Shown: piece after piece, positions 1-46,227 of the stretch
Numbering within the stretch: the stretch's first letter is position 1
How the letters are laid out: each line of letters starts with the position of its first letter
Assembly: GCA_030656215.1 (NCBI GenBank)
Contig: JAUSOD010000088.1
Location: 1 to 46,227, forward strand
Length of the DNA stretch: 46,227 bases
Direction: 5' to 3'
From: Azoarcus sp.
GTDB taxonomy: Bacteria > Pseudomonadota > Gammaproteobacteria > Burkholderiales > Rhodocyclaceae
Translations under genes and position numbers: made by a program
Notes under the pieces: generated by a model
The model's input: only the letters and a program-made list of their open reading frames with translations
What the model was told of the DNA's origin: nothing
The model's database searches: none

Positions 1-56
1 CCGAGCACCCCGTTGCCGGCGCCAGACTCCTTCCTGGGTTAAACAACGCTAACACA

Positions 57-109
57 AACGCCATCGGAGCGTTTGTGAGCGACAGGCTCACAAACGCTCC
101 GATGGCGTT
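57..109. repeat. Perfect 24-bp inverted repeat (hairpin)
   Basis: Positions 57-80 and 86-109 are exact reverse complements with a 5-nt loop (81-85). The stem is long and perfect. No T-tract follows on either strand, so it is not a classical intrinsic terminator, although it lies just past the stop of the minus-strand gene at 122-565 and could end or protect that transcript. It could also be one copy of a dispersed palindromic repeat. The structure is directly visible; its role is unknown. Confidence 0.8.
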
Positions 110-121
110 ATCAAGAAGTGT

Positions 122-565
122 CTATTCAGCGCGTGAGGAAATGCGGCACGCGTCCGAGCGCCACTCGGGCATGGGCGGCAGCCAGTTAGCGCGTGCCGTG
201 CTGCACCTGGGCATGCATACCTGCATGCCGTCGTCGCGACACTCCTCGCACGGACACAGGGTATTTTGCCGATCCAGGCTCAGGCAGTAATGCCCGCGCG
301 GGAAGGCGCGCAGGTCGGGGTCCGGTTCGCCGACTTCGGCATCATGGACTCGCACCATTTCCAGAAAACGCTCGACCGCAGGGCGCCCGCGGAAGGTGGT
401 GAGCTGGCCATTGCTGGTACACACGCAGCGACCATCCATCGACAGGGTGTAGCACTCGTCCTTGCCTGCGCCGACCTGATGCACTCGAACGTGCACGGCC
501 TGACGGTGCCATTCCGGGGCAACTGCGAGTTCCAGCCAAGTCGCCACGCGTCCGCTCATGTTCAT
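122..565 (-). CDS. Cys-rich hypothetical protein
   Basis: A 147-residue protein that I do not recognise. The start at 565 is chosen because GAGGAG stands 7 nt upstream of the ATG; an upstream in-frame ATG at 631 lacks such a site. Ten cysteines are present, with a CPCEEC cluster at residues 104-109 and further Cys at 94, 117 and 121, which suggests a small metal-binding or disulphide-bonded C-terminal module. No signal peptide or membrane segment is visible. The N-terminal half looks globular (WLELAVAPEW, then a VHVRVHQ strand). It is a single gene with a long hairpin just beyond its stop. Function unknown. Confidence 0.6.
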   Translation of the reverse strand: MNMSGRVATWLELAVAPEWHRQAVHVRVHQVGAGKDECYTLSMDGRCVCTSNGQLTTFRGRPAVERFLEMVRVHDAEVGEPDPDLRAFPRGHYCLSLDRQNTLCPCEECRDDGMQVCMPRCSTARANWLPPMPEWRSDACRISSRAE

Positions 566-761
566 GTCCGGTCTCCTCATTTTGTTATGACTACCTAAAG
601 AAGCATAGAAGACGCGTGGGGCTATTTCCATCTACTTCCATGTTCAAGTGTTACTCGATTTATTGTCGCCAAGACATATGACGTGGAGCTTGAGGGAGTG
701 TGGTGCTGCGCGAGGCGCGATGTTGCGCCGGCGTCGGTCCGATCGGGTGGCGCTGGCCCAT

Positions 762-800
762 GGAAAACGGGCGCACCCTTGTGGGGTGCGCCCGTTTTCC
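762..800 (-). terminator. Intrinsic terminator of pobA
   Basis: A 17-bp perfect stem (762-778 with 784-800) with a 5-nt loop. The arms end in AAAA/TTTT, so the hairpin can act on either strand. It lies just beyond the pobA stop codon on the minus strand. Confidence 0.75.
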
Positions 801-820
801 GCTTCCGGGTAGGGATGCGT

Positions 821-2152
<1,332 letters not shown>

Positions 2153-2167
2153 TCAGGAGTACGACGC

Positions 2168-3061
2168 ATGAAGGATGTACAGGTCCCGTCGTATAAGCTG
2201 TTTGGCGAGAAGGCGCTGTGGCCGACGCCCGAGCCGGTGCATTGCGAAACGATTGCGGCGCGCAGCGCTCTGTACGATTGGGAAATCACGCCGCACAGCC
2301 ATGACAGCTTGCTGCACGTCGTTTTCTTGCAGGCGGGGGCGGCGGAGATGGTGCTCGAGACACAGTCGCAGGCGCTGGCCGTACCCTGTGTGCTGATGGT
2401 GCCGCCCAGGCGTATCCATGGCTTTCGGTTTTCACCCGACATGGTGGGGCGGATCGTCACCCTGCCACAGGCGCTGCTCGGGGAGCTGTTTGCTCTGTCC
2501 GGAGAGTTGCGTGGGGTGTTCGACAGCTTCCGCTATCTGCCGCTTGGCGATCGGCCCGACACCCTGGACTTGATCCGGCTTTATTTTGAGCAATTCGAGC
2601 GTGAGTATGGGGGGCATCTGCCCGGACGCCTGAGCGCGCTGATGGCCACGCTTGGTCTGGTGCTGGTGCAGCTTGCGCGGGCAGGGGGCGTGGCGTCCGA
2701 GCAGGTTGCTCACGATAGAATGCATGCCCGGGTAGAACGTTTTGCCGAGCTGATCGAACAACACTTCCGCGAGTGGCAGCCAATCGGTTTTTACGCCGGA
2801 CGGCTCGGGGTGTCGACGGCCCAGCTCAACAACAGCTGTCGACGCGAGGCCGGCACCAGCGCGCAGGACATGATCCACGAGCGCTTGCTGCTCGAGGCTC
2901 GCCGTTTGCTGGCTTATTCCGATCTGGACGTAACCGGCATCGGCTATTCGCTGGGGTTCCAGGATCCGGCGTATTTTTCGCGCTTCTTCAGCCGCAGGCA
3001 GGGCATGTCGCCATCGGCATTCCGGCAGGCGCACCTTCGCCGGCCGGACCGCGCTGGCTGA
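2168..3061 (+). CDS. AraC-family regulator, probably of pobA
   Basis: A 297-residue protein. The N-terminal half resembles a cupin-type effector domain (for example the PPRRIHGFRF stretch). The C-terminal 100 residues form the AraC double helix-turn-helix: RLGVSTAQLNNSCRREAG is the first, and GIGYSLGFQDPAYFSRFF with RQGMSPSAFR is the classic second. The start at 2168 has AGGAG 8 nt upstream; a much longer in-frame opening runs back across pobA but is only its antisense. PobC/PobR proteins of this family activate pobA in pseudomonads and Azotobacter, and the divergent arrangement supports the same job here. The effector is probably 4-hydroxybenzoate (inference). Confidence 0.88.
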   Translation: MKDVQVPSYKLFGEKALWPTPEPVHCETIAARSALYDWEITPHSHDSLLHVVFLQAGAAEMVLETQSQALAVPCVLMVPPRRIHGFRFSPDMVGRIVTLPQALLGELFALSGELRGVFDSFRYLPLGDRPDTLDLIRLYFEQFEREYGGHLPGRLSALMATLGLVLVQLARAGGVASEQVAHDRMHARVERFAELIEQHFREWQPIGFYAGRLGVSTAQLNNSCRREAGTSAQDMIHERLLLEARRLLAYSDLDVTGIGYSLGFQDPAYFSRFFSRRQGMSPSAFRQAHLRRPDRAG

Positions 3062-3095
3062 GTCTGGTCAGCTGAGTTTGGTCAGCTGAGCCTGT

Positions 3096-4622
3096 TCAGT
3101 TGCGCGCCTTGCGCTTCTCGAGGCGGGTTTCATGGATCAGTTGCACCACGCCGGCGTCATTGACCGATTCCAGCCGAACCGGGAAGCCCCACAGGCGGGC
3201 GATGTGTTTCACCACCTCTTCGGCGCTACCGGAAAGCGGGCGGCTGCGCCAACTCTGGTGGCGCAGGGTGAGCGAGCGGTCGCCGCGCAGATCGACGTTC
3301 CAGACCTGGATATTGGGCTCTCGACTGCCGAGGTTGTAGTGCTCGGACAGGATCTCGCGCACACGGCGAAAACCGCGATCGTCATGAATGGCCGAGACCT
3401 GGAGGTTGCCCTGGTGCTCGTCGTCGAGGATGGCAAACATGCGGAAGTCGCGCATGACCTTGGGCGACAGGTACTGGGCAACGAAACTCTCGTCCTTGAA
3501 ATTTCGCATCGCGAAGTCGAAGGTCTCGAGCCAGTTGCTGCCTGCGACCTCGGGAAACCATTGCCGATCTTCTTCGGTTGGGTTCTCGCACATGCGGCGA
3601 ATGTCGGTCCACATGGCGAAACCCAGCGCATAGGGGTTGATGCCGTTGTACCAGCGTACGTTGTAGGGCGGCTGGTAGACCACGTTGGTATGGGATTGCA
3701 GAAACTCGAGCATGAAGCTGTCGCTGAGCAGGCCTTCGTCGTAGAGCGTGTTGAGCAGGGTGTAGTGCCAGTAGCTGGCCCAGCCCTCGTTCATGACCTG
3801 GGTCTGGCGCTGGGGGAAGAAGTATTGCGCGATCTTGCGCACGATGCGCACGACCTCGCGCTGCCAGGGTTCGAGCAGCGGCGCGCTTTTTTCAATGAAG
3901 TAGAGCAGGTTCTCTTCCGGCTCTTCGGGAAAGCGCCGCTCTCGCTTGGTGTCGCCTCGTGCCTCGTGCGTGGGCAGGGTGCGCCACAGATCGTTTACCT
4001 GGGTCTGCAGGTATTCCTCGCGCTCGTCCTGACGCAGCTTTTCCTTCGCCATCGACAGCTTGGGCGGACGCTTGTAGCGATCGACGCCGAGGTTCATCAG
4101 GGCGTGACAGGAATCGAGCAGCAGTTCGACTTCTTCCACCCCGTAGCGCTCTTCGCAGTGGGCGATGTAGTTTTTGGCAAAGACCAGGTAGTCGATGATT
4201 GCGTCCGCATTGGTCCAGGTGCGGAACATGTAGTTGCCCTTGAAGAAGCTGTTGTGACCGTAGGCCGCATGGGCGATCACCAGCCCCTGCATGGGCAGGG
4301 TGTTTTCTTCCATCAGATAGGCGATGCAGGGGTTGGAGTTGATCACGATCTCGTAGGCCAACCCCATCTGCCCGCGCCGGTAGCCTTTTTCGGTGGACAG
4401 GAACTGCTTGCCGAACGACCAGTGGTGATAGTTCACCGGCATGCCCACCGAGGCGTATGCGTCCATCATCTGCTCGGCGGTGATGATCTCGATCTGCACC
4501 GGGTAGGTGTCAAGACCATAGGCGGCGGCGACTCGAGCGATTTCGGTGTGATAGCGGTCGATGCTCTCGAACGACCACTCCGACCCGCCGGGCAGGGGCT
4601 GTTTCTTCAGGGCACGCTTCAT
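3096..4622 (-). CDS. ycgB: SpoVR family protein
   Basis: A 508-residue cytoplasmic protein of the SpoVR/YcgB family, close to the usual length. Typical segments are visible, including NEGWASYWHYTLLNTLYDEG, HTNVVYQPPYN and YNGINPYALGFAMW. The biochemical role of the family is not firmly known; it is linked to stress, stationary phase and sporulation. The start at 4622 overlaps the yeaH stop in an ATGA arrangement, so translation is probably coupled. It is the last gene of the prkA-yeaH-spoVR operon, a grouping conserved in many proteobacteria. It ends near directly repeated GTCAGCTGAG segments (3067-3090) with no clear terminator. Confidence 0.93.
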   Translation of the reverse strand: MKRALKKQPLPGGSEWSFESIDRYHTEIARVAAAYGLDTYPVQIEIITAEQMMDAYASVGMPVNYHHWSFGKQFLSTEKGYRRGQMGLAYEIVINSNPCIAYLMEENTLPMQGLVIAHAAYGHNSFFKGNYMFRTWTNADAIIDYLVFAKNYIAHCEERYGVEEVELLLDSCHALMNLGVDRYKRPPKLSMAKEKLRQDEREEYLQTQVNDLWRTLPTHEARGDTKRERRFPEEPEENLLYFIEKSAPLLEPWQREVVRIVRKIAQYFFPQRQTQVMNEGWASYWHYTLLNTLYDEGLLSDSFMLEFLQSHTNVVYQPPYNVRWYNGINPYALGFAMWTDIRRMCENPTEEDRQWFPEVAGSNWLETFDFAMRNFKDESFVAQYLSPKVMRDFRMFAILDDEHQGNLQVSAIHDDRGFRRVREILSEHYNLGSREPNIQVWNVDLRGDRSLTLRHQSWRSRPLSGSAEEVVKHIARLWGFPVRLESVNDAGVVQLIHETRLEKRKARN

Positions 4623-5887
4623 ACGAGGCTCTTCTTGAACAGTTCGCGGAAAACCGGGTAGATGTCTGCCGGCGACTCGATGCGCTGCATGGCGAAGTTT
4701 GCGCTGTGGCCCAGGATCTTCTCGTACTCGCGCCACAGGTTCTGCGGTTCGCCAGGGGTGATCTCGATGTAGGCGAAATACTGGCACCAGGGGAGGATTT
4801 CGTTGGCGAGCAGCTCGCGGCAGATGGGTGAGTCGTTGTCCCAGTTGTCGCCGTCGGATGCCTGTGCGCCGTATATGTTCCACTGACCGCCGGCATAGCG
4901 TTCGCGGATGATGTCGCGCATCAGTTCAAGCGCGCTCGACACCACGGTGCCGCCCGATTCGCGCGAATGGAAGAACTCGTCCTCGTCAGTCTCCTTGGCC
5001 ACGGTGTGGTGGCGGATGAAGACGACCTCGATGTGCTCGTAGGTCCGGGTCAGGAACAGGTAGAGCAGCATGAAGAAGCGCTTGGCGGTGGCTTTCTTCT
5101 CTTCGTCCATCGAGCCGGAGACGTCCATCACGCAGAACATCACCGCCTGCGTGGTGGGCTGCGGAATCTTGACCCGATTGTTGTAACGCAGGTCGAAGCT
5201 GTCGATGAAGGGAATGGCTTCGATCTTCGCTCGCAGCCGGCCGATCTCGTCACGCAGCTCACGCACTTCTTCGCTGTCTTCGCCATATTGGGCGATGGCT
5301 TCGTCCAGTGCGTCCTTCAGCTCGCGCAGGCGGGCGCTGTAGGGTGAGCCCAGCGCCAGCCGGCGGCCGAGCGCGCCGCGCAGCGATCGAATGATATTGA
5401 TATTGGCCGGCACCCCGGACGAGGTGAAGCCGGCGCGCTGGGTCTTGTAGTCGGTGACCCGGGCGAGCTGGGTGCGAATCAGGTTGGGCAGGGCGAGATC
5501 GTCGAAGAAAATATCGAGGAACTCCTCGCGCGACAGCTGAAAGACGAAATCGTCCTCACTCTCGCCATCCTTGCCCACTTTGCCACTGCCAGAACCGCCG
5601 GCGCCACCGCCTTGGGGGCGCTTGATCTGATCGCCGCTCGCGAATTGGTCGTTGCCGGTATAGACCTGTTCCCAGATCCCGCCCTTGCCATGCTGGAAAT
5701 GGGGCTCGGACAGATCCTTGGACGGAATCGAGATGTGCTCGCCGTTATCGAGGTCGCGAATCGATCGCCCCTGGATGGCATCAGAAACCGCACGGCGGAT
5801 CTGCTGCTTGAACCGGCGCACGAAGCGCTGCCGGTTCACTGCACTCTTGTTTCTGCTGTCGAAACGCCGATCGATGATGCGGATCAT
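4619..5887 (-). CDS. yeaH: YeaH-type DUF444 protein with VWA-like domain
   Basis: A 422-residue member of the DUF444/YeaH family. The N-terminus (IDRRFDSRNKSAVNRQRF) is characteristic. A Gly-rich linker lies near residues 93-110, and a von Willebrand A-like region starts near residue 248 with the MIDAS-type DVSGS at 255-259. It is encoded between prkA and spoVR, and the three are thought to act together in stationary-phase or nitrogen-stress survival, with PrkA as kinase. The exact reaction is unknown. The 3' end overlaps spoVR by 4 nt. An 11-bp hairpin separates it from prkA. Confidence 0.94.
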   Translation of the reverse strand: MIRIIDRRFDSRNKSAVNRQRFVRRFKQQIRRAVSDAIQGRSIRDLDNGEHISIPSKDLSEPHFQHGKGGIWEQVYTGNDQFASGDQIKRPQGGGAGGSGSGKVGKDGESEDDFVFQLSREEFLDIFFDDLALPNLIRTQLARVTDYKTQRAGFTSSGVPANINIIRSLRGALGRRLALGSPYSARLRELKDALDEAIAQYGEDSEEVRELRDEIGRLRAKIEAIPFIDSFDLRYNNRVKIPQPTTQAVMFCVMDVSGSMDEEKKATAKRFFMLLYLFLTRTYEHIEVVFIRHHTVAKETDEDEFFHSRESGGTVVSSALELMRDIIRERYAGGQWNIYGAQASDGDNWDNDSPICRELLANEILPWCQYFAYIEITPGEPQNLWREYEKILGHSANFAMQRIESPADIYPVFRELFKKSLV

Positions 5888-5916
5888 GCCTTCCTCCGTG
5901 GTGACCTGCGATGGTT

Positions 5917-5944
5917 TGCGCAGCCGGCCGTAACCGGCTGCGCA
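5917..5944. repeat. Intercistronic hairpin between prkA and yeaH
   Basis: 5917-5927 and 5934-5944 form a perfect 11-bp GC-rich stem with a 6-nt loop. There is no U-tract, so it probably stabilises or processes the operon mRNA rather than ending it (inference). Confidence 0.6.
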
Positions 5945-5973
5945 TCCTTTTGCGGTGCAGCGCGTTCAGGCGT

Positions 5974-7896
5974 TCAGGACGACTTGCGTACGCGCAGATA
6001 CCACTCGCAAAGCAGGCGCACCTGTTTCTCGGTGTAGCCCTTCTCGATCATGCGATTGACGAAGTTCTGATGCTTCTTCTGCTCGTCGCCACTGGCCTTG
6101 GCATTGAAGCTGATCACCGGTAGCAGGTCTTCGGTGTTGGAGAACATCTTCTTCTCGATGACGGCACGCAGTTTCTCGTACGAGGTCCAGCTCGGGTTGC
6201 GGCCTTCGTTCTTGGCCCGTGCGCGCAGCACGAAGTTGACCACCTCGTTGCGGAAGTCCTTCGGGTTGCTGATGCCGGCCGGCTTTTCGATTTTCTCGAG
6301 TTCTTCGTTGAGTGCCGAGCGGTCGAGGATCTCGCCGGTGTTCGGGTCGCGGAACTCCTGGTCCTGGATCCAGAAGTCGGCATAGATCACGTAGCGGTCG
6401 AAGATGTTCTGACCATACTCGGAGTAGCTCTCGAGGTAAGCGGTCTGGATCTCCTTGCCGATGAACTCGGCGTAGCGCGGGGCGAGGTATTCCTTGATGA
6501 AGCCAAGGTAGCGGGCCTCGGCCTCGGGCGGATACTGCTCCTGCGCGATCTGCTGCTCGAGCACATACATCAGGTGCACCGGGTTGGCCGCGACCTCGCG
6601 GTGATCGAAGTTGAACACCCGCGACAGCACCTTGAAGGCAAACCGGGTGGACAGGCCGGTCATGCCTTCATCCACGCCGGCGTAGTCGCGATACTCCTGG
6701 TAGCTCTTGGCCTTGGGATCGGTGTCCTTGAGGTTTTCGCCGTCATAGACCCGCATCTTGGAAAAGATGCTGGAGTTTTCCGGCTCCTTGAGGCGGGACA
6801 GCACGGTGAACTGGGCCAGCATCTTGAGCGTGTCGGGTGCGCAGGGGGCTTCGGAGAGCGAGCTGTTTACAAGCAGCTTCTCGTAGATCCGGATCTCGTC
6901 CGACATGCGCAGGCAGTAGGGCACCTTGACGGTGTAAATACGATCGAGGAAAGCCTCGTTGTTCTTGTTGTTCTTGAACGCCACCCACTCCGACTCGTTC
7001 GAGTGCGCCATCACGATGCCGTCGAACGGAATTGCACCAAAGCCTTCGGTGCCCTTGTAGTTGCCCTCCTGGGTGGCGGTCAGCAGCGGGTGGAGGACCT
7101 TGATCGGGGCCTTGAACATCTCGACAAATTCGAGCAGCCCGCGGTTGGCCAAGCACAGGCCGCCAGAGTAGCTATAGGCGTCGGGGTCGTTCTGCGAGTA
7201 CTGCTCAAGCTTGCGAATGTCGATCTTGCCGACCAGGGAGGAGATGTCCTGGTTGTTCTCGTCGCCCGGCTCGGTCTTGGCGACCGCGATCTGGCGCAAT
7301 ACCGAGGGGCTGAGCTTGACCACCCTGAACTTGGTGATGTCGCCGCCGAATTCGTGCAGACGCTTGACCGCCCACGGGCTCATGATGCTGCCCAGATAGC
7401 GGCGGGGGATGCCGTAATCGTCTTCCAGGATGTGCCCGTCCTCGAGCGCATTGAAGAGCCCGAGGGGGGATTCGTTTACCGGTGAGCCCTTGATTGCATA
7501 GAACGGTACATGTTCGATCAAGCTCTTGAGCATCTCGGCGAGCGAGGATTTTCCTCCTCCGACGGGGCCGAGCAGGTAGAGGATCTGCTTCTTCTCCTCG
7601 AGACCCTGCGCAGCGTGGCGGAAGTAGGAGACGATGTGCTCGATCACCTCCTCCATGCCGTAGAAGTCCCGGAAGGCGGGGTAGAGCTTGAGCACCTTGT
7701 TCGAGAAGATGCGCGACAGGCGCGGATCGAGCCGGGTGTCGACCAGTTCGGGCTCCCCGATCGCCATCAGCATGCGCTCTGCTGCAGTGGCGTAAGCCGA
7801 ACGGTCGCGGCCGCACAAAGCCAGGTAATCCTGGATCGACATTTCGTCTTCACGGGCCGCTTCAAACCGGGCCTGGTAAGCGTTGAATATGCTCAT
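5974..7896 (-). CDS. prkA: PrkA/YeaG family serine protein kinase
   Basis: A 640-residue AAA-like kinase, matching the 640-645 residues of YeaG/PrkA. The Walker A motif GPVGGGKS is at residues 110-117. The N-terminal PrkA AAA region (with ERMLMAIGEPELVDT) and the C-terminal kinase region are both full length. The family phosphorylates proteins on Ser/Thr, and some members act as AAA+ proteases; it is induced by starvation and stationary phase. It is the first gene of the operon with yeaH and spoVR. The promoter should lie in 7897-8230; no convincing sigma-54 site was found there. Confidence 0.95.
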   Translation of the reverse strand: MSIFNAYQARFEAAREDEMSIQDYLALCGRDRSAYATAAERMLMAIGEPELVDTRLDPRLSRIFSNKVLKLYPAFRDFYGMEEVIEHIVSYFRHAAQGLEEKKQILYLLGPVGGGKSSLAEMLKSLIEHVPFYAIKGSPVNESPLGLFNALEDGHILEDDYGIPRRYLGSIMSPWAVKRLHEFGGDITKFRVVKLSPSVLRQIAVAKTEPGDENNQDISSLVGKIDIRKLEQYSQNDPDAYSYSGGLCLANRGLLEFVEMFKAPIKVLHPLLTATQEGNYKGTEGFGAIPFDGIVMAHSNESEWVAFKNNKNNEAFLDRIYTVKVPYCLRMSDEIRIYEKLLVNSSLSEAPCAPDTLKMLAQFTVLSRLKEPENSSIFSKMRVYDGENLKDTDPKAKSYQEYRDYAGVDEGMTGLSTRFAFKVLSRVFNFDHREVAANPVHLMYVLEQQIAQEQYPPEAEARYLGFIKEYLAPRYAEFIGKEIQTAYLESYSEYGQNIFDRYVIYADFWIQDQEFRDPNTGEILDRSALNEELEKIEKPAGISNPKDFRNEVVNFVLRARAKNEGRNPSWTSYEKLRAVIEKKMFSNTEDLLPVISFNAKASGDEQKKHQNFVNRMIEKGYTEKQVRLLCEWYLRVRKSS

Positions 7897-8230
7897 CGGG
7901 ACGTCTCCTGGTCGCTTGAGCCGCTCGGGCTCTGTTCAGTTCTGTCAGTCGCCGCTACGTGCCACCCAACTGCCTTTCGGTGAAGGGCGTCACGCCTTAT
8001 TCTCCTCCCTCAGAGGCGCTGGTGGTGTGCTAGTTCCTCTCCGTGCTGTGCATTTTTTCACCTCTTGTGCAGCATTTTCTCCCCTCGGCGGTGCTGGAGG
8101 GAAGACCCTGTCCCTGTGCTAGAATCAGGGTTTAATTCAAACGGCCGGTCAGGTCGAAGCCTTCCTGTGGGGCGGCTTCGTGGGTAATATTCTGTGCCGG
8201 CAGTATTTTTGACTTCTCAGGATCGATTGA
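7897..8230. other. Divergent intergenic region, prkA and tig
   Basis: 334 bp without a gene. It must hold the leaders and promoters of prkA (minus) and tig (plus). The only clear signal is an extended -10 for tig at 8117-8125. Pyrimidine-rich stretches occur around 8000-8090. No RNA gene was recognised. Confidence 0.6.
8117..8125 (+). promoter_or_regulatory. Candidate extended -10 promoter for tig
   Basis: TGC immediately precedes TAGAAT (8120-8125), the TGn extended -10 form. It would start transcription near 8132 and give a leader of about 100 nt. No good -35 is visible, which suits an extended -10 promoter. Confidence 0.45.
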
Positions 8231-9535
8231 ATGCAGACCACCCAGGAAACCCCGAGCGCACTGGAGCGCCGCATCGACATGTCCGTCGAAATGACGGAAA
8301 TCAACAAGGAAGTTGATGCTCGTCTCAGAAAGATGGCCCGCACGGTCAAGATGCCCGGTTTTCGGCCCGGCAAGGTGCCGATGAAAATCGTCGCGCAGAC
8401 CTACGCGCCGCAAGCCCGCTCCGAAGCGATTGGAGCTGCGGTCGAAAAGGCGTTTGGTAATGCCGTGCGTGAGCAGAATCTGCGTGTTGCCGGTTATCCC
8501 CGCATCGAGCCCAAGGAAGCTTCCAACGCCGAAGTGCTGGAATTCAGCGCTGTGTTTGAAGTTTATCCGGAAGTGGTTCCCGGCGATCTGTCGGCCCAGC
8601 CGATCGAGCGTCCGGTGCTGGATGTGGGCGAAGCCGAAGTCGACAAGACTCTTGAAGTGCTGCGCAAGCAGCGCACGTCGTTCGAGCCCGCTGACCGTGT
8701 TGCTGCAGAGGGCGATCGGGTGTCGATCGACTTCACCGGGCGCAAGGACGGTGAGGTGTTCGAAGGTGGCCAGGCCGAGGACTTTCCGTTCGTGATCGGC
8801 GCAGGCTCCATGCTCAAGGATTTCGAAGCTGCGGTGACGGGTCTCAAGGCGGACGAGTCCAAGACCTTCGACATGACCTTCCCTGCGGACTACCACGCTC
8901 AGCATCTGGCCGGTCAGACCGTCCAGTTCGACGTGACGGTGAAGAAGGTCGAAGCTGCAGTGCTGCCGGCAGTCGATAGCGACTTCGCCAAGGCCCTGGG
9001 CGTGGCTGATGGTGACGTCAGCAAGCTGCGTGACGAGGTCAAAGCCAATCTGACGCGCGAAGTGAAGCGCCGGATTCAGGCCAAGATCAAGGAGCAGGTC
9101 ATGGAAGCCCTGCTCGCGGCGACCCCGATCGAAGTGCCGAAGTCGCTGGTAGAAGCCGAATCACGCCAGTTGGCCGACAACGCAAAGCGTGATCTGGAAA
9201 CCCGCGGCATGCAAACCAAGGATATTCCGGTGGAGCCGGCCTGGTTCACGGATCAAGCCGTGCGCCGGGTAAAGCTCGGGCTGATCATGGCCGAACTGGT
9301 CAAGTCCAAGGACTTGCACGCCAAGCCGGAGCAGATCCGTTCCCTGGTCGAAGAGATGGCCCAGAGTTACGAAGATCCGTCCGAACTGGTACGCTGGTAT
9401 TACGCACAGCCCGAGCGGCTGGCGCAAGCCGAAGCCGTGGTGATCGAAGACAACGTGGTGGAATGGGTGGTTTCTCAGGCTCAGACCTCCGACAAGTCGG
9501 TCGCTTTTGACGAACTGATGGGTAACGCGGCCTGA
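8231..9535 (+). CDS. tig: Trigger factor, ribosome-associated chaperone
   Basis: A 434-residue protein, the normal length for trigger factor. The N-terminal ribosome-binding domain contains the signature PGFRPGKVP near residues 43-51. The middle FKBP-type peptidyl-prolyl isomerase domain begins around residue 155 ([19 protein letters not shown]). The C-terminal helical arms form the chaperone cradle. It binds nascent chains at the ribosomal exit tunnel. The order tig-clpP-clpX-lon-hupB is the standard proteobacterial quality-control cluster. The start at 8231 has AGGA about 9 nt upstream. Confidence 0.98.
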
Positions 9536-9554
9536 GGTCGCGAGAGTACAGACA

Positions 9555-10193
9555 ATGATGAACGGAATGCCCCCGCGCGGCGGAGAATGGAACCCGGTCG
9601 GTCTCGGCCTGGTCCCGATGGTAGTCGAGCAGAGTGGGCGCGGTGAGCGCGCCTATGATATCTATTCGCGCCTCCTGAAGGAGCGGGTGGTATTCCTCGT
9701 CGGCCCGGTCAATGACGTCACGGCCAATCTGATCGTGGCCCAGATGCTATTCCTTGAGTCGGAGAATCCGGACAAGGACATCAACTTCTACATCAACTCG
9801 CCAGGCGGTTCGGTTACGGCCGGCATGGCGATTTACGACACCATGCAGTTCGTCAAGCCGAATATCAGTACTTTGTGCATCGGGCAGGCCGCAAGTATGG
9901 GCGCCTTCCTGCTGGCTGCGGGCGAGAAGGGCAAGCGCTTCACGCTGCCCAATTCACGGGTGATGATTCATCAGCCGCTGGGTGGCTACCAGGGGCAGGC
10001 GTCGGATATCGAAATCCACGCACGCGAGATTCTGTTCCTGCGTGCCCGTCTCAACGAAATGCTGGCCAAGCACACCGGTCAAACGATCGAGCGTATCGAG
10101 AAGGACACCGATCGTGACAACTTCATGTCCGCAACCGCGGCCCTGGAGTACGGCATCGTGGATAAATTGCTGACAAGCCGCGCCGATACCTGA
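9555..10193 (+). CDS. clpP: ATP-dependent Clp protease proteolytic subunit
   Basis: A 212-residue serine peptidase with the complete triad Ser114 (in [11 protein letters not shown]), His139 (in MIHQPLGG) and Asp188 (in DRDNF). It forms the two-ring barrel that degrades substrates delivered by ClpX, including tmRNA-tagged proteins; the permuted ssrA gene lies 14 kb downstream. Two consecutive ATG codons begin the ORF, so the second (9558) may be used. It lies 19 nt after tig and 17 nt before clpX, consistent with an operon. Confidence 0.98.
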
Positions 10194-10210
10194 ACGAGGA
10201 GAACCAGAAC

Positions 10211-11479
10211 ATGCCGGAAAAGAAGACGGGCGGCGACAAGCTGCTTTACTGCTCGTTTTGTGGCAAGAGTCAGCATGAAGTACGCAAGCTCATTGCCGGT
10301 CCCTCCGTCTTCATTTGCGACGAGTGCATCGAGTTGTGCAACGACATCATCCGTGAGGAAATCGCGGGCGATGCTGGTTCGGAGAGCGTCAAGGGGCAGC
10401 TGCCAACGCCGCAGGAGATCTGCGACATTCTCGATCAGTACGTGATCGGGCAATCCAAGGCCAAGCGCAACCTGTCTGTTGCGGTGTACAACCATTACAA
10501 GCGCCTTCGTCATCTGAGCGACAGCAAGGATGAAGTCGAGCTGTCCAAGAGCAACATCCTGCTGATCGGCCCCACGGGTTCGGGCAAGACACTGCTTGCG
10601 CAGACCTTGGCGCGCTTGCTCAATGTGCCTTTCGTGATGGCCGATGCCACCACGCTGACCGAAGCAGGTTACGTGGGTGAGGACGTCGAGAACATCATCC
10701 AGAAGCTGCTGCAGAAATGCGACTATGACGTCGAGAAAGCGCAGCGCGGCATCGTCTATATCGACGAGATCGACAAGATTTCGCGCAAGGCCGACAACCC
10801 TTCGATTACTCGTGACGTGTCGGGCGAAGGTGTCCAGCAGGCGCTGCTGAAGTTGGTGGAAGGTACGATTGCATCGATTCCGCCGCAAGGTGGGCGCAAG
10901 CACCCCAACCAGGATTTCATCCAGGTCGATACCACCAACGTGCTGTTCATCTGCGGCGGTGCGTTCGACGGGCTGGACAAGGTGATCCGCAACCGGACCG
11001 AGAAAGTCGGTATCGGTTTCGGCGCCGAAGTCAAAAGTAGTGAAAGCAAGAGTGTGACCGAAGCCTTCCGCCAGGTGGAGCCCGAGGATCTGATCAAGTT
11101 CGGCTTGATCCCGGAGCTCATCGGCCGGCTGCCGGTGGTGGCCACGCTGCAGGAACTGGATGAGGAGGCGCTGATCCAGATCCTGGTCGAGCCCAAGAAT
11201 GCCCTGGTCAAGCAGTACCAGAAGCTCTTTTCGATGGAAGGCGTCGAGCTCGAAATTCGTGCTGCGGCGCTGCGTTCAGTTGCGCGCAAGGCAATCAAGC
11301 GCAAGACGGGTGCACGCGGACTGCGTTCGATACTCGAGGCCGCGCTGCTCGACATCATGTACGACTTGCCTACAATGGAAGGCGTCTCCAAGGTCGTGAT
11401 CGATGAGAGCACTATTGAGGAAGGTGCCCGCCCGCTGTTGATCTATGCTGATCAACAGAAGGTTTCCGGCTCCAACTGA
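10211..11479 (+). CDS. clpX: ATP-dependent protease ATP-binding subunit ClpX
   Basis: A 422-residue AAA+ unfoldase. The N-terminal zinc-binding domain has Cys14, Cys17, Cys36 and Cys39. Walker A is GPTGSGKT (120-127) and Walker B is [11 protein letters not shown]. It unfolds and feeds substrates to ClpP. A purine-rich site (AGGAGAACC) stands before the ATG. Full length with no anomalies. Confidence 0.98.
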
Positions 11480-11495
11480 GTCGCTTCACCCGCCA

Positions 11496-11523
11496 CTTGA
11501 ATTCCCGGGTCACGCCCGCATAT
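11496..11523 (+). promoter_or_regulatory. Sigma-32-like heat-shock promoter of lon
   Basis: CTTGAA (11496-11501) and CCGCATAT (11516-11523) are separated by 14 bp. The RpoH consensus is CTTGAA and CCCCATNT with a similar spacing; only one base of the -10 differs. The predicted start near 11530 leaves a leader of about 25 nt before the lon ATG at 11555 and excludes the upstream in-frame ATG at 11522. Confidence 0.6.
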
Positions 11524-11534
11524 GGGTGTGACCC
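11507..11534. repeat. Inverted repeat overlapping the lon promoter
   Basis: 11507-11517 and 11524-11534 pair over 11 bp (one G-T mismatch) around a 6-nt loop. It could attenuate transcripts arriving from clpX or act as an operator over the -10 element. There is no T-run, so a strong terminator is unlikely. Confidence 0.5.
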
Positions 11535-11554
11535 TTATCGGAAGGAAAAAGAAA

Positions 11555-13978
11555 ATGTCGGGCCCTGCTGACCTCCCCAACGAGCAAATGGAACTGCCGC
11601 TGCTGCCACTGCGCGACGTGGTGGTGTTTCCGCACATGGTTATCCCGCTCTTCGTGGGCCGGCCCAAGTCGATCAAGGCGCTGGAAAATGCGATGGAAGC
11701 CGGCAAGAGCATCCTGCTTGTCGCGCAGAAATCTGCCGCCAAGGATGAGCCATCCATCGAGGATCTCTACGACATCGGTTGTGTGGCCAATATCCTGCAG
11801 ATGTTGAAGCTGCCGGACGGCACGATCAAGGTGCTGGTCGAAGGCGTGCAACGCGCGCGCATCGATTCGGTCGACGATCTGCGTCACCTGTTTGTGGCCA
11901 AGGCTACGCCGGTGCCACTGGCAGACGTCGACAACACTGAAGTCGAGGCCATGCGTCGGGCGATCATCGCCCAGTTCGACCAGTACGTGAAACTGAACAA
12001 GAAGATTCCGCCCGAGATCCTGACCTCGCTGGCGGGCATCGAAGAGCCGGGTCGTCTGGCTGACACCATTGCAGCGCACTTGCCGCTCAAGCTCGAGCAG
12101 AAGCAGGAAGTGCTGGAGATGTTCGACGTCAATGAGCGTCTGGACAAACTGCTTTCCCAACTCGAAACCGAACTCGACATCCTGCAGGTGGAAAAGCGCA
12201 TCCGTGGCCGCGTCAAGCGCCAGATGGAGAAGAGTCAGCGCGAGTACTACCTGAACGAGCAGGTCAAGGCGATCCAGAAGGAACTCGGAGAAGGCGAGGA
12301 AGGTGCCGATCTCGAGGAAATGGACAAGAAGATCAAGTCCGCCGGCATGCCCAAGGAAGCCTTGGCAAAGGCGCAGGCGGAGTTCAAGAAGCTGCGCCTG
12401 ATGTCGCCGATGTCGGCCGAAGCCACCGTGGTACGCAACTACATCGACATTCTACTCGGCCTGCCGTGGAAGAAAAAGTCGCGGGTCAGCAAGGATCTGG
12501 CCGAAGCCGAGGTCGTGCTCGACAAGGACCACTACGGTCTTGAGCGGGTCAAGGAACGCATCCTCGAGTATCTTGCCGTGCAACAGCGTGTCGACAAGGT
12601 GAAGGCGCCGATCCTGTGTCTGGTTGGCCCCCCGGGTGTGGGCAAGACCTCGCTTGGGCAGTCGATTGCAAAGGCTACCAACCGCAAGTTCGTGCGGATG
12701 GCGCTTGGTGGGGTGCGGGACGAGGCCGAAATTCGCGGCCACCGTCGCACCTACATCGGATCGATGCCGGGCAAGATCTTGCAGAACATGACTAAGGTCG
12801 GGGTCAAGAACCCCCTGTTCCTGCTCGACGAGGTCGACAAACTGGGCATGGATTTCCGCGGCGACCCGTCATCGGCGCTGCTTGAAGTGCTTGATCCCGA
12901 ACAGAATCACACTTTCCAGGACCATTACGTCGAGGTCGATTTCGACTTGTCTGATGTGATGTTCGTCGCCACCGCAAATACGCTGAACATTCCGGCTGCG
13001 CTGCTCGACCGTATGGAGGTGATTCGTCTGTCGGGTTACACCGAAGACGAGAAGGTGAATATCTCCTTGCGCTATCTGCTGCCCAAGCAGATGAAGAACA
13101 ACGGCCTCAAGCCGGAAGAGCTTTCGGTTACCGAAGATGCGCTGCGTGACGTGTGTCGCTATTACACGCGTGAGGCTGGGGTGCGGAGCATGGAGCGTGA
13201 GATCTCCAAGATCTGCCGCAAGGTGGTCAAGTCGCTGGTGCTCAAGGCTCGCAATACAAAGATTGTGGTCAACGCCAAGAACCTCGACAAGTATCTGGGG
13301 GTGCGCAAGTACAGCTTCGGTATTGCCGAGAAGCAGAACCAGGTAGGCCAGGTTACTGGCCTTGCGTGGACGGAGGTTGGCGGTGAGTTGCTGACAGTCG
13401 AAGCGGTCGTGTTGCCTGGCAAGGGCAAGATCATGACCACCGGCAAGCTCGGCGAGGTGATGCAGGAGTCCATTCAGGCAGCGTTGTCGGTGGTGCGCAA
13501 GCGCGCCCGTTCGCTGGGTATCGAGGACGACTTCTACCAGAAGAGCGACATTCACATTCACTTGCCCGAGGGTGCGATTCCCAAGGACGGCCCCTCGGCG
13601 GGTGGCGCAATCACGACCGCTCTGGTGTCCGTGCTGACGGGAATCCCGGTGTGTTGCGATGTGGCGATGACGGGCGAGATCACCTTGCGTGGCGAAATTC
13701 TGCCCATTGGCGGACTGAAGGAAAAACTCTTGGCCGCTGTTCGTGGCGGGATTGCACGTGCACTGATTCCTGAAGAAAACGTCAAGGATCTGGCCGAAAT
13801 CCCCGACAACATCAAGAATGCGATCGAGATCATTCCGGTTAAGTGGATCGATCAAGTCCTTGATCTTGCGCTGGAACGTAAGCCCGCTGCACTCCCCGAT
13901 GTTGTCCCGGCAGTTGCGCCGGCGGCTGCTCCGGCCGAAGAGGCTGCTCCCAAGACAAAGAGTCTGCGCGCGCACTAA
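11555..13978 (+). CDS. lon: ATP-dependent protease Lon
   Basis: An 807-residue LonA protease. The N-terminal substrate-binding domain starts with LPLLPLRDVVVFPHM. The AAA+ module has Walker A GPPGVGKT near residue 360. The C-terminal peptidase domain has catalytic Ser681 in PKDGPSAGG, matching Ser679 of E. coli. The start at 11555 is preferred because GGAAGG lies just upstream and a heat-shock-type promoter overlaps the alternative ATG at 11522. The last 30 residues form an Ala/Pro-rich tail (PAVAPAAAPAEEAAPK) beyond the conserved domain. It degrades misfolded and regulatory proteins. Confidence 0.98.
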   Translation: MSGPADLPNEQMELPLLPLRDVVVFPHMVIPLFVGRPKSIKALENAMEAGKSILLVAQKSAAKDEPSIEDLYDIGCVANILQMLKLPDGTIKVLVEGVQRARIDSVDDLRHLFVAKATPVPLADVDNTEVEAMRRAIIAQFDQYVKLNKKIPPEILTSLAGIEEPGRLADTIAAHLPLKLEQKQEVLEMFDVNERLDKLLSQLETELDILQVEKRIRGRVKRQMEKSQREYYLNEQVKAIQKELGEGEEGADLEEMDKKIKSAGMPKEALAKAQAEFKKLRLMSPMSAEATVVRNYIDILLGLPWKKKSRVSKDLAEAEVVLDKDHYGLERVKERILEYLAVQQRVDKVKAPILCLVGPPGVGKTSLGQSIAKATNRKFVRMALGGVRDEAEIRGHRRTYIGSMPGKILQNMTKVGVKNPLFLLDEVDKLGMDFRGDPSSALLEVLDPEQNHTFQDHYVEVDFDLSDVMFVATANTLNIPAALLDRMEVIRLSGYTEDEKVNISLRYLLPKQMKNNGLKPEELSVTEDALRDVCRYYTREAGVRSMEREISKICRKVVKSLVLKARNTKIVVNAKNLDKYLGVRKYSFGIAEKQNQVGQVTGLAWTEVGGELLTVEAVVLPGKGKIMTTGKLGEVMQESIQAALSVVRKRARSLGIEDDFYQKSDIHIHLPEGAIPKDGPSAGGAITTALVSVLTGIPVCCDVAMTGEITLRGEILPIGGLKEKLLAAVRGGIARALIPEENVKDLAEIPDNIKNAIEIIPVKWIDQVLDLALERKPAALPDVVPAVAPAAAPAEEAAPKTKSLRAH

Positions 13979-14011
13979 GCCTCGCTTCATTCTGGCAGCT
14001 TGTGAAAAAGC

Positions 14012-14042
14012 CACTGCAGCCGTGCGAAAGCACGCTGCAGTG
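14012..14042 (+). terminator. Hairpin downstream of lon
   Basis: A 13-bp stem with one bulged C, closed by a GAAA tetraloop (14026-14029). No U-tract follows. It is probably a 3'-end stabilising or weak terminator structure between lon and hupB. Confidence 0.5.
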
Positions 14043-14046
14043 CGCC

Positions 14047-14076
14047 TTGACACTCTGGATTTCCGCAAGCTATAAA
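14047..14076 (+). promoter_or_regulatory. Sigma-70 promoter of hupB
   Basis: A perfect TTGACA (14047-14052) and TATAAA (14071-14076) are spaced by 18 bp. The predicted start is near 14083, giving a leader of about 98 nt. Confidence 0.75.
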
Positions 14077-14180
14077 GACCACGGTTTATGCAGGACGACA
14101 GAGATAGCCCGGAAGGTCGCGCTGTTTCTGAGCTTCGCCGGGTTATTTCTATTGCGATCCACACCAGAAGGGGGCTAGAA

Positions 14181-14453
14181 GTGAACAAATCCGAATTGAT
14201 CGACGCCATTGCCAAGCAGGCTGATATTTCCAAGGCCGCTGCCGGAAAGGTGCTCGATGCGACCATTGAATCCGTCAAACAGGCGCTCAAGCAGGAGGAC
14301 TCCGTGACCCTGGTCGGGTTCGGTACCTTTTACGTCGGCGATCGGGTTGCCCGGACAGGCCGTAATCCGCGCACGGGAAAGAACATCAAGATCAAGGCGG
14401 CCAAGGTGCCTAAATTCAGGGCTGGCAAAGGCCTGAAAGATGCAGTAAACTGA
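14181..14453 (+). CDS. hupB: DNA-binding protein HU
   Basis: A 90-residue histone-like protein. The N-terminus [17 protein letters not shown] and the DNA-binding arm [18 protein letters not shown] are diagnostic for HU-beta. It binds and bends DNA as a dimer in the nucleoid. The start is a GTG at 14181 with an AGGGGG site upstream. An ORF starting at the ATG 14088 would add 31 residues that do not belong to the family. It has its own strong promoter and is followed by tRNA-Val 40 bp downstream. Confidence 0.96.
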
Positions 14454-14493
14454 GCGGCTTCGTTGAGCTGAAGTTAGTATTTTGCTCAAGCAT

Positions 14494-14569
14494 GGGTGCT
14501 TAGCTCAGTTGGTAGAGCGTCGCCCTTACAAGGCGAATGTCGGCGGTTCGACCCCGTCAGCACCCACCA
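14494..14569 (+). tRNA. tRNA-Val(TAC)
   Basis: A 76-nt cloverleaf. The acceptor GGGTGCT pairs with AGCACCC, the D-arm contains AGCTCAGTTGGTAGAGC, the anticodon loop is CTTACAA (anticodon TAC, valine), the T-loop is GTTCGAC, and CCA is encoded. Its 3' end is the left attachment site of the integrated element downstream. Confidence 0.97.
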
Positions 14570-14570
14570 G
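14556..14570. other. attL core (3' end of tRNA-Val)
   Basis: GTCAGCACCCACCAG at the tRNA 3' end recurs at 22638-22651 with one C missing. Together with the integrase gene just inside and matched arm sites at both ends, this marks the left border of the element. Confidence 0.65.
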
Positions 14571-14586
14571 TTACTCGTGTCACCCA

Positions 14587-14652
14587 GTGTCAGGCAGTAC
14601 CAGAAACCCGCACAGCTCAAGGCTTTGCGGGTTTTTTCTTGTGTCAGGCAGT
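14587..14652. repeat. Direct repeats GTGTCAGGCAGT near attL
   Basis: GTGTCAGGCAGT is found at 14587-14598 and 14641-14652. GTGTCACC-type half copies lie beside each (about 14577 and 14651). They flank the terminator at 14604-14637 and may be excisionase or integrase sites. Confidence 0.5.
14604..14637 (+). terminator. Element-borne terminator after tRNA-Val
   Basis: AAACCCGCA (14604-14612) pairs with TGCGGGTTT (14626-14634), followed by a run of T. It replaces the native terminator that the insertion displaced to 22659-22683, so the tRNA transcript still ends correctly. Confidence 0.8.
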
Positions 14653-14670
14653 GTCACCAAGGAGCATGCA

Positions 14671-14726
14671 ATACCGTCAAATTTGGCGGTACACCTGACG
14701 GTATACGCTACCCTTGACGGTATACC
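14671..14726. repeat. Left integrase arm-type sites / int promoter region
   Basis: Three copies of a TTGACGGTAT motif: inverted at 14671-14680, direct at 14696-14706 (TGACGGTATAC) and at 14714-14726 (TTGACGGTATACC). The same motif occurs twice at the right end. Their position just before int suggests both arm binding and autoregulation. Confidence 0.65.
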
Positions 14727-14755
14727 GCCAGAACGGGCGCCGTGAGGATACCGCC

Positions 14756-15982
14756 ATGCCACTGACCGACACCGCCATACGTAAGGCCCAGCCGGGAGAG
14801 AAGGCCCGCAAGCTGGCCGACGAGCGCGGGCTGTACCTGTTGATCCAGCCGACCGGCGGAAAGCTCTGGAGGCTGGATTACCGCTTCGACGGCAAGCGCA
14901 AGACGCTCGCACTGGGCGCATACCCTGATGTGACCCTTGCGGCCGCCCGTAGGGCTCGCGATCAGGCCCGCGAACAGATCGCATCCGGTGATGATCCCAG
15001 CGCGGTCCGCAAAATCGAAAAGCTCAACCGTGTGTGTGAGGTGGCGAACTCGTTCGAGGTCATTGCTCGCGAGTGGCACAAGATGAAATCCACGGCGTGG
15101 ACCGAGTCGACCAGGCTCAAAACCCTGGCGGTGCTGCAGAACGATCTCTTTCCCTGGCTCGGAAGCCGCCCCATCGTCGAGATCAATGCCCCTGACCTGC
15201 TGGTAACCCTGCGCCGGATCGAGGCCCGCGGCGCCGTGGATAGCGCGCACCGGGCCAAGCAGATTGCCGGGCAGGTGTTCCGCTACGGCGTCGCCACCGG
15301 CAGGGCAGAGCGCAACCCGGCCGCCGATCTGCTTGGCGCGCTGGCGCCGGTAGCCAAGGTGCACTTTGCCGCGATCACCGAGCCGGGCGGTGTCGGCCCG
15401 CTGCTGCGCGCCATCGATGGCTACAAGGGCTCCTTCATCGTGCGCTGTGCCCTGCGCCTGGCACCGATGCTGTTCGTGCGCCCTGGCGAACTCAGGCAGG
15501 CGGAATGGTGCGAGATCGACCTTGACCAGGCGGAGTGGAGGATACCGGCGGAGAAGATGAAAAAGCGCCGTGACTTCATCGTTCCGCTCGCTACGCAGGC
15601 GGTGGCGATCCTGGCCGAGCTGCAGCCCTTCACCGGGCATGGGCGGTATGTTTTCCAAGGCGTGCACGATCACGGGCGCCCGATGTCGGATAACACCGTG
15701 AACAACGCACTCCGCCGGCTGGGCTACGACACCCGCACCGAGATTACCGGTCACGGCTTCAGGGCCATGGCGCGCACGATCCTGCATGAAAGCCTGGGTG
15801 TCGACGCTGCCGTGATCGAGCACCAGCTTGCGCACCGTGTGCCCGATACCCTGGGTGGCGCCTACAACCGGACGAAGTTCCTACCCCAGCGCAAGGCAAT
15901 GATGCAGCAATGGGCGGACTGGCTAGACCAGGTGCGGAAGGGGGCCGATGTGATTCCTATGCAGCGATCACAGGTGAGGTGA
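14756..15982 (+). CDS. int: P4-type tyrosine recombinase (integrase)
   Basis: A 408-residue integrase. It has an N-terminal arm-binding DUF4102-like domain (residues 1-85, with LYLLIQPTGGKLWRLDYRF and LGAYPDVTLAAAR), a SAM-like core-binding domain (about 100-190) and a catalytic domain. Active-site residues visible are Arg242 (VRPGELR), His333 and Arg336 (HGFR), His356/His360 and Tyr370 (GAYNRT). The start at 14756 has GAGGA upstream; an upstream opening through the arm repeats is unlikely to be used. It inserts and excises the element at tRNA-Val. Confidence 0.95.
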   Translation: MPLTDTAIRKAQPGEKARKLADERGLYLLIQPTGGKLWRLDYRFDGKRKTLALGAYPDVTLAAARRARDQAREQIASGDDPSAVRKIEKLNRVCEVANSFEVIAREWHKMKSTAWTESTRLKTLAVLQNDLFPWLGSRPIVEINAPDLLVTLRRIEARGAVDSAHRAKQIAGQVFRYGVATGRAERNPAADLLGALAPVAKVHFAAITEPGGVGPLLRAIDGYKGSFIVRCALRLAPMLFVRPGELRQAEWCEIDLDQAEWRIPAEKMKKRRDFIVPLATQAVAILAELQPFTGHGRYVFQGVHDHGRPMSDNTVNNALRRLGYDTRTEITGHGFRAMARTILHESLGVDAAVIEHQLAHRVPDTLGGAYNRTKFLPQRKAMMQQWADWLDQVRKGADVIPMQRSQVR

Positions 15983-15986
15983 AGCG

Positions 15987-16505
15987 ATGGCGAATTACGA
16001 TCCTCTATGGACGGCGGAACAGGCTCACGCCGCAAGCCTTGAAGAATCGGCCCGGCTTGGCCGCGATGGTGTAGAGGGACCTAATTCTGCTTTCTTCCAA
16101 TGGTATGCCCACCACGTGTTGGTGGCTTACGGAAAACAGTACGCAGAAGGCGATAAGTTCGCCCTCATGGCTGCAATATCGGAGTGCGCGCGAGCGGATC
16201 TTCCCTTGCCGGAATGGGCTGCGCGTGCCTACTTGTCAGCCTTTCAAAGTGTCGTCGGAGCTAAGTCGAAGAGTTGGGATAAAGTGTTTGGAGAGCCTTA
16301 CCCGAAGGGTACACAGCTCGCGCCGTTGGCAAAAAAGCGAAATATGAAATTTGCGGTTTGGATCCGGGTGAATGGAATTCTGGGAAGCGAGCCAGGCGTG
16401 GCAATCGATACTGGCCTTTTTGAAAGGGTGGGAAAAGAGTTCAATCTCGGAAAGACCTTGGCTTCCGAGTATTACTACGAGGCCAAAAGAATACTCTCTA
16501 GGTAA
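15987..16505 (+). CDS. Hypothetical protein next to integrase
   Basis: A 172-residue soluble protein, unrecognised. It starts 4 nt after int with a purine-rich site in the end of int, so it is probably co-transcribed. It is rich in aromatic residues (FFQWYAHHVL, SEYYYEAKRIL) and mostly helical by eye. The base composition is lower in GC than int, suggesting a different history. A 7-bp hairpin (16506-16512 with 16529-16535) follows the stop. A role in excision control or defence is possible but unsupported. Confidence 0.75.
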   Translation: MANYDPLWTAEQAHAASLEESARLGRDGVEGPNSAFFQWYAHHVLVAYGKQYAEGDKFALMAAISECARADLPLPEWAARAYLSAFQSVVGAKSKSWDKVFGEPYPKGTQLAPLAKKRNMKFAVWIRVNGILGSEPGVAIDTGLFERVGKEFNLGKTLASEYYYEAKRILSR

Positions 16506-16560
16506 TTTCCGCGAACTTTGAGAATTCTGCGGAAAGACTAGAAAGTGCTAAATCGATTTA

Positions 16561-16601
16561 ATCGCTCCATGTCGCGCCACCAAGGCGCATCAAGGAGCGA
16601 T
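16561..16601 (+). promoter_or_regulatory. Hairpin sequestering the alpA ribosome site
   Basis: ATCGCTCC (16561-16568) pairs with GGAGCGAT (16594-16601), and inside it GCGCC (16574-16578) pairs with GGCGC (16584-16588). The right arm contains the GGAG Shine-Dalgarno of alpA (ATG at 16604), so translation would be blocked when folded. As DNA it could also be an operator. Confidence 0.5.
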
Positions 16602-16603
16602 CA

Positions 16604-16840
16604 ATGCAACCACCTAGCAACACCATACCCGCAGCCCTGGCGAACTTCGATAGCTTGCCAGATTCGGCAATGGTCGACGTCAAGACCGTTGCCGCCATTC
16701 TAGGCAAATCCGAATCCTCAATCTGGCGTGATGCCAGAACCGGTAAGTTTCCGCGCCCGATCAAGACCGGCCCGGCCTGCACCAGGTGGAAAGTAGCCGC
16801 GGTCCGCGGCCACTTGGCATCACTTGAGGTGCCGGCATGA
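16604..16840 (+). CDS. alpA: AlpA-family transcriptional regulator
   Basis: A 78-residue MerR-like winged HTH protein of the AlpA/phage excisionase-regulator type. The core VDVKTVAAILGKSESSIWRD, then GKFPRPIKTGP and a final TRWKVAAVRGHL, is diagnostic. AlpA proteins activate integrase/excision genes or act as excisionases in P4-like elements. AAGGAG lies 8 nt before the ATG, inside a potential hairpin. Confidence 0.92.
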   Translation: MQPPSNTIPAALANFDSLPDSAMVDVKTVAAILGKSESSIWRDARTGKFPRPIKTGPACTRWKVAAVRGHLASLEVPA

Positions 16841-16901
16841 TTCGCTTGACACGGTCGACCACCTCCCGGCACTATCCAGCCTGCCTGCAAACAACAGGCA
16901 A

Positions 16902-16928
16902 CGGGATTGGCGTCCCGAACGACCAAGG
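16902..16928 (+). promoter_or_regulatory. seqA-like sequence, complementary to the immunity RNA
   Basis: Contains CGGGATTGGCGT (16902-16913) and GACCAAGG (16921-16928). Both are exact complements of segments of the downstream RNA (17039-17050 and 17026-17033). This mirrors seqA of phage P4. Confidence 0.6.
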
Positions 16929-16959
16929 CGGACATGTCCGCCACCCTGGCGGATTTTTT
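16927..16959 (+). terminator. Attenuator: terminator with alternative palindrome
   Basis: TCCGCCA (16937-16943) and TGGCGGA (16947-16953) form a 7-bp stem with a 3-nt loop followed by six T. The perfect 16-nt palindrome 16927-16942 uses the same left arm, so the two folds exclude each other. Pairing of the immunity RNA to seqA would decide between them (inference from P4). Confidence 0.7.
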
Positions 16960-16987
16960 ACGTCCACCGCATGTGCTGCTCCGTCTA

Positions 16988-17063
16988 TGGCGGGCCGTGT
17001 GGGAGAGCCGCAAGGCTCGCCGGTTCCTTGGTCCCGGTACGCCAATCCCGCACGCGCCCGCCA
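16988..17063 (+). ncRNA. P4-like CI immunity RNA (candidate)
   Basis: A 76-nt self-contained fold. TGGCGGGC (16988-16995) pairs with GCCCGCCA (17056-17063); CGTGTGGGA (16996-17004) pairs with TCCCGCACG (17046-17054, one wobble); a GAGCC-GCAA-GGCTC hairpin sits inside (17005-17018). The exposed stretch 17026-17050 is complementary to sequences on both sides (seqA-like 16902-16928 and seqC-like 17069-17108). In phage P4 a processed CI RNA pairs in the same way and causes premature termination of the replication operon. A 185-codon reading frame crosses this region (16837-17394), but its upstream part looks like a translation of RNA structure. Confidence 0.65.
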
Positions 17064-17068
17064 CCCCC

Positions 17069-17108
17069 GATTGGCGTCGGGGAGCGGGATTCAAGCCGCA
17101 GACCAAGG
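17069..17108 (+). promoter_or_regulatory. seqC-like sequence over the next ribosome site
   Basis: GATTGGCGT (17069-17077) and GACCAAGG (17101-17108) again complement the immunity RNA candidate. The second overlaps the AAGGAG ribosome site of the gene at 17119, so pairing could also block its translation. Confidence 0.5.
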
Positions 17109-17118
17109 AGCATCAGCC

Positions 17119-17394
17119 ATGCGAACTACCGCATCGGGCACGCCTGCCCACGCCGCTACCACCCCCAGCAACACCCCCTATCCCTTCATGGTCCAGCTCT
17201 GCCTGGACCGCGCTCGCCGCGATCTGCGCCGGGCGTCCGCTGACATGAATCTTGACCCCCACGCGGAAGGTGTCATCTATGCGCTGTGGTACACCAGCGC
17301 CATTTCAGACGAGGACCGCTCTGCGATCCTCAACGAGCGCAGCTTCCTGTTCAAGCGCGCGGTCGAGCGCTTTGCCGGGCGGGGTGCAGCATGA
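17119..17394 (+). CDS. Small hypothetical protein, first gene of replication operon
   Basis: A 91-residue protein. The start at 17119 has CCAAGGAG about 9 nt upstream. The frame is open back to 16837, but that part spans the structured RNA region. The C-terminal two thirds look helical and conserved-like (LCLDRARRDLRRASADMN, WYTSAISDEDRSAIL, SFLFKRAVERF). It overlaps the next gene by ATGA, so it heads a tightly coupled operon that ends with the DUF3987 gene. Function unknown. Confidence 0.65.
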   Translation: MRTTASGTPAHAATTPSNTPYPFMVQLCLDRARRDLRRASADMNLDPHAEGVIYALWYTSAISDEDRSAILNERSFLFKRAVERFAGRGAA

Positions 17395-17771
17395 GCCAAC
17401 CCACTAGCCCCGCATCCGCTCAAGGCGCCAGCCGTTGCGCAGCAGCTGACGCGGTCGACAACATCGGCATCAAACTCGAAAGCGCCTACGGCATCGTAGA
17501 TTTGGTCGTAACCCTCGCGAATACCGGAGATATTGAATCTCTCTATGAGCACTCCCTGTCTTCGGCGCTCATCGAAGTGATGGATCGAATCAACGAAGCC
17601 CGCGCCCTGCTGGAAGCGGTCACTTTGACAGCGTACGCGGCCCCAAAGCTGCAGCAGGCGCTACAGGCCGCGCTTGTAGTGGTTGCTGGTTGCAATGCGG
17701 ACGGCGCCTTCATCGAGCAAGATCAGATCATCCGTGCGGCGCTGGCCGAGGCCGAAGGGGTCGCAGCATGA
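17391..17771 (+). CDS. Small hypothetical protein
   Basis: A 126-residue protein, predominantly helical, acidic and Ala-rich (ALIEVMDRINEARALLEAV, LQQALQAALVVVAG). It is unrecognised. ATGA overlaps with both neighbours show translational coupling. The spacing of its helices resembles small phage and satellite accessory proteins; nothing more specific can be said. Confidence 0.7.
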   Translation: MSQPTSPASAQGASRCAAADAVDNIGIKLESAYGIVDLVVTLANTGDIESLYEHSLSSALIEVMDRINEARALLEAVTLTAYAAPKLQQALQAALVVVAGCNADGAFIEQDQIIRAALAEAEGVAA

Positions 17772-18028
17772 ACACTCCAAATTGCGCACCAGCTGATTAC
17801 TTCGACTTCACGTCCGCCTCGATCAACGAGCTATGCAGGATTCGGGCGCAACTCCAAGGAGCGCTTGCACTGCTGAATGATGATGCCGAAGTGATCATCT
17901 ATGCACAGACGCTCGTGCGAATTGCGGACGAGATGATCAAAGAGTTCGTTACCCGCCTGGATAGGAACGCCTACGCCTACGTGTTGAAAGACGAGGTAGA
18001 TGGGGGAGGCGAACATGTCGCACGTTAA
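17768..18028 (+). CDS. Small hypothetical protein
   Basis: An 86-residue protein that looks like a helical bundle (INELCRIRAQLQGALALLND, LVRIADEMIKEFV). Its general character is similar to the preceding gene product, so the two may be distant relatives or partners. It starts by ATGA overlap, and its 3' end overlaps the next gene by 14 nt. Unrecognised. Confidence 0.7.
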   Translation: MNTPNCAPADYFDFTSASINELCRIRAQLQGALALLNDDAEVIIYAQTLVRIADEMIKEFVTRLDRNAYAYVLKDEVDGGGEHVAR

Positions 18029-18353
18029 TTTCCCCGGTGGGGCCGGGATGGGGCGCGATGCCAACCGCCGCCGGCCGGGCTTCGTCGACTATGGATGGAC
18101 GGCCGAGAACGGATCTCGGGCACAGCGCCGGGAAGCCCTTCGGCTTTTGCGGGCTGCGGCCCAGCAAGGGCACCGCGATGCGGCTGCTGTGCTTGCTGAT
18201 CTGCAGGCGTCTGCACAACCGCGAACCAGCATGATGTGGTTGGTGCATGTGCCTGGCCGCCCGCCCTTCCGGGTCATCTGCCCGCAGGCAGCAACGGCAG
18301 GCGAGATCCGCGCCCAGTGGCCCGATGCAATCGTGGAGGCCCTCGATGACTGA
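18015..18353 (+). CDS. Small hypothetical protein
   Basis: A 112-residue protein. The start at 18015 has a strong GGGAGG site inside the previous gene. It carries a Sel1-like helical pair (REALRLLRAAAQQGHRDAAAVLADLQ), followed by a short strand-rich region (MMWLVHVPGRPPFRVICPQ). It overlaps the toprim gene by 8 nt. A partner of the replication proteins is plausible from position only. Confidence 0.7.
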   Translation: MSHVNFPGGAGMGRDANRRRPGFVDYGWTAENGSRAQRREALRLLRAAAQQGHRDAAAVLADLQASAQPRTSMMWLVHVPGRPPFRVICPQAATAGEIRAQWPDAIVEALDD

Positions 18354-19173
18354 GGCCGACTTCATCGCCGCCATGGGGCTTGCCGGCCTGACACCGATCA
18401 AGCTGCCTGCCCTTCCGGAAGGCAAGCTCGTTCGTTTCCGAGTTGAAGGGGACAAGTCCGGTAGCCGGAACGGCTGGGCGGTGTTGCATCGCCACCCGAT
18501 CTTGGCGGGCGTGTTCGGATCCTGGAGAACAGGCGAGCAACACACCTGGAAGGCCACCACCAATGAAACGATGACGCCTGCCGAGCTGGGCGCGCTGCGG
18601 CGCGGCCTGCAGGCAGCACAACAGGCGCGGGCCGATGAGGAAGCGCGCGTCAGGGCAACGGCAGCCGCTCGGGCGCTGAAGCTGTGGAGCGGGGCCAAGC
18701 CGGTGACAAACGATCATCCCTACCTGCGGGCCAAGGGCGTGCATGCCTTCGGTCTGCGGGCGCTGCGCGACCAGCTCATGGTGCCGGCGCGCGATGCAGA
18801 AGGGCGCCTCCATACGCTGCAGTTCATTGGCCCGGACGGGAGCAAGCGCTTCCTGACCGGCGGGCGCATCGCCGGCTGTTACTTCGCCATCGGGCGCCCG
18901 GATGACGCCTTGCTGCTGGCGGAAGGCTACAGTACCGGCGCCACCCTCTACCAGGCCACCGGAAAGGCGGTGGCGGTGTGCTTCAACTGCGGCAACCTGC
19001 TGGCCGTGGCGCGCTCACTGCGGGCCAAGTTTCCCCGCCTGCGCCTCGTGATCTGCGCCGACAACGATGAAGGCACACCAGGCAATCCCGGCCTGACCGC
19101 TGCTCATGCTGCCGCCAAGGCGGTCGGCGCCCGTGTCGCCTACCCGATCTTCACCGAGGTGTCCCATGGGTAA
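18346..19173 (+). CDS. Toprim-domain primase-like protein
   Basis: A 275-residue protein of the satellite/phage primase type. The C-terminal toprim fold is clear: the Glu motif LLLAEGYSTGATLYQATG, then CFNCGNL, and the acidic LVICADNDEG. A helical linker precedes it, with WSGAKPVTNDHPYLRAKGV typical of P4-alpha-like and plasmid primases. It lacks the helicase part, which is supplied by the next gene, overlapping by 8 nt. Together they would prime and unwind the element's own origin. Confidence 0.88.
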   Translation: MTEADFIAAMGLAGLTPIKLPALPEGKLVRFRVEGDKSGSRNGWAVLHRHPILAGVFGSWRTGEQHTWKATTNETMTPAELGALRRGLQAAQQARADEEARVRATAAARALKLWSGAKPVTNDHPYLRAKGVHAFGLRALRDQLMVPARDAEGRLHTLQFIGPDGSKRFLTGGRIAGCYFAIGRPDDALLLAEGYSTGATLYQATGKAVAVCFNCGNLLAVARSLRAKFPRLRLVICADNDEGTPGNPGLTAAHAAAKAVGARVAYPIFTEVSHG

Positions 19174-20728
19174 GCCGACCGACTTCAACGACCTGGCGCA
19201 GGCCGCCGGCACGGACGCGGTAAAGGCCGTGGTGGACAAGGCGCTGGCCGCCGTGGCGGGACAAACGCCTGTGACCGAGTGGCCGGATCCGGTTCTGCCG
19301 GGAATGATCAAGGTGCCGGAGATCCCGGCCGACATTCTCCCTGTGTGGCTGGGCGCGATGTGTGGGGCCGTGGCCGACTCAACGCAGACGCCGCCAGCCC
19401 TGGCCGTGATGGTGGGGCTGTCCGTCCTGGCTGCCGTGCTGCAACGGCGGTATGAGGTATCGCCCTTTGGTGACGACTACACCGAGCCGCTTGCCATCTG
19501 GACTCTAACGGCGCTGCCGAGCGGTGCGCGCAAATCGGCGGTGTTCAGCGCCATGACTGCGCCGTTGCTGCGCTGGGAGAAGCTGGAGTATGACCGAGGC
19601 CGGGCCGAGCGCGGGCGGGTGGCATCGGCGCGCAGGGTGGCGGAAAAGCGCATGGAGCGCCTTCTGTCCGATGCAGCGAAGGCCAAGGACGACGACGAAC
19701 GAGAACGCATCCGGGCGGAGATCCAGCACGAGAAGGACACGATGCCGGCCGAGGTGCGGGCGCCGCGCCTCTTCACCGAGGACGTGACCGCCGAGCGCCT
19801 ACAGGCAATGCTTGCCGAGTATGGCGAGCGGATGGCGCTGCTGTCGGATGAGGCCGGAATATTCCAGATCATGGCCGGCATCTACAACGGCGGATCTTCC
19901 AACCTGGATGCCTTTCTCAAGGGTCACGCCGGCACCGCGATGCGCGTGGATCGAGCGGGGCGCGAGGCGCACGTCGACAAACCCGCCCTGTCTTTCGGCC
20001 TGGCACTGCAGCCGGGCGTCCTGTCCGAGGTGGCCGCGTCGCGGCGCTTCCGGGATTCCGGCTTGCTGGCGCGCTTTCTCTTCGCCATGCCCATCAGCAA
20101 CGTCGGCAAGCGCGATGTGCGCCGCCGGGTGGCGGTGCTCGACCAGGTGCGCGACGACTACGAGGCCGCGCTGTTCCGTCTGCTTGAGGATGTGCCGGCC
20201 GTGCCTGGCAAGCCGAGAGTACTGCCGATGACGGAACCCGCGCTCGAGCTGTGGGCGGACTTCGCGCAAGAGATCGAGGACCACCAGGGCGAGGGTGGGC
20301 GGTACGAATCGATCAGTGATTGGACGAGCAAGCTACCGGGCGCCGTGGCGCGTATCGCTGCCCTGCTGGAGCTGGCCGAGGTGGGGCGCCATGCCGAGGA
20401 CGTGAGCGAGCTGGCCACCCGTCAGGCGGTGGCGCTGGGGCGTCTGCTGATCCCGCACGCACAGGCGGCATTCGGGCTGCTGGGTACCGATGGCATAGAC
20501 ACCGATGCGGGCGCCATCGTGAAGTGGATCCGAAGTAACGGGCTGGAAGAGTTCAGCCGCCGTGAGTGTCAGAAGGCCATGGAGGGCCGATTTCGCAACC
20601 TGGAGCGCCTGACCAAGGCGCTGCAACGGCTGGAGCAACAGGACGCGCTGCGGTCTTACACCAGGCGAAACAAGGGTGCGCCGTCGACAGAGGCGTGCAT
20701 CGTCAATCCGAAGCTTCTGTCGACATAG
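19166..20728 (+). CDS. DUF3987 helicase-like replication protein
   Basis: A 520-residue P-loop protein of the DUF3987 family found in satellites and plasmids. The phosphate-binding segment is PSGARKS (a variant Walker A) and the Walker B region is LLSDEAG. Following FLKGHAGTAMRVDRAGRE and DKPALSFGLALQPGVL are family hallmarks. The C-terminus resembles a small DNA-binding domain (FSRRECQKAMEGRF). It is coupled to the toprim gene and lies directly upstream of the iteron/AT-rich putative origin. Confidence 0.88.
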   Translation: MGKPTDFNDLAQAAGTDAVKAVVDKALAAVAGQTPVTEWPDPVLPGMIKVPEIPADILPVWLGAMCGAVADSTQTPPALAVMVGLSVLAAVLQRRYEVSPFGDDYTEPLAIWTLTALPSGARKSAVFSAMTAPLLRWEKLEYDRGRAERGRVASARRVAEKRMERLLSDAAKAKDDDERERIRAEIQHEKDTMPAEVRAPRLFTEDVTAERLQAMLAEYGERMALLSDEAGIFQIMAGIYNGGSSNLDAFLKGHAGTAMRVDRAGREAHVDKPALSFGLALQPGVLSEVAASRRFRDSGLLARFLFAMPISNVGKRDVRRRVAVLDQVRDDYEAALFRLLEDVPAVPGKPRVLPMTEPALELWADFAQEIEDHQGEGGRYESISDWTSKLPGAVARIAALLELAEVGRHAEDVSELATRQAVALGRLLIPHAQAAFGLLGTDGIDTDAGAIVKWIRSNGLEEFSRRECQKAMEGRFRNLERLTKALQRLEQQDALRSYTRRNKGAPSTEACIVNPKLLST

Positions 20729-20734
20729 TTGGGT

Positions 20735-20877
20735 TTGTCGCCATAAAGCTATTTTTAACTTTTTATTTATTTATTAAATACTTACGCTAGAGAAATAGAG
20801 GTACGTCGACAATGTCGACAAACTCGACAGACTGAAACCAAGCGTGAGCGTCTGTCGACATTGTCGACATTGTCGAC
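20735..20877. other. Putative replication origin: AT-rich tract plus iterons
   Basis: An AT-rich stretch (about 20735-20795) is followed by two clusters of three TGTCGACA-type palindromes at an exact 9-bp period: 20804, 20813 and 20822, then 20853, 20862 and 20871. The cluster starts are 49 bp apart. A further TGTCGACA ends the DUF3987 gene (20718-20725). AT-rich DNA beside regularly phased initiator sites, next to primase/helicase genes, is the expected design of an origin. An operator array is the alternative. Confidence 0.6.
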
Positions 20878-21023
20878 GGGTGCCTGAATCGCTGGGCGAG
20901 GTGGGGGCGGGTCAAAACTCCGAAGCCTCCCCAGCGCAGGACCGAGCGCATAGCCAAACTTTTTTAGTCGCAAGTAATGGAGTTTTTTTCTTGAAGTTGG
21001 ATGTATCAATTAGACTTGATAGA

Positions 21024-21029
21024 TATAAT
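21024..21029 (+). promoter_or_regulatory. Consensus -10 TATAAT before the capsid gene pair
   Basis: A perfect TATAAT lies just upstream of, or inside, the small gene preceding the capsid gene. No good -35 is at 16-18 bp, so it may need an activator. Transcripts would start near 21036. Confidence 0.35.
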
Positions 21030-21036
21030 GACAGCC

Positions 21037-21264
21037 ATGTTTAGACTTTTTCCTTCTATCAAATGCCTTGCCAACCTACCACGGGAAGTGGGGGACTGGG
21101 TGGCGAAACGAATGCCGGCACGGGACGTGGAAGCATATCGAATCGCTGAAGCCAAACGAAAGATGGAGAGGGAGCTACGCGCAGCGGGTACGCCCAAGCA
21201 GCTAGCTCAAATCATCGTGTCCGAACACTTCGGCACGAACAACCATCATAGGAATCGACCATGA
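21037..21264 (+). CDS. Small protein coupled to capsid gene
   Basis: About 75 residues if started at ATG 21037; ATG codons at 21001 and 21028 are also in frame, none with a good ribosome site. Basic and helical, with DVEAYRIAEAKRKMERELRAAG as a likely amphipathic helix. Its stop overlaps the capsid gene start (ATGA at 21261). It is unrecognised; a scaffold or partner of the capsid protein is possible from position. Confidence 0.55.
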   Translation: MFRLFPSIKCLANLPREVGDWVAKRMPARDVEAYRIAEAKRKMERELRAAGTPKQLAQIIVSEHFGTNNHHRNRP

Positions 21265-22466
21265 AACAGCATCTCCCCCGCCTCGCAGTCGGCGCCATCC
21301 TCGCCATCTTTGGCGCCCTGGCATACGCCGGTATTGTCACCATCACCCCCGATCACCTCATCGGCCTAGCCGCCCTGGGCTTCGTCGGAAACATTCAGCT
21401 CGTCACCTCTGCGCTTGACAACATCGAGCGCAAGTTCACCGAGGAAGTTGATCGAATGGACTGCAAGCAGCGCGAGCTGGCTGACGAGGTTCTGCAGCTC
21501 AAGCAGCGCGGCGCCCTGCCGGTCGGTGAGCTGCTGACTACCAGCGGAAGCCCTTCCGAGCGCATCGCACGGGCCATCGGTAGTGAAGCCGAGATCCTGA
21601 AGAAGAACCGGCAGATTGCCTTCGAAGTGAAATCCTTCATTGGATCCGCCGCGGTGGGCAACAGCGGGAACCTCTCCGGCATTGCTGCGCCTGTCGGCGT
21701 GCTTCACGGTGTCGGCACGGTGCTGCCGATGAAGCCCATCGGTGCAATGTCCAGCCTGAAATACACCCGCGAGAATATCTCCCTCGCGACGGGTAGCGCA
21801 GGGATACAAGCCGGTGAAGGCACCGCAAAGCCCTGGTATCAGCCGGGCTTCCAGCAAATCACACAAGAGCCGCTCACGGTTGCGGCGCTGACGAAAGTGT
21901 CGGAGCAGGCGATTCGTAACCAGTCCGAACTGGTCGCAACGGTCGAAGCCCTGATTAAACGTGACATCGCGCTCCAGATCGACCAGATGGTTCTGCTCGG
22001 TAGCACCACGCCGGCCTGGCCCGGCCTGATGGCGCTGGCCGTCGAAGATACGTCGGCGCTCTGGGGAGAACGGGCCGATGCGGCAATGGAATGCCAAGTC
22101 ACGATGGAGATGCTGGGTTCAAACCCCACCGCCATCATGATGGCCGGTACCGACTGGCTGCAAACCGCGCTGATGGAGAACGGATTTGGCATGAACAAAG
22201 CCGGACACGAACGCTACCTGAAGGAGATCGAGCGGCGAATCGGATCCATGCGGGTCGGACTGTCGGCCAACGTCACAACCGGCAAGGCCCTGCTGATTGA
22301 TCCGCTCTTTGTCGAAATCTACGTCAGTCAGGATGCAACCGTGTCCATGGCCTACGTTGAAGACGACTTCGAAAAGAACCTGATCAGCCTGCGGGTCGAG
22401 TGCGAGATCATCCCTGTACTGCGCAGCACCCGCGGGATTCGAGTCTCGAAGCCGAAGCCGGCATAA
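21261..22466 (+). CDS. HK97-fold major capsid-like protein with N-terminal membrane segments
   Basis: A 401-residue protein. Residues about 115-398 look like a phage major capsid protein: LTVAALTKVSEQAIRNQSEL and the following LIKRDIALQIDQMVLLGS form the spine-helix region, and ISLRVECEIIPVLRSTRGIRV is the usual C-terminal strand pair. Residues 6-27 and 32-50 are hydrophobic, like two membrane helices, and 52-84 form a charged coiled coil where HK97-like proteins carry a delta/scaffold domain. No portal, protease or terminase gene accompanies it. It may form a small capsid, hijack a helper's capsid, or be a membrane-anchored interference protein. Fold call fairly sure; function unknown. Confidence 0.8.
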   Translation: MKQHLPRLAVGAILAIFGALAYAGIVTITPDHLIGLAALGFVGNIQLVTSALDNIERKFTEEVDRMDCKQRELADEVLQLKQRGALPVGELLTTSGSPSERIARAIGSEAEILKKNRQIAFEVKSFIGSAAVGNSGNLSGIAAPVGVLHGVGTVLPMKPIGAMSSLKYTRENISLATGSAGIQAGEGTAKPWYQPGFQQITQEPLTVAALTKVSEQAIRNQSELVATVEALIKRDIALQIDQMVLLGSTTPAWPGLMALAVEDTSALWGERADAAMECQVTMEMLGSNPTAIMMAGTDWLQTALMENGFGMNKAGHERYLKEIERRIGSMRVGLSANVTTGKALLIDPLFVEIYVSQDATVSMAYVEDDFEKNLISLRVECEIIPVLRSTRGIRVSKPKPA

Positions 22467-22474
22467 GCCACAAG

Positions 22475-22502
22475 CTGCGCCCTGGGGCAACCTGGGGCGC
22501 AG
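22475..22502 (+). terminator. Hairpin after capsid gene
   Basis: CTGCGCCC (22475-22482) pairs with GGGCGCAG (22495-22502). It lies just past the stop codon without a T-run. Confidence 0.4.
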
Positions 22503-22554
22503 GGTGCTGCAGTTCGCACCAGTGCACACGTCTGGACGAGCCCCCGGCAGTGGA

Positions 22555-22578
22555 TGACGGTATTTTTGACGGTATACC
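22555..22578. repeat. Right integrase arm-type sites
   Basis: TGACGGTAT at 22555-22563 and TTGACGGTATACC at 22566-22578. The latter is identical to 14714-14726 at the other end of the element. Confidence 0.7.
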
Positions 22579-22624
22579 TGAATTCTGCACTGGTGAATGT
22601 CTTTCTGTTATTGGCATTCACGTT

Positions 22625-22651
22625 ACTCCCTGAGGGAGTCAGCACCACCAG
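22625..22651. other. attR with adjoining palindrome
   Basis: GTCAGCACCACCAG (22638-22651) matches the tRNA-Val 3' end except for one missing C. The palindrome ACTCCC-TGA-GGGAGT (22625-22639) overlaps its left edge. Sequence beyond it is the displaced tRNA flank, including a terminator. Confidence 0.6.
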
Positions 22652-22658
22652 CACCTTA

Positions 22659-22683
22659 AAACCCGGATACGCTCCGGGTTTTT
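22659..22683 (+). terminator. Displaced native terminator of tRNA-Val
   Basis: AAACCCGGA (22659-22667) and TCCGGGTTT (22673-22681) followed by T. It sits directly outside attR, where the original tRNA terminator would end up after insertion. Confidence 0.75.
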
Positions 22684-22782
22684 CTTTTGATGCCCGCAAC
22701 GCCAGTAATGGCGCTGCTTGTGTTCTTTTCGCGGCATTCGTTCGGCGCCCCATTTCTTCCCGAATGGTATTTCGCCTGATTT

Positions 22783-22989
22783 CTAGGCAGAGAGTGGCTC
22801 TTGACTCTGGAAAATGCGCAAGACGACGTTCCCATCGCTTTCATACAAATCATAGTCTGCAATGGACTCGTATCCGGTGAGCCGGATGCACGATCCTGCT
22901 TTATCCCGCGCAGTTATCCTGCCTTTTCGTGACGGTGCTGATGCTGTCGATGTGCCGATCTCGACAATAGGGCTTTTGAGCCGGCTCAA
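22783..22989 (-). CDS. Possible small hypothetical protein
   Basis: A 68-residue frame with a TTG start and no ribosome site; the frame is open further upstream without ATG. The C-terminal part (SCIRLTGYESIADYDLYESDG, NVVLRIFQSQE) has a protein-like mix of strands. It may be a real small gene with an unknown start, or a remnant. The flanks 22684-22782 and 22990-23262 hold nothing I can identify. Confidence 0.3.
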   Translation of the reverse strand: MSRLKSPIVEIGTSTASAPSRKGRITARDKAGSCIRLTGYESIADYDLYESDGNVVLRIFQSQEPLSA

Positions 22990-23262
22990 GGGGATGGTGC
23001 CGCTCTCGTGTCGGGTGCTGTCGCTGCGCCCCTGTCGCAGGCTTCTCAGGCCTTGATGGCACCTTCGTGTGGCTGATCGATCTGGTGGCTCTTGGCAGTG
23101 GCTCTATCTGCTCGTGGTGCACTCGCCGCTGTTGTGTCGCCGCCTGCGGCAGGCCAGCTCAAAACCTGGCACCACTATCCTCACCGCCAGGCAGGAGCGC
23201 TTTCATTGTCCGTCGGAACTGCCAATGAACGGTTGTCTGCGTGTGCCGACGGTGAGTGCCGG

Positions 23263-23544
23263 CTAGTCAGTGCTGCGATTTACAAACGGGTAACCGTAGA
23301 GGCGCAGCAGGTCCTTGAATGCTTGGGCGCTGAGCGTGGGATCGTAGCGCGCGAAGATCGCTGCTTGTCTTAAGTGCTGCTCGCTGGGGAGCAGGGAGAG
23401 CAGCGTTTCGCGTTCGTCCAGGATGTCATCGCACATCCGTTCGCTGACGAACAGGAAGGCAATAGGGTGATACAGGCCGTCCTCGTTGAGGAGGTGGAAC
23501 TGCGGGTGTGCGATCTGGATGCATTCAGCGGTGTGGCTTTTCAT
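23263..23544 (-). CDS. Hypothetical protein, paralogue of the 24684-24953 product
   Basis: A 93-residue protein beginning MKSHT. It shares roughly half of its positions over the first 50 residues with the product of 24684-24953: FHL, DGL, PI-F-FVSE, MC-DI, ER, then RYDP, AF and LRL at the same spacing. The shared pattern on the same strand 1.4 kb apart shows a duplicated gene and supports both as real. The ATG lacks a good ribosome site. No domain is recognised. The permuted tmRNA gene lies between the two. Confidence 0.65.
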   Translation of the reverse strand: MKSHTAECIQIAHPQFHLLNEDGLYHPIAFLFVSERMCDDILDERETLLSLLPSEQHLRQAAIFARYDPTLSAQAFKDLLRLYGYPFVNRSTD

Positions 23545-23784
23545 TGGGGTGCAGAAAAAAATGACTCGCGCAGCTTACGCGAAAAGTGTAACAGGCGTAT
23601 TTCAGGCACGCATTATTCATGCAAATGCCATGCACGCAGTGCGCCCGTACTCAGTTCTCGCACTAGCCCGCGCATCACACATCGTCTGTTTCGGCGCCGA
23701 TCAGCTTCGGTGGGTCGCCTGCCGACGCGATGGGCTCGTTTCGCACCCGCGGAGGTGTGTCCCAGAATAAAGTCACTCGCAACT

Positions 23785-24012
23785 TCAGCGCTCGCCCGGG
23801 GGGACATCCGGCAGCGCTGTCCAGCGAATCCAATAGCCACAAGCAGAGCGCACACGGCGAATGCTGCGGTGCCACGGCCCCTCAATGCAGACGCCCTTGA
23901 CCGAGGAGGATTCGACCTCGACGGTGTCCGGTTCATCGCCAGGCCTGCGACGGCCATGCCAGCGTTCGCAACTGATGCAGCGCTTGTCGCCGACAGGTTG
24001 AACTAGAGGCAT
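23785..24012 (-). CDS. Small Cys-containing hypothetical protein
   Basis: A 75-residue protein with CISC at residues 12-15, Cys42 in KGVCIEGPWH and Cys58 in RSACGYW. The arrangement CxxC...GVC..GPW...ACG.W looks like a conserved zinc-ribbon-like or redox module. I recall similar short unannotated proteins in Betaproteobacteria but cannot name a family. The start is uncertain: the ATG at 24012 lacks a ribosome site and the frame is open to 24072. Confidence 0.45.
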   Translation of the reverse strand: MPLVQPVGDKRCISCERWHGRRRPGDEPDTVEVESSSVKGVCIEGPWHRSIRRVRSACGYWIRWTALPDVPPGER

Positions 24013-24249
24013 ATTCGTAATCCCGGGTAAGAGAACCTCCGATCCCTGCGCATGCCGATGGTTCTGTTGCACCTTGTCCCAGGTTCTTGACGCTGGGAGA
24101 TATTTTGATCGCCGGAGCGATTCGAGATGGTATCGCCCGCGCCGACCATGGCGTAAAGGTCCATGCCGACAGATGGAAAAACGGTGCCAGTGGCTGATGA
24201 AGTGATGCTTGACGATCTGTTGGCGACGATAGCCGGCCTCCGGACGTGA

Positions 24250-24525
24250 CGATGGGGACCGAAGTCCCCACCGGCTGTCTTGAGTTACAAGGCTTCAGCG
24301 GCCCCGGCAATCTGCTTATGCAGCGATTGCGAAACGCTCATCGTTGGCGTTTAAGGATTTGCGCGGATTACGTCCGTCGCCTCTCGAGTTGCCTGCTCAC
24401 CTTTGTCTGCCCTGTCGAAGCCGTGACACCCCCACCTAAACACACGTTCCGATGCGTTTAGGTGGAGGTGAGGGGAGTCGAACCCCTGTCCAGAACACCG
24501 CCAGATTGCCGGAATTACAACCATG
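24250..24525 (-). ncRNA. ssrA: Circularly permuted two-piece tmRNA
   Basis: On the minus strand the acceptor piece comes first: a T-arm with loop TTCGACT, then CACCTCC and ACC ending at 24461. A 27-nt intervening hairpin (24434-24460) follows, then the coding piece starting with GGGGGTG at 24433. CACCTCC and GGGGGTG form the acceptor stem (one G-U). The tag frame at 24316-24348 reads ANDERFAIAA plus stop. AGATTGCCGG (24304-24313) and CCGGCAATCT (24503-24512) form a perfect 10-bp helix joining the pieces. The terminal A of CCA is not encoded. A UUCG-capped hairpin (24254-24269) lies near the 3' end. Outer ends are estimates. tmRNA rescues stalled ribosomes and tags chains for ClpXP and Lon, whose genes are upstream. 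Confidence 0.9.
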
Positions 24526-24683
24526 TCCGAATGATGGGGGCAGAGCGGGACGATTGCAAGACGTCACGACCGGCATTTTGTAAGTGCCTGTCAAAGTCGG
24601 TCCGGACAGTTGCCGTCGAACTGCTGCCGGGACGCAACGCTCATTCTTGTTGCGGTTGTTCCTCACTGCGCTGGCCATCAGTG

Positions 24684-24953
24684 CTACAGGGGCTTGGTGA
24701 CTCCGAAAAGCCGGAGGATGTCGTCAAACGCGTGAACGCTGATTCTTGGGTCGTAGCGATCAAGGAGCTTCTGTTGCTGCGCCAGACGCTCAGGCCGCGT
24801 GGCATCGAGGATCGTCCGGCGTTCCCGCTCAATGTCCTGGCACATGCTCTCACTGACGAAAACAAAGGGAATCGGCCGAAACAGCCCGTCGGCCTGACGC
24901 AGATGGAAACGCGGGTTAGCGGGCACGATGCTCTCGGAGGTATGGCTTTTCAT
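24684..24953 (-). CDS. Hypothetical protein, paralogue of the 23263-23544 product
   Basis: An 89-residue protein, MKSHT start with AAGG 6-9 nt upstream. It has the same pattern as its paralogue: FHLRQADGL, PIPFVFVSESMCQDIERER, RYDP, AFDDILRLFG. It lies directly upstream of the tmRNA gene on the same strand, about 160 bp away. Cytoplasmic, helical and charged. No function can be assigned. Confidence 0.7.
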   Translation of the reverse strand: MKSHTSESIVPANPRFHLRQADGLFRPIPFVFVSESMCQDIERERRTILDATRPERLAQQQKLLDRYDPRISVHAFDDILRLFGVTKPL

Positions 24954-25137
24954 CGCGTACCTTAGTGTGGTGAATTGTCTCGTTTACCTTCATAACCCAT
25001 CGAGATGATGTTTGTATTGACGTTTGTCAGCTGTGCTGATTTCAGTACGCAATGGTGCGGATTATGTCGGCCAATACGTTGTCGGAAACCGTCTGCGGTA
25101 ACATGATCAGCGTTGAGTCAAGCACGAGGAGGCGATC

Positions 25138-25584
25138 ATGTTCAAACGCATTCTGCTGGGCATGGACGACAGCAATCCGAGCCAGATGGCGCTGGAGCGG
25201 GCCATTGAACTGGCGGCACTGGTTGGTGCCGAGTTGCGCGTACTGCATGTGCTCGATCTCACCGACTTGGTCCAGGAAGCGGAGTTCGTCAAGGGTTCCG
25301 AACAATCCGCAGGACGCATGAGCGAAGGCCAGGCGCTGGTCGACGAAGCTGTCAGGCGTGCCCAGGCGGCATCGGTCGAAGCTGGCGGTGTGCTGGCGCC
25401 GGTTCAAACCACGGACAAGAAGGTCGAGGACATCGTGGTGGAGCAGGCGGATGAATGGGCTGCCGATCTCATCGTACTTGGCACCCACGGCCGTGCCGGA
25501 CTGACGCGCCTGCTGCGGGGCAGCGTTGCAGAGGCCGTGCTACGTGCAGCCGGTCGGCCGGTGTTGCTGTTTCCGCTTGAGTAA
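25138..25584 (+). CDS. Universal stress protein, UspA family
   Basis: A 148-residue single-domain Usp. The N-terminus MFKRILLGMDDSNPSQMALERA and the ATP-binding signature GTHGRAGLTRLLRGSVAEAV (G-x2-G-x9-G-S) indicate an ATP-binding, FS-type member. GAGGAGG stands 5 nt before the ATG. It is a single transcription unit. These proteins promote survival under starvation and oxidative stress. Confidence 0.95.
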   Translation: MFKRILLGMDDSNPSQMALERAIELAALVGAELRVLHVLDLTDLVQEAEFVKGSEQSAGRMSEGQALVDEAVRRAQAASVEAGGVLAPVQTTDKKVEDIVVEQADEWAADLIVLGTHGRAGLTRLLRGSVAEAVLRAAGRPVLLFPLE

Positions 25585-25694
25585 CCATAGACGGCGCCGG
25601 GGCGGAGCGGTTCATGCCTCATCTTGCGGCGTCATGACGTGTCCGGTGGTGAACCGCCTTCATCCGATTCTTGTTTCGCCGTTCCGCACTTGTC

Positions 25695-27611
25695 TCACAG
25701 CGGCCAGACGATCAGCAGCATCGGCAGGCTCACTGCCACCACCAGCGCTTCGAGCGGCAAACCGAGTCGCCAGTAATCGCCAAACCGGAAGCCGCCCGGC
25801 TCTAGGATGAGGGTGTTGTTCTGATGGCCGATGGGCGTCAGGAAAGCACAGGACGCGCCGATTGCCACCGACATCAGGAAAGCGTCCGAACTCACGCCGA
25901 GTGCATTGGCGGTACCGATCGCGATCGGACACATGACTGCGGCCGTCGCGGCGTTGTTCATGACGTCGGACAGGAACATCGTTACCACGAGGATGAGCGC
26001 CAGCGCGACGACAGGTTGGCCCTGTGCCACCGTGTCCATCAGAACGCGTGCGATGAGGTCGGCCGTGCCGGTTGATTCCATTGCGCCGGCCACGGGAATC
26101 AGCGCTGCGAGCAGTACGATGATCGGCCAGTCGATTGCGGCGTAGATCGAGCGCGGTGGCACGGTGCGCAGTGCCATCGAAGCCAGCACCCCGATGGCGA
26201 AGGAGATGGTCGCAGGTAGCAAACCGAATGCAGCGGCGCCGACGGCCATGATCATGATCGTGCTCGCAATAAATGCCTGGCGTCGATCAGGAAGGCGCAG
26301 GTCGCGATTGGCCAATGGTACGCAGCCCGAATCCGAAGCAAACTCGGTGAGCGCTTCGGGAGGGCCCTGCATCAGCAGAAGGTCCCCCGCCTGAAAACGG
26401 AGCGTACGCAAGCGTGCTTTCGAGCGCGCACCCTCGCGCGACACCGCGAGCAGGTTCAGTCCGTAACGCATACGCAACAGGAGATCCTTGGCCGAACGAC
26501 CTATGATCGCGGATTCCGGGCGCACCACGAGTTCCATCAGCGCGAGCTCGTCCGATGTTGGTGTGCGCTCAGGTTGATCTGCTGTGTCCGACTCGCTCCC
26601 GGTGAGTTTTTCAGCCTTGCCATCGCTTTTACTGCCTGCAGCTCGAGCCTTCGAGATGCCCTTTAGGTCCTGCCGTGGCTCCGCCTTGTCTGTCCCGCTA
26701 ACGTCTTCCTCCTCTTTTGATGAGACCGCTTCCTCCAGCTTCAATCCGAGCTTGGATAACACCTCGGACAGCGTTTCAATGTCAGCCTCGATGACGAGAA
26801 TATCGCCTGCAAGTACGATACGTCCCGCTTGTGGGGCGGACATCCGAACCTCGTTTCGGATCAGGCCGACGACCTGCGCATCACCTTCATCCAGCACGTT
26901 TTCGATGTCGCGCAGGCTCATGCCGGCGGCCTTGCCGTCGCCGGTGACCCTGACTTCGGTGAGATAGGCACCCGTCTCAAAGCCCTCGGTGTCGGCCCGC
27001 TGCCGGGCGGGCACCAGACGCCATCCGACCAGCGCGATGAAACCGACCCCGATCACCGCCACCGCCAGACCGATCGGGGTGAAGTCGAACATGGCGAAGG
27101 GCGGGGCCCCCGTCCGCACGCGAAAGCCGGACACGATGAGGTTGGGTGGAGTGCCGATCAAGGTGGTCATGCCACCAAGGATGGTGCCAAAGGCGACCGG
27201 CATCAGCACCTGACCCGGCGGCATCTTGAGGCGGTCTGCGAGCTGAATCGCCACCGGCATCAGCAGCGCCATCGCACCGACGTTGTTCATGAAGCCTGAC
27301 AGCACCGCGCCCAGACCCACCAATGCGGCGAGGCTCGATAACGGACCTGCGTTCGCCGGCAGTGCGCGGCGAGCAATGAGGTCGACTGCACCGGAGGTCT
27401 GCAGTCCCCGACTCAGTACCAGCACACAGGCTACGGTGATCACGGCCGGATGACTGAATCCGGCAAAGGCTTCCTGCGGCGCGATCAATCCCGCCAGCAC
27501 GCACGCCAGCAGCGCAGCCGTGGCGACCATGTCATGACGCCAGCGTCCCCACAGGAACATTGTCATGGTCACCAACAGGATTGCCAGGATCAGAATCTGG
27601 TCGTTCGTCAT
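25695..27611 (-). CDS. SLC13-family permease with two RCK_C domains
   Basis: A 638-residue membrane protein of the SLC13/CitT-ArsB superfamily. Hydrophobic helices lie at residues 3-200 and again at about 440-638. Between them are two RCK/TrkA C-terminal domains (TEVRVTGDGKAAGMSLRDI... and LVVRPESAIIGRSAKDLLL...), separated by a polar Ser/Lys/Glu-rich linker of about 70 residues. GTPPNLIVSG and the C-terminal GHQNNTLILEPGG are the paired transport motifs. Such proteins carry sulfate, dicarboxylates or other divalent anions. The linker is longer than usual. Substrate unknown. Confidence 0.9.
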   Translation of the reverse strand: MTNDQILILAILLVTMTMFLWGRWRHDMVATAALLACVLAGLIAPQEAFAGFSHPAVITVACVLVLSRGLQTSGAVDLIARRALPANAGPLSSLAALVGLGAVLSGFMNNVGAMALLMPVAIQLADRLKMPPGQVLMPVAFGTILGGMTTLIGTPPNLIVSGFRVRTGAPPFAMFDFTPIGLAVAVIGVGFIALVGWRLVPARQRADTEGFETGAYLTEVRVTGDGKAAGMSLRDIENVLDEGDAQVVGLIRNEVRMSAPQAGRIVLAGDILVIEADIETLSEVLSKLGLKLEEAVSSKEEEDVSGTDKAEPRQDLKGISKARAAGSKSDGKAEKLTGSESDTADQPERTPTSDELALMELVVRPESAIIGRSAKDLLLRMRYGLNLLAVSREGARSKARLRTLRFQAGDLLLMQGPPEALTEFASDSGCVPLANRDLRLPDRRQAFIASTIMIMAVGAAAFGLLPATISFAIGVLASMALRTVPPRSIYAAIDWPIIVLLAALIPVAGAMESTGTADLIARVLMDTVAQGQPVVALALILVVTMFLSDVMNNAATAAVMCPIAIGTANALGVSSDAFLMSVAIGASCAFLTPIGHQNNTLILEPGGFRFGDYWRLGLPLEALVVAVSLPMLLIVWPL

Positions 27612-27759
27612 GGACGGATCGCGTGTTTCTCTCAGTCAGGATCGACGCCTGGCATTATCGAACCGATATTCGTCGCGTTCCATTGCTTTGCGTGTTCCCG
27701 ATAAGCCCCGCGCAAGCTCGTCTGACACAGTGTTGCCCGGCTATCGGCGTGCCTGTACC

Positions 27760-27827
27760 AAAAAAAATGCCCGGGCACTTTCGGGCCCGGGCTTAATTCC
27801 ACACCAAAGGAGGAGGGTGGAGGAGAC
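27760..27827 (-). ncRNA. Candidate CU-rich anti-Shine-Dalgarno small RNA
   Basis: On the minus strand a predicted transcript of about 68 nt opens with an unstructured pyrimidine-rich stretch containing CUCCUCC and CCUCCUCC, then ends in a strong intrinsic terminator: GCCCGGGC (27785-27792) with GCCCGGGC (27769-27776), followed by eight U (27760-27767). A promoter fits just upstream. C-rich single-stranded motifs complementary to ribosome binding sites are typical of trans-acting sRNAs. The alternative is a long 3' UTR of the HMA-like gene. Confidence 0.45.
27769..27792 (-). terminator. Intrinsic terminator with U8 tail
   Basis: 8-bp GC stem, 8-nt loop, eight U on the minus strand. It ends the small-RNA candidate or transcripts from the HMA-like gene. 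Confidence 0.85.
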
Positions 27828-27833
27828 AAATCC

Positions 27834-27862
27834 AGTGTAGGCCAATGGTTTGTGCAATGCAA
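27834..27862 (-). promoter_or_regulatory. Candidate promoter of the small RNA
   Basis: Minus-strand TTGCAT (27857-27862) and TACACT (27834-27839) are exactly 17 bp apart; start predicted near 27827. Confidence 0.4.
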
Positions 27863-28056
27863 CAAGATGGCCAGCAAATGTTTTTATCCATCGATTAGAA
27901 TCCCATCGAATTGTCCATCCCTGCGATCGACCGCGCTTGCGCGGGTATGTGTGCGGACGTGGCCGGATGCGCTCGTGAATCACCCATTGTCGTGCTCCAT
28001 ACCAAGCGGCTATTACGTTGCAGACCGGAATGCATTCGGGGCAGGCGCGGACAGAT

Positions 28057-28260
28057 TCAGTTCGTTTCGAACCCTGCATCCTCGACCGCCTGTCGAATGT
28101 CACCCTCGGACACGAAGTTTCCGTGTTCCACGCTCGCTGCACCGCTCTCAAGCGAAATCTCCAGCCAGCCTATGCCCGGCAGATCCTGAATCGCGTTCAT
28201 CACCGTGCGCAGGCATTGCTCGTCCTGCATGCCGAGAATCCTGAATTCGCAGATATTCAT
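28057..28260 (-). CDS. HMA-like heavy-metal-associated domain protein with altered metal site
   Basis: A 67-residue single-domain protein with ferredoxin-like HMA pattern: CLRTVMNAIQDLPGIGWLEISLESGAASVEH and SEGDIRQAVEDAGFE. In CopZ/MerP relatives the metal site is GMTCxxC; here it is GMQDEQC, so the first Cys is replaced by Asp and only one Cys remains. It may bind a different metal or act as a regulator. GGAG precedes the ATG by 10 nt. Confidence 0.8.
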   Translation of the reverse strand: MNICEFRILGMQDEQCLRTVMNAIQDLPGIGWLEISLESGAASVEHGNFVSEGDIRQAVEDAGFETN

Positions 28261-28343
28261 GTGTTTCGTCTCCGGAAGTTGGCGGTAAAGTGCCCTGACG
28301 GTGGCAAGATAGCAAGCCTTCCGAGCCAGATCGAGATGCCTGA

Positions 28344-28868
28344 TTGACCAAGCCCCAGTCCCTGCCCCAACGCCATTGCGAGTCGCGCTCGGCAGTGCGT
28401 GCCGACCCGATCGCCTGCTGGGAGGCTTGGTTCGACGGCGCTGCGCTCCCTAATCCGGGAAAGCTCGGTCTGGGTGTGGTGCTACAGTCGCCCGCGGGGC
28501 AGCGGTTCGAGTATTCGATGCCCGGCGCGGGCACGGGTTGCAGCAATGAAGCCGAGTTGCAGGCATTGTGCGCCGCCTTGTCCTTCGCGCATCAGGCGGG
28601 TGTGCGCCGATTGATCCTGAGCGGCGACAGCGACTTTGCGGTCAGCCATGGAGCCGGCCGTGCGGCGACCGGGGTGGCCCGGTTGGTGGTGCTGATCGAG
28701 CAGGTGCAGGCCTGGGCGGTACGCTTCGAGTTGCTCGAACTGCGCTGGGTGCCGCGACATCGTAATGGCGATGCTGATCGACTCTCGCGTCAGGCACTGG
28801 GGCTGCCCCACAAGCCAGCACCCCACCCCGGAAAGCCGGTGCAGCCACGCCGGCGTCGTTCGCGGTGA
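28344..28868 (+). CDS. RNase HI-like protein
   Basis: A protein of up to 174 residues with an RNase H fold. The four acidic catalytic positions are visible: Asp in WFDGAALPNPG, Glu in SNEAELQALCAAL, Asp in LSGDSDFAV and Asp in NGDADRLSRQAL. It would cleave RNA in RNA-DNA hybrids; the short form without a basic hybrid-binding domain is like ArnT/YpdQ-type RNase HI relatives. The start is uncertain: TTG 28344 gives the longest form, and GTG 28395 would begin closer to the domain. The C-terminus is an Arg/Pro-rich tail. It is not the standard rnhA, so no symbol is given. Confidence 0.8.
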   Translation: MTKPQSLPQRHCESRSAVRADPIACWEAWFDGAALPNPGKLGLGVVLQSPAGQRFEYSMPGAGTGCSNEAELQALCAALSFAHQAGVRRLILSGDSDFAVSHGAGRAATGVARLVVLIEQVQAWAVRFELLELRWVPRHRNGDADRLSRQALGLPHKPAPHPGKPVQPRRRRSR

Positions 28869-29080
28869 TTGGCTGACGGCATCGGCGGTGCCGTTTGATA
28901 TAGTTTCACCCTTTGCTTTCGTGTGGCCTGCGCGCTTACGATGGGTTCGCCGCACCGGACAGGTGTTCGGAACAGGCGTCTACCGGGCCGATCTGTGGCA
29001 GCCCCCCTGGCCATACCCGAACGAACGTACGTGGTTGCAAGCTTGTCGACCACTGGTAACTTCCCGCAGGAGAACGATTC

Positions 29081-30187
29081 ATGCGCCATGCAGAGCGCGC
29101 CGTTTTTGATTTACGCCGTGGCTTCCCGGTCTTGCTCCGGGGGGATCATGGCGACACCCTGATCGCGCCCATGGAAGGATTGAATGCCCAGGTGCTCGAT
29201 GATGCCGTGTTGCTGACCCAGGCAAAGCCGGTGCTGGTGCTGTCGAAGCATCGCCTCGCCAGCCTCGGGTTGGCTGTGTCCGATCTGTCGGCCAGCCTGC
29301 AGTTCGAGCACACACCCGATTGCGTACAGCTGCTTCGCTTGTCGCTCGCGCGAGCGGAGGCCCTGTCGGCAGATCTGCCGCTCGCGCCGCTGGCTTCGTC
29401 GCCCGAGGAGCGCGCGGGGCTTCTGCTGATGCGCCGCGCCGAGTTGATCCCAGCGGCGTTGGCTTTTCCGGTAGCTGAGGGGCAGCGCGACGCGGTCGAA
29501 CGGCATGTTGCCGAAGCTTCCATCCTTGCGGTGAACACCGCGGACGTGATCGCGTTGTGTGAAAGCGGGCCGGGTCGGCTGACCCGGGTCAGCGATGCAC
29601 GGGTGCCGCTGGCCGATCTGGGCGACGCCCGCTTTGTGCTCTTTCGAGAGGAGGACGGCAGCCGCGAGCACGTTGCGGTATTGATCGGTGAGCGTCCACA
29701 CTGGCCCGAGGCGGTGCCGGTCAGGGTGCATTCGGCCTGCCTGACGGGCGATCTGTTCGGTAGCCAGCGCTGTGATTGCGGCGCCCAGTTGCGCAACAGC
29801 CTTGCCATGATCAAGACGCTTGGTGGCGGCATCCTGCTCTACCTTGCCCAGGAAGGGCGGGGTATCGGGCTGGCCAACAAGCTGCGCGCCTACCGGCTGC
29901 AGGATGAAGGGCTGGATACGATTGATGCGGACCAGGTGATCGGGTTCGGCAAGGACGAGCGCGATTACCGGGTGGCGCACGAGATGCTCGATGCGCTCGA
30001 CGTGCAGCGCATCGAACTGCTGACCAACAACCCGGAAAAGGTCAGCGCCTTGCGCGATGCCGGCATCGAGGTGGTCAGCAGGCGGGCGCTGTTCGGGCAA
30101 CTCAACGACCACAATCATTTTTATCTTCGAACCAAGGCCGACCGTCACGGCCACCTGCTTGAAGAACTGCTGGCGCGCCCTGTCTGA
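29081..30187 (+). CDS. ribA: GTP cyclohydrolase II with degenerate RibB-like N-terminal domain
   Basis: A 368-residue protein. The C-terminal half is a complete GTP cyclohydrolase II: zinc ligands Cys220, Cys231 and Cys233, the catalytic EGRGIGLANKLRAY near 258-271, and the terminal LLTNNPEK motif. It would open the imidazole ring of GTP, the first step of riboflavin synthesis. The first 180 residues look like a decayed DHBP synthase domain (AVFDLRRGFPVLLRGDHGD) but lack its acidic catalytic motif, so RibB activity is not expected. CAGGAGA lies 8 nt before the start. It is also possible that this paralogue has a secondary or regulatory role. Confidence 0.88.
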   Translation: MRHAERAVFDLRRGFPVLLRGDHGDTLIAPMEGLNAQVLDDAVLLTQAKPVLVLSKHRLASLGLAVSDLSASLQFEHTPDCVQLLRLSLARAEALSADLPLAPLASSPEERAGLLLMRRAELIPAALAFPVAEGQRDAVERHVAEASILAVNTADVIALCESGPGRLTRVSDARVPLADLGDARFVLFREEDGSREHVAVLIGERPHWPEAVPVRVHSACLTGDLFGSQRCDCGAQLRNSLAMIKTLGGGILLYLAQEGRGIGLANKLRAYRLQDEGLDTIDADQVIGFGKDERDYRVAHEMLDALDVQRIELLTNNPEKVSALRDAGIEVVSRRALFGQLNDHNHFYLRTKADRHGHLLEELLARPV

Positions 30188-30196
30188 GGCATCCAC

Positions 30197-31096
30197 TCAC
30201 GGCCGGTGGAGCAGTTCCTCGCACAGGGCTTGCAGCAGCTCGAGGGTGGATTGCTGGGTGCCGGTCGTGGGCCTGCGCGCACTGACGGCGAGGGCAAGAC
30301 GACTACGCAGCCGGGGCTCGACGATGGGGCGGGTGGTGAAGGTTTCGGCCTTGCCCGATGTGGTGACTGCGTTCATTGACAGCACTGCACAGCCCGCACC
30401 GTCGGCCACGAGGTCGAGAATACCGTTGATGCCATCGACCTCGAGGACGGTCTTCGGATGAAAGCCGATGCTGGCGAGCTCGGCTTCGACCAGCATCCGG
30501 ATCGAATGCGGGCGCCCCGGAATGATCAGCGGCAGGCTGGCCAGTTCGCGCAGCTCGACCGGGCCCAGATTGCTCTTCGGGTGGCGGCGTTCGACCAGGA
30601 AAAGATCCTCCTCGGCCAGGGGGATGGTGTCGATGTCTGGAGAAGGCGGTGTGTTGTAGAGCAGCGCGATGTCGAGCCGGCCGTTGACCAGCGACTCCTG
30701 CATCGTCACCGACAGGCCCTCACCGATCGAGAGTGAGGCTTCGGGCAGGCGCTCGCGAAACTTGCGTGCCAGCGGCACGGTGAGCACCTTGGACAGGCTG
30801 GGCGGCAGGCCGACCGCCACGCGGCCGGTGAGTGCGCCACGGATGCGTGACAACTCCTCCTTCGCACGCTCGATCTGGTGCAGCACGCCACGGCTGTGTT
30901 CGAGCAGCAACTTGCCCGCCTCGGTGGTGGTGACGCCACGGCCGTTGCGGATCAGCAGGTTCTGGCGCAACTCCACTTCGAGCAGGCGGATCTGGCGGCT
31001 GAGCGCGGGCTGCGCGATGTCGAGCGCGATCGATGCCCGGGTGAAGCTCCCCAGTTCGGCGACGCGGACGAAGTATTCGAGCTGTTTGAGGTCCAT
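30197..31096 (-). CDS. LysR-family regulator of the lig operon
   Basis: A 299-residue LTTR. The N-terminal HTH is MDLKQLEYFVRVAELGSFTRASIALDIAQPALSRQIRLLE; the effector domain begins near residue 90 (GRVAVGLPPSLSKVL). It is divergent from galD with a 113-bp shared promoter region containing a symmetric operator-like site. LysR activators control the corresponding operon in Comamonas (PmdR) and Sphingobium (LigR). The likely inducer is protocatechuate or a pathway intermediate (inference). Confidence 0.92.
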   Translation of the reverse strand: MDLKQLEYFVRVAELGSFTRASIALDIAQPALSRQIRLLEVELRQNLLIRNGRGVTTTEAGKLLLEHSRGVLHQIERAKEELSRIRGALTGRVAVGLPPSLSKVLTVPLARKFRERLPEASLSIGEGLSVTMQESLVNGRLDIALLYNTPPSPDIDTIPLAEEDLFLVERRHPKSNLGPVELRELASLPLIIPGRPHSIRMLVEAELASIGFHPKTVLEVDGINGILDLVADGAGCAVLSMNAVTTSGKAETFTTRPIVEPRLRSRLALAVSARRPTTGTQQSTLELLQALCEELLHRP

Positions 31097-31112
31097 TGCA
31101 CGAGTCTAATGA

Positions 31113-31134
31113 ACTGGAGAATATCTCGTCCAGT
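31113..31134. promoter_or_regulatory. Dyad operator between LysR and galD
   Basis: ACTGGA (31113-31118) and TCCAGT (31129-31134) are inverted with a 10-bp spacer. A nested palindrome GAGA-ATA-TCTC occupies 31117-31127. The site has the size and symmetry of an LTTR recognition site. Confidence 0.5.
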
Positions 31135-31209
31135 GCTATCGCAAATTGACATAGCTGTTAGATCGACGCGGACCTGTCGGCGGGGAGGGTGGCTCACCAT
31201 AATGAGTCC

Positions 31210-32307
31210 ATGCAAAAAGCCATCCCTTCCCTCTTCATGCGCGGCGGTACCTCGCGCGGTCCGTTCTTCCGCGAATGCGACCTGCCGGCGGATATCGCGA
31301 CCCGCGATTCAGTCCTGCTCGCCGTGATGGGGTCGCCCGACCGGCGCCAGATCGACGGCATGGGCGGCGCCAACCCGCTGACCAGCAAGGTCGGCATCGT
31401 GCGCCCGGGCAGCAAGCCGGGGGTCGATCTCGACTTCCTGTTCGCCCAGTTGCAGCCCGAGAAAGACACCGTCGACACCACGCCCAACTGCGGCAACATG
31501 CTCGCCGCGGTGGTGCCCTTCGCGCTCGAGACCGGCATGGTCCAGGCCCGGGGAGAAGCCTCCACCTTCCGCGTGCTGACGCTCAACACCGACATGCAGT
31601 GCGACATCACGGTGCAGACGCCGGGCGGGCAGGTGAGCTACGAGGGCGAGGCGCGCATTGATGGCGTGCCCGGCACCTCGGCGCCGATCAAGATCAACTT
31701 CCTCGATACCGCCGGCTCGGTGTGTTCCGGCCTGCTGCCCACCGGCCGTGTGCGCGACCTGATCGACGGCGTCGAGGTCACCTGCATCGACAACGGCATG
31801 CCGCTGGTGATCTTCAAGGCGGCGGATGTCGGCCGCAGTGGTTACGAAAGCGTGGCCGAGCTGAATGCCGACACTGAACTCAAAGCCCGCATCGAGCGTC
31901 TGCGCATCGCCTGCGGCCACGCGATGGGCCTGGGCGACGTCAGCGCGAAGAACTACCCCAAGATGACCCTGATTGCACCGCCGCGTGACGGTGGCAGTCT
32001 GAGCACCCGCAGCTTCATTCCGCACGTGTGCCACGACGCCATCGGCGTGCTCGCCGCGGTCACTGTCGGCACCGCCTGCGTGCTCGACGGCTCGGTGACC
32101 GAAGGCATCGCGGTGGTGCCCGAAGGCAACGCCAAGACGGTATCGGTGGAGCATCCCACCGGCGAGTTCTCGGTCGAGCTCGAACTCGACCCGGCCAACC
32201 CCCAGAACGTCACGCGGGCGGCGCTGCTGCGCACCGCGCGCCTCATCATGCGCGGCGAAGTCATGGTTCCCGCCGCGGTATGGAATAACTCAGGAGACAC
32301 ACAATGA
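31210..32307 (+). CDS. galD: 4-oxalomesaconate tautomerase (PrpF/GalD family)
   Basis: A 365-residue PrpF-family isomerase, close to the 361 of Pseudomonas GalD. It interconverts tautomers of 4-oxalomesaconate so that LigJ can hydrate it. N-terminal FMRGGTSRGPFF and TTPNCGNMLAAVVPFA (with the family Cys) are diagnostic. The start is taken at ATG 31210; a GTG at 31189 would add 7 residues, and the strong GGGAGGG site lies too near that GTG and rather far from the ATG. It overlaps ligJ by ATGA. First gene of the operon. Confidence 0.9.
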   Translation: MQKAIPSLFMRGGTSRGPFFRECDLPADIATRDSVLLAVMGSPDRRQIDGMGGANPLTSKVGIVRPGSKPGVDLDFLFAQLQPEKDTVDTTPNCGNMLAAVVPFALETGMVQARGEASTFRVLTLNTDMQCDITVQTPGGQVSYEGEARIDGVPGTSAPIKINFLDTAGSVCSGLLPTGRVRDLIDGVEVTCIDNGMPLVIFKAADVGRSGYESVAELNADTELKARIERLRIACGHAMGLGDVSAKNYPKMTLIAPPRDGGSLSTRSFIPHVCHDAIGVLAAVTVGTACVLDGSVTEGIAVVPEGNAKTVSVEHPTGEFSVELELDPANPQNVTRAALLRTARLIMRGEVMVPAAVWNNSGDTQ

Positions 32308-33329
32308 TCATCGATTGCCACGGCCATTACACCACCGCGCCCAAGGCGCTCGAAGAATGGCGCAATCGCCAGATCGCCGGGATCAAGGATCCGTCGGCGA
32401 TGCCCAAGGTGTCCGAACTGAAGATCTCCGACGACGAGCTGCGCGAGACGATCGAGGCCAATCAGCTGCGCCTGATGAAGGAGCGCGGGTCGGATATGAC
32501 CATCTTCTCGCCGCGCGCGAGCTTCATGGCCCACCACATCGGCGACTTCAACATCAGCTCGACCTGGGCGGCGATCTGCAATGAGCTGTGCCATCGCGTC
32601 GCCGGGTTGTTCCCGGATCATTTCATCGGCGCCGCAATGCTGCCACAATCGCCCGGTGTGGATCCCGCGACCTGCATCCCCGAGCTAGAGAAGTGCGTCA
32701 AGGAGTACGGATTCGTCGGCATCAACCTGAACCCGGATCCGTCCGGCGGCCACTGGACCAGCCCGCCGCTGTCCGACCGCCAGTGGTACCCGATCTACGA
32801 GAAGATGGTCGAGTACGACATTCCGGCGATGGTGCACGTGAGCACCAGCTGCAACGCCTGCTTCCATACCACCGGCGCGCACTACCTGAACGCGGATACC
32901 ACCGCCTTCATGCAGTGCCTGACCTCAGACCTGTTCAAGGATTTCCCGACCCTGCGCTTCGTGATCCCGCACGGCGGCGGCGCGGTGCCCTACCACTGGG
33001 GCCGATTCCGCGGCCTGGCGCAGGAGATGAAGAAGCCGCTGCTGAAGGATCACCTGCTCAACAACATCTTCTTCGACACCTGCGTCTATCACCAGCCGGG
33101 CATCGACCTGCTGACCAAGGTAATCCCGGTCGAGAACGTGCTGTTCGCCTCCGAGATGATCGGTGCGGTGCGCGGCATCGACCCCGAAACCGGCCACTAC
33201 TATGACGACACCAAGCGCTACATAGAAGCCGCCGCGATCAGCGCCGAAGACCGCTACAGCATCTACGAAGGCAACGCCCGTCGCGTCTATCCGCGCCTGG
33301 ATGCCGCACTGAAGGCCAAGGGCCTGTAA
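32304..33329 (+). CDS. ligJ: 4-oxalomesaconate hydratase
   Basis: A 341-residue amidohydrolase-superfamily protein, the same length as LigJ of Sphingobium. Metal-site residues are His6 and His8 (DCHGH), His178 (MVHVS), His223 (IPHGGG) and Glu284 (FASEM). It hydrates oxalomesaconate to 4-carboxy-4-hydroxy-2-oxoadipate. Translation is coupled to galD. Confidence 0.94.
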
Positions 33330-33343
33330 CCGGAGACAAGAGC

Positions 33344-34033
33344 ATGAGCCTGAACAACCTCGGCATCGTCAAGCGCAACATTGTCCGCACCGACCCCGAC
33401 GTGGTCGCCAAGCTGGCGCAGTTCGGCGTCGCCACCATCCACGAAGCCTTCGGCCGTGCCGGCCTGATGAAGCCCTATATGCGCCCGATCTACACCGGCG
33501 CCCACCTCTGCGGCACCGCGGTCACGGTGCTGCTGCAGCCCGGCGACAACTGGATGCTGCACGTTGCCGCCGAGCAGATCCAGCCCGGCGACGTCGTCGT
33601 GGCCGGGTGTACGGCCGACAGCACCGACGGCTTCTTCGGCGATCTGCTCGCCACCTCCTACAAGTCGCGCGGCGCAAAGGGGCTGATCATCGACGGTGGC
33701 GTGCGCGACGTGAAGGACCTCACCGCGATGGGCTTTCCGGTGTTCAGCCGCGCGATCCACGCCAAGGGCTGCACCCGCGCCACGCTCGGCTCGGTGAACG
33801 TGCCGGTCGTATGCGCCGGTGCGATCGTCAATCCGGGCGATGTGGTGGTGGCCGACGACGACGGCATCGTGGTAGTGCCGCGTGAAGTCGCCGCCCAGGT
33901 GGCAGAGGCAGCCGCGGCGCGGGAGGCCAACGAAGCCTCCAAGCGTGAGCGTTTTGCCGCCGGCGTACTGGGTCTGGACATGTATGCGCTGCGCGAGCCG
34001 CTCGCCAAGGCCGGGCTGAAGTACATCGACTGA
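33344..34033 (+). CDS. ligK: 4-carboxy-4-hydroxy-2-oxoadipate aldolase
   Basis: A 229-residue class II aldolase of the RraA-like HMG/CHA family. The catalytic segment [14 protein letters not shown] contains Arg121 and Asp122; the metal is held nearby. It splits the hydratase product into pyruvate and oxaloacetate and may decarboxylate oxaloacetate. It lies 14 nt after ligJ with an ordinary ribosome site. The C-terminal Ala/Glu-rich helix ([16 protein letters not shown]) is usual for the family. Confidence 0.94.
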
Positions 34034-34176
34034 GCGACTGCTACGAACAAGCCGGCCAGGCCGGTCGGCTGAAGGTCTGGCCCAGCCGGCGGCACGGTCG
34101 AAACGTTGCCAGGCCAGACCGCACAACAAGGCGCGGGCCCATGAGCCCGAACGCCCTCTACACACCGAGGACAAAG

Positions 34177-35091
34177 ATGGAATTCACCAAGACCCCCGGC
34201 TGGCTCGACTGGTATGCCGGCCCCGCCAAACCCCGCTTCCAGGTGCCGGCCGGCGCGGTCGATGCACACTGCCACGTGTTCGGCCCCGGCGCCGAGTTCC
34301 CGTTTGCGCCGGAGCGCAAATACACCCCGTGCGATGCGAGCAAGCAGCAGCTCTACGCGCTGCGCGACCACCTCGGCTTTGCCCGCAACGTGGTGGTGCA
34401 GGCCACCTGCCACGGTGCCGACAATCGCGCCATGGTCGATGCGCTGATCCACTCCGGCGGCAAGGCGCGTGGCGTCGCCACCGTGCGCCGCACCATCACC
34501 GACCAGGAGCTGCACGACCTGCACGCGGCTGGCGTGCGCGGCGTGCGCTTCAATTTCGTCAAGCGCCTGGTCGACTTCACCCCCAAGGACGAGTTGCTCG
34601 AGATCGCCAGCCGCATCGCGCCGCTGGGCTGGCATGTGGTGATCTACTTCGAGGCGGTGGACCTGCCCGAACTGTGGGACTTCTTCACCGCGCTGCCGAC
34701 CACGGTGGTGGTGGACCACATGGGACGCCCGGATGTGAGCAAGCCGATCGACGGGCCCGAGTTCGAGCTGTTCGTGAAGTTCATGCGCGACAACCCCAAC
34801 GTGTGGTCCAAGGTCAGCTGCCCCGAGCGCCTGTCGGTGAGCGGGCCGAAGGCGCTCGACGGCGAGCAGGCGGCCTACCGCGACGTGGTGCCGTTCGCCC
34901 GGCGCATCGTCGAGGAATTCCCCGACCGCGTGCTGTGGGGCACCGACTGGCCGCACCCCAACCTCAAGGACCACATGCCCGATGACGGCCTGCTGGTCGA
35001 TTTCATCCCGCACATCGCGGTCACGGCCGAGCTGCAGAAGAAGCTGCTGGTCGACAACCCGATGCGGCTGTACTGGCCGGAGGAATGCTGA
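34177..35091 (+). CDS. ligI: 2-pyrone-4,6-dicarboxylate lactonase
   Basis: A 304-residue amidohydrolase similar to LigI (about 293). Visible are DAHCHVFGPG (His31, His33) and GTDWPHPN (Asp257), the active-site motifs. It opens 2-pyrone-4,6-dicarboxylate to oxalomesaconate. The start at 34177 follows GAGGACAAAG; ATG 34141 would add 12 residues. A 143-bp gap separates it from ligK and holds no feature I recognise, which is unusual in so tight an operon. Confidence 0.94.
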   Translation: MEFTKTPGWLDWYAGPAKPRFQVPAGAVDAHCHVFGPGAEFPFAPERKYTPCDASKQQLYALRDHLGFARNVVVQATCHGADNRAMVDALIHSGGKARGVATVRRTITDQELHDLHAAGVRGVRFNFVKRLVDFTPKDELLEIASRIAPLGWHVVIYFEAVDLPELWDFFTALPTTVVVDHMGRPDVSKPIDGPEFELFVKFMRDNPNVWSKVSCPERLSVSGPKALDGEQAAYRDVVPFARRIVEEFPDRVLWGTDWPHPNLKDHMPDDGLLVDFIPHIAVTAELQKKLLVDNPMRLYWPEEC

Positions 35092-35092
35092 C

Positions 35093-36391
<1,299 letters not shown>

Positions 36392-36392
<1 letters not shown>

Positions 36393-37351
36393 TGAGCAAG
36401 ACAATCAAGGTCGCGCTGGTGGGTGCCGGCGCATTCGGCATCAAGCACCTGGATGGCATCCGCAATATCGACGGGGTCGAGGTGGTTTCGGTCATCGGCC
36501 GTGAGCTGGAAAAGACCCGTGAGGTGGCGAAGCAGTACGGTATCGCCCACGTCGGCACCGACCTCGCCGAAAGCCTGGCGCTGCGCGAGCTCGATGCCGT
36601 GATCCTGTGTACCCCGACCCAGATGCATGCCGACCAGTCGATCGCCTGCCTCAAGGCGGGCAAGCACGTGCAGGTCGAGATCCCGCTCGCCGACACGCTC
36701 AAGGGCGCCGAGGAAGTGGCCGCGCTGCAGCAGTCCACCGGCCTGGTCGCGATGGTTGGCCACACCCGGCGCTTTAACCCCAGCCACCAGTGGGTGCACA
36801 ACAAGATCGAGGCAGGCGAGTTCAACATCCAGCAGATGGATGTGCAGACCTACTTCTTCCGCCGCACCAACATGAATGCGCTCGGCCAGCCGCGCAGCTG
36901 GACCGACCACCTGCTGTGGCACCACGCCGCGCACACTGTGGACCTGTTTGCCTACCAGGCCGGCAGCCCGATCGTGCAGGCCAACGCCATCCAGGGCCCG
37001 ATCCACCCGAACCTGGGCATCGCGATGGACATGAGCATCCAGCTCAGGGCGGCCAACGGCGCGATCTGCACGCTGTCGCTGTCGTTCAACAACGACGGCC
37101 CGCTCGGCACCTTCTTCCGCTACATCGGCGACACCGGCACCTACATCGCGCGTTACGACGACCTGTTCAACGGCAAGGAGGAGCAGATCGACGTCAGTCA
37201 GGTCGCGGTGTCGATGAACGGCATCGAACTTCAGGACCGCGAATTCTTCGCTGCGATCCGCGAAGACCGCGAGCCGAACTCCAGCGTGGCCAAGGTCCTG
37301 CCGTGCTACCAGGTGCTGCATCAACTGGAGCAGCAACTTAACGCCGCCTGA
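36392..37351 (+). CDS. ligC: 4-carboxy-2-hydroxymuconate-6-semialdehyde dehydrogenase
   Basis: A 319-residue GFO/IDH/MocA-type oxidoreductase with Rossmann motif VALVGAGAFGIKHLDG. Like LigC of Sphingobium it should oxidise the cyclic hemiacetal of the LigAB product to 2-pyrone-4,6-dicarboxylate with NADP+. EIPLADTLKGAEEVA and HTRRFNPSHQWVHNKI support the assignment. Last gene of the operon; a strong terminator follows. Confidence 0.94.
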
Positions 37352-37372
37352 TCCGGTCAACTACCATCATCC

Positions 37373-37402
37373 GGCTCCATCCTCACGGCTGGAGCCTTTT
37401 TT
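37373..37402 (+). terminator. Terminator of the lig operon
   Basis: GGCTCCA (37373-37379) and TGGAGCC (37390-37396), 10-nt loop, followed by T6 (37397-37402). Confidence 0.88.
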
Positions 37403-37419
37403 ATTTCAAGGAATCCCGC

Positions 37420-38424
37420 ATGCAAGAACGCGAGCTTGGGCCCTTCCAGGTTGGTGCAATCGGCCTGGGTTGCATGAATCTCAGCCACGCCTATGGCGTG
37501 CCACCATCACCGGACGTCCTGGAGGCGGTGTTGCTGCGGGCGCTGGATCTGGGCGTGACCCATTTCGATACCGCCTCGCTGTACGGGTTCGGCGCCAACG
37601 AAACCCTGGTGGGCCGCGTGCTGTCGCCCTATCGCTCGCGCTTCACCCTGGCGAGCAAGTGCGGCATGACCGGTGTGAATGGCACCCGGGTCATCGACGG
37701 CCGCCCCGAAACCCTGCGCCGCACCTGCGAGGAATCATTGCAACGGCTGCAGACCGATGTGATCGATCTGTACTACCTGCACCGCTGGGACAAGCAGGTA
37801 CCGATCGAGGACAGCGTCGGCGCGCTCGCCGAACTGGTGCGCGAGGGCAAGATCCGCAGCATCGGCCTGTCGGAGGTGTCGGCAGATACCCTGCGCCGTG
37901 CGCATGCGGTTCATCCCGTTGCCGCGTTGCAGACCGAGTATTCCTTGTGGACGCGCAATCCCGAGATCGCCGTGCTCGATGCCTGCCGCGAACTCGGGAT
38001 CAGCTTTGTGGCCTTCAGTCCGCTGGCGCGTGGCTTTCTGAGCGGCGCCCTTGCCGGTCCGGCCGATGTCGCCGCCTTCGACGCCAAGGACATCCGTCGC
38101 GCGATGCCGCGTTTCCAGGGCGATAACTTTGCGGCCAACCTGCGCCTGCTCGACGCCTACAGAACGCTGGCGAGCGAGGCCAACTGCACGCCGGCACAAC
38201 TCGCGCTGGCGTGGTTGCTGGGTAAGGGCGAGCACATCCTGCCCATCCCGGGTACCACCAGTCGCGCCCATCTGGAAGAGAATGTCGCTGCGGCAAATGT
38301 GGTCCTGAGCGCCGATGTCGTCTCCCGGCTGGACGCACTGATCAACCAGCGCACCGTTGCCGGCCCGCGCTACAACGTGGCAACCCAGACCGAGATCGAT
38401 ACCGAGGAGTTCGGCGCATCGTGA
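37420..38424 (+). CDS. Aldo/keto reductase
   Basis: A 334-residue AKR barrel. Catalytic tetrad regions are visible: Asp and Tyr in HFDTASLYG, Lys in LASKCG and His in YYLHRWD. NADPH-binding C-terminal segment is PIPGTTSRAHLEEN. Substrate unknown; the family includes reductases for aromatic aldehydes. CAAGGAATC precedes the ATG. It is placed just after the lig terminator and overlaps the next gene by GTGA. Confidence 0.92.
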   Translation: MQERELGPFQVGAIGLGCMNLSHAYGVPPSPDVLEAVLLRALDLGVTHFDTASLYGFGANETLVGRVLSPYRSRFTLASKCGMTGVNGTRVIDGRPETLRRTCEESLQRLQTDVIDLYYLHRWDKQVPIEDSVGALAELVREGKIRSIGLSEVSADTLRRAHAVHPVAALQTEYSLWTRNPEIAVLDACRELGISFVAFSPLARGFLSGALAGPADVAAFDAKDIRRAMPRFQGDNFAANLRLLDAYRTLASEANCTPAQLALAWLLGKGEHILPIPGTTSRAHLEENVAAANVVLSADVVSRLDALINQRTVAGPRYNVATQTEIDTEEFGAS

Positions 38425-39251
38425 GGGCTGCATCCCGTCCTTCGTCCGGGTGGCGGGTGGGGCGTATTCTGGCCGTCGTGGTGCTGGCCTTCCTGCTGCC
38501 GCTGGGCGGATCGGTCGTAAGCTATTACGCCGGTGAGGCGCAGGCCGCAGACTGGCGTACCGCGCGGCGCGACAGCAGCGGGCTAGCGCCCGATCCGGCG
38601 CAGACCCGCGAAGCGGTCATCCAAGTCTATGCCGCGCGCGCGGTGCGCTGGCGCGGAATCTTCGGCGTACACACCTGGATTGCGGTCAAGCCGCGCGATG
38701 CCGCGCACTACACCCGATTCGAGGTGATGGGTTTCGGTGTTTCCCAGGGCCGTCAGGCGGTACGGATCCACGGCGGCATTCCCGACGCCTACTGGTTCGG
38801 CAGCCAACCGACCCTGCTGCGCGACGTGCGCGGGGGCGAGGAGGTGGACCGTCTGATCGCGCGTCTGCACGACGCCGCCGCGCGCTATCCTCATCCCGAC
38901 GAATACCGCATTTGGCCTGGCCCCAACAGCAACACCTTCATCGCCTACCTCGCACGCGAGGTACCGGAGTTGCGCCTCGAACTGCCATCCACCGCGATCG
39001 GCAAGGATTACCTGCCGGAGGGCGCCGCCTTCGGGTCCGCGCCCAGCGGCTCGGGCGTGCAGCTGTCGCTGTTCGGCCTGCTCGGTCTCACCCTGGCGGT
39101 GGAGGAGGGCGTCGAGTTGAACCTGCTCGGGCTCAGCCTCGGCGTGGATGCGTGGCCGCCGGCGCTCAAGCTGCCGGGCATCGGCCGGGTCGGTATGCCC
39201 GCGCACTCGCCGGACAGCGAGTACTGGGGGATCGTGCGCCTGGTGCCCTGA
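38421..39251 (+). CDS. DUF3750 domain protein
   Basis: A 276-residue protein with GTG start overlapping the AKR stop. A hydrophobic segment at residues 13-33 anchors it in the inner membrane or acts as an uncleaved signal. Segments GIFGVHTWIAVKPRD, PDAYWFGSQPTLL and YRIWPGPNSNTFIAYLAREVPEL match DUF3750, a family of NlpC/P60-like envelope proteins without known activity. A second hydrophobic region near 210-235 may be structural. Confidence 0.85.
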   Translation: MRAASRPSSGWRVGRILAVVVLAFLLPLGGSVVSYYAGEAQAADWRTARRDSSGLAPDPAQTREAVIQVYAARAVRWRGIFGVHTWIAVKPRDAAHYTRFEVMGFGVSQGRQAVRIHGGIPDAYWFGSQPTLLRDVRGGEEVDRLIARLHDAAARYPHPDEYRIWPGPNSNTFIAYLAREVPELRLELPSTAIGKDYLPEGAAFGSAPSGSGVQLSLFGLLGLTLAVEEGVELNLLGLSLGVDAWPPALKLPGIGRVGMPAHSPDSEYWGIVRLVP

Positions 39252-39328
39252 ATCCGCGCCAGGCGCAGAGAACCGATCTGGCGCTGTTCCATCTAAACGG
39301 GTTCCATAACCCGAGAGAGGAGCATTCC

Positions 39329-40018
39329 ATGTACGGCGCGACGAAGACGAAGACGTTGAAGGTCTTGGCCGGTTCCTTGTTTGTTTGGAGCCTGTCGGCA
39401 ACGACCGCGGCGGGAGCCGAACTGTCGTTTTTCATCACCAGCGTCGGCGTTGGCGATGGGGCCAATCTCGGCGGCCTTGAGGGCGCCGATCGGCATTGTC
39501 AGTCTCTGGCTGCGGCTGTCGGTGCCGGGAGCCGAACCTGGCGTGCCTACCTGAGCACCCAGGGAACTGCACTCAACGACCCGAATGCGGTCCATGCCCG
39601 CGACCGAATCGGTAGCGGGCCCTGGCACAACGCCAAGGGCGAGCTGATCGCGAGGAACGTCGAGGAACTCCACTCGGCCGCTGCCAATATGACCAAGGAA
39701 ACGGCATTGGACGAGAAAGGCAAGGTCGTGAATGGCCGCACCGAGAGTCCCAACCGACACGATATTCTTACTGGCTCCCGGCTCGACGGAACAGCGTTTC
39801 CGCCCAGCCCGCCGTATGCGGACATGACTTGCGGCAACTGGATGAAGGGCGGCGAAGAAGGCATGGCCATGACCGGGCATCATGATCGCGTCGGACCTGT
39901 CGAACACGCCTGGGCGACGTCCTGGAACTCCTCACATCCGAGCCGGGGTGGGTGTACCCAGGCTGCGTTGCGCAGCACCGGCGGGGACGGGCTGTTCTAC
40001 TGCTTCGCCGAGAAATAG
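39329..40018 (+). CDS. Secreted endostatin/lectin-like protein
   Basis: A 229-residue protein with a signal peptide ending near TTAAGA (about residue 30). The body begins GLEGADRHCQSLAAAVG and WRAYLSTQ, a pattern seen in secreted bacterial proteins with a collagen NC10/C-type-lectin-like fold. Four Cys (HCQ, TCG, GCT, YCF) could form two disulphides. GAGAGGAG precedes the ATG. Probably periplasmic or exported; function unknown. The signal peptide and Cys pairs are clear; the fold is an impression. Confidence 0.75.
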   Translation: MYGATKTKTLKVLAGSLFVWSLSATTAAGAELSFFITSVGVGDGANLGGLEGADRHCQSLAAAVGAGSRTWRAYLSTQGTALNDPNAVHARDRIGSGPWHNAKGELIARNVEELHSAAANMTKETALDEKGKVVNGRTESPNRHDILTGSRLDGTAFPPSPPYADMTCGNWMKGGEEGMAMTGHHDRVGPVEHAWATSWNSSHPSRGGCTQAALRSTGGDGLFYCFAEK

Positions 40019-40055
40019 CGAGGCCGTCCACCATCGCGTAGAGCCTGGCCGCCCT

Positions 40056-40430
40056 CGACAAAATCCCACAGCGCACGGGAGGACGCTTCATAGCTGGTGG
40101 TGAAGAAGGGCAGTTCGAACACTTCGGTCAGTGTAAAGCGCCCCGGCGTATAACCCGGCAGCGTCCATGCAATGTCGGCCACGCCATCGCGCACTTGGTT
40201 GAGTAGCTGCGGAGGCGTGCCGCCCAACTGGTTGGCCGGGTAGATTTGACACTTCATCCGGCCCTGCGACTCGGCCGCGATCTTGTCGCACTACGGGGCG
40301 ATGAACTGAGTGTGGGCCGGCGTGGTCGGCGTGAGGAAATGGGCGACCTTGAGGACGATGTCGTCGACATTGGCGAGCGAGGGAACAAGGGTGGCGGTGG
40401 CGACGGCCAGCCAAGACTGCGGAACTTCAT
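40056..40430 (-). pseudogene. Decayed TRAP substrate-binding protein (dctP-like)
   Basis: The minus strand from 40430 encodes a close relative of the complete dctP at 44776. Matching stretches are IVLKVAHFL, CDKIAAESQGRMKCQIYPA, QLGGTPPQLLNQVRDGVADI and WTLPGYTPGRF. A frameshift splits the signal peptide (near codon 7), and an amber codon at 40297-40299 replaces the Trp of the ISPWCDK segment. Similarity stops at ALWDFV near 40056, so the last 70% of the gene is missing. The ATG with GGAG 7 nt upstream is still recognisable. Confidence 0.85.
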
Positions 40431-40469
40431 TCTTCGTCTCCGTGTATGAATCGAGCCAGTCCGGTACGG

Positions 40470-40640
40470 GTCGGGTGCCAGTTTTCTTATCAGCTGGCCG
40501 GCGCGGAAATAGAACACCGAGTACTGCCGTGTGGCGCTGTCGCCACGGGTCACGACTTGGTCATAGCCGGCGGACAGCCCGACCATCTGCAGCTTGACCT
40601 CGTACTGGTCGGACCAGACCCGCGGGGCACGGGAGTCTGC
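40470..40640 (-). pseudogene. C-terminal fragment of FAD ferredoxin reductase
   Basis: Minus-strand translation gives VWSDQYEVKLQMVGLSAGYDQ, RGDSATRQYSVFYFRAGQLI, the typical reductase_C domain of ferredoxin-NAD(P)+ reductases (BphA4-type). No upstream FAD/NAD domains are present before the peroxidase-like gene stop at 40652. It lies immediately upstream of the dctP remnant. Remains of a former ring-hydroxylating or demethylating oxygenase system are suggested (inference). Confidence 0.7.
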
Positions 40641-40651
40641 CGACGACGGGT

Positions 40652-42085
40652 TCAGAGCGCGCGCAGGAAGGCGGTCAGGTCGGATTTCTCCTCAGCCGTC
40701 AGCCCGGTGCCGAGCACCAGATTGAAGTACTCGACGGTGTCCTCGATCGTCAGCAGGCGGCCGTCATGCAGATAGGGGGGCGATTCCTTCAGGCCGCGCA
40801 GTGGAAAGGTCTTGATCGGGCCATCCACTGCGGCCATGCGGCCGTTGATCTCGCGCGGTTTGAAGAAGCGCTCGGTCTGCAGGTCGTGCATCAAGTTGTC
40901 GGTGTAGTAGGGCGGCGCATGGCAGCCCGCACACTGGCCCTTGCCGAAGAACACCTCCTGCCCACGCAACTCGGCCTGGCTTGCCTTTATTGGGATCAGC
41001 TTGCCGAACACGTCCAGCTTCGGCGCCGGGGGAAAATCGAGCAGGGCCTGAAACTCGCCCATGAAATGAACCTGGCTGCCGCGTTCGAGGATGTTCACCC
41101 CCTTCTTCGTCGCGATGACCGGATCGCCATCGAAGTAGGCGGCGCGTTGCTCGAACTCGGTAAAATCCTCCACCGATTTCAGCGCACGCTGTGAGCCGAA
41201 CAGGCGCTGGATGTTCACTCCGCGCAGCGAGGGGGTGTCCAGGCGGTGGCGGAAGGCCTGCGGGCGAATGTCGCCGACCAGGTGGGTGCTCGCGTTGGTG
41301 TGACCATTCACGTGGCAGTCGAAACAGGTCACCCCTTGTGATGGCTTGTCCGAGCGGCGGTCGGCGGTGGCATTGAACTGCTGCTGCGGGAACGGCGTCA
41401 GCAACAGGCGCAGGCCTTCGAGCTGCTTGGGATTGAGCACGCCGTCGAAGAGCTCGAAGTAGTTTGCCAGACTCACCACCTGGCCGCCGGACACATCGCC
41501 GAGGTCCTTTCTCGTGGTCAGGAAGATCGCGGGCGGAAACTCGGGCAGCAGGTGGTCGGGCAGGTCAAAGCTCAGGTCGAAGCGATTGAGGTCACGGCCG
41601 TCCTGCTCGAGCATTCGGTCGATGTGGAATTGCGGGAACAGCATTCCGCCTTCGGCGTGGTGGGGATGCGGGAGCGGCAGGAAGCCCGCCGGCCACAGAT
41701 CGCCCTGGTGGATCTGCTCGGGGCTCATGCCGGCGAGTGCTTCCCACGACGAGGCGCCCTCAGGCAGTTTTACCCGGATACCGGTCTGCACCCTCTTGCC
41801 CCGCGTCATCGCCACATTGCCCGGGCGGTCGCTGAGGTCGTAGCGTTGCTCGAGCAGGGTTTGGTGACGGCGCTCGACTTCCGGCTTGAGGTCGACAAAA
41901 CGTGCCCGGAGCGCGGAAAAGCTCTCGTCGCTCGCCACCGGTGCGTAGCTCTTGCCGCCGAGGGCACCGAAAGGCAGTAGCAGCGCGCAACTTGCCAGCG
42001 CTGCGGTGAGGAGGGGAATGTGGCGTCGTGAGGGTGTCCGGTCGTGCCGACGGAGCTTCCACGGCTGAGGTGCTGGATGTTGCAT
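40652..42085 (-). CDS. Di-haem cytochrome c peroxidase-like protein
   Basis: A 477-residue exported protein with signal-like hydrophobic residues 24-42 after a basic N-terminus. Two haem c motifs, CFDCH (254-258) and CAGCH (385-389), are in the order of the MauG/cytochrome c peroxidase superfamily. The C-terminus (LHDGRLLTIEDTVEYFN, LTAFLRAL) is typical of it. GAGGAG lies 6 nt before the ATG at 42085. Likely periplasmic; peroxidase or haem-based oxygenase activity is possible. It lies between pseudogene remnants and a LysR gene. Confidence 0.88.
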   Translation of the reverse strand: MQHPAPQPWKLRRHDRTPSRRHIPLLTAALASCALLLPFGALGGKSYAPVASDESFSALRARFVDLKPEVERRHQTLLEQRYDLSDRPGNVAMTRGKRVQTGIRVKLPEGASSWEALAGMSPEQIHQGDLWPAGFLPLPHPHHAEGGMLFPQFHIDRMLEQDGRDLNRFDLSFDLPDHLLPEFPPAIFLTTRKDLGDVSGGQVVSLANYFELFDGVLNPKQLEGLRLLLTPFPQQQFNATADRRSDKPSQGVTCFDCHVNGHTNASTHLVGDIRPQAFRHRLDTPSLRGVNIQRLFGSQRALKSVEDFTEFEQRAAYFDGDPVIATKKGVNILERGSQVHFMGEFQALLDFPPAPKLDVFGKLIPIKASQAELRGQEVFFGKGQCAGCHAPPYYTDNLMHDLQTERFFKPREINGRMAAVDGPIKTFPLRGLKESPPYLHDGRLLTIEDTVEYFNLVLGTGLTAEEKSDLTAFLRAL

Positions 42086-42298
42086 GTGCGTCTCCTCTAT
42101 CGCCCACGGTGGTTCGCGTTGCGGAATGTGCCTCCCGCTTTCGATATCGACGACTTCCGTTCCAGCATGAAATCGCCTGCGGCCATCGCCTGCGTTCGTT
42201 GCGGATTGTGGGATTTGCACTTCTGCCACGTCTCTGATCTCACTTGGCATGTGCAGTCCAAGTAAAGTTCGGGATCCGCTCGAATGCCAATTGGAATT

Positions 42299-43252
42299 TC
42301 AAATCGGGCCGATAGGCCCCGCGACCCTATCGGATGGCCCGCTCGGGCCCTTTACCCCGACAGCGTGCACCACCGCCTCGAGCTCGGTCCTCAGCCACGT
42401 ATGGGCGGGGTCATCGTGGTGGCGCAGGTGCCAGATCATGTACATCGGTATCGGCGGGGCGGCAAAGGGCAGGTCGCAGTGATCGAGTCCGTGCATGATC
42501 CCGGTGCGCAGCAGACTGGGCAGCGTGGCGAGCAGGGTGCTGCCGCGGATGAAGGCCGGAATGCCGGCGAAGCCGGGCACGGTGGCGACGAAGCGGCGGT
42601 GGATCGCACGGGTGGCGAGCTCGCGGTCCAGGTCCAGCGTGCGCCGCGGTACATACAGCACGGTGACGTGCTCCGCGGCCAGATACTCGTCCAGCGTTGC
42701 CGGCGGTGGTCGCCGGCTGCCGTCGTAGAACACGCGATAGCCATCCTCGAACAGGCGTTTGTGCAGAATGTCGCTGGTGTCGGGCGGGCGGGGCGAGATC
42801 ACCAGCTGGCAGCGCTCTTCGCGCAGCATGTCGGCGTCGGGGATGTCCGATGGAATCACCCGCAGTGTGATGCCCGGGGCCTGGCTGCGTAAACGGGTGA
42901 GCAGCGGGGGCAGGAGCAGGTCGCGCTGAAAGTCGTTGGCCGCAATCGTCAGCGTTGTACGCAGGCTCGCCGCGTCGAATGCAGCCGAACTCGCGAAGCG
43001 GCGCATGGCGTCGAGCAGCACCCGGGCGTCCTTGGCCAGCGCTTCCGCACGGGCGGTGGCGACAATGCCGCGCCCGGACTTCACGAACAGCGGATCGCCG
43101 ACGATCGCACGCAGCTTGTCGAGCAGATGCGAGACCGCCGACTGGGTGACGCCGAGGCGCTCTGCGGCATGGGTGATCGAGCCCTCTTCAACGACTGTGA
43201 TCAGCAGTTGCAGCAGGCGGCCGTCGAGATGGGAATGATCGATTTTGCTCAT
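42299..43252 (-). CDS. LysR-family regulator of the second dioxygenase locus
   Basis: A 317-residue LTTR of the NodD/LinR-like type. HTH: LLITVVEEGSITHAAERLGVTQSAVSHLLDKLR. Effector domain begins near residue 95 (LRTTLTIAANDFQRDLLLPPL). It is divergent from the second ligA, 86 bp apart, and probably regulates it and the TRAP genes. The start at 43252 lacks a clear ribosome site; 34 more residues are in frame upstream but are less plausible. The C-terminus ends in a Gly/Pro-rich tail. Confidence 0.88.
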   Translation of the reverse strand: MSKIDHSHLDGRLLQLLITVVEEGSITHAAERLGVTQSAVSHLLDKLRAIVGDPLFVKSGRGIVATARAEALAKDARVLLDAMRRFASSAAFDAASLRTTLTIAANDFQRDLLLPPLLTRLRSQAPGITLRVIPSDIPDADMLREERCQLVISPRPPDTSDILHKRLFEDGYRVFYDGSRRPPPATLDEYLAAEHVTVLYVPRRTLDLDRELATRAIHRRFVATVPGFAGIPAFIRGSTLLATLPSLLRTGIMHGLDHCDLPFAAPPIPMYMIWHLRHHDDPAHTWLRTELEAVVHAVGVKGPSGPSDRVAGPIGPI

Positions 43253-43338
43253 GGATTTGATGAGTATTCTTGCATTTATCTTTGGAGTCTGCTTGGCAAT
43301 ACTGTCGCTTTCAGCACGACAAAGGCGAGGAGACTTGT

Positions 43339-43692
43339 ATGAGTGGTACCACACAGAAGCGCGAAATCCCCGGTACGCGGGTTTTCGACGGTGACTTGGC
43401 GCAGAAGGGCTATGCGCTGAACAAGATGTGCTTTTCCTTCAACAGTGCCGAAAACCGCGAGGCTTTTAGCGCCGACGAGAAGGCCTACTGTACGAAGTAC
43501 GGCCTCAACAAGGAGCAGTCCGAGGCGATCCGCACGCGCAATGTGCTCGGTCTGCTCGCCGCGGGCGGCAACGTCTATTACCTGGCCAAGTTCGCCGGGA
43601 TACTCGGACTCGATGTGCAGGACCTGGGCGCAGCCCAGACCGGCATGACCAAGGAAGCGTTCAAGGCCATGCTCGTGGCCGCGGGGAAATAA
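43339..43692 (+). CDS. LigA-like alpha subunit of a second extradiol dioxygenase
   Basis: A 117-residue LigA-type protein lacking the C-terminal tail of the first copy. It shares IPGTRVFDGDLAQKGYALNKMCFSF and LLAAGGNVYYLAKFAGI with the family. GAGGAG is 7 nt before the ATG. It precedes the LigB-like gene by 3 nt. It corresponds to the C-terminal domain of fused gallate dioxygenases, but is a separate gene here. Confidence 0.9.
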   Translation: MSGTTQKREIPGTRVFDGDLAQKGYALNKMCFSFNSAENREAFSADEKAYCTKYGLNKEQSEAIRTRNVLGLLAAGGNVYYLAKFAGILGLDVQDLGAAQTGMTKEAFKAMLVAAGK

Positions 43693-43695
43693 ACC

Positions 43696-44538
43696 ATGGC
43701 GAAGATCGTAGGCGGCATCACTACTTCACACGTTCCTGCCATCGGCCGCGCCATTGCCGGCAGTCAGCAGGACGATCCGTACTGGAAACCCTTCTTCGAC
43801 GGCTTTCCGCCGGTTCATGACTGGCTGCAGAAGGTCAAACCGGACGTGGCCGTGGTCATCTACAACGACCACGGGCTGAACTTCTTCCTCGACAAGATGC
43901 CGACCTTCGCCGTCGGTGCCGCGCCGGAATACCAGAACGCCGACGAAGGCTGGGGCATCCCCACACTGCCGCCGTACAAGGGCGACCCGGCGCTGTCGTG
44001 GCACATCATCAATGAGCTGGTCGGTAAGGAATTCGATCTCACCACCTGCCAGGAGATGCTGGTGGACCATGCCTTCTCGCTGCCGCTGAAACTGCTGTGG
44101 CCGAACGAGGAGCGCTGCCCGGTGCGCACCGTGCCGGTGTGCATCAACACCGTGCAGTACCCGCTGCCGTCGGCGAAGCGCTGCTACAAGATGGGCAAGG
44201 CGCTGGGCGAGGCGATCGCGTCGTGGGACGACGAGCTGCGCGTGGTCATCATCGGCACCGGCGGGCTGTCGCATCAGCTCGACGGCGAGCGTGCCGGCTT
44301 CGTAAACAAGGACTTTGACCTCGCCTTCATGGAGAGCCTGATCAACGATCCGGAGTGGGCGACGCAGTACTCCAATGAGGAGATCGTCGAGAAGACCGGC
44401 ACCCAGGGCGTCGAGCTGCTGATGTGGCTGGCCACCCGCGCGGCGCTGCCGGGCGCGGTGCGCAAGGTGCATGCGAACTATCACATCCCGATCTCGAATA
44501 CCGCTGCCGGACTGATGGTGATGGAGCCCATCGGCTGA
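43696..44538 (+). CDS. LigB-like catalytic subunit of a second extradiol dioxygenase
   Basis: A 280-residue Fe(II) extradiol dioxygenase with all key residues: His12, His59, Glu240, His125 and His193. It is a diverged paralogue of the first ligB. Segments LLWPNEERCPVRTVPVCINTVQYPLPSA and GTGGLSHQLDGERAGFVNKDFDL are to my eye nearer gallate dioxygenases (DesB-like). A protocatechuate, gallate or methylgallate substrate is possible. It is adjacent to a TRAP transporter and its own LysR gene. Confidence 0.9.
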   Translation: MAKIVGGITTSHVPAIGRAIAGSQQDDPYWKPFFDGFPPVHDWLQKVKPDVAVVIYNDHGLNFFLDKMPTFAVGAAPEYQNADEGWGIPTLPPYKGDPALSWHIINELVGKEFDLTTCQEMLVDHAFSLPLKLLWPNEERCPVRTVPVCINTVQYPLPSAKRCYKMGKALGEAIASWDDELRVVIIGTGGLSHQLDGERAGFVNKDFDLAFMESLINDPEWATQYSNEEIVEKTGTQGVELLMWLATRAALPGAVRKVHANYHIPISNTAAGLMVMEPIG

Positions 44539-44563
44539 CCGCAACCGAAAACCTTCCAGATTC

Positions 44564-44611
44564 GGGCCGGTATTACGCGTCTTGCGGAGTACCGGCCCGT
44601 TCCCATTTTTT
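44564..44611 (+). terminator. Terminator after the second dioxygenase genes
   Basis: GGGCCGGTA (44564-44572) pairs with TACCGGCCC (44590-44598) over 9 bp with a 17-nt loop; a T6 run follows a few bases later. Confidence 0.65.
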
Positions 44612-44622
44612 GGGCAGACCTC

Positions 44623-44651
44623 TTGGTGTTCCGATAGCAAAACGATATATC
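44623..44651 (+). promoter_or_regulatory. Candidate promoter of the TRAP operon
   Basis: TTGGTG (44623-44628) and TATATC (44646-44651) are 17 bp apart. The leader to the dctP start would be about 118 nt. Confidence 0.4.
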
Positions 44652-44775
44652 TGCTAGTGGGATGTAAGACTTCCGAATGGATGTGCATGGGCTCAGACTT
44701 GTAAAAGACAGAAAGCAGTCTTATCAAGCCGGCACTGTGATCGGCCAAACATCGTTTTTTCAAGAGGAGACTTTC

Positions 44776-45801
44776 ATGCAGATTCGTCGTCTGGCCTTCG
44801 GCATCGCCGCCGCCGCCCTGATCCCCGCAAGCGCTTCAGCACAGGAAATCGTGCTCAAGGTTGCCCATTTTCTGCCGCCGGTCTCGCCGGCGCATACCAA
44901 GTTCATCAGCCCGTGGTGCGACAAGATCGCCGCCGAGTCGCAGGGCAAGATGAAGTGCCAGATCTACCCGGCGATGCAGCTGGGAGGCACCCCGCCGCAG
45001 CTGCTCAACCAGGTGCGTGATGGCGTGGCCGACATCGTGTGGACCCTGCCGGGTTACACGCCGGGCCGCTTCGCCATTTCCGAAGTGTTCGAGCTGCCCT
45101 TCTTCACCACCACGCACGAGCCGTCGTCGCGCGCGCTGTGGGACTTCGTGCAAGCCAACGCGATGAGCGAGTTCGCCGGCCTGAAGCCGATCGCGACCTG
45201 GGTCAATGGTCCCAACGTGCTCCACTTCCGCAGCAAGGAAGTAAAGACCCTCGACGACCTGAAGGGTATGAAGGTGCGCGCCCCGTCGCGCCTGGGTAAC
45301 AAGCTTCTGGCCTCGCTCGGTGCCACGCCTGTGGGCATGCCGGTGCCGCAGATGGCCGAGAGCCTGTCCAAGGGCGTGATCGAAGGTGCGCTGATCCCGT
45401 GGGAAGTCGTGCCCGCCACCAAGACGCATGAGCTGACCAAGTTCCATGCCGAGTCCGGTGGCGAATACGCAATGACCACCGCGACCATGATTTTCGTGAT
45501 GAACCAGAAGAAGTACGACAGCCTGTCGCCGGAACTGAAGAAAGTCATCGACGACAATAGCGGCCGCGAAACCTCGGCCTGGGTATCCGCCCAGTTCAAG
45601 GGTGCGGATGCAGGCGGCCGCGAGGCCGCCGTGGCGCGCGGTAATACGGTTTACCAGATTCCGGCTGAAGAAATGGCCAAGTGGCAGGCTGCCACCCAGC
45701 CCGTCACCGAGGAGTGGGTCAAGGAGATCTCGGCCAAGGGTGTCGACGGCAAGAAGCTGCACGACGACGCAGCTGCGCTGGTCAAGCAGTACTCCAAGTA
45801 A
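44776..45801 (+). CDS. dctP: TRAP transporter substrate-binding protein
   Basis: A 341-residue periplasmic receptor of the DctP family. A signal peptide (about residues 1-22, ending ASASAQ) precedes VLKVAHFLPP, with the family pattern WCDKIAAESQGKMK and QLGGTPPQLLNQVRDG. GGAGACTTTC lies before the ATG. It delivers a carboxylate, probably an aromatic acid given the neighbours, to the DctQM membrane complex. The complete match to the pseudogene at 40056-40430 suggests a duplication with one copy decayed. Confidence 0.94.
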   Translation: MQIRRLAFGIAAAALIPASASAQEIVLKVAHFLPPVSPAHTKFISPWCDKIAAESQGKMKCQIYPAMQLGGTPPQLLNQVRDGVADIVWTLPGYTPGRFAISEVFELPFFTTTHEPSSRALWDFVQANAMSEFAGLKPIATWVNGPNVLHFRSKEVKTLDDLKGMKVRAPSRLGNKLLASLGATPVGMPVPQMAESLSKGVIEGALIPWEVVPATKTHELTKFHAESGGEYAMTTATMIFVMNQKKYDSLSPELKKVIDDNSGRETSAWVSAQFKGADAGGREAAVARGNTVYQIPAEEMAKWQAATQPVTEEWVKEISAKGVDGKKLHDDAAALVKQYSK

Positions 45802-45875
45802 TTGTGTCCCGTTGCTGGTCGTGGCGAAGTTGCCGCGGCCCGGAGCGGGATTTTTCATTCTGACGGGAGAATTGC

Positions 45876-46227
45876 ATGGCTGAGTCCATCGACAGACCGA
45901 TTGCCGCCCCTCGTGGTCCGATCGGTACGGTCATCGCCATCGCCTGCGCGTTTCTGGCCATCCTCGGTGGCGTGTTTTTTCTGATCGAAGCGCTGATGTC
46001 GGTCACCAGCGTGATCGGTCGCGCGCTGTTCAACCTGCCGGTGCCCGGTGACTACGAACTGGTGCAGATGCTCTCGGCAATGGGCATCGCAATGTGCCTG
46101 CCCTACTGCCAGTTGAAGCGCGGCCATGTGTTTGTCGACTTCTTCACCCTGTGGGCGCCGGCCTCGCTCAAGCGCGTGCTCGATGCGATCGCCTCGCTGC
46201 TGCTCGCGGGCGCCTCCTTCCTGCTGT
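45876..46227 (+). CDS. dctQ: TRAP transporter small permease (partial)
   Basis: The first 117 residues of a DctQ-like membrane protein, cut by the window end. Hydrophobic helices begin at residues 15-45 (GTVIAIACAFLAILGGVFFLIEALM) and around 64-80. Conserved RALFNLPVPGDYELVQ and YCQLKRGHVFVDFF are typical. GGGAGA lies 7 nt before the ATG. It follows dctP by 74 bp in the same operon. Confidence 0.92.
   Translation, partial: MAESIDRPIAAPRGPIGTVIAIACAFLAILGGVFFLIEALMSVTSVIGRALFNLPVPGDYELVQMLSAMGIAMCLPYCQLKRGHVFVDFFTLWAPASLKRVLDAIASLLLAGASFLL

Follow-up and report, generated by a model that had tools for sequence, protein, structure and literature searches.

An integrated satellite-like element of approximately 8.1 kb is present at a tRNA-Val gene in the window, which is the whole analysed stretch of 46,227 nucleotides from Azoarcus sp. 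The element carries a lone gene for an HK97-fold major capsid protein, preceded by a small partner gene. The HK97 fold, the isolation of the capsid gene, the recurrence of the gene pair and a shortened N-terminal region were all computed here, the last for the window protein and for the lone capsid proteins of a Dechloromonas sp. (G177) and a Burkholderiales MAG (G384). From its genes, the element is read, at somewhat better than an even chance, as a PICMI-like satellite that adds one foreign capsid subunit to helper phage heads, as Ccm of the staphylococcal island SaPIbov5 does.

The element and its capsid gene

The features of the element are listed below by position in the window, strand and identity.

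14494–14569, forward: tRNA-Val (tac), found with ARAGORN; integration target
14556–14570, forward: attL, GTCAGCACCCACCAG, at the tRNA-Val end; pairs with the copy at 22638 with one 1-base gap (by eye)
14670–14726, no strand: putative integrase arm-type repeats ATACCGTCA / TGACGGTATAC, common to 22555–22578
14756–15982, forward: tyrosine integrase (Pfam Phage_integrase 1.7e-17, Arm-DNA-bind_3 1.2e-27)
15987–16505, forward: 172-aa gene contiguous to the integrase gene; no Pfam or PHROG family
16604–16840, forward: AlpA-like regulator/excisionase (Phage_AlpA 1.1e-4, 22.4 bits, cut-off 21; phrog_66 5.1e-7)
16837–17394, forward: weak Ash-like regulator (phrog_3960 4.3e-5; Pfam Phage_ASH 0.099, under the cut-off)
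18247–19173, forward: Toprim primase, start uncertain (Toprim_3 8.7e-9; phrog_2249 2.1e-69)
19106–20728, forward: DUF3987 replicative helicase, start uncertain (Pfam 1.4e-98; phrog_2373 2.9e-60)
20683–20877, no strand: GTCGAC repeat array, possible origin; its first copies lie within the helicase gene
21037–21264, forward: 75-aa partner, predicted helix-turn-helix; family likened to the C-terminal tail of maturation proteases
21261–22466, forward: capsid ORF, 401 aa, lone HK97-fold major capsid protein; leader at about residues 1–44, coiled coil at 45–84, HK97 fold thereafter
22555–22578, no strand: right-end arm-type repeats, shared with the left-end repeats
22638–22651, forward: tentative attR, GTCAGCACCACCAG, one base shorter than attL (by eye)

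The integrase ORF opens at a TTG at position 14714. Four other genomes of the genus match the window up to 14569–14571, which is the end of the tRNA-Val gene. Their sequence downstream is different, so that they do not place the right edge. The right end of the element is tentative: ungapped repeat searches found no attR in the window, and the best match of a gapped scan was unrelated. Downstream of the element lies a permuted tmRNA gene (24225–24552, reverse strand), flanked by two reverse-strand ORFs (23263–23544 and 24684–24953) whose products of 93 and 89 amino acids look related by eye.

The integrase, the AlpA-like protein, the primase and the DUF3987 helicase at tRNA-Val bear out the satellite-like character that the original prediction ascribed to the element. 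Its ORFs of at least 200 amino acids (greedy list, 14570–22651) are the integrase, the primase, the helicase and the capsid only, which leaves no hidden ORF long enough for a usual large terminase or portal. Pfam, PHROGs and the ORF list revealed no portal, terminase or protease in the element and turned up the capsid alone, consistent with the claim that the approximately 8 kb hold no other head gene.

The hexamer GTCGAC occurs seven times in 510 nucleotides at the array, compared with 26 times in the remaining 45,717 nucleotides of the window. After the helicase in other loci, it was counted five times in L133, four times in L135, three times each in L129 and L130, twice in L136 and once in L140, and the count was zero in L131, L132, L134, L137, L138, L139, L141 and L014.

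The capsid protein matches Pfam Phage_capsid barely over the cut-off (E 1.7e-5, 24.8 bits, cut-off 24.2) and the PHROG major head protein phrog_10 with an E-value of 1.3e-10. An AlphaFold2 model based on a 30-sequence alignment reached a pLDDT of 78.4 and a pTM of 0.66. Its best solved Foldseek match is HK97 Prohead I (8fqk_A, E 4.2e-18), with a TM-score of 0.85 over the target and 0.58 over the query, and its top matches among viral models are phage capsid proteins. By profile and by fold, the window protein belongs to the HK97-fold major capsid proteins. The capsid-like nature first proposed from the letters is thus confirmed by Pfam, phrog_10 and the predicted structure, and the model of residues 1–401 that had been suggested as a check yielded the HK97 fold rather than an unrelated one. 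The N-terminal architecture was also correctly described as hydrophobic helices followed by a coiled coil: helices are predicted at residues 5–22 and 30–37, followed by a long helix at 45–84, with modest model confidence in this part (block-mean pLDDT 58–82).

Relatives and sister loci

Capsid searches covered 297 genomes of the family (E 1e-5) and 399 genomes of the order (E 1e-6). Beyond the window's own genome, the family-wide search returned G177 and G195, and the order-wide search G177, G384 and G451, four genomes in all. G195 and G451 contain ordinary phages with terminase, portal and protease. The lone capsid genes of G177 (contig SSXW01000001.1) and G384 (JAUXYA010000014.1) reside in elements of 7.7 kb, with 48-base tRNA repeats differing by one mismatch, and of 8.7 kb, with identical 45-base repeats, respectively. 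A terminase small subunit is encoded in G384 (phrog_83, 2e-7). In G177, a tape-measure protein of 772 amino acids (L017:7381–9699, reverse strand; phrog_1292, 2.8e-24) is encoded beside the lone capsid, and no replication gene was recognised in this satellite. The capsid proteins of the window and G177 share 32% identity, and both frames are intact.

No close relatives came up when single proteins were searched against viral and genome contigs, phages and plasmids. At E 1e-9, a class-wide profile search of 369 genomes added nothing to the capsid lineage of the window and G177, and scanning viral contigs with this pair led back to the G177 element only. The window and G177 proteins pair as sisters (100/100), on a long stem, in a tree computed from 72 proteins. 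With 74 proteins, seven satellites among them, a second tree requires three label changes for the satellites, which form one group in 0 of 200 bootstrap trees; the branches are long, so the placements are unsure. Of 92 loci with capsid relatives, profiles seeded from one G195 phage detect a large terminase, a portal or an S78 protease, or more than one of these, in 83. The nine loci in which none of the three is detected are five copies of the G177 and G384 satellites and four with the capsid gene at a contig edge.

A helicase search of the 297 family genomes (E 1e-60) found 14 loci in 13 genomes, including the window's own. The region 3' of the helicase was examined in the 13 sister loci, with PHROGs run on 20 chosen ORFs over 12 of them. 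Recognisable phage genes follow the helicase in 11 of the 13: a capsid in six, a portal, a protease and a minor tail protein in one each, and a terminase small subunit only in two. The capsids were assigned in G253 (6.4e-20), G140 contig 147 (3.6e-16), G227 (1.4e-57) and G178 (5.7e-51), in G027 through a match to the C-terminal part of a protease-and-capsid family (1.9e-37), and in G080, where a 617-aa protease–capsid fusion (L141:9290–11143; 2.4e-131) is the sole structural gene found. G048 combines a portal (4.1e-95) with a terminase small subunit (7.4e-10), G089 combines a maturation protease (2.4e-64) with a terminase small subunit (3.2e-8), and G139 encodes a minor tail protein (1.5e-53). 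In G140 contig 133 (2.4e-24) and G066 (2.2e-16), the terminase small subunit is found without another structural gene, and contig ends cut both loci. PHROGs gave nothing clear in G003, the best match being a terminase small subunit at 0.11. In G104 (L134, the one locus besides the 12 run with PHROGs), the last ORF before the contig end is presumably a transposase.

Eight capsid-bearing elements with both ends placed measure 7.7–9.0 kb. Their att repeats are clear in five (L132, L135, L141, L014 and L017, from G253, G140 contig 147, G080, G384 and G177; scores 39–100) and tentative in three. Of the latter, L136 and L137 (G027 and G178) have short and gapped repeats like those of the window, with a score of 29 against an unrelated best of 28, and the window's repeat was paired by eye. 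The capsid gene is the last ORF of at least 200 amino acids before the far att in all eight, in L141 as the protease–capsid fusion. The leftover ORFs of this size are the tape-measure gene and a 207-aa ORF without PHROG match in G177, a 223-aa ORF in G140, and three antisense ORFs of 201–296 amino acids in G027 and G080. Except for the tape-measure gene, none of them reaches the length of a usual large terminase or portal; those of G140, G027 and G080 could still include a small protease gene. A full set of head genes hidden beside relatives, which the original prediction had named as a refutation, was not found in any of the eight.

It is conceivable, at slightly less than an even chance, that PICMI-like satellites of the window's family have a slot of interchangeable content, bounded by the replication genes and the far att, in which each element keeps one captured helper head or tail gene, sometimes with a terminase small subunit. 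The slot would be occupied by a capsid with an orphan protease-tail minigene, a protease–capsid fusion, a portal, a maturation protease or a minor tail protein. Each satellite would then act by subunit substitution at a different assembly step, and the orphan protease tail would be a new stand-alone scaffold or docking factor.

A defective prophage remnant was rejected as an explanation, in view of the intact frames, the satellite core and the one layout across eight elements. The capsid genes could also be passengers, trapped from prophages by recombination and doing little, as may be the case for the capsid gene c1499 of EcCICFT073, whose deletion had no measured effect (PMC6092414, in excerpt). 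The varying type of structural gene among the sister loci would suit such trapping. This explanation is nevertheless quite improbable, as the window and G177 frames are intact at 32% identity with a related small partner before each, and as the capsid gene occupies the same place in eight elements.

Pure interference, in which the odd subunit and the docking peptide would poison helper heads in a defence-like manner without packaging in remodelled heads, is very unlikely. The differing single structural genes of the sister loci would each fit a dominant-negative role, and Ccm expressed alone lowers phi12 titres 10^3- to 10^4-fold (PMC5052747, in excerpt). However, terminase small subunits follow the helicase in four of the 13 sister loci, in two of them beside a portal or protease gene, and G384 encodes one as well, which points to packaging as well as blocking.

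Leader, scaffold region and partner gene

Hydrophobic N-termini were found in 10 of 67 non-redundant phage capsid proteins. This set treats proteins that agree over all of their last 200 residues as a single entry and omits 12 loci, namely five satellite loci, five at a contig edge (L033, L040, L074, L031 and L041) and two whose start is improbable (L069 and L102). All ten leader-bearing loci (L016, L063, L064, L070, L082, L083, L087, L088, L093 and L101) show profile matches for large terminase and portal, and six of the ten for an S78 protease. The phage leaders are signal-peptide-like, with a basic start, a hydrophobic stretch and A-x-A-like motifs of small residues; the starts of L016 (MKQNHIRWAIAAVLAVFAGFAMAG) and of the window protein (MKQHLPRLAVGAILAIFGALAYAG) were compared. 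Among the literature matches listed, as titles and abstract starts, there was no report of such a leader in phage capsid proteins.

The original prediction had taken the N-terminal helices as possible evidence of work at the membrane, perhaps in defence. A hydropathy peak of 2.34 at residue 8 (19-residue window) and an AYA motif at residues 21–23 would fit helices that tie the capsid domain to the membrane, where it would serve the host or defence. However, because ordinary phage capsid proteins share such leaders, hydrophobic helices alone indicate no membrane or defence role. As all ten phage loci have a large terminase and a portal nearby, and as the sister satellite capsid protein of G177 has no leader, this function was rejected and is regarded as extremely improbable. 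The existence of hydrophobic capsid leaders in ordinary phages corrects an attractive misreading.

The length of the scaffold region was assessed by the number of residues before the landmark E186. Among leaderless proteins, G177 has 146 and G384 has 155 such residues, compared with 160–223 in 57 phage proteins. Among leader-bearing proteins, the window protein has 186 and that of G227 has 188, compared with 203–230 in 10 phage proteins. No shortening is seen in G253 (leader-bearing, 207), G140 (204) and G178 (235), where the landmark is poorly aligned; G253 and G140 are within the phage range and G178 is longer. The shortening is not general among satellites.

The partner protein comprises 75 amino acids, or 87 if started at 21001. 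As originally noted, its gene at 21037–21264 overlaps the start of the capsid gene, with an overlap of four bases, ATGA. Its best match among 8204 ORFs is a 57-aa ORF directly before the G177 capsid gene (E 0.0033), which shows the same ATGA overlap. The next matches, with E-values of 0.1 and weaker, are maturation-protease-like ORFs that lie immediately ahead of phage capsid genes and align through their C-terminal part. The small proteins were compared by hhalign with a profile of 56 protease tails; 11 tails not aligning to the motif had been removed from it, so that motif conservation in the profile is not an unbiased count. The window protein scored 23.5 and the G177 protein 24.5. None of 993 control ORFs exceeded 17.9; these controls are 995 ORFs taken from 4468 small ones, less two that were the G177 gene itself. 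Such small genes also precede the capsids of G253 and G140, with scores of 42.2 and 27.9. The four-member family of the window, G177, G253 and G140 reached 42.5 with a probability of 95.8, and 300 column shuffles stayed at or below 17.7.

Several candidates were rejected as tail proteins, namely the upstream ORFs of G384 (16.0 and 16.6, within the top of the control scores) and those of G227 and G178 (13.7 and 9.2). A tail HMM built from S78 proteases only found G253 alone (E 2.9e-7) and missed the proteins of the window (E 370), G177 (3.9) and G140 (1.9). The tie of the window protein to protease tails is therefore indirect. One tail common to S78 and ClpP-type proteases, the latter assigned by eye, was likewise dismissed, as the S78-only HMM gave no support.

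The structure model of the 75-aa protein, another check proposed at the outset, has low confidence overall (pLDDT 69.7, pTM 0.45) and contains a helix-turn-helix, residues 28–50 and 54–66, over the shared motif. In the favoured reading, it would most likely be an independent module that docks to the capsid and is akin to the maturation-protease tail. If this is right, an orphan protease-tail protein would open a way to test directly how proheads recruit maturation proteases.

The satellite protein might build a whole small shell and borrow only portal, terminase, protease and tail from a helper. The HK97 fold, the retained coiled-coil scaffold region and the protease-tail-like partner adjoining the capsid all speak for such a shell. 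It is an unlikely solution, however, since the scaffold region is shortened, no portal or protease was found in the element, and Ccm, the best-studied lone homologue, cannot form shells alone (PMC8569155, in excerpt).

Proposed function and known satellite systems

The HK97 fold, the shortened delta region and the lack of a detected portal, terminase or protease in the element make co-assembly with a helper capsid the most likely function. Remodelling of a helper capsid was one of several functions offered by the original prediction and is retained, on analysis of the gene content, as the favoured one. Co-assembly is further suggested by the window and G177 frames, intact at 32% identity and each with an ATGA-overlapping small gene, and by the helicase-related loci, which hold single structural genes at the same place. 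Against it stand the dispensable c1499 of EcCICFT073, the unshortened regions of G253, G140 and G178, the failure of the window's 75-aa protein to match the S78-only tail HMM, the tape-measure gene of G177 and its lack of a recognised replication gene, and the capsids of G384, G227 and G178, for which the hhalign tests revealed no such partner.

We infer a course of events that depends on a helper phage. Once such a phage is active, the element would excise through Int and AlpA and would be replicated by its own primase and helicase, perhaps from the GTCGAC array. At a late stage, the lone capsid protein and its 75-aa partner would be made, providing one foreign head subunit. The capsid protein would co-assemble with the capsid protein, portal and terminase of the helper and may bias the shell to a size suiting the 8-kb element, to the harm of the helper, as described for SaPIbov5 Ccm. 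The 75-aa protein could supply protease or scaffold docking or compete with it, as CpmB does with the 80alpha scaffold.

In the window's genome, one second Phage_capsid gene was found at E-values up to 0.01, by eye a protease–capsid fusion, in a prophage on contig 113. At an E-value of 1e-5, the window protein matched only itself in its own genome, and no helper can therefore be named. The minor tail protein of G139 (L130:6055–6933, reverse strand) resembles, by eye, an ORF of the contig 113 prophage (L114:16–708), a likeness that gives a hint at the type of helper.

If co-assembly is right, single-subunit head piracy, known from staphylococcal Ccm, would extend to Gram-negative satellites. 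Such piracy would be modular, the stolen part being a capsid, portal, protease, tail protein or terminase small subunit. The satellites would thereby offer a natural set of single-component perturbations, suited to testing which head part limits size and specificity. In the open literature covered, with subscription papers mostly outside the search, Ccm, EcCICFT073, cf-PICI and Streptomyces satellites are already described; neither a partner resembling a protease tail nor a slot for one interchangeable gene was found reported in the abstracts and passages covered.

The element resembles the PICMI of Vibrionaceae in its small size and in carrying an integrase gene, a contiguous or overlapping gene, alpA and a DUF3987 primase. 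PICMI of Vibrio are described as carrying int, alpA and a DUF3987 or DUF5906 primase, as lying beside fis and as encoding no capsid remodelling (PMC10803314, in excerpt). The PICMI core models PF00589, PF05930 and PF13148 are found together over their cut-offs in the element. Unlike PICMI, it is inserted at tRNA-Val rather than beside fis, and it contains a capsid gene. The gene set of P4-like satellites (psu, delta, sid, alpA, epsilon, alpha and int) is not matched: of ten window proteins compared with Pfam, the integrase and AlpA pass the cut-offs, Ash/epsilon remains under its cut-off at 0.099, and no Psu, delta or alpha model is among the matches.

With cf-PICI and Mulch/Flayer, the element shares a satellite-encoded capsid. 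These satellites carry full head and packaging sets (PMC10690885, in excerpt), and a cf-PICI with its own terminase, portal, protease, capsid and connectors was rejected, since only a capsid gene was found here. The statement that known capsid-forming satellites carry a set of packaging genes does not hold throughout, as SaPIbov5 (PMC8569155) and EcCICFT073 (PMC6092414) have single capsid homologues according to the excerpts of these reports. Like the window element, EcCICFT073 of E. coli is an AlpA-type PICI with one putative capsid gene, c1499; it also has a decoration gene. In excerpts of the report, c1499 can be deleted with interference and transfer kept, phage-sized DNA alone is packaged with phage lambda, and, unlike in the window, no protease-tail partner is mentioned (PMC6092414).

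The closest counterparts in function would be two staphylococcal proteins. Relative to the helper protein, the HK97-fold homologue Ccm of SaPIbov5 has a delta domain shortened by 44 residues (PMC5052747, in excerpt); in small T=4 shells made together with helper capsid protein, Ccm takes the pentamer positions (PMC8569155, in excerpt). Compared by description rather than by sequence, the window protein is likewise a lone HK97-fold homologue. Its N-terminal region is shorter than in the leader-bearing phage proteins, its identity to phage capsid proteins is low, and no protease or portal was identified in its satellite. It differs from Ccm in the host phylum, in the protease-tail-like partner and in the hydrophobic leader of some members. 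CpmB of SaPI1, with 72 amino acids, competes with the helper scaffold via a shared C-terminal motif (PMC5644958, in excerpt). As with CpmB and with Rcm of SaPIpT1028, the window partner is a small, predicted helical protein whose family appears to share a short motif with a helper-type head-assembly protein. Whereas CpmB resembles the helper scaffold, the window family resembles a protease tail, and the window gene adjoins the capsid gene. The window pair holds the parts for both tricks, a shortened capsid protein as in Ccm and a small docking-like protein as in CpmB.
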